DNA from: Candidatus Woesearchaeota archaeon
GTDB taxonomy: Archaea > Nanobdellota > Nanobdellia > Woesearchaeales > CALCXY01
Assembly: GCA_937906345.1 (NCBI GenBank)
Contig: CALCXY010000036.1
Location: 1-35,977, forward strand
Reading direction: 5' to 3'
Length of the DNA: 35,977 nt
Each line of letters begins with the position of its first letter. The first letter of the stretch is position 1. This document shows, piece after piece, positions 1-35,977 of the stretch. Made by a program: the position numbers and the translations under genes. The notes beneath the pieces were generated by a model, which searched no databases, was not told where the DNA came from, and saw nothing but the letters and a program-made list of their open reading frames with translations.

Positions 1-642
1 ATTCTTAACTTGAACTTTATTTTTTGCAAAATACTTCATCAATAATTCAAGAAATGAATCCTCTTCAATTTTTTTAGAAACTTTAGGTTTTTCAAGGGTT
101 AATGGTTTAATAGACTTTTCACTCTGAGTTTTATCTTTAATCTGTTTTTTCTTATCTATTTTTGTTATTTTTGCTGGAATATTTTTCTTAATTCCAGTAG
201 GCAACCCCATCTTCTTTTTGATAAGTTGTGATGCATCATCTTGCGAAGTAAGATACCACTTCCAAAAAACTGTTTTATTATCTCCTGTTGTTACCTCCAA
301 AGGTTTTGCAAAATCTTTTAATTGACGCAATGCTGTCCTCATAACTGGATTAAGTTTTGTATCCTCTAAAATATGTTGAGTTTTTAATTTATCATACGCT
401 TCCCTTAACTTATCATTTAAATGACTAATATAACTTTGCAGTTTTATTTCCTGACCTTGAACATAATACAATGGAGACCCTCCTATTTTTATTGTAGATA
501 CTATTACTTGCCCTTTTGAAGACAATTCTGAAAGCATAGCACTTGCCATTAAAATATTAGTTCCAACTTCTTTTGCTGCTTGAATAGGAATAATAGGACC
601 TCGTATCTTCACAAAATCTAAAACTTGACTTAAATTACTCAT
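1..642 (-). CDS. Winged-helix protein, partial (C-terminus beyond window)
   Basis: An open frame of 214 codons starts at the ATG at 640-642 and runs off the left edge without a stop. The first ~75 residues (MSNLSQVLDFVKIRGPIIPI onward) look like a winged helix: a helix-turn-helix part followed by a wing region (QVIVSTIKIGGSPLYYVQGQ). A helical middle follows with a W-K-W cluster near residue 135, then a lysine-rich linker (about residues 145-195). A TATA box centred about 26 bp upstream supports this start and a leaderless mRNA. I do not recognise a named family. DNA binding is inferred from fold resemblance only. Confidence 0.7.
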   Translation of the reverse strand, partial: MSNLSQVLDFVKIRGPIIPIQAAKEVGTNILMASAMLSELSSKGQVIVSTIKIGGSPLYYVQGQEIKLQSYISHLNDKLREAYDKLKTQHILEDTKLNPVMRTALRQLKDFAKPLEVTTGDNKTVFWKWYLTSQDDASQLIKKKMGLPTGIKKNIPAKITKIDKKKQIKDKTQSEKSIKPLTLEKPKVSKKIEEDSFLELLMKYFAKNKVQVKN

Positions 643-664
643 ACATATATGGAATACTTAGAAA

Positions 665-672
665 TTTATATA
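665..672 (-). promoter_or_regulatory. TATA box of the partial winged-helix gene
   Basis: TATATAAA on the minus strand, centred 26 bp upstream of the ATG at 642. This is the spacing expected if transcription starts at the start codon. Confidence 0.6.
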
Positions 673-693
673 CTTTGCCTTTACTGAGTTAAG

Positions 694-1224
694 TTATGGT
701 CTTAACCATCTCACTTCCCAGTAACTTACTTCTCCTTCTTCATCAACAACTCCAATTAAAAGCCTTTTTTTAGTAGAATGAGCTACTCTATTTTTAGCAG
801 CAAACTCTTGCCATGTGTTTCCTTCACTTTCATGAACAGGGTAAAGAATCCAACGTGCATGATCTTCTCCAGGTTTTACCCCTCTATCATATACTCTAAA
901 AACCGCACCAAATTTAAGAGCTGTTTTAACAATATAACCTCTATTTCTCATATCTTTGAATACACTATACTTAACAAAAAAGTTTGTTTGATTTTTTTTA
1001 GCTTTTTTTAACAATTTATCTGCATCAATTACTTTATTTCTTCCATCATACACTTCTAACCTTTCTTTTTCTACAAGGTAAAGCGCTTCCATTAAAGAAA
1101 GCTCAACTTTATTTTTTACTAAAGATCCATAGACTCCTTGAGTATAGAATTCTCTAGCATCATCTGAGTCTTCTGTAACAATTTTAGTATCTCTAAACAG
1201 TCCTTTTACTATTGCTTTAGGCAT
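694..1224 (-). CDS. endA: tRNA-intron (splicing) endonuclease EndA
   Basis: This enzyme cuts bulge-helix-bulge introns from archaeal pre-tRNA. At 176 residues it has the length of the homotetrameric alpha4 EndA type. The catalytic triad is visible: Tyr112 in FRVYDRGVKPGEDHARW, His122 in the same stretch, and Lys153 in STKKRLLIGVVD. Each lies three positions before its Methanocaldococcus counterpart (Y115, H125, K156). The C-terminus GEVSYWEVRWLRP is typical of the family. An ATG two codons earlier (1228-1230) is possible. I prefer 1224 because a weak TATA box lies 26 bp upstream of it. The gene is monocistronic, on the same strand as its left neighbour. Confidence 0.95.
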   Translation of the reverse strand: MPKAIVKGLFRDTKIVTEDSDDAREFYTQGVYGSLVKNKVELSLMEALYLVEKERLEVYDGRNKVIDADKLLKKAKKNQTNFFVKYSVFKDMRNRGYIVKTALKFGAVFRVYDRGVKPGEDHARWILYPVHESEGNTWQEFAAKNRVAHSTKKRLLIGVVDEEGEVSYWEVRWLRP

Positions 1225-1245
1225 ACACATTACACTTACAATATT

Positions 1246-1254
1246 GTTTAAAAA
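1246..1254 (-). promoter_or_regulatory. Weak TATA box of endA
   Basis: Minus-strand GTTTAAAAA-type AT box centred 26 bp before the ATG at 1224. It supports the internal start and a leaderless transcript. Confidence 0.4.
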
Positions 1255-1320
1255 TCTGCCTATTTTAAAAAATAACCTACAATAAGTTTCTATATAGAAA
1301 ATAATTAATCAACAAAAGGA

Positions 1321-1328
1321 TTAAATAC
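1321..1328 (+). promoter_or_regulatory. Probable TATA box of tRNase Z gene
   Basis: TTAAATAC centred about 26 bp upstream of the ATG at 1350. The box is a weak match, but the spacing fits other genes in this window. Confidence 0.4.
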
Positions 1329-1349
1329 ATTAGTTAATTTATTGTTTTT

Positions 1350-2240
1350 ATGGAATTACAATTTTTAGGAACAAGTGCAATGGTACCAACATCAAAACGA
1401 AACCATACGAGTATTTTTATTAAATATAAATCCCATAATATTTTGGTAGATTGTGGTGAAGGCACACAAAGACAATTAAAAATTGCAAAAATCCCATTAC
1501 CTTCAATTACAATGATTCTAATTACTCATTGGGATGGAGATCATATTTTAGGAATCCCAGGCTTAATCCAAAGTATAGCTGCTTCACAATATACTAAAAC
1601 CTTAAAGATCTTTGGTCCTAAAGGTACAAAAAGTTTTTATGAAAAACTTGCAAGTTTATTTAATCTCAAAAATAAAATTAAAGTAGAAGTCCAGGATGTA
1701 TCTTCTCAAAAATTCTTTGAAAATGAAGATTTTTTCTTAGAATCCTTGCCTGTTAACCATACTCAACCTTCTATTTGTTATAATTTTAATGAAAAAGATA
1801 AAAGAAAAGTTATCAAGTCAAAAATGAAAAAGTTAAAAGTGCCTCAAGGTCCTTTAATTGGAAAATTAGTAGCAAATAAATCTATTGTGGTAAATGGTAA
1901 AACAATCACCCCAAATCAAATAACAGAAATTAAGAAAGGAAAAAAGATTACTTGTGTTTTAGATACTAAAAACATTCCTTCTTTACCAAAATTTGCTAAA
2001 AACGCAGATGTATTGGTGTGTGAATCAACTTACTTATCAGATCTAGAAGATCGTGCATCAAAATATAAACATATGACTGCTTTACAAGCAGCACAAGTAG
2101 CTAAAAAAGCTAATGTAAATCAACTCATTTTAACTCATTTTAGTGCTAGATATAAAGACTCCTCTCCGTTAGAAATAGAGGCTAAATCAATTTTCAAGAA
2201 TACTAAGGCAGCAGAAGATTTTTTAAAAATTAATATTTAA
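1350..2240 (+). CDS. rnz: Ribonuclease Z (tRNase Z, 3' tRNA processing)
   Basis: A metallo-beta-lactamase-fold endonuclease that removes tRNA 3' trailers. It has 296 residues, typical of the short (ElaC) form. Visible family motifs are FLGTSAMVPTSKRN at the N-terminus, DCGEGTQRQL at 34-43, PVNHTQPS with His137, VLDTK with Asp205, CESTY plus KHMTA with His241, and LTHFSARY with His263. The core motif reads T-H60-W-D62-G-D64-H65 where the family normally has HxHxDH, so the second histidine is aspartate (codon 1533-1535). The other metal ligands are present, so an active enzyme is still likely. It is the only tRNase Z candidate here and is not in an operon. Confidence 0.93.
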   Translation: MELQFLGTSAMVPTSKRNHTSIFIKYKSHNILVDCGEGTQRQLKIAKIPLPSITMILITHWDGDHILGIPGLIQSIAASQYTKTLKIFGPKGTKSFYEKLASLFNLKNKIKVEVQDVSSQKFFENEDFFLESLPVNHTQPSICYNFNEKDKRKVIKSKMKKLKVPQGPLIGKLVANKSIVVNGKTITPNQITEIKKGKKITCVLDTKNIPSLPKFAKNADVLVCESTYLSDLEDRASKYKHMTALQAAQVAKKANVNQLILTHFSARYKDSSPLEIEAKSIFKNTKAAEDFLKINI

Positions 2241-2245
2241 CAAGT

Positions 2246-2455
2246 CTATTTTTTCGCAGCTAATTTAATATCTTCTGCTTTTACTGTTTTTCTTCCCGCA
2301 TGATTGGAAAACTGAACAGCTTTGGTAGCAATTTCTTCTGCATATAATTCAACAACCTCTTTCAATGCTGCTTTTGCTTTATCAGAAACTCTTTCAGCAC
2401 CTGATTTTTTAATAATTTTTTCCATTGCAGCCAAAGGAACTATTCTTTCCGACAT
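2246..2455 (-). CDS. Archaeal histone (HMf-like)
   Basis: A 69-residue single histone-fold protein that wraps DNA as a dimer or multimer. It starts with [20 protein letters not shown], followed by the long central helix ([20 protein letters not shown]) and the loop with [13 protein letters not shown]. No N- or C-terminal tails are present beyond the fold. Unlike most genes here it has a Shine-Dalgarno site: AGGAGG at 2461-2466, five bases before the ATG. A TATA box at 2511-2518 predicts transcription starting near 2487, so the mRNA would begin with a short hairpin (2467-2486) touching the ribosome binding site. The gene is convergent with rnz, with stop codons about 5 bp apart. Confidence 0.96.
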
Positions 2456-2466
2456 TTAAGCCTCCT

Positions 2467-2486
2467 AAACCCTTATTTTTGGGTTT
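2467..2486 (-). promoter_or_regulatory. Inverted repeat at predicted 5' end of histone mRNA
   Basis: AAACCC (2467-2472) and GGGTTT (2481-2486) are perfectly complementary with an 8-base loop. The repeat lies directly before the AGGAGG ribosome binding site and starts at the TSS predicted from the TATA box. Confidence 0.45.
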
Positions 2487-2510
2487 ACAAACTTTTTTAG
2501 CCTTTAATTT

Positions 2511-2518
2511 ATTTAAAT
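2511..2518 (-). promoter_or_regulatory. TATA box of histone gene
   Basis: ATTTAAAT in an AT-rich context. It predicts a TSS near 2487 and a leader of about 32 bases, which is unusual in this window. Confidence 0.45.
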
Positions 2519-2535
2519 CTATGGTTTTCAAAACA

Positions 2536-2542
2536 TTTAAAT
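2536..2542 (+). promoter_or_regulatory. TATA box of hjc
   Basis: TTTAAAT centred 28 bp before the ATG at 2567, consistent with a leaderless mRNA. Confidence 0.45.
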
Positions 2543-2566
2543 CCACTAAAAAGTAAAAAATAGATT

Positions 2567-2971
2567 ATGAGCAGAAAAAGTAAAGGTATAAACGCAGAAC
2601 GTGATTTAATTCATAAGTTTTGGGCAGTTAATATTCCCTCAATTAGAGTTGCTGGTTCTGGGTCAATAAAATATCCTGTTCCTGATGTCCTTGTAGGAAC
2701 TCCAAAAAATAAACTAGCTATTGAATGTAAATCAACAAAATCTCTTTATCAATATTTCACATTTGAAGAAGTGAAACAATTAATTGAATTCTCTCATTTA
2801 TTCGGAGCAACACCTTATTTAGGTGTAAAATTCAATAATAAACAATGGATTTTCCTTAAACCTGAGAATACTCCTAAGTCAAATCTACATTTTATCATAA
2901 AATCAGATAAAACCTATAAAAAAGCCCTTATTTTTGATGATTTGGTCAAAACATTGAAAGAATCATTCTAG
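2567..2971 (+). CDS. hjc: Holliday junction resolvase Hjc
   Basis: An archaeal structure-specific nuclease that resolves four-way DNA junctions in recombination and fork repair. It has 134 residues, near the normal family size. The PD-(D/E)XK active site is complete: Glu11 in KGINAERDL, Asp40 in YPVPDVLVG, and Glu53-x-Lys55 in AIECKST. The conserved Ser33 region (VAGSGSIKYP) precedes it. The mRNA is predicted to be leaderless from a TATA box at 2536-2542. The gene is divergent from the histone gene, separated by about 110 bp, and is followed by T-runs at 3017-3022 and 3036-3040 that may terminate transcription. Confidence 0.95.
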   Translation: MSRKSKGINAERDLIHKFWAVNIPSIRVAGSGSIKYPVPDVLVGTPKNKLAIECKSTKSLYQYFTFEEVKQLIEFSHLFGATPYLGVKFNNKQWIFLKPENTPKSNLHFIIKSDKTYKKALIFDDLVKTLKESF

Positions 2972-3016
2972 AGTAACAATAAATAATAATTTGTGCTTAT
3001 TTTAACAAACAAGGCA

Positions 3017-3040
3017 TTTTTTAAATCTTTTACAATTTTT
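3017..3040 (+). terminator. Possible T-run terminator after hjc
   Basis: T6 at 3017-3022 and T5 at 3036-3040, 46-70 bp downstream of the hjc stop. Archaeal RNA polymerase terminates on oligo-T without needing a hairpin. The region is AT-rich, so support is modest. Confidence 0.3.
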
Positions 3041-3136
3041 AAAAGAAAAAATAATCTAATTTTGATAAATAAACGTTTAATTAAGTTAATTTTGACAAAA
3101 TAAGACTTTTTTAACCTCTATTTTCCCAAAATAAAA

Positions 3137-3152
3137 CCGAAAGGTTTATAAA
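3137..3152 (+). promoter_or_regulatory. BRE and TATA box of tfe-prs operon
   Basis: CCGAAAGG (BRE-like, 3137-3144) followed by TTTATAAA (3145-3152). It is centred 26-27 bp before the ATG at 3175 and is one of the best promoter matches in the window. Confidence 0.7.
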
Positions 3153-3174
3153 CACTACTACCCATAATTAGGTA

Positions 3175-3759
3175 ATGGGGGGAACAATGAGAATTACCAA
3201 TAAGATTATAGAAGGAGTAGTCACTGAAGTAGCTGGCGATGAAGTAATCCCTCTTGTTAAGTATCTCAAAAATAAAAAAAATATATCTGAGTTTAAAATT
3301 GCCCAGGTTCTTAAAGCAGAAGTTAACGCTACTAGAAACATGCTTTATAGATTATATGATGCTAATTTAGTTAGTTTTATCAGAAAAAAGGATAAGAAAA
3401 AAGGTTGGTATATTTACTATTGGACTTTTAATCCTAAAACTGTAGGATTTTTAACTCAAACTATTAAAAAGAAGAGAATTGAAAGCCTAAAAGAAAGGTT
3501 AAAAAGAGAAAATCAAGGAAATTTTTACATTTGCCCTGATCAATGTATGCGCTTAGACTTTGAACAAGCTTCAAATTATGAATTTAAGTGTATGGAATGT
3601 GGAAAATTACTAGAATATGATGATAATCAAGAAACTATTTTAAATATTCAAAAAGAAATTGAAGATTTAGAGTTTGTTGAAGTTAAAAAACCTAAACCAA
3701 CCAAAAAGGTTATAAAATCTAAGAAATCTAAACCTCCTAAAAAGAGGAAAAAGAAATAA
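3175..3759 (+). CDS. tfe: Transcription factor E alpha subunit (TFE)
   Basis: The archaeal homologue of TFIIE-alpha, which binds RNA polymerase and helps open promoters. It has 194 residues: an extended winged helix (about 10-95, with LVKYLKNKKNISEFKIAQ and GWYIYYW), a basic coiled linker (98-113), and a zinc ribbon with Cys120, Cys124, Cys139 and Cys142. A lysine-rich tail (about 170-194) is unusual in length. Two starts are possible. The ATG at 3175 lies where leaderless transcription would begin. The ATG at 3187 follows a G-run. I chose 3175 from the TATA spacing. The stop overlaps the prs start by one base (TAATG), so the two genes form an operon. Confidence 0.93.
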   Translation: MGGTMRITNKIIEGVVTEVAGDEVIPLVKYLKNKKNISEFKIAQVLKAEVNATRNMLYRLYDANLVSFIRKKDKKKGWYIYYWTFNPKTVGFLTQTIKKKRIESLKERLKRENQGNFYICPDQCMRLDFEQASNYEFKCMECGKLLEYDDNQETILNIQKEIEDLEFVEVKKPKPTKKVIKSKKSKPPKKRKKK

Positions 3760-4622
3760 TGATTATTCTTGATTTAGAGGAAACTAATCTCGCTAAACAT
3801 ATAGCAACTAATCTTCGTTGTAAATATTCTAAAGTTAAAATTGATCATTTCCCTGATACTGAACATAAAATAACTATCCAAACAAATGTTAAAAATCAAT
3901 CAGTTATCCTAGTAAAATCAATTTTCCCAGCAAATGATTCTTTAATAGACTTAATTTTTACAGCATCCTATTGTAAAACCCTTGGAGCTAAAAGAATTAT
4001 CATGGTGTGCCCATATTTAGGCTATATGCGCCAAGATAAACAATTCCATAAGTATGAAGTAGTCTCAGCCCCTATTATGGCTAAACTCATAAGCACATAC
4101 GCTGATGAGCTCATTACAATTGATCCTCATCTTCATAGAATCCCTAAATTAAGTAAAATCTTCTCAATTAAAACTAAAACATTAACTGCAGTTGATTTAA
4201 TAGCCAATCACATTAAAAAAAATATTAAAGATGGAGTGATTATAGGACCAGATGGTGAATCTTACCAATGGGACATTGCAGTTGCAAAAATAACCCATTT
4301 CCCCTTCACAATTCTAAAAAAAGTAAGAAAATCCTCATATAATATTAAGATTACATTCAATGATAAAATTGATGTAAAAGGGAAAAATGTTATCATTATT
4401 GATGATGTAATAAGCACTGGAAGAACCCTTCTCAAGACAATTAACCATGTTAAATCATTTAAACCTAAAGGGATCTATTGTTTTGCTACTCATGGTGTTT
4501 TAGCAGGTGATGCAGCTTCTAAAATTGTTAAAACAGGTGCTAAATTAATTTGTACTAACACTATTCCAAATAAATATGATAAAATTGATATTTCTAAATT
4601 AATTAGTGACTCTATTAAGTAA
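3759..4622 (+). CDS. prs: Ribose-phosphate pyrophosphokinase (PRPP synthetase)
   Basis: This enzyme makes PRPP from ribose 5-phosphate and ATP for nucleotide and histidine synthesis. The 287 residues match the short archaeal class. Visible motifs are HFPDTEHKI at 30-38, PYLGYMRQDKQF at 85-96 (ATP and catalytic region), TIDPHLHRI at 120-128 (metal and ATP flag), IGPDGES at 162-168, and the PRPP-binding loop IIIDDVISTGRT at 212-223. It starts inside the tfe stop codon (TAATG), so it is probably translated by coupling. Pairing a basal transcription factor with PRPP synthesis is a gene-order observation and does not by itself imply a shared function. Confidence 0.95.
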   Translation: MIILDLEETNLAKHIATNLRCKYSKVKIDHFPDTEHKITIQTNVKNQSVILVKSIFPANDSLIDLIFTASYCKTLGAKRIIMVCPYLGYMRQDKQFHKYEVVSAPIMAKLISTYADELITIDPHLHRIPKLSKIFSIKTKTLTAVDLIANHIKKNIKDGVIIGPDGESYQWDIAVAKITHFPFTILKKVRKSSYNIKITFNDKIDVKGKNVIIIDDVISTGRTLLKTINHVKSFKPKGIYCFATHGVLAGDAASKIVKTGAKLICTNTIPNKYDKIDISKLISDSIK

Positions 4623-4662
4623 ATTATTCTGAATTAACAGTAAAATCATAAAGAATTAAATT

Positions 4663-4683
4663 AAAAAAGCAAGAATAAAAAAA
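4663..4683 (-). terminator. Double T-run terminator of the small membrane protein gene
   Basis: On the minus strand, T7 (4677-4683) immediately follows the stop codon and T6 (4663-4668) lies 8 bp further on. This is the arrangement expected of an archaeal oligo-T terminator. Confidence 0.5.
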
Positions 4684-4914
4684 TTATTTTTTACGTTTCT
4701 TTCTAGACTTTTTCTTAGGAGAACTTTTTCTTGCACCAACTTTTCTTTCAATTTTAATCTCTTCAGCCATAATTCTCTCTGCAAGTTTCTCAATATGCAT
4801 TTCTAATCGTGCAACCCTTCTCTCCATAATAACTAGAATACGTAAGCTGTAAACAATAGCAGCTAAAACACCAATGATAATCGCAAGTGTAACTTGAGTA
4901 ACATCTAAAACCAT
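4684..4914 (-). CDS. Small single-pass membrane protein with basic tail
   Basis: Unrecognised family. It has 76 residues from the ATG at 4912-4914: a hydrophobic segment of about 23 residues (TLAIIIGVLAAIVYSLRILV), a charged amphipathic stretch (RRVARLEMHIEKLAERIM) likely to form a coiled coil, then a very basic C-terminus (KKKSRKKRKK). I chose this start because GAGGTGG, a strong match to the 16S anti-Shine-Dalgarno sequence, lies four bases upstream. An upstream in-frame ATG at 4954-4956 would add 14 residues and lies near the predicted TSS, so it cannot be excluded. The basic tail would suit a cytoplasmic nucleic acid or ribosome contact (inference). Confidence 0.65.
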   Translation of the reverse strand: MVLDVTQVTLAIIIGVLAAIVYSLRILVIMERRVARLEMHIEKLAERIMAEEIKIERKVGARKSSPKKKSRKKRKK

Positions 4915-4974
4915 TTTTCCACCTCTTTTTTGGATACTCCCACTAATACTTATCATTAAATCTAGAGGTTGTAG

Positions 4975-4982
4975 TATATAAA
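4975..4982 (-). promoter_or_regulatory. TATA box of the small membrane protein gene
   Basis: TTTATATA on the minus strand predicts a TSS near 4952, giving a leader of about 38 bases before the Shine-Dalgarno-preceded ATG. Confidence 0.5.
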
Positions 4983-5016
4983 GTTTGTGTTTTTAAATAT
5001 TAATAAAAAAAATAGA

Positions 5017-5024
5017 TTTATATT
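5017..5024 (+). promoter_or_regulatory. TATA box of alpha/beta hydrolase gene
   Basis: TTTATATT centred 26-27 bp before the ATG at 5047, consistent with leaderless transcription. Confidence 0.55.
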
Positions 5025-5046
5025 CTATTATCTATAAACCTGAATC

Positions 5047-5820
5047 ATGAATAAAAAATCAATAAAATTAAACTACAAAGACACTGAAATACTAATTTCT
5101 TCAAATATTAGAGAAAATTCAGATAATTGGATCATATGTTTACATGGATTACAAACTAATAAATCAATGTATAATCCTATCTTTTCAGTTTCTGACCTTA
5201 ACAAATATTCAATCCTGGCATTAGATTTTGTGGGTTTTGGAGATTCCTCTAAACCGGAACATTTTTCATATTCTCTTGGAGATCAAACTGAAATTATTCT
5301 TAAAATAATTAAAAATATTAAACCTAAAAAATTGAATCTTATTGGACATAGTTTAGGAGGGATGATTGGAACATTATTATTAGAAAAAACAAACATTAAT
5401 TCTTTCATTAATTTAGAAGGAAATTTAATTTTTCAAGATTGTGGAGCGAGTAACGAAGTAAATCAATTAAGGTTTGATGAATTTCAACATAAATACTATC
5501 CTCAATTAAAAAAAGAACTTAAAAATTCAAAAACCTATAATGCAATATTAAGATCATCTAGTTTAGAAAAGATTCCAGATTTTGTATTTTTTAAATCTTC
5601 TCAATCAATAGTAAAATTATCAAAATCAAATCTATTAAAAAAATTTATTGAACTGCCAGATAATAAATTATATATTTATGGAGATAAAAATAAAGAAAAA
5701 ATCAATTCTTTACCCAAAAATTTTGAAACTGCTTCAATAAAAAATTCAGGACATTTTATGTTATTAGACAATCCTCAAGAGAGTTTAAAAAAAATAATAG
5801 AATTTCTTAAAAAAAATTAA
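5047..5820 (+). CDS. Alpha/beta-fold hydrolase
   Basis: A 257-residue serine hydrolase of unknown substrate. The oxyanion motif is in CLHGLQTNKSMY (31-42). The nucleophile elbow GHSLGG places Ser102. Asp213 in IYGDKN and His236 in NSGHFMLLDNP complete the catalytic triad. LDFVGFGDSSKP (59-70) is the usual loop before the lid region. No signal peptide or membrane segment is seen, so the protein is probably cytoplasmic. Esterase, lipase or peptidase activity cannot be told apart from sequence. The gene is monocistronic with a leaderless-type promoter, convergent with the TrmB-type regulator; the stops are 4 bp apart. Confidence 0.85.
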   Translation: MNKKSIKLNYKDTEILISSNIRENSDNWIICLHGLQTNKSMYNPIFSVSDLNKYSILALDFVGFGDSSKPEHFSYSLGDQTEIILKIIKNIKPKKLNLIGHSLGGMIGTLLLEKTNINSFINLEGNLIFQDCGASNEVNQLRFDEFQHKYYPQLKKELKNSKTYNAILRSSSLEKIPDFVFFKSSQSIVKLSKSNLLKKFIELPDNKLYIYGDKNKEKINSLPKNFETASIKNSGHFMLLDNPQESLKKIIEFLKKN

Positions 5821-5824
5821 AAAC

Positions 5825-6619
5825 CTATTTCAAACTTTTCCATGTTTTTTCAAACATAGTAGAGTAAGCTTCACAAAAAAATGGACTATTAACCCAAACC
5901 CCTGTGTCGTAGCTTTCATGAATCTCTTCATTGTTGCTTAACATAAAAATTACTTGGGAGTTATCAACAATACATGCTCTTGCACTTAAATCGCTTGCTT
6001 CTTTAAAATCAGATAATTCTTTAACTTTCTTTATTGCATCTGTATTTTTCTTAGTTGAAGGTGCAACAATTCTAATTTTAACACCAGAATCTTTTGCTTG
6101 TTTTAATGAAGAATATAACTTGTCTGCTTTTTTTATAATGCCTGTTTCAGTTGAAATTAAAACAACACTTTCTTTAGCATTTTTAATTGAGAATTCTAAG
6201 TGGTGATATAAGTTGTCAGTTCCTTTTAAGAATCCTGATAAATCAGTTGGTTCAACCAATTCAATCCCATTTTTATGAAGTAAATCAAGTTCTTTTAATA
6301 CTTCTGTATCTTTTAATTTATCAAGAACTTCTGCTTTCTTTTCTGCATCGTCTTGTAATTTTCTTTTTACTCTCTCTAACACTTCTGTTGGAGAAACAGC
6401 AATATATTTGATTGGCTTACCAATCTTCATGATTATGAAACCTTTCTTTTCTAATGACTCTAAAACATCATATGTTCTTGATCTTGGAACATTTGCAATA
6501 TCTGATAATTCACCAGCAGTAGAAATTCCTCTTGATAATAAAGCAGCCCATAGTTTACTTTCATAACTATTTAAGCCAAAGTCTTTTAATCTGTTTAAAA
6601 ATTCATGTTGTACTATCAT
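5825..6619 (-). CDS. TrmB-family transcriptional regulator
   Basis: A 264-residue protein with an N-terminal TrmB winged helix (about 10-75; LKDFGLNSYESKLWAALLSR, then VPRSRTYDVLESLEKKGFI), a coiled linker (about 80-115) and a C-terminal PLD-like sensor domain (VVLISTETGII, GVKIRIVAP, ARACIVDNSQVIFML). TrmB proteins usually respond to sugars or other small molecules. No sugar transporter is nearby, so the ligand is unknown. It faces away from orc1 across the putative origin. The TATA box at 6660-6667 gives a short leader, and a 9-bp inverted repeat (6676-6701) just upstream could be its operator (inference). Confidence 0.88.
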   Translation of the reverse strand: MIVQHEFLNRLKDFGLNSYESKLWAALLSRGISTAGELSDIANVPRSRTYDVLESLEKKGFIIMKIGKPIKYIAVSPTEVLERVKRKLQDDAEKKAEVLDKLKDTEVLKELDLLHKNGIELVEPTDLSGFLKGTDNLYHHLEFSIKNAKESVVLISTETGIIKKADKLYSSLKQAKDSGVKIRIVAPSTKKNTDAIKKVKELSDFKEASDLSARACIVDNSQVIFMLSNNEEIHESYDTGVWVNSPFFCEAYSTMFEKTWKSLK

Positions 6620-6659
6620 CGTTTAAACCCCCAACTACATATTGCAAATACCACAATCA

Positions 6660-6667
6660 TATATAAA
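6660..6667 (-). promoter_or_regulatory. TATA box of the TrmB-type regulator
   Basis: TTTATATA on the minus strand, followed by a predicted leader of about 18 bases to the ATG at 6619. Confidence 0.5.
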
Positions 6668-6675
6668 CCTTTCTA

Positions 6676-6701
6676 TTTTTGTTATTCAAAAGTAACAAAA
6701 A
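6676..6701. promoter_or_regulatory. 9-bp inverted repeat upstream of TrmB-type gene
   Basis: TTTTTGTTA (6676-6684) and TAACAAAAA (6693-6701) are perfect complements with an 8-bp spacer. The repeat lies directly upstream of the TATA box of the regulator and beside the putative origin. It is a candidate operator or origin accessory site. Confidence 0.4.
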
Positions 6702-6841
6702 AAACAAAGTCACATACCACCCCCTAATTTCCTTTGGAATATCCTTTAATTTTAGAAGGTTTGTGTTTATTTATTTTCTATATAGTAATAATAATAATTA
6801 ATATAATAATAATTATTTATTATACCATATTTTCCACATGA

Positions 6842-6867
6842 AATCAAGGGGTCTCATATCCTTGATT
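6842..6867. repeat. 8-bp perfect inverted repeat in the origin region
   Basis: AATCAAGG (6842-6849) and CCTTGATT (6860-6867) with a 10-bp spacer. The left arm overlaps the G-string end of the right ORB-like box. Confidence 0.45.
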
Positions 6868-6876
6868 ACAACAATA

Positions 6877-6884
6877 TTTATAAG
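6877..6884 (+). promoter_or_regulatory. TATA box of orc1/cdc6-DP1-DP2 operon
   Basis: TTTATAAG centred 26-27 bp before the ATG at 6907. The mini-ORB at 6890-6904 fills the space between the TATA box and the predicted TSS, so bound Orc1 could repress its own operon (inference). Confidence 0.6.
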
Positions 6885-6906
6885 GTTACATTTCCTATGG
6901 AAATAA

Positions 6907-8115
6907 ATGGAAAAGGGGTTAACTAATTATTTTGAAAATTTTTTAGAGAAAGAATCCTTATTTACAAACAAAAAAGCACTCCAATCTAACTATCTTCCTG
7001 AAACTTTAGCCCATAGAGATACACAAATTCAACAAATTGCTCAAATTTTAGCGCCTGTTTTAAAACAAGAAAAACCATCAAATCTTTTTATTTATGGAAA
7101 AACAGGCACTGGTAAGACAGTTTCCATGAAACACATTATAAGAGATCTTTCAAAAATATCCGAAGAAAAAGCAATCCCATTACATATGTGTTATGTAAAT
7201 TGCAAATTAAAAAAAATAACTGATACTGAATATAGGCTTTTAGCTCATCTTGCAAGAGAACTAGGCAAAGAAATTCCTTCAACAGGTTTACCCACAGATG
7301 AGGTGTATAAGATTTTTTTCTCAGCATTAGAACAAAAAAAACATATGTTTGTTTTAATTTTAGATGAGATTGACTGGCTTATTAAAAAAACAGGGGATGA
7401 AATATTATATAATCTCACTAGAATTAATGCAGAACTTGAACATAGTCAAATTACCTTAGTAGGCATATCAAATGATCTTGTTTTTACAGATTCTTTAGAT
7501 CCCAGAGTAAAATCATCTCTTTCAGAAGAAGAGATTCTTTTCCCACCTTATAATGCATTACAAATCCAGGAAATTTTAAATCAACGTGCTGCTATAGCTT
7601 TTCAAAAAAAGAAGTTGGTTCCTGGTGTAGTAGAAAAGTGTGCTGCTTTCGCTGCTAGAGACCATGGAGATGCAAGAAGAGCTTTAGAATTATTACGTGT
7701 AGCAGGAGAACTTGCAGAAAGAAGTGATATGAAAAAAGTAGAAATCAAACATCTAGATCAAGCAGAAGATAAAATTGAAAGGGATCGTATGGTTGAAGCA
7801 GTCGCAACACAACCCAAACAAGTGCAAGCCACACTTTATGCTATTTTAAATATTCCACAAGAGAAAAACAATCTTATTTTCACAGGAGAAGTCTACAATA
7901 TCTATAAAGGACTTTGCCTTAAAACAGGTTTGCGCCCCTTAACCCAAAGAAGAGTTTCTGATGTCATTGGTGAACTCGACATGTTAGGTATCATAAATGC
8001 AAAAGTGATATCAAAAGGGAGATATGGAAGAACAAGAGAAATCTCAATTCCTTTATCAACAGAAATCACCACTGAATTAAAGAGTTTACTGGAAGATGGG
8101 CTTGCATTTGTGTGA
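6907..8115 (+). CDS. cdc6: Orc1/Cdc6 replication initiator
   Basis: An origin-binding AAA+ ATPase that marks archaeal origins and helps load MCM. It has 402 residues. The AAA+ domain shows Walker A IYGKTGTGKT (62-71), Walker B VLILDEID (149-156), a sensor 1 region VGISNDL and the sensor 2 stretch GDARRALELL. A C-terminal winged helix (about 300-402; LCLKTGLRPLTQRRVSDVIG and GRYGRTREISI) binds the ORB. The gene starts three bases after a mini-ORB palindrome and is predicted to be leaderless. It heads an apparent operon with both PolD subunits, the gene order known from Euryarchaeota such as Pyrococcus. Confidence 0.96.
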   Translation: MEKGLTNYFENFLEKESLFTNKKALQSNYLPETLAHRDTQIQQIAQILAPVLKQEKPSNLFIYGKTGTGKTVSMKHIIRDLSKISEEKAIPLHMCYVNCKLKKITDTEYRLLAHLARELGKEIPSTGLPTDEVYKIFFSALEQKKHMFVLILDEIDWLIKKTGDEILYNLTRINAELEHSQITLVGISNDLVFTDSLDPRVKSSLSEEEILFPPYNALQIQEILNQRAAIAFQKKKLVPGVVEKCAAFAARDHGDARRALELLRVAGELAERSDMKKVEIKHLDQAEDKIERDRMVEAVATQPKQVQATLYAILNIPQEKNNLIFTGEVYNIYKGLCLKTGLRPLTQRRVSDVIGELDMLGIINAKVISKGRYGRTREISIPLSTEITTELKSLLEDGLAFV

Positions 8116-8126
8116 TACTATGAACA

Positions 8127-9665
8127 ATGCCAGGAAAAACGAAAAAAGAATTAGTTGAGGAATTTTTAAAAAAAGGAGTTTTACTTACTCCAGATTATCT
8201 TAAAGATATGGAATCTAAGAAAGACATAGAACATATCCCTAAAGATATGTTAATCATGGATAAAAAACTCTCTTCTACCCGTTTAACAAAAAACATTAAT
8301 TGGAAAGATCTTGATAGATCCATGGTCAATAAAGACAAGGGCTCTGGAAATAAACAATATGCAAAATTTTTAGATTATTTAGATGAACAAGGATTGGAAG
8401 CCCAAAAAAAAGTTAAAATCATATTTTCATATAAGGATAAAGAAAAAAAACCTACACTTCAAGACTTTGTAGGTTATTTTAATAGTCGATTTTCAACAAT
8501 GGAACCACTCATTGGTCATCATTCTGAGATTAAAAAATTATTAACCATTAATAAATTGAAAAATAAAAAAGATAGGGAAATTGTTTCTATTATTGGAATT
8601 GTAGAAGAAATCTATATCACAAAAAATAGAAACATATTATTGACAATTGAAGATCCTTCAGGAACATTTAAAGTTCTCATTAATCAAAATAAGCCTGAAT
8701 TAATTAAAATTGGGAAGAACATTGTATTAGATCAGATAATAGGAATAACTGGAGCAGTCTCTGAAAATATTATCTTTGCAAATAGTATAATTGAACCAGA
8801 TATTCCTCTCACAAAATCATTCAAAAAAGCCCCTTTAGAGAGTTATGCAATTTTCTTATCAGATATCCATGTAGGATCTACTTATTTTTTAGAAGAAGAA
8901 TTTAAAAAATTCTTAAAGTGGATAAATCAACAATCAGGAAGTGAAAAACAAAAACAAATCGCATCTAAAGTTGAATATATTTTTATTATAGGGGACTTAG
9001 TAGATGGTGTTGGAATCTACCCTAATCAAGAAAAAGAGTTATCTATTAAAGACATCCATGAGCAATATGTAGAATGTGCTAAATTATTAGATCAAATACC
9101 TAAACACATTAAAATTATAATTTGTCCTGGAAATCACGATGCTGTAAGATTATCAGAGCCACAACCAGTACTTTCTAAAGAATATGCATCTCCTTTATGG
9201 GAATTAGAAAATGTTATTATGGTTTCCAATCCCTCATCTGTGTTAATTCATGAGAGTGAAGATTTTCCAGGTTTTGAAGTTTTAATGTATCATGGATATA
9301 GTTTTGATTATTATGTTGCACAAATAGATTCAATCCGAAACTCTGGAGGCTATGATCGTCCAGATTTAATTATGAAATTTTTACTTAAAAAAAGACACCT
9401 AGCACCTTCACACACTTCAACTCTTTATGTGGCAGATTCAGAAAAAGATAACTTAGTTATTGATAGAATCCCTGACTTTTTTGTTACAGGCCATATTCAT
9501 AAATCCTCTGTTTCTCAACACAGGAACATCACCCTTATTTGTGGTTCTTGTTTTCAATCCACCACATCATTCCAAGAAAAATTAGGACATAAACCTGAAC
9601 CCTGTAGAGTTCCTGTTGTTAACTTAAAAACTAGAAAAGTAAATGTGTTGAGGTTTGGTGATTAA
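8127..9665 (+). CDS. polB: DNA polymerase D small subunit (DP1)
   Basis: The proofreading 3'-5' exonuclease subunit of the archaeal replicative polymerase PolD. It has 512 residues. A short N-terminal helical region precedes an OB fold (about 150-230; IVSIIGIVEEIYI and DPSGTFKVLINQNK). A Mre11-like calcineurin phosphoesterase domain follows with all metal-binding motifs: SDIHVGS (Asp246, His248), GDLVDG (Asp290), GNHD (335-338), MYHGYSFD and GHIH (455-458). The motifs are intact, so exonuclease activity is expected. It begins 11 bases after the cdc6 stop, and GTGAT about 10 bases upstream may serve as a ribosome binding site. Confidence 0.96.
   Translation: MPGKTKKELVEEFLKKGVLLTPDYLKDMESKKDIEHIPKDMLIMDKKLSSTRLTKNINWKDLDRSMVNKDKGSGNKQYAKFLDYLDEQGLEAQKKVKIIFSYKDKEKKPTLQDFVGYFNSRFSTMEPLIGHHSEIKKLLTINKLKNKKDREIVSIIGIVEEIYITKNRNILLTIEDPSGTFKVLINQNKPELIKIGKNIVLDQIIGITGAVSENIIFANSIIEPDIPLTKSFKKAPLESYAIFLSDIHVGSTYFLEEEFKKFLKWINQQSGSEKQKQIASKVEYIFIIGDLVDGVGIYPNQEKELSIKDIHEQYVECAKLLDQIPKHIKIIICPGNHDAVRLSEPQPVLSKEYASPLWELENVIMVSNPSSVLIHESEDFPGFEVLMYHGYSFDYYVAQIDSIRNSGGYDRPDLIMKFLLKKRHLAPSHTSTLYVADSEKDNLVIDRIPDFFVTGHIHKSSVSQHRNITLICGSCFQSTTSFQEKLGHKPEPCRVPVVNLKTRKVNVLRFGD
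9657..9662 (+). promoter_or_regulatory. Ribosome binding site deciding the DP2 start
   Basis: GGTGAT inside the end of the DP1 frame, four bases before the ATG at 9667. It favours that ATG over the upstream in-frame TTG (9655) and GTG (9658). Confidence 0.55.
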
Positions 9666-9666
9666 T

Positions 9667-12600
9667 ATGTATGAAAAATATTTTCAAAATATTGAATTGA
9701 CCCTAAAAAAGATATACAAAGTAGCTAAAGATGCAAGGAAAAAAGGGTTTGATCCAGAGACTGATATAGAGATTCCTCTTGTTAAAAATATGGCTGAACG
9801 TGTTGAAGGGCTTATCTCTGTTGTAGCCCCTCAAATTATTGGTTCTGGAGTCTCAAAACGTATACATCAATTAGAAAAACAGTATGGTTCATTAGATTGG
9901 AGAATTGCTTTAAAGATTGCAGAGGAAATTGCAGAACAAAAATATTGTAAATTTGAAAACCAGCATGAAGCAATAATCATTGGAATCAGAGTAGGAATTG
10001 CATATATTACTATGGGCACAGTAAGTTCTCCCTTAGAAGGGTTTGTAGATTTAAAAATTAAACAAACAATGGATGGGAAAGAATACTTAGCTATATTCTT
10101 TTCAGGGCCTATTAGAAGTGCAGGCGGAACCGCAGCTTCTGTCGCTGTATTAATAGCAGATTATGTGAGAAAAAAGTTTGGGTATGCACCTTATGATCCT
10201 ACTGAAGAAGAAGTTAAAAGAATAGTTACTGAATTATATGATTATCATGAACGTGTAACCAACTTACAATACTTACCGTCAGAACCTGAGATTGAGTTTT
10301 TAATTAAAAAAATTCCTATACAAATCGATGGGGATCCTTCTGAAAAGTTTGAAGTTTCAAGACATAAAGATCTCAAGAGAATCGAAACCAATCTCATCAG
10401 GAATGGGGTTTGTTTAGTTGTAGGAGAGGGAATTGCTCAAAAAGCTCCAAAATTATTAAAACAACTTTCTATTTGGGGCAAGGAATTTAATTTAGAACAG
10501 TGGGATTTTTTAAAAGATTTTGTTGATTTGCAAAAACAAATCAAAGCAGGCTCAACCAAAGAAGAAGAAAAAGTTAAAATTAAACCAGATTTTACTTTTA
10601 TTAAAGATTTAGTGGCAGGTAGGCCAGTATTAACACATCCTTTACACATTGGGGGGTTCCGTTTAAGATATGGAAAAAGTAGGGTTAATGGATATTCAGC
10701 AGTATCATTGCATCCTGCTACGATGATGGTGTTGAAAAGATATATTGCTATTGGAACACAATTAAAAGTTGAACGTCCAGGAAAAGCAGCAGTAATTACT
10801 CCTTGTGATAGTATTGAAGGGCCTATTGTAAAATTAGATAATAATTCTATTGTTGCATTAAATACTATACAAGATACTAAAAATGTATTAAAAAATATTA
10901 AAGAAATTATTTTCTTAGGAGACATGTTGATTAGTTATGGAGATTTTTTTAATAGAGCTCATGTCTTAGCTCCTCCAGGATATTGTGAAGAGTGGTATAT
11001 TCAAGAGCTTGAAAAAGCTGCTGTAGATATGTTTGGTTCTCTTGATATAGATAAAATGACAGACCATTCAGATCTTCCTAGACAATTTATTGAGGAATTA
11101 ATTAAAAAACCAATGGAAAAAAATATTTCTCCTGAATATGCATTATCACTTTCTAAAAAATTTAATATTCCACTACACCCTGTTTATACCTATCATTGGA
11201 ATTCTGTTTCCAGAGATGAAATCTCTTTATTATTTAATTGGTTATATAAATCTAAACTCAAAGAAGAAAATAATATTTGTAAAAATATTGAATTACCTCA
11301 AGATAATGCAAAAAGAGTATTAGAAAAATTAGGGATACCTCACACTCTTGAAAATAATAAAATAAGTATAGAATATCCTCATGCTCATGTGTTGAAAGAA
11401 TTATTCATTTTAGATGAACCTGCCTTAAATAAATGTAAAGATCTTTTATTAAATAAAAAAAATATTTTAGATTTGATATTTGAAGTTTCAGGAATAAAGC
11501 AACGTGACAAATCTGGAGTATTTATAGGGGCACGTATGGGTAGACCTGAAAAAGCAAAAATGAGAAAACTAACTGGCTCTCCTCAAGTATTATTTCCTGT
11601 TGGAGAAGAAGGAGGTAGATTACGATCTTTTCAAAGTGCATTAGAAATTGGTACGATTACTGGAGAGTTTCCAGTATATTGGTGTACAAAATGTGAAAAA
11701 TCTACAATCTATGCAGTGTGTGAAGATTGTAATAAACTAACCCAAAGAAAATATTTTTGTAGAGAATGTGGAGAAATCACAAAGAATGTTTGTGAACATG
11801 GTACTCCTTCTGCCCACAAAATCCAAACCATTAATATTCAACATTATTTTGACAGGGCTTTAAAAAAATTAAAAATTAACCATTATCCTGATATGATTAA
11901 AGGGGTTAGGGGTACCTCCAATAAAGATCATACTCCAGAGGCTTTAATGAAGGGAATTTTACGTTCTAAACATAGCATTTATGTTAATAAAGATGGAACA
12001 ACAAGATATGATATTACTCAAACACCTATTACTCATTTTAAACCTAATGAAATCGAAGTCCCTGTAGAGAAGTTATTAGAATTAGGGTATACAAATGATA
12101 TTGAAGGTAAACCATTATCCGATAAAAATCAAGTATTAGAGATTTTACCTCAAGATATTATTCTTCCTGCATGCCAAGAAAGTCCAGACAAAGGGGCTGA
12201 TGAGGTTCTCGTCAAAGTTTCTCAATTTATAGATGATATGCTTGTATCTATGTATGACCTAAAACCATTTTATAATATAAAAGAAAAAAAAGATTTGGTG
12301 GGTAAATTAGTGATGGTGATTGCGCCTCATACTTCTGCAGGAATTGTTGGAAGAATTTTAGGGTTTAGTAATACTCAAGGACTTTTTGCACATCCTATGT
12401 TGCATGCAGCTACAAGAAGAGATTGCGATGGAGATGAATCTTGCGTAGTTTTATTATTAGATTCCTTAATTAATTTTTCAAGAAAGTATCTCCCTGCACA
12501 TCGAGGAGCCACACAAGATGCTCCTTTAGTTTTAACATCAAGATTAATTCCAGCTGAGGTAGATGATATGGTTTTTGATTTGGATATAGCTTGGAGATAC

Positions 12601-13170
12601 CCATTAGAGTTCTATAATGCCTGTCTTCAATACAAATATCCTTGGGATGTGAAAATATCCCAAGTTTCATCAGTATTAAATTCTGATAATCCTTATGGAG
12701 GCTTTGGATATACTCATAAAACATCTAATATCAATGAAGGTATTAGATGTTCAGCTTACAAAACCTTACCAAGTATGAAAGAAAAGTTAGATGGTCAAAT
12801 GGTTTTAGCCCAAATCATTAGGGCAGTAAATACATCTGATGTTGCAGATTTAGTAATAGGCAAACATTTTATGAAGGATATTAAAGGAAACTTAAGAAAA
12901 TTTTCAACTCAACAGTTTCGTTGTGTAAAGTGTAATCAAAAATATAGAAGGCCCCCTTTGATTGGAAAATGCAGGGAATGTTCAGGACGTGTTATTTTTA
13001 CAATATCTGAAGGTTCAGTAAAAAAATATTTAGACATCTCCATAGATCTTGCCGAATCATATAATCTTTCAACATACCTTAAACAAACATTAGAATTAAC
13101 TAAAAGAAGAATAGAAGCTGTATTTGGAAAGGATTCTGAAAAACAAGAAGGATTAAAAAAATGGGCTTAG
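9667..13170 (+). CDS. polC: DNA polymerase D large (catalytic) subunit DP2
   Basis: The catalytic subunit of PolD, whose active site is built from two double-psi beta barrels related to RNA polymerase. It has 1167 residues. The active-site loop RRDCDGDE places Asp921 and Asp923 at the positions of D956 and D958 of Pyrococcus DP2. Zinc-binding segments are at about 672-715 (YWCTKCEKST, CEDCNK, CRECGE, CEHG) and about 1086-1107 (CVKCNQKY, CRECSG). The frame is uninterrupted at the catalytic loop where many euryarchaeal DP2 genes carry an intein. The C-terminus KQEGLKKWA resembles a weak PCNA-interacting peptide. The ATG follows the DP1 stop by one base. Confidence 0.97.
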   Translation: MYEKYFQNIELTLKKIYKVAKDARKKGFDPETDIEIPLVKNMAERVEGLISVVAPQIIGSGVSKRIHQLEKQYGSLDWRIALKIAEEIAEQKYCKFENQHEAIIIGIRVGIAYITMGTVSSPLEGFVDLKIKQTMDGKEYLAIFFSGPIRSAGGTAASVAVLIADYVRKKFGYAPYDPTEEEVKRIVTELYDYHERVTNLQYLPSEPEIEFLIKKIPIQIDGDPSEKFEVSRHKDLKRIETNLIRNGVCLVVGEGIAQKAPKLLKQLSIWGKEFNLEQWDFLKDFVDLQKQIKAGSTKEEEKVKIKPDFTFIKDLVAGRPVLTHPLHIGGFRLRYGKSRVNGYSAVSLHPATMMVLKRYIAIGTQLKVERPGKAAVITPCDSIEGPIVKLDNNSIVALNTIQDTKNVLKNIKEIIFLGDMLISYGDFFNRAHVLAPPGYCEEWYIQELEKAAVDMFGSLDIDKMTDHSDLPRQFIEELIKKPMEKNISPEYALSLSKKFNIPLHPVYTYHWNSVSRDEISLLFNWLYKSKLKEENNICKNIELPQDNAKRVLEKLGIPHTLENNKISIEYPHAHVLKELFILDEPALNKCKDLLLNKKNILDLIFEVSGIKQRDKSGVFIGARMGRPEKAKMRKLTGSPQVLFPVGEEGGRLRSFQSALEIGTITGEFPVYWCTKCEKSTIYAVCEDCNKLTQRKYFCRECGEITKNVCEHGTPSAHKIQTINIQHYFDRALKKLKINHYPDMIKGVRGTSNKDHTPEALMKGILRSKHSIYVNKDGTTRYDITQTPITHFKPNEIEVPVEKLLELGYTNDIEGKPLSDKNQVLEILPQDIILPACQESPDKGADEVLVKVSQFIDDMLVSMYDLKPFYNIKEKKDLVGKLVMVIAPHTSAGIVGRILGFSNTQGLFAHPMLHAATRRDCDGDESCVVLLLDSLINFSRKYLPAHRGATQDAPLVLTSRLIPAEVDDMVFDLDIAWRYPLEFYNACLQYKYPWDVKISQVSSVLNSDNPYGGFGYTHKTSNINEGIRCSAYKTLPSMKEKLDGQMVLAQIIRAVNTSDVADLVIGKHFMKDIKGNLRKFSTQQFRCVKCNQKYRRPPLIGKCRECSGRVIFTISEGSVKKYLDISIDLAESYNLSTYLKQTLELTKRRIEAVFGKDSEKQEGLKKWA

Positions 13171-13180
13171 TATTTTATTT

Positions 13181-13474
13181 TTAATCTATGAGAACTACTT
13201 GAGCATGAGGCACACCTTGGATGGTTTTAATTTCATCATCTGTGAGTATACCTTCTTTTAAACCTAATTGTATTGATTTTTTCCCAACGAGGTTAATGAT
13301 ATCACAATTACGTAAAACATCTGCAATATGTTCTACTGTTTTTTCTTCTCCTTTGTAAAAATCAGAGGTAAGATCTAATTGTAAGTTATTTTCCTCATAA
13401 TTTTGGCCTATAAGCTCCTTATCACATATAGCAATAATTGACTTGCCTTGTTGTTTGTGTATTTTTACTAGCAT
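13181..13474 (-). CDS. DUF424 family protein
   Basis: A 97-residue conserved archaeal protein of unknown function. DUF424 features include IIAICDKELIGQNYEENNLQ (residues 13-32), the FYKGEE turn near 40, and a C-terminal beta segment VPHAQVVLID. The ATG directly follows the aIF2-beta stop (TAAATG), so it is the second gene of that operon. DUF424 is commonly found beside translation initiation factor genes, which hints at a translation-related role, but no activity can be read from the sequence. It is convergent with DP2. Confidence 0.85.
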   Translation of the reverse strand: MLVKIHKQQGKSIIAICDKELIGQNYEENNLQLDLTSDFYKGEEKTVEHIADVLRNCDIINLVGKKSIQLGLKEGILTDDEIKTIQGVPHAQVVLID

Positions 13475-13882
13475 TTAAATAACCGATTTAATAATATGTT
13501 TTGCTCCACAAGCAGTACATCGTAAATGATGGTAAGGCCCTTCTTTTTCAATTCGAGTATCAGGTTTTCCACAGTCACTGCATAAAACAAATTCCTCTGC
13601 ATATTTTCTTATTTTTGAATTAACAGCAGTCGCAGCAACTTTTCTTCCAAATACAAGGGCTCTTTTATTAAGTTCTCCTGGAGTGGCAAGTTCTTTAAGT
13701 AAATATTTTAGAATGTGATCTTGTGGCCTATTAAGACTGGTAACAATTTGATGAAAATTAGTAATAATAGTTTTATTTCCTTGAATATGCCCTAAAACTT
13801 TAGGAATCTCAAATCTAGCTTTTTCAAATACTACTTTGGGTAATTCTGTAGTTGCTTTTTTAAGCATTTCATCATAGTCCAT
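13475..13882 (-). CDS. eif2b: Translation initiation factor aIF2 beta subunit
   Basis: The beta subunit of the archaeal eIF2 homologue, which carries initiator Met-tRNA to the small ribosomal subunit. It has 135 residues: an N-terminal helix that contacts the gamma subunit (MDYDEMLKKATTEL), the alpha-beta core (VLGHIQGNKTIITNFHQIV, then RPQDHILKYLLKELATPG) and a zinc ribbon with Cys101, Cys104, Cys122 and Cys125. A TATA box at 13905-13912 is centred 26-27 bp before the ATG, so the mRNA is probably leaderless. The stop codon abuts the DUF424 start. No alpha or gamma subunit gene is in this window. Confidence 0.96.
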   Translation of the reverse strand: MDYDEMLKKATTELPKVVFEKARFEIPKVLGHIQGNKTIITNFHQIVTSLNRPQDHILKYLLKELATPGELNKRALVFGRKVAATAVNSKIRKYAEEFVLCSDCGKPDTRIEKEGPYHHLRCTACGAKHIIKSVI

Positions 13883-13904
13883 TATTTAAGGTAAATAACA
13901 CTTA

Positions 13905-13912
13905 TTTATAAA
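13905..13912 (-). promoter_or_regulatory. TATA box of aIF2-beta/DUF424 operon
   Basis: TTTATAAA on the minus strand, centred 26-27 bp upstream of the ATG at 13882. Confidence 0.65.
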
Positions 13913-13962
13913 CATTTGTTTCAAAAACAAGTATAATCCTTAATTTTTATTAAAGTAGTAAA

Positions 13963-13970
13963 TTTTATAA
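13963..13970 (+). promoter_or_regulatory. TATA box of SpoIIM-like gene
   Basis: TTTTATAA centred 26-27 bp before the ATG at 13993. It lies about 50 bp from the divergent aIF2-beta TATA box. Confidence 0.55.
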
Positions 13971-13992
13971 AGAAAAGTACTTAAAATATCTT

Positions 13993-14844
13993 ATGGTCAT
14001 TGAATCACTAACAAATCCTTTTAAAGCAGAAGAAAAACCTTGGACATTAATCTTAATCGGAATAATTTATAGCACTTTAGGAGCTTTTTTGAGTTTATGG
14101 ATTTTTAGAGAATACGCATCCTTAGTAATGATTTTTTTAATTAGTTTTGCGTGTGTTCCCTTAATTTATGCAACAATTAAATTTGAAGAAAAAAAGAATT
14201 TTCAAATATTAAAAGAATCAGTTTTATTAAAAGAACATGGAAAAGCCTTATCTTTCATGATGTTTTTATTTTTAGGAATAACCATCTCATTAACATTTTG
14301 GTATCTTGTTTTCCCCCCTGATATAAGTGCTCAATTATTTTCTGTGCAAACAAATACCATCACTAATATTAATAATCAAGTTTCAGGAAATGCAATAACA
14401 TCTTCTACTATTTTAGCACGTATTTTCTTAAATAATTTTAAAGTGCTTCTCTTCTGTTTATTATTTTCATTTATTTATGGCTTAGGCGCAATTTTTATTT
14501 TAACTTGGAACGCATCAGTTATAGCAGCAGCATTAGGAAATTTTATTAGGTCTCATGTGTCTGAATTAGTTAGTGCTGTAGGATTATTGAAAGTAGGTGC
14601 TTACCTACAAGTTGCATCATTAGGATTTTTTAGGTATGCTATTCATGGATTTCCTGAGATCTTAGCATATTTTGTAGGAGGCTTAGCTGGAGGAATAATC
14701 TCAATAGCAGTGATTAGACATGATTTTAATACTCCTAATTTTTCTAGAATTGTTTTTGATTCTGCAGATTTAATTATGGTAGCAATTGCACTTTTAGTAT
14801 TTGCTGCAATAATAGAAGTATATATAACTCCTGTGTTATTTTAA
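13993..14844 (+). CDS. SpoIIM (stage II sporulation protein M-like) membrane protein
   Basis: A 283-residue polytopic membrane protein with about six to seven hydrophobic segments (near 18-38, 42-60, 88-108, 150-172, 200-245 and 262-280). It resembles the archaeal SpoIIM/DUF95 family: a conserved Asn-rich start of the middle helix (FLNNFKVLLFCLLFSFIYG), a small-residue-rich helix (LTWNASVIAAALGNFIR), and HGFPEILAYFVGGLAGG near the C-terminus. Archaea do not sporulate. The family may act in envelope or transport processes, but its role here is unknown. The gene is monocistronic and convergent with the RPA-like gene. Confidence 0.82.
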   Translation: MVIESLTNPFKAEEKPWTLILIGIIYSTLGAFLSLWIFREYASLVMIFLISFACVPLIYATIKFEEKKNFQILKESVLLKEHGKALSFMMFLFLGITISLTFWYLVFPPDISAQLFSVQTNTITNINNQVSGNAITSSTILARIFLNNFKVLLFCLLFSFIYGLGAIFILTWNASVIAAALGNFIRSHVSELVSAVGLLKVGAYLQVASLGFFRYAIHGFPEILAYFVGGLAGGIISIAVIRHDFNTPNFSRIVFDSADLIMVAIALLVFAAIIEVYITPVLF

Positions 14845-14857
14845 ACAATCAAACTAA

Positions 14858-15463
14858 TTATTCTAATGGTTTAATAATTCCTGGACTAATCTCAAAGATA
14901 TCTCCGTTTTGTAATAAATCCTGAATTAAAGGTTCAACATCCAATCCTTCTTTTTTGATAACATCTTCAATTGCTACCCCATTCCCTGAATCAAGTGATT
15001 TTATCGTTTCATAAATTTGCATTTTTTTATCTTTTGTTTGACTAGGAATCTCTTTTGTTTTTTCTTTGACAAAATTATCCTTTTTTTTAAGTTCTAAATT
15101 TCGGAATAAAAGCCATTTTTCATCAGGAAGTTTTCTAATAATATCTCCTAAAATAAATTTTTGATCTCCAATTATTCTAGGTTGCCCAATAACATTAATA
15201 AAATCTCCTATAGCAATGAAATTTTTAAGATTTTTGTTGTAAGCTCTTATTGATAGCACCCCAGATCCATCATCCAAGATAAGAAGCTCATATGTGGACT
15301 CATCTTCAATTTGTATAATATTTCCAATAAGATTAATTTTAGAGATATGCTGATTATTGATAACAATATAATTTGGATCCCAACCTTCCTGTTGAACATA
15401 AGGAGCATCTAAAATATCTTTAACATTTACTTTAAATGCAGTTTCTCTTTTATTTTCGTCCAT
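14858..15463 (-). CDS. RPA32-like single-stranded DNA-binding protein (OB fold and winged helix)
   Basis: A 201-residue protein with an OB fold (about 38-115; KINLIGNIIQIEDESTYELL, LDDGSGVLSIRAY, IGDFINVIGQPRII) and a C-terminal winged helix (about 148-200; IYETIKSLDSGNGVAIEDVI). This is the domain order of the RPA32 subunit: an ssDNA-binding OB followed by a protein-binding winged helix. It probably serves in replication or repair as the small subunit of an archaeal RPA complex. The large subunit is not in this window. A TATA box 26-27 bp before the ATG predicts a leaderless mRNA. Confidence 0.8.
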   Translation of the reverse strand: MDENKRETAFKVNVKDILDAPYVQQEGWDPNYIVINNQHISKINLIGNIIQIEDESTYELLILDDGSGVLSIRAYNKNLKNFIAIGDFINVIGQPRIIGDQKFILGDIIRKLPDEKWLLFRNLELKKKDNFVKEKTKEIPSQTKDKKMQIYETIKSLDSGNGVAIEDVIKKEGLDVEPLIQDLLQNGDIFEISPGIIKPLE

Positions 15464-15485
15464 AGGTTTAGGAAATGAAAAGTAC

Positions 15486-15493
15486 TATTTAAT
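15486..15493 (-). promoter_or_regulatory. TATA box of RPA32-like gene
   Basis: TATTAAAT on the minus strand, centred 26-27 bp before the ATG at 15463. Confidence 0.5.
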
Positions 15494-15530
15494 AATTTAT
15501 ATTATTGATCTACACTTCTAAGCAAAACTC

Positions 15531-15537
15531 TTATAAA
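15531..15537 (+). promoter_or_regulatory. TATA box of the cysteine-repeat surface protein gene
   Basis: TTATAAA centred 26-27 bp before the ATG at 15560. Confidence 0.5.
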
Positions 15538-15559
15538 CAAAGTTTCCTAAAATAAATAT

Positions 15560-16579
15560 ATGGTTGATCAGAATCTAGTGGGGTTTATACGGTCAAGTAT
15601 ACAACAAGGATATGATATTACTACTGTCCAAAATCATTTGTTAAGCCAAGGATATCAATTAAAAGATATTCAAGAAGCAGTAAGTTTGATTTATGGTTCA
15701 CCTCATGTAAAACACACAATTGAACTTTCTAAAACCACTATTATCTCAATAATATCTGGATCATTAGTCATAATTATCACATTAATTTTTGTTTTTTCAT
15801 TAATAAAATCTCCAAATAATGCTCCTCCTACATTATTGGATTTAAGTATTGAATCAGATACTGAATCAATAGAAGCTGGAGAAAATTTTCCTTTTAGATA
15901 TAGTGCAACACAAACAGGTTCACAAAAAAGATTTGATTTTAGGCTGCGTTATGAGGTATTAGATTTTAATAATAGATTAATTACCTCTATGGAGGAAGAA
16001 GTTGCTATAGAAACAAAAGTCTCAGATTCTAAATCAATTAAGATTCCATCAGACACAGAACCTGGTAGATATGTGTTAAAAGCTACTGCTTTGTATGATT
16101 CAAAAAAAGCTTCAGCAAGAATAAATTTTAAAGTTGAAGGAGAAGAAACTCCTATTGAAGAACCAATTGAAGAACCTATAGATAAACCTGTTGAACCATC
16201 TCCTGAAGAACCTGAAACTCCTCCAATTGATGAGAAGCCACCATTAGTTATTCCAGAACCAACTCCCAAGTCTTCACCAAGAACAGTTCAAGATACTCAT
16301 CTCATAACCCAAGATGCTATAGAATCCTCTGTAAATAATATTAATAAAGCAGGTAAATTATGTGATTCTATTTTAGATTTAAGAAATAGAGATAAATGTT
16401 TTGAAAAAATAGCTGAAAACGCTCAAACAACAGGATTATGTGCTAATATTCAAAGTAATTCTAAACGAGATACCTGTTATATGAATTTTGCGATTGAAGG
16501 GGATTATTCTGTATGCCCTAAAGTAGAAAATCAATATCTTAAGAAAAGTTGTGAATCCCTTGCAGCGTTAAACTCGTAA
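15560..16579 (+). CDS. Membrane-anchored surface protein with C-terminal cysteine repeats
   Basis: A 339-residue protein of unrecognised family with a clear modular layout. Residues 1-50 form a small helical UBA/HTH-like domain (FIRSSIQQGYDITTVQNHLL). Residues 58-82 are a transmembrane helix. Residues about 90-193 look like an extracellular Ig-like beta domain. Residues 194-240 are a Pro/Glu-rich linker (EEPIEEPIDKPVEPSPEEPE). Residues 260-335 hold six cysteines at 268, 280, 294, 306, 319 and 331, giving three C-x11-C units. The layout suggests an N-in anchor with a disulfide-stabilised outer end. It may mediate surface contacts, but that is inference. Its last 12 bases overlap the convergent neighbour. 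Confidence 0.75.
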   Translation: MVDQNLVGFIRSSIQQGYDITTVQNHLLSQGYQLKDIQEAVSLIYGSPHVKHTIELSKTTIISIISGSLVIIITLIFVFSLIKSPNNAPPTLLDLSIESDTESIEAGENFPFRYSATQTGSQKRFDFRLRYEVLDFNNRLITSMEEEVAIETKVSDSKSIKIPSDTEPGRYVLKATALYDSKKASARINFKVEGEETPIEEPIEEPIDKPVEPSPEEPETPPIDEKPPLVIPEPTPKSSPRTVQDTHLITQDAIESSVNNINKAGKLCDSILDLRNRDKCFEKIAENAQTTGLCANIQSNSKRDTCYMNFAIEGDYSVCPKVENQYLKKSCESLAALNS

Positions 16580-17329
16580 TTCTTTTTTAATAACTTCTGC
16601 AAAATAATACCTTAGAAAGGAAAAAAATGCTAATATAAGAATTCCTGATAAAATTTGAGGTAATGGTTGCGGTAAAAATTGAATTCCTTTCGCTACAAAT
16701 GTAATGATAGAAAAAATAATGAATAAATTAATGATAGGAAGAATAAATTTATGTATCCTTTGTATCCCTACAAAAAAGGTATTAAGAAATACTTTTTTTT
16801 CTTTATGCATAAAAACTACTTGGTAAATAGTGGTCAGATAAAGTAGAAAGAAAACTACAATAACTAATACAGGTACACCTATAATAAAATTTTTCAATAA
16901 GAGAAGTAAAAAAATGAGAATAATAGACATACCTAAATACCAGAGCGCATTATATTTGAGAAATCTAAAAAATACTTTTTTTGTAAAATGTTTATGAATC
17001 ATTCTACTATATATTTTTCCTTTAAAGAATGATAAGCATACAATAAGATATACAATATAAAGTACCAAGAATAAAATGAGGAAAAAAAGAAAACCTTTTA
17101 CTGTTGAAAATGTAGAGTTTAATTCTGATGCTTTTTGATATGCTATACTGTTAAGATCAACATTAGCTAATGGCTTTACTTGAAATGATAAACCAAAACT
17201 CCACAAGAGAAGTCCTACATATACAGCCAAATAAAAGAGAAAATCTATAAACCCACTCCTAAGAAATTCTTTGCCAGGAGTTTTAAGAAGTGTTTGATAA
17301 AAAATAGAACTCTCTAGTTTGTTTTTCAT
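16568..17329 (-). CDS. Polytopic membrane protein, unknown function
   Basis: A 253-residue, strongly hydrophobic protein with about six transmembrane segments (near 28-48, 78-100, 132-165, 192-212 and 225-245). Short basic cytoplasmic-looking stretches lie between them (FFKGKIYSRMIHKHFTKKVF). No transporter, protease or enzyme signature is visible. The start is supported by a TATA box centred 26 bp upstream. The 3' end overlaps the convergent surface protein gene by 12 bp. Upstream, between this promoter and the RNR-like gene, lies the small palindromic element at 17365-17511. Confidence 0.7.
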   Translation of the reverse strand: MKNKLESSIFYQTLLKTPGKEFLRSGFIDFLFYLAVYVGLLLWSFGLSFQVKPLANVDLNSIAYQKASELNSTFSTVKGFLFFLILFLVLYIVYLIVCLSFFKGKIYSRMIHKHFTKKVFFRFLKYNALWYLGMSIILIFLLLLLKNFIIGVPVLVIVVFFLLYLTTIYQVVFMHKEKKVFLNTFFVGIQRIHKFILPIINLFIIFSIITFVAKGIQFLPQPLPQILSGILILAFFSFLRYYFAEVIKKELRV

Positions 17330-17351
17330 TATAACAAATCGAGTGTTGTTC

Positions 17352-17358
17352 TTTATAT
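17352..17358 (-). promoter_or_regulatory. TATA box of the polytopic membrane protein gene
   Basis: ATATAAA on the minus strand, centred 26 bp before the ATG at 17329. The inserted element begins 7 bp upstream of it. Confidence 0.55.
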
Positions 17359-17364
17359 GTTTTT

Positions 17365-17511
17365 CTATTGAGTGGTTAAGTTACATTAAGTATGTAAGTG
17401 ATGATACTGGCGCCGATGACCTGCTATCTCACGAAGAGAAGTAGCAAAACCGGCCCTGGCCCAGTATCATCACCCCAACACACAATAGGTAACTTAACCG
17501 CCCTATTGAGT
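17365..17511. mobile_element. MITE-like palindromic element with 9-bp target duplication
   Basis: The 9-mer CTATTGAGT occurs at 17365-17373 and again at 17503-17511. Between the copies, terminal inverted repeats GGTTAAGTTAC (17374-17384) and GTAACTTAACC (17489-17499) enclose a second, inner 13-bp perfect inverted repeat, GTGATGATACTGG (17398-17410) and CCAGTATCATCAC (17461-17473). The core is GC-rich (33 of 60 bases at 17401-17460), unlike the AT-rich surroundings. There is no internal gene. Direct repeats around terminal inverted repeats are the mark of transposition, so this may be a non-autonomous insertion element. The alternative is a structured RNA gene. The left repeat abuts the inverted repeat exactly; the right leaves a GCC gap. 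Confidence 0.5.
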
Positions 17512-19533
17512 AGAAATAATTTGATCTTCTCTACTTCCATCTCTATATACAGTTATACCTTTACATTTAAGTTTGAATGCTAAGAGACATGCATCTTCCA
17601 CATCTTTGATAGAAGCATTATAAGGAAAGTTAATTGTTTTAGAGATTGCATTATCTACATATTTTTGAAATGCACTTTGAATTCGAATATGCCATTCTGG
17701 TGAGATATCATGCGCAGTCACAAATATTTTTTTAAGATGATCAGGAATCTCTTCAATATCATGAATACTTCCTGTTGATGTGATTTTTCTCATTAAATCA
17801 GATGAATAAATTCCAATTTGCTTGGCAAGTTTTTCAAAAACAGGATTAATATACAATATTTCTCCTGCAGCTACTGTTCTTCGATAATATCCTAATGCAA
17901 AATGAGGTTCTATTCCTCCAGAAGTATTTGCAATAATTCCCCTTGCACCACAAGGGGAAATAGTAGTTAAGGTAGCATTCCTTTTCTTGATTTTATGAAC
18001 TCCATAAATACTCTTTTCCCAATAAGGAAAATTTCCTTTTTTTTCAGCAAGCATACTTGAAGTTTTATGGGCATGACTTTGAATAAAACTCATAACTTTT
18101 TCAGCTATTTTAAGAGCTTGTCTAGAATTATAAGGAATTCCTAATGAATAAAGCATATCTGCAAAACCTAAAATCCCCAACCCTACATTTCTTAATCCTA
18201 AAGTATTTCGTTTAAATCCATTGATAGGAAATTTAGTTACATCTATTACATTATCTAAAAATCTAACTGCTATAGGAATAATTGCTTTAAGTTTTGCCCA
18301 ATTTATGTTATTATCCTGTACAAAATTTGCTAAGTTAATAGCTCCATAAGAAACCCCTGTATAAGGAAGTAACGGCTGATCTCCACAAGGATCTGTTGTT
18401 TCAAAATCCCCTAAAGTTTTATGAGGATTGTTTTTATTGATTGTGTCAATAAATAGAATTCCTGGATCGCCGTATTTCCAAGCCATTGTAATAAGTAAAT
18501 CAAATACCTTGCGTGCATTAAGTGTGTCTACTTCTTCTTTCGTAGAAGGATCTATCAAAGGATAATCAGCATTTTTTAATACAGCTCTCATAAAATTATC
18601 AGTAATTTCAACACTAACATTGAAGTTAGGGAGAGCATGATTGGTTTTAGCAGTTATAAAATCTAAAATATCAGGATGCTCAACAGATAAACTTCCCATA
18701 TTTGCTCCTTTTCGTTGTCCAGAAACAGATATTAGTCGTGAAGAGTGGTCAAAAAGATTCATAAAAGCTATAGGACCTGATGCTTTCCTATTAACAAATG
18801 CAGTTTGTTTTCCTCTCTTTCTCAATTTTGAAAAAGAAAATCCTACTCCTCCCCCATATCTTTTAATAATACTTGAATCATATAATGCCTTAAATATTTC
18901 TTTAGTAGAATCTCCTAGAGGCACTACAAAACTGCTTAAGAGCTGATTATTATTTGTGCCTGCACTTGCAAGTATTCTTCCTGAAGGGATAAAATCCAAT
19001 TCAGCCATTGCATTATAAAATTTTCCTTGCCAAAATTTAATTTTAGCCTTATCAACATATTTTTTTTCTGCAGAAGCAATATTTTTAGCAACTCGTTGAA
19101 ACATTTCAAGAGGAGATTCAACAACAATTCCTTGTTTGTCTTTTAGAAGGTATCTTTGTTTTGCAATTAATACAGCATTTGGAGATAATTTTGAGGTATC
19201 TACTAACCCTAATATATCTTCTTTTTGTTTTCGAAGATCAGTTCTTTCTTGTCTATAAAGAATGTAAGCTTTAGCCACTTTAGTAAGATTTTGATTAATT
19301 AATACTTGTTCTACTACATCTTGAATATCTTCTATAGTAGGTGCTGTATCTTCATCATAGGTTTGATTAAGAATTTCTATAACTTTCGAAGCTGTTTCTT
19401 GGGCAATAAGTTTATCTGGCTCACCAATAGAGATAGTTGCTTTAAATACTGCTCTATAAATACGTTTTTCATCAAAATTAACTACATCTCCTTCTCTTTT
19501 GATAATACTTTGTATTCTATTAACAGTCTCCAT
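17503..19533 (-). CDS. Divergent class II ribonucleotide reductase paralogue with ATP-cone
   Basis: 676 residues: an N-terminal ATP-cone (about 5-100) and a full RNR ten-stranded barrel. The barrel retains KYGGGTGF-type, RKGANMGSLSVEHPD and SGGIEPHFALGYYRR motifs, so homology to class II NrdJ is clear. Key residues differ. The first redox cysteine is Ser201 (LLSSFVVPLGDS). The active-site NPCGE reads D381-P-C383-G-D385. The second redox cysteine is Val394 (YTGVSYGAINL). The phosphate-binding PTGT loop reads P527-C-G-A. Only the thiyl cysteine position (Cys383) is kept. It may be a regulatory or altered-function partner of the canonical NrdJ encoded upstream. It has its own TATA box and probably a leaderless start. 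Confidence 0.88.
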   Translation of the reverse strand: METVNRIQSIIKREGDVVNFDEKRIYRAVFKATISIGEPDKLIAQETASKVIEILNQTYDEDTAPTIEDIQDVVEQVLINQNLTKVAKAYILYRQERTDLRKQKEDILGLVDTSKLSPNAVLIAKQRYLLKDKQGIVVESPLEMFQRVAKNIASAEKKYVDKAKIKFWQGKFYNAMAELDFIPSGRILASAGTNNNQLLSSFVVPLGDSTKEIFKALYDSSIIKRYGGGVGFSFSKLRKRGKQTAFVNRKASGPIAFMNLFDHSSRLISVSGQRKGANMGSLSVEHPDILDFITAKTNHALPNFNVSVEITDNFMRAVLKNADYPLIDPSTKEEVDTLNARKVFDLLITMAWKYGDPGILFIDTINKNNPHKTLGDFETTDPCGDQPLLPYTGVSYGAINLANFVQDNNINWAKLKAIIPIAVRFLDNVIDVTKFPINGFKRNTLGLRNVGLGILGFADMLYSLGIPYNSRQALKIAEKVMSFIQSHAHKTSSMLAEKKGNFPYWEKSIYGVHKIKKRNATLTTISPCGARGIIANTSGGIEPHFALGYYRRTVAAGEILYINPVFEKLAKQIGIYSSDLMRKITSTGSIHDIEEIPDHLKKIFVTAHDISPEWHIRIQSAFQKYVDNAISKTINFPYNASIKDVEDACLLAFKLKCKGITVYRDGSREDQIISTQ

Positions 19534-19557
19534 AAAAATAGGGAATGAATAATCACA

Positions 19558-19563
19558 TTTAAA
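19558..19563 (-). promoter_or_regulatory. TATA-like box of the RNR paralogue gene
   Basis: TTTAAA on the minus strand, centred 26-27 bp before the ATG at 19533. The paralogue may be transcribed independently of the upstream nrdJ. Confidence 0.45.
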
Positions 19564-19596
19564 CTTTTGCTTATTAACACTTAAAAGAAAAAATCA

Positions 19597-22266
19597 TTAT
19601 TCAGAACAACTTTTAACTAACTGTCCATTAACCATTTCTACTTTACATACTTTTGGACCATTTGCATCAGTATCTTTATCTGTTTTAAGAGTTTTTTTAA
19701 CTTCATTTATTTTTTTAGTTACAGTTACTCCTTTTATATTATTTTCAAATGCATGAAATGGAGTACTTAAAATTCCTTTAGGAGTTGTAAAAACTTCATC
19801 TCCTTTAAGTGTTTTAGGTTCTTCTCCATCTATTTGCACAGTAAAAAGCAAATCTTTAGATTTTTGGAATTTATTTTGTTGAGTTTGCACACTAAGAATA
19901 GGATGTCTACTTCCATCTCTATAAATAGTGATCCCTTTTAGTCCTTTTTTCCAGGCTTGTATGTAAATATTACTTATAGTTTCAGGATCAACACTCTCAG
20001 GAAGATTTACCGTAGATGAAATACTATGATCAATATACTCTTGTGCAATTCCTTGAATCTCTACTCTACTTTCAGGTTTAATATGATGAGCTGTTCTAAA
20101 AAAATGATCAGGTAATAAGGATTTTAAATCTTCTGCATCATCTATTTTTTGTGCTTCTTCTAATTTTCCTTCTTTATCGAGATACGCTTGAACAGTTGAA
20201 TGAAATACTTTGAATATTTTATTTCCAAAAGATTCTGACCTTCTTGAATAAAATAATGCAAAAATAGGTTCTATTCCTCCACTAACTCCTACATAATGTT
20301 TTCCCCCATTAACAAATCCTAATACTACATTTGATATGGTTCCAGTAGGTGCTATAGAAAGAAGTGCAATATTTCTCAATCCTTTTTCTTTAATCAAGGC
20401 TCGAGTTTCATCATCAAGACTTTCTTTAAAGAAAGGATTCTCTTTATATTTTTCATAATCCCATAAAGGGCTAGGTGATTTTTCTTCAGAAAGATTAGCA
20501 GACGCACGATAAGCATGGTTGCCAATAAATTCACTCACCTTTTTTAATAATTCTTTAGCTTTTTCAGAATCATATGCTAAACCTAATTGATTAAACATAT
20601 CCGCTATACCCATAATTCCTAATCCTAATCTCCTAGTATCACTAGCAGATTTTCTTTGTTTTTCTAATGGATTTAGGGTTTCATTCCATAATACCACATT
20701 ATCTAAGAATCGTATAACCTCTAAAGTAACTTCTTGAAGTTTATTCCAATCAATTGTTGCATTTTCACTATACCCATTTTTAACAAACCGTGAAAGATTA
20801 ATACTTCCTAAATTACAAGCCCCTCCATCTTCAAGAGGAACTTCTCCACAAGGATTGGTTGAGAGAATAGGTTTTCCAACATAATCGCTTGGAGAATATT
20901 TTTTCATTCTACTCCAAAGAATAAGTCCTGGTTCAGCAGTTTGATAGTTACCTGCAACAAACGGATCCCATAAATCTCTTCCTTTTACTAATTCTTTGAT
21001 CTCTCCAACATTTTTAGATTTAAAATAAAGCATAAAATCTCCAGATTTTTTAACAGCCAAATCAAAATCTTCTTTTTCTAAATTAATAAGATAATCTCCA
21101 AAGTTATCTCTATTATTTTTATCTGAAAGAATTTCTTCAGTAACACTAGCATCAAATTGTTCAAAAAAAGCATTAAGTGAGTCTATGGTATCAAAAGTTC
21201 CTAATAATTCATAATCTTCAATGTTTTTTGAAGGAATTTCATATGCATAATGCACATCTTCTTTGTTCAGATTTAGTGATTGTTCAACTTTTTTCAATTT
21301 TTTATAAACTAGAATTTTCTCTTTTCCATAAGTTGTTTGCTCATATACAGATTGCATAAACTCATCAGTTACTTTTAGAGAAATATTAGCAAATCTCACT
21401 TGAGTATTTTCTCGAACTTGTTTTTCTATGACCTCTAATTGTGCTTCATCAAACTTATTGGACCATCTACATTGTTCTGTTATTTGTTTAGTAACCCAAT
21501 TACTTTGCTTTTTTACATGAATAAAATTAAAAACATCAGGATGTTTAACATCTATAGTTAACATAAGTGCTCCTCTTCTCCCTGATTGACCAATAAGTCC
21601 TGTTGTGAGAGAATATACTTCCATAAAAGAAACAGCCCCAGTAGAATGATCCGCTGCATTATGCACAACAGAGTTCTTAGGTCTTAATACACTAATGTCA
21701 ACGCCAATGCCTCCTCCGTAAGAGTAGGTTCTTGCGCATTCGTATGCTGCTTTGTATATAGATTCAATATTATCTTTTTCAATTGTGCTAACAAAACAAT
21801 TAGCTAATGTTTTTAATCTATAGAGATCTCCTGCCCCTGCTAAAACTCTTCCACCTGGTAAAAAATATCCTTGATAAAGAAGGTCATAAAACTTTTTGGC
21901 ATAAATATTTTGATTTTCCTCAGTATCTTCTACTGATGCAATATACGCTGCTAACCTTCTAAATACTTGTTCTGGTTTAGATTCAATATATTTATTGGAT
22001 AAATCTTTTAATAAATATTTTTTCTTATAAATATCGTGAGCTAGTTCACTATTCCCCAAATAATCTTTTTTATGGACTGGAACCTCTCCAGATTCTTGCC
22101 ATTTTTTTATTAAATAGAATAATCGTTTGTATGCAACAATTTTTGACTCAGGCATTAAAGAAAATAATTTGCTTTTATGTGCAAACATATCTTCAAAATC
22201 TTTATTATTATCAGAAAGTTGGGGAGCGAGGTCACCCTTGTTGAGTTCAGTAGGTTTGCTTAACAT
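19597..22266 (-). CDS. nrdJ: Adenosylcobalamin-dependent (class II) ribonucleotide reductase
   Basis: Reduces ribonucleotides to deoxyribonucleotides with vitamin B12 radical chemistry. It has 889 residues and all catalytic features: Cys157 in LANCFVS, N471-P-C473-G-E475, Cys484 in GGACNLGSINL, and the phosphate loop APTGTIS. Cys874 and Cys887 near the C-terminus could relay reducing power. There is an insertion between about 305 and 430, and no N-terminal ATP-cone is visible; the cone is present only on the neighbouring paralogue. The promoter is at 22328-22335. The leader of about 39 bases begins with an inverted repeat (22286-22304) and has AGAAGGCGAT as a ribosome binding site. The gene is followed after 63 bp by the paralogue. 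Confidence 0.95.
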   Translation of the reverse strand: MLSKPTELNKGDLAPQLSDNNKDFEDMFAHKSKLFSLMPESKIVAYKRLFYLIKKWQESGEVPVHKKDYLGNSELAHDIYKKKYLLKDLSNKYIESKPEQVFRRLAAYIASVEDTEENQNIYAKKFYDLLYQGYFLPGGRVLAGAGDLYRLKTLANCFVSTIEKDNIESIYKAAYECARTYSYGGGIGVDISVLRPKNSVVHNAADHSTGAVSFMEVYSLTTGLIGQSGRRGALMLTIDVKHPDVFNFIHVKKQSNWVTKQITEQCRWSNKFDEAQLEVIEKQVRENTQVRFANISLKVTDEFMQSVYEQTTYGKEKILVYKKLKKVEQSLNLNKEDVHYAYEIPSKNIEDYELLGTFDTIDSLNAFFEQFDASVTEEILSDKNNRDNFGDYLINLEKEDFDLAVKKSGDFMLYFKSKNVGEIKELVKGRDLWDPFVAGNYQTAEPGLILWSRMKKYSPSDYVGKPILSTNPCGEVPLEDGGACNLGSINLSRFVKNGYSENATIDWNKLQEVTLEVIRFLDNVVLWNETLNPLEKQRKSASDTRRLGLGIMGIADMFNQLGLAYDSEKAKELLKKVSEFIGNHAYRASANLSEEKSPSPLWDYEKYKENPFFKESLDDETRALIKEKGLRNIALLSIAPTGTISNVVLGFVNGGKHYVGVSGGIEPIFALFYSRRSESFGNKIFKVFHSTVQAYLDKEGKLEEAQKIDDAEDLKSLLPDHFFRTAHHIKPESRVEIQGIAQEYIDHSISSTVNLPESVDPETISNIYIQAWKKGLKGITIYRDGSRHPILSVQTQQNKFQKSKDLLFTVQIDGEEPKTLKGDEVFTTPKGILSTPFHAFENNIKGVTVTKKINEVKKTLKTDKDTDANGPKVCKVEMVNGQLVKSCSE

Positions 22267-22285
22267 ATAATCGCCTTCTTTTTTA

Positions 22286-22304
22286 GAACAAATATTTTTT
22301 GTCC
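22286..22304 (-). promoter_or_regulatory. Inverted repeat at predicted nrdJ mRNA 5' end
   Basis: On the minus strand GGACAAA and TTTGTTC pair with one mismatch around a 5-base centre, starting at the TSS predicted near 22305. It could be an operator overlapping the start site or a 5' hairpin. Confidence 0.4.
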
Positions 22305-22327
22305 AATGATTTACAGATAAAACTTGT

Positions 22328-22335
22328 TTATATAG
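22328..22335 (-). promoter_or_regulatory. TATA box of nrdJ
   Basis: TATATAAA-type box on the minus strand (plus strand TTTATATA). It predicts a TSS near 22305. Confidence 0.55.
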
Positions 22336-22380
22336 TTTTTGATTTTGTATTATACTATATTTTAATGTTCATATTGAAAA

Positions 22381-22388
22381 TATATAAA
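22381..22388 (+). promoter_or_regulatory. TATA box of the small zinc ribbon gene
   Basis: TATATAAA centred about 28 bp before the ATG at 22413. Confidence 0.55.
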
Positions 22389-22412
22389 AAGACCTAATAT
22401 TTAATTTTTCTA

Positions 22413-22610
22413 ATGAAAAACCAATGCCCAAAGTGTGGAAGTAAAGAAATTAAACTAGTTAATTACATCAACATTAAGGCTCTTGTATGTAAATCTTGCC
22501 AATATGACGAGAGAAATGAGTTTGAGCCTGATTCAAATCAAAGAACTTCTCAAAAAGCTAAAGGATCCTATACTCCTTACAAAACTGGAGGAAGTAGAAG
22601 GACAAAATAA
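22413..22610 (+). CDS. Small zinc ribbon protein
   Basis: A 65-residue protein with one zinc ribbon: Cys5-x2-Cys8 (CPKCGS) and Cys26-x2-Cys29 (VCKSCQYDE). It resembles the TFIIB/TFIIS-type knuckles found in many small archaeal proteins. The C-terminal half is basic and low in complexity (SQKAKGSYTPYKTGGSRRTK), which suits nucleic acid contact. The function is unknown. A TATA box at 22381-22388 supports this start. Its stop codon ends one base before the stop codon of the convergent TrmB-type gene. Confidence 0.75.
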   Translation: MKNQCPKCGSKEIKLVNYINIKALVCKSCQYDERNEFEPDSNQRTSQKAKGSYTPYKTGGSRRTK

Positions 22611-23330
22611 TCACCTCTTCGCAATCCCCCATATGAGATTAAAGAAATTTCTATAACTATCTGCTATTTTTTTATTATTAATAAGAATTGCTAATGGCTC
22701 ATCTACCCAAAGTAAGATAGCAACTTTATCTCCATAAATATTTGTGCTGCTAGGACTCCTAAATTGTTTAGGCAAAAATTTAACTTTAAGATAAGGTTTT
22801 TTCTTTACAATTTCATCATTCCTAGCACTATCATCATAGATAATCTTCACATTAATCTTAAATTTCATCCGTGCATTCTCATAATGAGGTAAATAATACT
22901 TCAACACAGCATTAATATCAGTTGAAGCACCAAAGACTAATATCTCTTTTTTATCTTTAATTTGATCTTGAAAAACTGATTTTAATCCTTCTCTGCCTTT
23001 GAAGAAAGTGGTTTCTGCTTTTTTCTTTGCCATACCATGCTTCAGTTGAAGCTCTGGAAGAACTGCTCTTATGTTATCTTCTTTTTCTTTGAGATTTGCT
23101 AATAAAATACTTGGCTCAACAGCTTCAAAATATTTTCTATTATTAGTTTTAATATAAGAAATAAGTCCTTTTTGAGTTAATCGCTCAATAGCATCATAAA
23201 TGCTTCTCCTATGAATTCCTGTTTTTTTAGAGATCTCTCCTGCTAAGCAAGAACCTAATTCAACAATAGCAAGATACACTTTACTCTCAGAATGTGTTAA
23301 TCCAATTCCCTCTAAAGCTGATAAATCCAT
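22611..23330 (-). CDS. TrmB-family transcriptional regulator
   Basis: A 239-residue regulator. The N-terminal TrmB winged helix (about 1-70) reads LEGIGLTHSESKVYLAIVEL, then GIHRRSIYDAIERLTQKGLI. A short coiled linker (about 75-100) precedes a PLD-like C-terminal domain (FFKGREGLKSVFQDQI, EILVFGAST, NIYGDKVAILLW). It is the second TrmB-type gene in the window and shares the domain plan of the one beside the origin, but the sequences are clearly different. The ligand and target genes are unknown. The promoter spacing predicts leaderless transcription. Confidence 0.88.
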   Translation of the reverse strand: MDLSALEGIGLTHSESKVYLAIVELGSCLAGEISKKTGIHRRSIYDAIERLTQKGLISYIKTNNRKYFEAVEPSILLANLKEKEDNIRAVLPELQLKHGMAKKKAETTFFKGREGLKSVFQDQIKDKKEILVFGASTDINAVLKYYLPHYENARMKFKINVKIIYDDSARNDEIVKKKPYLKVKFLPKQFRSPSSTNIYGDKVAILLWVDEPLAILINNKKIADSYRNFFNLIWGIAKR

Positions 23331-23350
23331 AAATATATTAGAAAAAAGGA

Positions 23351-23358
23351 ATATAAAA
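23351..23358 (-). promoter_or_regulatory. TATA box of the second TrmB-type gene
   Basis: TTTTATAT on the minus strand, centred about 25 bp before the ATG at 23330. Confidence 0.5.
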
Positions 23359-23386
23359 ATGTTATGGTGATAAAGGTATCCTCAAA

Positions 23387-23662
23387 TTATTCTTGAGTCT
23401 CTTCTTCAGGACCATAACTAGGCACAGCAGCTTTGCTAATAACCATCACATCACCCATTGCTTTAACAAGCTGGTGTGGAACAATAACTCCTTTAGCAGA
23501 TCCTAATACCTTATTTAAAAAAGAATTTTTAGTTGCTCGAACTCTCCAACCAAATACTTTAGTTGAGGTAAGAATAGCTTCTTCAACATCTCCAAAATAA
23601 TCACCTGTATCTGTAAAAACTTTCATTTCATATGATTCTGATATACGCTTCATCTTTAACAT
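23387..23662 (-). CDS. PRC-barrel domain protein
   Basis: A 91-residue protein with a PRC-barrel fold: MKRISESYEMKVFTDTGDYF and GDVEEAIL at the N-terminus, a central WRVRATKNSFL strand, and GVIVPHQLVKAMGDVMVISK near the end. Small archaeal PRC-barrel proteins are common and have been linked to RNA or cell-division functions. No role can be fixed here. I chose the ATG at 23660-23662 because AGGTGAT (23667-23673) sits four bases upstream. An upstream in-frame GTG overlaps that ribosome binding site and is unlikely to be used. Confidence 0.82.
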   Translation of the reverse strand: MLKMKRISESYEMKVFTDTGDYFGDVEEAILTSTKVFGWRVRATKNSFLNKVLGSAKGVIVPHQLVKAMGDVMVISKAAVPSYGPEEETQE

Positions 23663-23707
23663 AGTTATCACCTTTTTTCAACAATAACATATTATAAAGG
23701 ATTCTAA

Positions 23708-23715
23708 TATATAAA
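23708..23715 (-). promoter_or_regulatory. TATA box of PRC-barrel gene
   Basis: TTTATATA on the minus strand predicts a TSS near 23685 and a leader of about 22 bases that contains the Shine-Dalgarno site. Confidence 0.5.
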
Positions 23716-23770
23716 CTTTTCTTTCCACCAGTATACTAATCAAATTTATCATAGAAATTGAACAAACCAG

Positions 23771-23785
23771 GCTTGTTTAACAAGC
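23771..23785. promoter_or_regulatory. 15-bp palindrome adjoining the TraB-family gene TATA box
   Basis: GCTTGTT-T-AACAAGC is a perfect palindrome with 7-bp arms. It ends exactly where the TATA box begins, covering the BRE position. It is a candidate repressor or activator site. Confidence 0.45.
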
Positions 23786-23793
23786 TTTTTATA
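23786..23793 (+). promoter_or_regulatory. TATA box of TraB-family gene
   Basis: TTTTTATA centred 25-26 bp before the ATG at 23815. It lies inside the longer open frame, which argues against an upstream start. Confidence 0.55.
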
Positions 23794-23814
23794 CACACAA
23801 AAGCTCTCATATTT

Positions 23815-24504
23815 ATGAAATACAAAAACCTAACAATTATTGGAACATCTCATATATCTAAAGAATCCATGAATCAAGTGGAGAATTTTATAGAAAAGCA
23901 AAATCCAACAGTTGTTGCATTAGAATTAGATAAAAAACGCGCATATGCATTAATGCATGATCATATTAAAAGATCTATAGGGTTTTCAGATATTCGTAGA
24001 ATTGGATTTAAAGGCTACTTATTTTCTCTTATAGGTGCATGGGCTGAAAAAAAATTAGGAGATATGGTAGGAGTCTCTCCTGGAGATGAGATGAAAACCG
24101 CACTTAAATTAATAAAAAAGAATAACCTCAAAGTTGCTTATATTGATCAAGATATTGATATTACTCTAAAAAGGTTTTCTAAAACTTTAACATGGAAAGA
24201 AAAGTGGAATTTTATTGTTGATTTGTTTAGAGGATTTGTGTTAAAACAAAAAACATATACCTTTGATTTGAATAAAGTGCCTTCTAAAAAAATTGTAGAT
24301 AAAATGATTAAAGAAGTTAAGGTAAGATATCCTAATCTTTATCTTGTTCTAGTAAAGGAAAGAAATATCTTCATGGCTAAAAAACTCATGCATCTCATAA
24401 AACTTAAACCAGAGGATAAAATTTTAGCAATAGTTGGAGCAGGCCATGAAGAAGAAATGATTAAACTCATTAAAAAGAATATTAATAAATTTGATGCTGT
24501 GTAA
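23815..24504 (+). CDS. TraB family protein (TraB/PrgY/GumN-like)
   Basis: A 229-residue protein of the TraB fold, related to PrgY and GumN and thought to be metalloprotease-like. Visible features are the N-terminal LTIIGTSHISKES (His in a GTSH motif), NPTVVALELDKKRA with the conserved glutamate, the KVAYIDQDID strand, the arginine-rich RNIFMAKKL, and the closing IVGAGHEEEM with a second GxxH. No transmembrane segment is obvious in this version, unlike longer family members. I chose the ATG at 23815 over a TTG at 23758 because a TATA box lies between the two. Catalytic activity has not been established for most archaeal members. Confidence 0.82.
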   Translation: MKYKNLTIIGTSHISKESMNQVENFIEKQNPTVVALELDKKRAYALMHDHIKRSIGFSDIRRIGFKGYLFSLIGAWAEKKLGDMVGVSPGDEMKTALKLIKKNNLKVAYIDQDIDITLKRFSKTLTWKEKWNFIVDLFRGFVLKQKTYTFDLNKVPSKKIVDKMIKEVKVRYPNLYLVLVKERNIFMAKKLMHLIKLKPEDKILAIVGAGHEEEMIKLIKKNINKFDAV

Positions 24505-24516
24505 ATTTACAAAACC

Positions 24517-24524
24517 TTTTTATA
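24517..24524 (+). promoter_or_regulatory. TATA box of M50 protease operon
   Basis: TTTTTATA centred 26-27 bp before the ATG at 24547. Confidence 0.55.
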
Positions 24525-24546
24525 CCTCAATTCTCAATTCTAACCT

Positions 24547-25302
24547 ATGGCTACAGGACTGAGAAACTATTGGGATAAAGTTAAACGTTATTATCCTTTT
24601 AATAAAGATGAGAAAAAAGCATTGTTAATTACAACAGTGGTATTAGCATTTATAATTGGGTTTAATGATGGTTCCTCTCAATTTAATTTATCAAAATGGT
24701 TATTACATTTCATTTTTATTTTTATAGGTGTAGGAATATCTGTTCTTTTTCATGAATCAGGGCATAGATTAGTAGCATTTCCTGCTGGATTTAAGGTTGA
24801 ATATCAATTATGGTGGTATGGATTAGTTATTGGAATAATATTTGCACTCTTCTCTAAAGGTAATATTTGGATATTAGTACCTGGGGGGATTTGGGCTCAT
24901 CACATGCTTATTCATAGACTAGGATTTTTTAGATATGGTCCTAACACGTTTGCTATAAGTGTAATTGCGTTATCTGGTCCTTTAGCAAGCATTATTTGTG
25001 CAACTCTTATAAAAACCATTCAATGGATTTTTTTCTCAGCAGGATCTCCTTTTTTACAAAAACTATTTATCTTTAATCTTGCCTATGCTGTTTGGAGTTT
25101 AATTCCTATTCCTCCATTGGATGGAAGTAAAGTATTTTTCCACTCTAGATTAACTTTTGCTTTCATTTTTGGATGTGTGTTAGGATATACCGTATTAGCA
25201 GCGTTTGGAATATTCTCTTGGATTTTAGCACTGATTATAGGAGGATTAATATGGTTAGTGTATTATGTTTACTTTGAAGTTGGAGCATGGGTGAAATATT
25301 AA
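24547..25302 (+). CDS. Site-2 protease family zinc metalloprotease (M50)
   Basis: A 251-residue intramembrane protease with about six hydrophobic segments. The zinc site HExxH is LFHESGHRL (His69, Glu70, His73). The second metal motif is NLAYAVWSLIPIPPLDGSKV, in which Asp192 is the third ligand. Such enzymes cut membrane-bound substrates within the bilayer, often to release regulators. The substrate here is unknown. A leaderless-type TATA box lies upstream. The stop overlaps the next membrane protein gene by one base (TAATG), so the two are probably co-translated. Confidence 0.92.
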   Translation: MATGLRNYWDKVKRYYPFNKDEKKALLITTVVLAFIIGFNDGSSQFNLSKWLLHFIFIFIGVGISVLFHESGHRLVAFPAGFKVEYQLWWYGLVIGIIFALFSKGNIWILVPGGIWAHHMLIHRLGFFRYGPNTFAISVIALSGPLASIICATLIKTIQWIFFSAGSPFLQKLFIFNLAYAVWSLIPIPPLDGSKVFFHSRLTFAFIFGCVLGYTVLAAFGIFSWILALIIGGLIWLVYYVYFEVGAWVKY

Positions 25303-25640
25303 TGGCAAAGATTGATTTATGGCAAAATTGGCCTGAATGGATGGCTTTATTCCTACTTTTAGTAGGATTTATTTTTGCAACAGTCGCTACATCCGCTGTA
25401 ATGAGTTATCTTATTATTTTTTTATCAGGAGGACTTTTTGGAAGACTTTGGTATAGTATGAAGAAAAATTTTCAATTCTCTTTTTTCATGGTTATTATAG
25501 GTTTCCTTATAGGATATCTTTTAGGAGGTTCTTTTATTAGGTATGGTAATAAAGGAATTATGATCATTTTCTTTGTATTTGGATGGGTTGCAGCGTATTA
25601 TTTACATATAAGAGGCATTATTAAGTCAAGAGCAGTTTAG
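25302..25640 (+). CDS. Small polytopic membrane protein, operon partner of M50 protease
   Basis: 112 residues with about four hydrophobic helices (near 14-32, 36-50, 60-82 and 88-104) and short hydrophilic ends (MAKIDLWQNWPEW, IRGIIKSRAV). The family is not recognised. The ATG at 25302 overlaps the M50 stop (TAATG) and follows GGGTGA about eight bases upstream, so I prefer it to an ATG at 25287. Tight coupling to the protease suggests a partner or substrate-adaptor role (inference from position only). Confidence 0.68.
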   Translation: MAKIDLWQNWPEWMALFLLLVGFIFATVATSAVMSYLIIFLSGGLFGRLWYSMKKNFQFSFFMVIIGFLIGYLLGGSFIRYGNKGIMIIFFVFGWVAAYYLHIRGIIKSRAV

Positions 25641-25662
25641 CACTGGACAACTATACCAAACG

Positions 25663-25670
25663 TATATAAA
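25663..25670 (+). promoter_or_regulatory. TATA box of hef operon
   Basis: TATATAAA centred 26-27 bp before the ATG at 25693. Confidence 0.65.
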
Positions 25671-25692
25671 GAATTCTACCCTATTAAATTGT

Positions 25693-27912
25693 ATGATAAA
25701 GAATTTTAAACCTCGTTTATATCAAGAAACTATATTTGCTACCTGTGTCTCAAAAAATACATTAGTTGTATTACCTACTGGAATGGGGAAGACTAATATT
25801 TTTTTAATGGTTGCGTCTCAAAGATTAAAACAATACCCATCTTCTAAAATTTTATTTATTGGACCTACTAGACCTTTAATCGAGCAATATAAAAACGTTT
25901 TTACAAATCATTTTGAGATAGATGAAAACTTAGTTACAATGTTTACAGGGCAAGTAACTCCAAAAAAACGTGCAGAGCTCTGGAAAACCTCTCAAATCAT
26001 TTTCTCAACACCTCAAGGATTAGAAAATGATATTTTAAGTAAACGTATTGACTTAAGTGATGTCTCCTTATTAGGGGTGGATGAGGCTCATAGGTCAACT
26101 GGGGACTATGCTTATGTTTTTGTGGCAAAACAATATAATAAATCTGCTCGCTTCCCTAGAATCTTAGCGTTAACAGCATCTCCTGGGTCTGATGTAGAAA
26201 CAATAGGGGAAGTTTGTAAAAACTTGTATATTGAAGAAATAGAGGTAAGAACTGATTCTGATCCAGATGTGAAACCTTATGTACAAGATGTCAAAGTAGA
26301 TTGGGTTAAAGTGGATCTCCCTGAATCATTTTCTTCCATCAAAAAATATTTAGAGCAATTTTTATTAGAAAGATATCAAAAACTTAAATCTTGGGATCTT
26401 TTACCTAAGTCAAATTTTAAATATGTATCAAAAACAGACCTTTTAACATTATCTGCCCAAATTAGAGGTCGCATCTCCTCAGGTGAAAAAGATCCAGTAT
26501 TATGGGGGGGCATTTCAATATTAGCTGAGATAATGAAAGTAGGCCATGCTGTTGAATTATTAGAAACTCAAGGTATTGAAGCATTATATATGTATTTGAA
26601 AAATTTAAATGATCAATCTTTAACTACTAAAGTTAAAGCAGTTAAGAATTTAGTAAAAGATCTAAACTTTAGAAGTGCATTAATCAAAACAGATTCATTA
26701 TATGAGGAAAAGGTTATGCATCCTAAACTTATTGAGCTTTTAAAAATTGTTAAAGAGGAAATCAAGCAAGAAGATGCAAAACTAATTGTGTTTAATAATT
26801 TTAGAGATAATGCTGTTGAAGTAGAAAGAGAACTCAACAAAGTAAAAAATGTTAGAGCTAAATTATTTGTTGGGCAAACCAAAAAAGGAGAAACAGGTAT
26901 GTCCCAAAAAGTGCAAAAAGAAGTTATAGAGAAATTTTCAAAAGGAACGTATAATATTTTGGTTGCTACTTCTATTGGCGAAGAAGGATTAGATATTCCA
27001 AAAGTTGACGCTGTTGTTTTTTATGAACCAGTTGCATCTGCAATTAGATCAATTCAAAGACGAGGTCGAACAGGACGTTTAGAAAGAGGAAAAGTTATCA
27101 TTCTTATGGCTAAAAATACAAGGGATGAAGGATACAGATGGGCGGCTCATCATAAAGAAAAAAGAATGTATAGAACTTTAGATGCTTTAAAAGAAAAACT
27201 ATCTCAAATCCTTGGGAAAAATAATGATCAAAATTTGAATAAATTTATTCCAAAAGAAGAAGCAGTAAAAATATATGTAGATCATAGAGAAAAAGGATCT
27301 GGGGTAATTAAAGAATTAGCAAATAAAAATGTTGAGATTCAATTAGAACAACTACCCCATGCTGATTTTATTTTAAGTAATCGTGTTGCAGTTGAATTTA
27401 AAAACACAGAAGATTTTATTCAAAGTATTATTGATGGTAGATTACTTATACAATTAAAAGATTTGAAAGTAAATTTTCCAAGACCTCTTGTTATTATAGA
27501 AGGCCAGGAAGATTTATACTCTATCAGGAATATTCATGAAAACGCAATCCGTGGAATGTTATCAACTATAGCAGTTAGTTATGGAATTCCCATACTAAGA
27601 ACAAAAAACCCTAAAGACACAGCAGGATTATTATATACTATTGCAAAACGTGAACAAGAAGCATTATCTAAAGATTTTTCTTTACACGGAGAAAAAAGAG
27701 AAATGTCTTTGACTAAATGGCAGGAGTTTATTGTTTCCTCATTCCCAGGAATTGGACCTGCTTTAGCTAAACCATTATTAAAAAGATTTAAAACAATTAA
27801 GAAATTAATAAATGCTAAAGAATCTACTCTTCAAAAAGTAGACAAAATTGGTCCAACTAAAGCAAGAAGAATAAAAGAAGTGTTGGAAAAGGAGTATACA
27901 GATGAAAAATAA
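25693..27912 (+). CDS. hef: Hef helicase-nuclease (XPF/FANCM-like)
   Basis: An archaeal fork-repair enzyme of 739 residues. The helicase half shows Walker A LPTGMGKT (27-34), DEAH (130-133), TASPGS, and motif VI QRRGRTGR. The ERCC4 nuclease half (about 530-650) starts with IYVDHREKGSGV. A tandem HhH domain (SFPGIGPALAKPLLKRFK and VDKIGPTKARRIKEVL) closes the protein. In the nuclease core ADFILSNRVAVEFKNTEDF, Asp558, Glu568, Lys570 and Asp574 are kept, but the arginine of the ERK motif is Phe569. The gene overlaps the downstream Nudix gene by 11 bp, so they form an operon. Confidence 0.95.
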   Translation: MIKNFKPRLYQETIFATCVSKNTLVVLPTGMGKTNIFLMVASQRLKQYPSSKILFIGPTRPLIEQYKNVFTNHFEIDENLVTMFTGQVTPKKRAELWKTSQIIFSTPQGLENDILSKRIDLSDVSLLGVDEAHRSTGDYAYVFVAKQYNKSARFPRILALTASPGSDVETIGEVCKNLYIEEIEVRTDSDPDVKPYVQDVKVDWVKVDLPESFSSIKKYLEQFLLERYQKLKSWDLLPKSNFKYVSKTDLLTLSAQIRGRISSGEKDPVLWGGISILAEIMKVGHAVELLETQGIEALYMYLKNLNDQSLTTKVKAVKNLVKDLNFRSALIKTDSLYEEKVMHPKLIELLKIVKEEIKQEDAKLIVFNNFRDNAVEVERELNKVKNVRAKLFVGQTKKGETGMSQKVQKEVIEKFSKGTYNILVATSIGEEGLDIPKVDAVVFYEPVASAIRSIQRRGRTGRLERGKVIILMAKNTRDEGYRWAAHHKEKRMYRTLDALKEKLSQILGKNNDQNLNKFIPKEEAVKIYVDHREKGSGVIKELANKNVEIQLEQLPHADFILSNRVAVEFKNTEDFIQSIIDGRLLIQLKDLKVNFPRPLVIIEGQEDLYSIRNIHENAIRGMLSTIAVSYGIPILRTKNPKDTAGLLYTIAKREQEALSKDFSLHGEKREMSLTKWQEFIVSSFPGIGPALAKPLLKRFKTIKKLINAKESTLQKVDKIGPTKARRIKEVLEKEYTDEK

Positions 27913-28456
27913 GAATGTGAAAGTTGTGTTTGAGGGAAACATCTTTCAAGTTATCCAAGAAACAAAAAAGCATGGAGAACATACAATTAATATGGAATAT
28001 GTTAAGAGGGCTCCTGGTGTGAGAGTTATTGTTGTTAAAGATAATAAAATTTTACTTAATGAAGAAATCCGTCATCATCCTGAAGGATTAGATTATCGAA
28101 TTCCTGGAGGTAAAGTTTATGATTCTCTAATAGATTTTAAAAAAGCATTAGATGATAAAGTTGATCTAAAAAAAGCAGCAGAAATCGCTGGAATCAGAGA
28201 AATTGAAGAAGAAACAGGTCATCATGTCAAGAATCTTAAGTTTCACCATATTAGTCAAGGTGGTGCAAGTATTCATTTTGAATTATACTTTTTTACAACT
28301 TCTGATTGTAACAAAACAGTTCAAAAACTTGAACCTGGTGAACAAATCAAACCTGTTTGGAAATCATATGATGAAGTTAAAGAAATGTGTTATAAAAAAG
28401 AAATTAAAGAAGATATATCTGCAGCAGTTTTATTAAGATTTCTTAAAGACAAGTAA
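27902..28456 (+). CDS. Nudix hydrolase
   Basis: A 184-residue Nudix-fold pyrophosphohydrolase, perhaps of the ADP-ribose pyrophosphatase type. The Nudix helix is clear as R99-E-I-E-E-E-T-G106, preceded by YRIPGGKV at 65-72. The distance between this glycine pair and the arginine is about 15 residues longer than in the standard box, so the loop DSLIDFKKALDDKVDLKK is an insertion. RVIVVKDNKILLNEEIRHHP is the usual beta strand before the box. The start lies inside the hef frame (11-bp overlap). The substrate is unknown. Confidence 0.85.
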   Translation: MKNKNVKVVFEGNIFQVIQETKKHGEHTINMEYVKRAPGVRVIVVKDNKILLNEEIRHHPEGLDYRIPGGKVYDSLIDFKKALDDKVDLKKAAEIAGIREIEEETGHHVKNLKFHHISQGGASIHFELYFFTTSDCNKTVQKLEPGEQIKPVWKSYDEVKEMCYKKEIKEDISAAVLLRFLKDK

Positions 28457-28460
28457 CTCT

Positions 28461-28574
28461 ATGAGCTTTACCCGTTTACAACTGGCTCAGGAGTCCTGGG
28501 GTGGGCGGTCGGGGGTAGTTAGAGCGAAGCCTTAAACTGTTTTTAGGCTGGCGGGTCGTTTCCTCATCAAAACA
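28461..28574. ncRNA. Candidate structured noncoding RNA, GC-rich intergenic segment
   Basis: This gap between the Nudix and htpX genes is sharply GC-rich (36 of 60 bases at 28481-28540) in an AT-rich chromosome. It can fold into a long closed structure. ATGAG (28461-28465) pairs with CTCAT (28563-28567), and ACCCG pairs with CGGGT just inside. Local hairpins AGGA-G-TCCT and AGCCT...AGGCT (about 28528-28549) lie within. An ACA triplet follows the closing stem (28572-28574), as in H/ACA guide RNAs, but no kink-turn or pseudouridylation pocket was identified. A weak TATA-like TTTTATTA at 28428-28435 would suit the plus strand. Identity and strand are unresolved; I excluded tRNA and 5S by eye. 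Confidence 0.4.
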
Positions 28575-28606
28575 TAATAATTAATTCTCTTAAACAAATC
28601 AAAGAA

Positions 28607-29452
28607 TTAAACCTTTTCCAACCTTCTTACTCTTTCTGAAGTTGGAGGATGAGTAGAAAACAATTTTACTAAACCTCTTCCTCTAAAAGGATTCGCTATC
28701 ATTAAATGCGCTGTTGTCTCAGTTGCAGCTCCTGACCTAAGTGGATGCACATTAATATCACTACTAATTTTCTTTAAAGCACTAGATAATCCTTTCCCAT
28801 TACCTAAATTTTTAGCAGCAGTAGCATCTGCAACAAATTCTCGAGATCTTGAAATAGCTAATTGAATAAGTGTAGCAATAAGAGGAGTGAGTAATCCTAA
28901 AACAAGCAATTCTATCATATTCCCACTATCTCTATCTCTTCCAAAACCTCCAAATAAAGCACCCCATCTTGCCATAAAAGCAATGTAGGAGATAATTCCT
29001 GCTATGGTAGCAGCTACTGTCGCAATAAGAGTATCTCTATTCTTAATATGTGCAGCTTCATGCGCAACCACACCTTTTAATTCCTCATCATCTAATCCAT
29101 CTAAGAGGCCTTGGTTACACGCTATTGAAGCTTTTTTATAGCTTGGCCCTGTTGCAAAGGCATTCATTTGTTGACTTGGAACAATATATACTCTAGGCAT
29201 AGGAATCCCACTTGCTTGAGCAACTTCCTTCACAATCTTATACATTCTATTATCTTTATCAGTAACTTGCTGAGCTTTATACATTCTTAGAATAACCTTA
29301 TGCCCCCAAAAGAAACTCCCTATATTTACGAGAATTGAGATAAATAATGCAATAAGTAAACCCCCTTGCCCAAAAAATGAGCCAATCCATAAAAGTAACC
29401 CTGTTAATAATCCTAAAAGTAATACTGTTTTAATTTGATTGAGGAAACTCAT
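28607..29452 (-). CDS. htpX: HtpX-type membrane zinc protease (M48)
   Basis: A membrane metalloprotease for quality control of membrane proteins. It has 281 residues and two N-terminal transmembrane helices (about 7-45), then YIVPSQQMNAFATG, the zinc motif VAHEAAHIKNRD (His131, Glu132, His135), two more membrane segments (143-162 and 180-200), the third ligand Glu205 in SRSREFVADA, and the C-terminal STHPPTSERVRRLE. The motif order and size match archaeal and bacterial HtpX. The promoter is of the leaderless type. It is divergent from the primase gene. Confidence 0.95.
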   Translation of the reverse strand: MSFLNQIKTVLLLGLLTGLLLWIGSFFGQGGLLIALFISILVNIGSFFWGHKVILRMYKAQQVTDKDNRMYKIVKEVAQASGIPMPRVYIVPSQQMNAFATGPSYKKASIACNQGLLDGLDDEELKGVVAHEAAHIKNRDTLIATVAATIAGIISYIAFMARWGALFGGFGRDRDSGNMIELLVLGLLTPLIATLIQLAISRSREFVADATAAKNLGNGKGLSSALKKISSDINVHPLRSGAATETTAHLMIANPFRGRGLVKLFSTHPPTSERVRRLEKV

Positions 29453-29474
29453 ATAATAAGGAAGAGTAAAATTG

Positions 29475-29482
29475 TTTAAATA
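29475..29482 (-). promoter_or_regulatory. TATA box of htpX
   Basis: TATTTAAA on the minus strand, centred 26-27 bp before the ATG at 29452. Confidence 0.55.
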
Positions 29483-29503
29483 ACTTGTGCATTAAGGAAA
29501 ATA

Positions 29504-29511
29504 GTTATAAA
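29504..29511 (+). promoter_or_regulatory. TATA box of the fused primase gene
   Basis: GTTATAAA centred 26-27 bp before the ATG at 29534. Confidence 0.55.
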
Positions 29512-29533
29512 GAATAAACCTTTACCTTTTTTT

Positions 29534-30853
29534 ATGAATAGTTCATCTACATTATCTACCCTTTTATTGTATTATAAAAGAGAAGACATTCAAAACGCAA
29601 TAGTTTCTTATGCAAAACAAAAAGAAGTAGCTATATCCTATAAAGGAGAGGGTTATGGTAAACGTCCAGACGTTTTAAAGTATCCTGCAGAAGTCTTAGA
29701 GTTAGTTCAACAAGGAGCAACATCATTTCACTGCTCTGAAGAGCGTTGGATAAACCCATTAACTATTGAAACTGGAATGAAACCTGGAGAGTTAAATGAA
29801 TTACGTGCAGGTTGGGATCTTGTTTTGGATATTGATTGTAAAGAATTATCATTTTCAACAATTGCTGCAGATATCTTAATAAAAGCAATAAAACATCATG
29901 GTGTTAAATCATTATCAGTAAAATTTTCAGGAAACCATGGATTTCATATTGGAATTCCTTTTGAAGCATTTCCTAAACTTGTAAATGGGCAAGAAACTAA
30001 GAATATTTTTCCAGAAGGCCCTAAGAAAATTGCTATTTACTTAATGCATATGATTAAAGATCCTTTGCGTGAAGCATTATTAAAAAAATATTCAATTGAT
30101 GAAATTGCAACTTTAACAAATAAAAAAGTCTCTGAGTGTTTTGAGGGTAAAGAATTTAATCCTCTTAATGTTGTAGAGATTGATACAATCTTATTAGCTT
30201 CTCGTCATTTATACAGAATGCCTTACTCATTAAATGAAAAATCAGGGTTAATCTCATTACCTATTAACCCAGATAAAATTCTTGATTTTCATAAAGCTTC
30301 TGCAATACCAAAGAATGTAAAAATTTCAAAAAACATTTTCCTAGACACATCATCAACAATTCCTGGAGAAGCAACTAAATTATTAGTTCAAGGATTAGAT
30401 TTTAAATTAGTAGAAGATAAAATTGAGATTGAAGAAAAAAAAGAATTTGAAGAAATTGAAATTAAAACCCCTTTTGAATTTTTCCCTCCATGTATGCAAT
30501 TACTCCAAAAAGGATTAAAGGATGGTAAAAAACGTTCTGTATTTTTAACTGTGAATTTTCTAAAAAAAGTAGGTTGGTCATATGAAGATATTGAAAAATA
30601 CTTGATAGAATGGAACAAAAAAAATGAAGAGCCTTTACGAGAAGTAAATATTTTAGGACAAATCCGTTATCATAAGCAAAATAAGAAAAATATGCTTCCT
30701 CCTAACTGTGATTCTAAGAATTATTATCCTGATATTGGTATTTGCAAACCTGATAATCTCTGCTCAAAAATTAAAAATCCAGTTGCATATGTAACGAGAA
30801 AGATTTTTGCTCATAATGCTAGTAAAAAACCTAAAAAAACCTCAAAATCCTAA
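29534..30853 (+). CDS. priS: DNA primase, catalytic (PriS-like) and Fe-S (PriL C-terminal-like) domains in one chain
   Basis: Makes RNA/DNA primers for replication. It has 439 residues. The catalytic part shows the metal-binding WDLVLDIDCKE (Asp99, Asp101), the nucleotide-binding SGNHGFHIGIP (132-142) and SRHLYRMPYSLNEKSGL (223-239). After an acidic linker (about 294-312) a helical domain carries four cysteines at 320, 392, 404 and 410 (FFPPCMQ, PPNCDS, GICKPD, NLCSKI), the pattern of the 4Fe-4S domain of the primase large subunit. Most archaea keep these on separate proteins. Single-chain primases are known from DPANN such as Nanoarchaeum. The tail KKPKKTSKS is basic. The mRNA is probably leaderless. 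Confidence 0.9.
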   Translation: MNSSSTLSTLLLYYKREDIQNAIVSYAKQKEVAISYKGEGYGKRPDVLKYPAEVLELVQQGATSFHCSEERWINPLTIETGMKPGELNELRAGWDLVLDIDCKELSFSTIAADILIKAIKHHGVKSLSVKFSGNHGFHIGIPFEAFPKLVNGQETKNIFPEGPKKIAIYLMHMIKDPLREALLKKYSIDEIATLTNKKVSECFEGKEFNPLNVVEIDTILLASRHLYRMPYSLNEKSGLISLPINPDKILDFHKASAIPKNVKISKNIFLDTSSTIPGEATKLLVQGLDFKLVEDKIEIEEKKEFEEIEIKTPFEFFPPCMQLLQKGLKDGKKRSVFLTVNFLKKVGWSYEDIEKYLIEWNKKNEEPLREVNILGQIRYHKQNKKNMLPPNCDSKNYYPDIGICKPDNLCSKIKNPVAYVTRKIFAHNASKKPKKTSKS

Positions 30854-30884
30854 CCTAAATTATGTATACTCCACAAGAGAAACC

Positions 30885-30892
30885 TTTATAAA
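30885..30892 (+). promoter_or_regulatory. TATA box of the ribosomal protein operon
   Basis: TTTATAAA preceded by a BRE-like GAAACC. It predicts a TSS near 30915 and therefore a leader of about 140 bases before the L3 start, by far the longest in the window. Confidence 0.65.
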
Positions 30893-30914
30893 CACCCTAC
30901 TTAATCCCTTCCTA

Positions 30915-31056
30915 GGTGTTTAAATAAGTATTAAATACATCATACATAAGCCTGAAAAGGGACTCTTTTCAGTACACAACTGGAACTTCTAAGAGAAGTC
31001 TTATGAAAAGGCTATTTTACCTAGGTAACTAGTAAACATAGAGGTAGGACTCTAAT
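30915..31056 (+). promoter_or_regulatory. Structured leader of the ribosomal protein operon
   Basis: Hairpin P2 is CTGAAAAG (30952-30959) with CTTTTCAG (30965-30972), eight perfect pairs and a 5-base loop. Hairpin P3 is ACTTCT (30985-30990) with AGAAGT (30994-30999). AGCC (30949-30952) can pair with GGCT (31010-31013) to enclose both. TGAAAAG recurs at 31004-31010, so CTTTTCA can pair with either copy. A 9-codon frame MKRLFYLGN runs from 31003 to 31032. CCTAGGT is repeated at 30911-30917 and 31020-31026. A GAGGT ribosome binding site lies at 31041-31045. This looks like an autoregulatory leader (inference). Confidence 0.5.
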
Positions 31057-32031
31057 ATGCCAAGCACAAAAAATCCACGACACGGAAGTATGCAGTTCTG
31101 GCCAAGATCCAGAGCAAAACGAGCTTATGCTAGAGTGAGAACCTATCCACAAATCAAAGACGCTAAAGCACTAGGATTTGCAGGATACAAAGCTGGCATG
31201 ACTCACGTGATTGCGACTGATAATTCTAACGCATTAACAAAAGGCGAGGACATTACCATTCCCGTGACAGTGATTGAATGTCCTCCATTAAAATCTGCTT
31301 CTCTCCTTTTCTACAAAAATTCTTCATCTGGCTCAAATATGGTTTCTCAAACCTTTGCTCAAAATCTCGATAAAGAGTTAGCAAGAAAACTCAAATTACC
31401 TAAAAAAGCAACAAAAAAAATTGAAGATGTTAAAGAATATGATGAAATTAGGTTATTAGTTTATACTCAACCAAAACTTACTGGAATTGGTAAAAAGAAA
31501 CCAGAAGTTTTTGAATTAGCTATTGGGGGTTCTAAGGAAGAACAATTAAAATATGCTCAAGAAAATTTAGGTAAAGAAATTAAAATTAGTGATGTTGTAA
31601 ATGAAGGAATGTTTGTTGATACTCATGCTGTAACTAAAGCAAAAGGATTCCAAGGCCCTGTAAAAAGATTTGGTATTGGAATCCGTCCAGCAAAATCTGA
31701 AAAAACTAAACGAGGTCCAGGTTCATTAGGTCCTTGGGTAGGTCATGCCCATATCCAATATAGAGTTGCTAAAGCTGGTCAGCACGGTTATCACCAAAGA
31801 ACTGAATATAATAAACAAATTCTTAAAATTGATGAAGATCCTAAAAAAATTAATCCTAAAGGGGGCTTTGTAAAATATGGCCTTGTCAAAAATTCATTTC
31901 TCTTAGTCAGAGGATCTGTTTTAGGTCCAAAAAAACGGCTTATTAGATTCTCATTACCATTACGACCTGGAAAAGCAAAACCAGAAGCACCACAAATAAA
32001 CTATACGAGCTTAGTCTCACAACAACGATAA
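31057..32031 (+). CDS. rpl3: Large subunit ribosomal protein L3 (uL3)
   Basis: First gene of the operon. At 324 residues it is a typical archaeal/eukaryotic-type L3, reaching the peptidyl transferase region. It begins RHGSMQFWPRSRAKRAYARV after a few residues, contains LGFAGYKAGMTHV, the domain core VTKAKGFQGPVKRFGI, and AKAGQHGYHQRTEYNKQILK near the catalytic-centre loop. It is preceded by GAGGT at 31041-31045. The long leader upstream may control the whole operon. Confidence 0.97.
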   Translation: MPSTKNPRHGSMQFWPRSRAKRAYARVRTYPQIKDAKALGFAGYKAGMTHVIATDNSNALTKGEDITIPVTVIECPPLKSASLLFYKNSSSGSNMVSQTFAQNLDKELARKLKLPKKATKKIEDVKEYDEIRLLVYTQPKLTGIGKKKPEVFELAIGGSKEEQLKYAQENLGKEIKISDVVNEGMFVDTHAVTKAKGFQGPVKRFGIGIRPAKSEKTKRGPGSLGPWVGHAHIQYRVAKAGQHGYHQRTEYNKQILKIDEDPKKINPKGGFVKYGLVKNSFLLVRGSVLGPKKRLIRFSLPLRPGKAKPEAPQINYTSLVSQQR

Positions 32032-32032
32032 A

Positions 32033-32836
32033 ATGAAACTACAAATAATGAGTATTGATAATAAAAAAGTTGCTGAGAAGGACATACCCTCTCAATTTAA
32101 TGAGTCAGTAAGACCTGATTTAATTAAACGTGCAGTGTTAACTATTAATGCTAATACCAGACAACCGTATGGTTCTTCTCCTGAAGCTGGAAAGAGACAT
32201 AGTGCATTTGTTTCTAAGAGAAGAAATAAATATCGAACAACCTATGGTATAGGTCAATCTAGAACTCCTCGAAAAGTAATGAGTGTACGAGGAAAAAGAT
32301 TTAATTGGGTTGGTGCTGTTGCTCCTCAAACTGTAGGAGGACGAAGAGCTCATCCACCAAAAGCAGAAAAAATTTGGAAACAAGATTTAAACAAAAAAGA
32401 GAGAAGAAAAGCAATTAGATCTGCTTTAGCTGCTACTTTTGATAAAACATATGTTGAGAAAAAACATTCCCTTCCTGATCAATATCCCTTTTTAATTGAA
32501 TCAAAAATAGAGTCTTTAGAAAAAACAAAAGATGTTTTAAAAGCTCTAGAATCTTTAGGCTTAAAAAATGAACTTACTCGTTGTAGGATTAAAAAAATCA
32601 GAGCTGGAAAAGGCACATCTAGAGGCAGAAAATATAGAAAAAAAGTAGGTCCTCTATTAGTTGTTTCAAAATCATGTAAATTGCTGAAAGCAGCTAATAA
32701 TATTCCTGGTTGTGAAATTGCTCAAGTAAAAGATATTAACGCATCTTTACTCGCACCAGGCGCTATCCCTGGAAGATTAACATTATTCACTGATAAATCA
32801 CTCGAAGTAATGGAGGAGAAAAAACTATTCAAATGA
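32033..32836 (+). CDS. rpl4: Large subunit ribosomal protein L4 (uL4)
   Basis: 267 residues of archaeal-type L4, which lines the peptide exit tunnel. The extended loop is recognisable from KYRTTYGIGQSRTPRKVMSV and VGGRRAHPPKAEKIW. The globular part contains KKERRKAIRSALAATFDKTY, and the C-terminus has GPLLVVSKSCKLLKAANNIP. It starts one base after the L3 stop codon and overlaps L23 by four bases (ATGA). In bacteria L4 represses its own operon through the leader, so it is one candidate regulator of the structured leader here (analogy only). Confidence 0.97.
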   Translation: MKLQIMSIDNKKVAEKDIPSQFNESVRPDLIKRAVLTINANTRQPYGSSPEAGKRHSAFVSKRRNKYRTTYGIGQSRTPRKVMSVRGKRFNWVGAVAPQTVGGRRAHPPKAEKIWKQDLNKKERRKAIRSALAATFDKTYVEKKHSLPDQYPFLIESKIESLEKTKDVLKALESLGLKNELTRCRIKKIRAGKGTSRGRKYRKKVGPLLVVSKSCKLLKAANNIPGCEIAQVKDINASLLAPGAIPGRLTLFTDKSLEVMEEKKLFK

Positions 32837-33096
32837 AAGATCCTTACAAAGTAATCAAATATCCATTATCAACTGAAAAATCATTACGATTAATGGAATC
32901 AGAGAATAAATTAATCTTTGTTATAGATATAAATGCAAAAAAACCAGAAGTAAAGAAAGCTATTGAGGAAATATTCAAAACAAAAGTACTGAAAGTAAAC
33001 ACGTTTGTTAATGCTGATGGGGAAAAACGAGCTTATGTGAAATTTTCACCAGAAACACCTGCTATTGATATAGCAACTAACTTTGGATTGATGTAA
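32833..33096 (+). CDS. rpl23: Large subunit ribosomal protein L23 (uL23)
   Basis: An 87-residue L23, the tunnel-exit protein that contacts SRP and nascent-chain factors. It starts MKDPYKVIKYPLSTEKSLRL, with the conserved P-x-STEK segment. The core INAKKPEVKKAIEEIFKTKV and the C-terminal KRAYVKFSPETPAIDIA are typical of the short archaeal form. The start overlaps the L4 stop (ATGA), so translation is probably coupled. Confidence 0.96.
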   Translation: MKDPYKVIKYPLSTEKSLRLMESENKLIFVIDINAKKPEVKKAIEEIFKTKVLKVNTFVNADGEKRAYVKFSPETPAIDIATNFGLM

Positions 33097-33097
33097 A

Positions 33098-33835
33098 ATG
33101 GGAAAACGATTAATACAACAAGCAAGAGGAAAAGGTTCATCTAAATATAGGGCTCCTTCCTTTAGATATAAGGGGAAAGTAAAGCATAGTCCTTTAACTA
33201 AGCAACAAGTTTCTGGCACTGTTGTAGAGATTATTAATTGTCAAGGTCATTCAGCTCCATTAGCAAAAGTTAAGGATGATGAAGGTAAAACACGTTTAAT
33301 TATCGCACCTGAAGGATTAAAAATTGGCACTATCCTTAAAGAAGGAACAAATGAAATAGCAAAAGGTAATACTGTTATGTTAAAAGATTTACCTGAAGGT
33401 TCTCAAATATTTAATGTGGAATCTACTCCAGGAGATGGCGGAAAATATTGTAGATCATCTGGAACCTCTGCAAAATTAGTTTCTCATATGAAAGGTAAAG
33501 TAATCGTACAATTTCCTTCTAAAAAACAAAAAATCTTACATCCTCAATGTAGAGCCAATATAGGGAACGTTGCAGGATCTGGAAGAAGAGATAAACCAAT
33601 TTTAAAGGCAGGAATTAATTTTTATCGTAAAAAAGCTAAGAATAAATTATATCCAATTGTTTCAGGTTCAGCAATGAATGCAGTAGATCATCCATTTGGT
33701 AATAAAAGAACATCTAGAAAATCAAAAGCAAGACCTACTCCAAGAAATGCACCGCCTGGTAGAAAAGTTGGTATGATCGCTGCTAAGCGTACAGGAAGAA
33801 GAGTTCAAAGAGTCAAAACCGAGGTTAAAGAATAA
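33098..33835 (+). CDS. rpl2: Large subunit ribosomal protein L2 (uL2)
   Basis: 245 residues of L2, which helps assemble the peptidyl transferase centre. The N-terminal [16 protein letters not shown], the OB/SH3 part ([37 protein letters not shown]) and the C-terminal functional segment [10 protein letters not shown] with its conserved histidine (H of VDHPFG) are all present. The tail [20 protein letters not shown] is typical of archaea. It starts one base after the L23 stop. Confidence 0.97.
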
Positions 33836-33836
33836 A

Positions 33837-34217
33837 ATGGCAAAAGAATTCATTTTCAGAGGTAAAAATCTTGAAGAGATTAAAAAAATGAGTATTAATG
33901 AGTTTGCAGACCTATTACCCTCCCGAAAAAGAAGATCTTTGAAGAGAGGCTTCTCTCCTATGCAAAAAGCATTATTGAAAAAAATATCAAAAAGAGATAA
34001 AGACATTGAGACTCATTGTAGAGATATGATTATCATACCAGAAATGTTGGGTAAAATTATCAAAGTGTATAATGGAAAAGAATTCATTGCTAATGTTATA
34101 TCAGAAGATATGTTAGGACATTATCTTGGTGAGTTTTCTTTAACAAGAAGAGGAGTTAAACATAGTGCTCCAGGTGTAGGTGCAACTAGATCTAGTGCTG
34201 CACTTTCGGTGAGGTAA
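33837..34217 (+). CDS. rps19: Small subunit ribosomal protein S19 (uS19)
   Basis: 126 residues of archaeal-type S19 from the 30S head. The segment [20 protein letters not shown] is characteristic of the archaeal/eukaryotic form. [20 protein letters not shown] and the conserved VYNGKEF and [11 protein letters not shown] motifs follow, ending in the flexible [18 protein letters not shown] tail. It begins one base after the L2 stop. The last codons carry GGTGAGG, which serves as the L22 ribosome binding site. Confidence 0.96.
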
Positions 34218-34219
34218 AC

Positions 34220-34810
34220 ATGAAATATAGCTATCAAGGAAACATTGCAACAAGTGCAAAGGCATCTGCTCGTTCAGTAGGTATATCTGGAAAACAGAGC
34301 ATAGAAATTTGCAATGCAATTAGAAAAAAACCCATTGATAAAGCTAAAGCTATTTTGGTAAGAGCAATGACTCAAGAACAAGCAATTCCATTTAAGAGAT
34401 TTCAAAATATAGGTCATAAACCAGGGCCAATGGGAACTGGAAAATATCCTATGAAAGCATGCACCGAAATACTAAAATTAGTTGAAGCTGCTGAAGCAAA
34501 TGCCCAACTAAAAGGACTTAACACATCTGATTTAATCATCAAACATATTGCAACTCATAAAGGAGCTAAACAATGGCATTATGGAAGATTTTTTAGAAGA
34601 AAAATGAAAAGAGTAAATCTAGAGATTGTTTTAGAAGAAAAGAAATCAAAACCTAAAGAAAAAACTCCTAAACCAGCACCTAAAACAGATGCAAAAAAAG
34701 ATGCAAAACCTGTAAAACCATCTCCAAAAGCTGTTGAATCTAAACCTGTTGCTAAAAAACCAGTTAATCCAACTACTAATAAAGAACAACCTAAAGGAGA
34801 TAAAAAATGA
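34220..34810 (+). CDS. rpl22: Large subunit ribosomal protein L22 (uL22) with Lys/Pro-rich extension
   Basis: L22 lines the exit tunnel. The conserved core covers about residues 1-140: ASARSVGISGKQSIEICNAI, MTQEQAIPFKRFQNIGHKPG and the loop GAKQWHYGRFFRRKMKRVNL. The 196-residue protein then carries about 50 extra residues that are almost only Lys, Pro, Ala and Glu (KSKPKEKTPKPAPKTDAKKD and onward), which is longer than a usual archaeal L22. The tail is probably disordered. The start is three bases after the S19 stop; the end overlaps S3 (ATGA). Confidence 0.95.
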   Translation: MKYSYQGNIATSAKASARSVGISGKQSIEICNAIRKKPIDKAKAILVRAMTQEQAIPFKRFQNIGHKPGPMGTGKYPMKACTEILKLVEAAEANAQLKGLNTSDLIIKHIATHKGAKQWHYGRFFRRKMKRVNLEIVLEEKKSKPKEKTPKPAPKTDAKKDAKPVKPSPKAVESKPVAKKPVNPTTNKEQPKGDKK

Positions 34811-35577
34811 TTGAGAGAAAATTTGTAAAGGAACGGATGAAAGAATATCAAGTAGAAGAATATATTAAAGAAAGCATGAAAAATGTAGGTCATTCCTTTA
34901 CAAGGTTACAAAGAACTCCAATGGGTGAAAAAATTATTATCTTTGCTTCACGACCTGGTTTAATTGTAGGAAGAAAAGGAGAAAATATTAAAAAACTTAC
35001 TCAAACATTAAAAACCCGTTTTAAACTTGAAAATCCTCAAGTAGAAATATCAGAAGTTGAAAATATTAATTTAGATGCTCAAGTAGTTGCTGAAAGAATT
35101 GCTTCTACTCTTGAAAGATTTGGTTCTCAAAAGTTTAAAGCAATAGGTCATAAAACAATAGCAGATGTTATTGGTGCTGGAGCATTAGGTATTGAAATTT
35201 TAATCTCAGGTAAAATTCCTGGTGCACGTGCTAAGCGTTGGAGATTTTATAAAGGATATCTCAAAAAATGTGGAGACATTGCTATTGAAGGTGTTAAAGA
35301 GGCTAAAACCTATGCTCAAATAAAATCTGGCACAATAGGAGTTGTAGTTAAAATCATGCCAGCAACAGTAAAGCTTCCAGATGATATTAAATTAAAAATT
35401 AAAGAAGAAATTATTGAAGAAGAAGTTAAGGATGATGTTGTAGATGATGAGGAAACAAAAAAACCTGATACTAAAAAAGAAGAAAAATCTACTCAAAAGT
35501 CTAAAGAAAAACCAAAAGTAGAATCTAAAGTAGAATCTAAAAAGGAACCCTCAAAAAAAGAAGAGGCTGAGAAATGA
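34807..35577 (+). CDS. rps3: Small subunit ribosomal protein S3 (uS3) with charged tail
   Basis: S3 sits at the mRNA entry site of the 30S subunit. The type II KH domain shows IVGRKGENIKKLTQTLKTRF (GRKG at 55-58). The C-terminal domain has GFGSQKFKAIGHKTI-like and SGKIPGARAKRWRFYKGYLK segments. After about residue 200 the 256-residue protein continues with a mixed acidic then lysine-rich low-complexity tail (EEEVKDDVVDDEETKKPDTK and beyond), probably disordered. It overlaps L22 and L29 by four bases at each end. Confidence 0.96.
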   Translation: MIERKFVKERMKEYQVEEYIKESMKNVGHSFTRLQRTPMGEKIIIFASRPGLIVGRKGENIKKLTQTLKTRFKLENPQVEISEVENINLDAQVVAERIASTLERFGSQKFKAIGHKTIADVIGAGALGIEILISGKIPGARAKRWRFYKGYLKKCGDIAIEGVKEAKTYAQIKSGTIGVVVKIMPATVKLPDDIKLKIKEEIIEEEVKDDVVDDEETKKPDTKKEEKSTQKSKEKPKVESKVESKKEPSKKEEAEK

Positions 35578-35780
35578 AGACTAAAGAATTATCCTCAATT
35601 TCAAAAGAAGAACTTGAGAAAAAAATAGTGGAATTACGAAAAGAGCTGATTAAAAATAATACTCAAATTGCAGCAGGAACAACTCCTAAAAGTCCAGGGC
35701 AAGTTCGTGAAATGAAAAAAACAATTGCACGCATACTTACAATTTTAAAAAATAAAGGCGTAAAGCGGAGGCATACTTAA
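35574..35780 (+). CDS. rpl29: Large subunit ribosomal protein L29 (uL29)
   Basis: 68 residues of L29, a two-helix protein near the tunnel exit. The L29 signature is in the first helix (MKTKELSSISKEELEKKIVE) and in the second-helix stretch SPGQVREMKKTIARILTILK, with the short basic end GVKRRHT. The start overlaps the S3 stop (ATGA). The next gene begins four bases after its stop. Confidence 0.95.
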   Translation: MKTKELSSISKEELEKKIVELRKELIKNNTQIAAGTTPKSPGQVREMKKTIARILTILKNKGVKRRHT

Positions 35781-35784
35781 AAGA

Positions 35785-35977
35785 ATGCCGGAAATCGATC
35801 CAATAACTGGATTGCCAAAGGAGCTTGGTGTTTGGGAAAACATCACCAAAGAAAGCCAAAAAATAGTAATCTCTACTGTTAGTAAAAAATTTGGCAAAAA
35901 ATATACCATCATCGAAGGTATCGATTCGAAAGAAGTTAACCTTAAAGATGTAGGTAAGAAACTTAAAAGCTTTTTTG
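35785..35977 (+). CDS. SUI1/aIF1 translation initiation factor, partial (3' end beyond window)
   Basis: The first 64 codons are present and open to the right edge. The translation begins MPEIDPITGLPKELGVWENI and continues with STVSKKFGKKYTIIEGIDS and a KDVGKKLKS segment. This matches the archaeal SUI1 homologue (aIF1), which guards start codon selection on the small subunit. The position after L29 is the usual place for SUI1 in archaeal ribosomal operons. GGAGG at 35767-35771 lies upstream. Confidence 0.92.
   Translation, partial: MPEIDPITGLPKELGVWENITKESQKIVISTVSKKFGKKYTIIEGIDSKEVNLKDVGKKLKSFF

Follow-up and report, generated by a model that had tools for sequence, protein, structure and literature searches.

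A tailless class II ribonucleotide reductase paralogue of a Woesearchaeota archaeon lacks the redox cysteine pair and keeps the thiyl cysteine

Gene locus and domain composition

Two ribonucleotide reductase (RNR) genes lie side by side in the window (the whole 35,977-nucleotide stretch of DNA that was analysed), which also harbors genes for a Hef nuclease and a TrmB-type regulator, in line with a DPANN-type archaeon. One of them encodes P0001, a polypeptide of 676 amino acids (Table 1). The Pfam scan of P0001 gave an ATP-cone, an all-alpha Ribonuc_red_lgN domain and a complete RNR barrel (PF02867, 382 bits), and nothing beyond the ATP-cone and class I/II RNR domains. An earlier sequence-only reading of this DNA had described the barrel as intact and the gene as free of frameshifts, and both statements are borne out, the latter by an open frame with no internal stop. 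Among the NCBIfam models, P0001 passes the cut-off of TIGR02504 (adenosylcobalamin-dependent RNR) alone, with 599 bits against a cut-off of 400. The AlphaFold model is confident (pLDDT 88.5) and has Thermotoga maritima NrdJ as its best match, AdoCbl complexes included (Foldseek ranks 1-21), with a TM score of about 0.82 by target length and 35% identity (1XJE/3O0O). The barrel, the all-alpha domain, the homology and a finger-loop thiyl cysteine place P0001 in the class II RNR (NrdJ) family.

Table 1. Features of the P0001/P0002 locus, in positions of the window
Feature	Position	Strand	Remarks
P0001	17503..19533	-	Tailless, ATP-cone-bearing class II (AdoCbl) RNR paralogue without redox cysteine pair, 676 aa
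ATP-cone of P0001 (res. 9-98)	19240..19509	-	Pfam PF03477, 69 bits
P183-S-G-R186	18976..18987	-	Apical phosphate loop, triphosphate-type motif; meaning of motif from PMC8365446
S201	18931..18933	-	Redox cysteine 1 position (T. maritima C134), by alignment
Loop 2 region (res. 265-276)	18706..18741	-	Substrate/effector loop; conserved K, Q and G gone, R275K
D381-P-C383-G-D385	18379..18393	-	Finger loop with thiyl cysteine (T. maritima N320-P-C322-G-E324), by alignment
V394	18352..18354	-	Redox cysteine 2 position (T. maritima C333), by alignment
P527-C-G-A-R531	17941..17955	-	Altered PTGTI loop; R531 invariant across the DPCGD clade
Putative archaeal box A	19558..19563	-	TTTAAA, about 27 nt before the P0001 ATG; read from the sequence
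P0002 (nrdJ)	19597..22266	-	Partner of P0001, 889 aa; canonical redox pair, NPCGE, C-terminal cysteine tail, no ATP-cone, triphosphate-type P-G-G-R
Hairpin	17370..17500	-	Between P0001 and the next gene

The gene for P0002 lies upstream of P0001 on the same strand, with 63 bp between them, and encodes an intact NrdJ (C/NPCGE/C) with a tail ending ...VCKVEMVNGQLVKSCSE. An intact promoter for P0001, as claimed earlier, is plausible from the nucleotide sequence, and a leaderless start is possible. The other side of P0001 is taken up by a long near-perfect hairpin (-68.3 kcal/mol, z -9.5) that has no Rfam match; two further copies in the same genome (C25 and C71, with 85% and 78% identity) point to a MITE-like element dispersed through the genome or to a structured RNA present in several copies. 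The genome (G000) contains a third RNR-like piece, a class I NrdA-like fragment beside a primase-like ORF, on a contig (C123, L005) that is probably phage DNA within the assembly. NrdD and adenosyltransferases of the BtuR and PduO types were not found in this 77%-complete assembly.

Close homologues that share the finger loop of P0001 (the DPCGD clade, see below) have a corrinoid adenosyltransferase gene directly downstream. It is of the BtuR type in G043, G052 and G002, the last of which carries the sister protein SACAE, and of the unrelated PduO type in family f63 (L124-L127), where the genes follow the operon-like order nrdJ, DPCGD paralogue, PduO-type adenosyltransferase, thymidylate synthase and DHFR. 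Because canonical nrdJ genes of the order also adjoin adenosyltransferase genes, this adjacency, which may be inherited, indicates a B12/dNTP setting and no specific function, and its value as function-specific evidence is weakened. G052 and G043 encode their tailed NrdJ on a different contig from the DPCGD gene, and the G052 partner has its own ATP-cone.

Active-site residues

Functional positions were mapped by aligning P0001 with T. maritima NrdJ and more than 100 homologues. The alignment agrees in every residue with the earlier description of a redox pair changed to Ser201 and Val394, of NPCGE changed to DPCGD and of PTGT changed to PCGA, the last (res. 527-530) corresponding to PTGS 490-493 of T. 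maritima; the thiyl cysteine is retained as C383, which aligns with T. maritima C322. That description had missed that the C-terminal redox cysteines are also gone and that the apical phosphate loop reads P-S-G-R. No cysteine occurs past residue 657, a tail domain is absent, and the protein ends in REDQIISTQ. In those NrdJ enzymes that have been characterised, this loop reads P-N-S-P if the substrate is a diphosphate and P-(A/S)-G-R if it is a triphosphate (PMC8365446). Loop 2, which relays the identity of the effector to the substrate base (PMC3267527), has S269 and V270 at the positions of T. maritima K202 and Q203. The conserved residues lost in P0001 cluster at the redox pair, the finger loop and loop 2. 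Judged from the alignment, D381, D385 and the PTGT loop would line the active site.

P0001 thus departs from the motifs of a class II RNR enzyme. Its finger loop is not of the NXCXE type, NPCXE being present in 3175 of 3347 class II sequences (PMC9669993), and it lacks the redox pair, the second and third cysteines that a review describes as present "in all class I and II" RNRs (PMC4390871). It also has neither a C-terminal relay nor a separate NrdJb-like subunit; class II C-termini without cysteines are on record (PMC9669993). The glycyl radical domain and the MGCR/MCCR finger loop of class III (formate-type) RNRs are likewise missing, the finger loop being DPCGD and the Pfam scan having given only the ATP-cone and class I/II domains. 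The tail of P0002 would be of no help to P0001, because P0001 has no disulfide to reduce. The fold, the operon context and the thiyl cysteine are compatible with AdoCbl binding and homolysis, as far as the sequence and the predicted model go.

The DPCGD clade

Eight DPCGD proteins, P0001 included, were found, from seven genomes in four families of one order and from one further contig. A codon-level pattern for TDPCGDQ matched 7 of the 353 genomes of the order and, among 371 genomes sampled in the phylum, none from another order. A contig titled Heimdallarchaeota (L036) carries a DPCGD member with 68-70% identity to family f63, near the mutual identity of the f63 members, and may be mis-binned. 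The tailed partner on this contig (1-843) is interrupted in frame by a stop codon that leaves ORFs 1-429 and 433-843, which is either a sequencing error or a damaged gene. A viral source of the clade was rejected, as all 21 IMG/VR relatives have cysteine tails and none has the DPCGD motif.

The clade is monophyletic (ultrafast bootstrap 97, SH-aLRT 93; mixture model, motif columns removed), and the allied tailless proteins SACAE and SACGE group with it at 95/93. All ten proteins possess the triphosphate-type phosphate loop (P-S/G-G-R in the DPCGD clade). Its members have twelve residues in common that never vary among them and are rare (<5%) in tailed NrdJ: A124, G185, R186, I187, R225, K275, S281, E309, D381, D385, A398 and R531, of which G185 and R186 recur in the P0002 type and are not unique to the clade. 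The number of such residues had a mean of 0.02 and a maximum of 1 in 151 sets of eight neighbouring tailed proteins each, sets which are somewhat more alike (66% identity vs 58%) and not true clades. Counted by clade node, the DPCGD clade has 10 and purely tailed canonical clades have 0-3.

The sequence-only reading had asked whether the altered residues are invariant, and the answer differs between positions. D381 and D385 are invariant, as is C383, whereas the first redox position is Ser in five and Cys in three members, the second is V, G or S in seven and Cys in one (L126), and PCGA occurs in P0001 alone. Both redox cysteines are kept in L126 and one each in L123 and L129, from which it follows that the clade was DPCGD and tailless before the pair was lost, and that erosion of the pair took place within it on several occasions.

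Tailless NrdJ paralogues of the order

A protein was classified as tailless when fewer than 60 residues followed its barrel and none of them was a cysteine. In the fetched loci of the order (Woesearchaeota-type archaea; most sequences are from metagenome-assembled genomes) 65 such paralogues were counted, one of them perhaps truncated by a contig end. The thiyl cysteine is kept in all 65, whereas the first redox cysteine is lost in 17, the second in 25, and the finger-loop Asn is replaced in 35; at the acidic position of this loop 57 have E, 7 have D and 1 has Q. A tree of 148 rows, computed with the motif columns left out, shows 0 changes in the thiyl column as compared to 14 in the redox pair, 12 in the Asn and 14 in the tail, and at least 7 of the 14 tail changes are forced by well-supported branches. 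Tailless NrdJ arose several times independently, beside differing types of tailed partner: P0002-like proteins, proteins that bear PF08471 (in some cases also a TSCPD tail) and the NPCAE type found in family f63. One tree suggested that a single ancestor had been split, with the cone going to one half and the tail to the other, which the mixture model did not resolve. Both redox cysteines are present (C/NQCGE/C) in 17 of the 25 tailless paralogues of family f62.

Of the 38 same-strand pairs within the fetched stretches, 37 have the tailed NrdJ upstream, with gaps that range from an overlap to about 3 kb. Exactly one ATP-cone is found in 35 of the 38 pairs, two in 3 and none in 0, these pair counts not being independent. 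The cone is absent from the tailed partner in 28/38 pairs as compared to 9/59 solo tailed NrdJ, 50 of which possess it (Fisher p=8e-9, uncorrected for kinship).

Possible function of P0001

P0001 probably does a different job from that of its partner and is not simply decaying. The protein retains the barrel, the thiyl cysteine C383, an acidic residue (D385) at the general-base position, the ATP-cone and a triphosphate-type phosphate loop. Missing are the redox pair, the C-terminal cysteine relay and those conserved residues of loop 2 that read the base. Since the parts that start the reaction are kept and those that reduce and select are lost, the simplest reading is that a thiyl radical is still made or used. 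That P0001 is an AdoCbl-type RNR paralogue which kept the radical-initiating half of the machinery and gave up the reducing half appears to us a close call, a little short of even. In its most likely form, judged from sequence comparison, the protein would be radical-competent, would no longer use the dithiol reduction step and would act beside a tailed NrdJ. Counted in favor of this are the thiyl cysteine in all 65 tailless paralogues with no change on the tree, the retained acidic residue, the monophyly and the clade-specific residues of the DPCGD proteins, the purifying selection on them, the confident AlphaFold model, the adenosyltransferase genes directly downstream in the clade, the location of the tailed NrdJ on another contig in G052 and G043, and the triphosphate-type loop in all clade members. 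The absence of an adenosyltransferase from the 77%-complete assembly of this genome speaks against it, and canonical nrdJ genes have the same kind of neighbour.

In the proposed mechanism, cleavage of AdoCbl would generate a thiyl radical on C383, which would take a hydrogen atom from a nucleotide or nucleotide-like ligand in a re-worked site formed by D381, D385, R531, K275 and E309. The reaction would proceed without a dithiol step, either as redox-neutral chemistry or with another donor, in the dNTP/B12 gene neighbourhood of the tailed NrdJ and possibly in a mixed complex with it. We suggest more tentatively that P0001 may be a new AdoCbl-dependent thiyl-radical enzyme on the RNR barrel, derived from a Woesearchaeota-type class II RNR and catalyzing non-reductive or non-dithiol NTP chemistry. 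The thiyl cysteine could also be kept for packing of the cofactor and not for chemistry.

The pairing data fit a different role, in which P0001 is a regulatory or structural alpha' subunit of a mixed complex that lends its ATP-cone to P0002, its own active site being disused. The upstream tailed NrdJ, the single cone per pair, the missing cone of so many tailed partners and the several independent origins of tailless proteins beside differing partners all argue for such a subunit; cone complementarity and tandem placement fit it at least as well as they fit a radical enzyme. Loop 2 of P0001 is degenerate, and class II RNRs are known to pass electrons from one subunit to another and to form higher oligomers (PMC5704485). 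However, universal retention of the thiyl cysteine is not expected of a dead subunit, nor is a set of new invariant residues at or near the active site, which were partly placed there by alignment. The genes are moreover on separate contigs in G052 and G043, the former with a cone on the partner, and P0001 seems to have its own promoter (the putative box A). We consider a disused subunit possible and somewhat doubtful. Radical chemistry and an alpha' role are not exclusive, and all the observations can be accommodated if P0001 is a radical-competent alpha' within a mixed oligomer. It is improbable that P0001 is a true ribonucleotide reductase supplied by a different electron donor, be it formate-like or the thiols of a partner acting in trans. 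Many tailless paralogues, including most of those in family f62, keep both redox cysteines, so that a partner tail could reduce them in trans, a reaction shown for class II RNR (PMC5704485), and class III RNRs use formate and a single extra cysteine (PMC4390871); but such a tail would find neither redox cysteine in P0001, the bottom-face cysteine is retained in class III enzymes of the formate type, whose finger loop is MGCR (PMC9669993), and in P0001 both N and E of this loop are replaced.

Decay of a duplicate that is heading for loss would agree with the faster evolution of P0001 as compared to canonical NrdJ (end branch 0.5 vs a median near 0.2-0.26) and with its PCGA and loop 2 changes, which are private or variable. 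Against it stand eight divergent clade members with open frames and 12 new invariant residues, and the substitution rates. dS is saturated, and dN/dS where estimable within the clade is 0.085-0.29, which is not the value near 1 named earlier as a sign of decay; when the same pairs of genomes are compared, the DPCGD members have a dN about 1.1-1.4 times as high as their tailed partners. Purifying selection on the DPCGD proteins is similar to that on the partner enzyme, and the earlier proposal that P0001 is under selection for something holds. Close homologues with standard cysteines had been named as another sign of local decay; one exists (L126), yet it is also DPCGD and tailless, so it does not indicate local decay of a working reductase. 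Local decay is rejected on these data and progressive loss of the gene is highly improbable. The sequence-only reading had listed a regulatory pseudoenzyme, a reductase with another donor and a radical enzyme with a different substrate; the evidence does not single out one of the three, and an ordinary dithiol reductase is least compatible with the data.

Comparison with known systems

The closest solved fold is that of the dimeric class II enzyme T. maritima NrdJ, which has the barrel, the thiyl cysteine and the effector region in common with P0001 and differs by its C134/C333 redox pair, by N320, E324 and K202/Q203 of loop 2, by a PNSP diphosphate loop and by the lack of an ATP-cone. Like P0001, NrdJa of Pseudomonas aeruginosa is a catalytic barrel without C-terminal cysteines of its own whose gene lies beside that of a second subunit, but it has a working reductase site and makes dNTPs, and NrdJb consists of a cysteine-rich tail only, with no second barrel (PMC4520616). 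The P0001/P0002 pair is not a split enzyme of this kind, as P0001 lacks the redox pair and its neighbour is a full RNR. In the NrdJd pairs of Frankia and some Alphaproteobacteria, only one copy has the cysteine-rich domain and tailless copies occur only alongside a tailed NrdJ; unlike for P0001 and P0002, the accessible part of that source reports no loss of active-site cysteines and no ATP-cone complementarity (PMC5704485). The betaherpesvirus proteins HCMV UL45, MCMV M45 and their HHV-6B counterpart are RNR large-subunit homologues that lost nucleotide reduction and were repurposed, but these are viral, serve immune evasion and have no radical role described in the accessible parts of the sources.

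No description of the DPCGD clade, or of repeated loss of the redox pair with the thiyl cysteine kept, was found in the open-access literature. A set of class II paralogues that lost the redox pair repeatedly and the radical cysteine never contrasts with the statement on all class I and II RNRs cited above (PMC4390871). These tailless paralogues are usually found beside an intact RNR, with ATP-cone and cysteine tail often divided between the two proteins. Use of the radical would make P0001 an RNR-fold enzyme with new chemistry; without such use, the pair would be a cellular two-barrel RNR with regulation on a separate subunit.

Other arrangements of RNR genes were observed in the order. In families f62 and f2 (e.g. 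L131, L188, L192, L134 and L137) very long tailed NrdJ proteins of 1072-1471 amino acids, with PF08471 in those scanned and apparently an intein in the longest, are encoded before a tailless archaeal-type NrdJ, which looks like a bacterial-type NrdJd next to the resident gene. Locus L132 (G085, 944-6746) harbors three tandem RNR genes, all without a cysteine tail (C/NLCGE/C, C/NPCGE/C and C/NPCGE/C).
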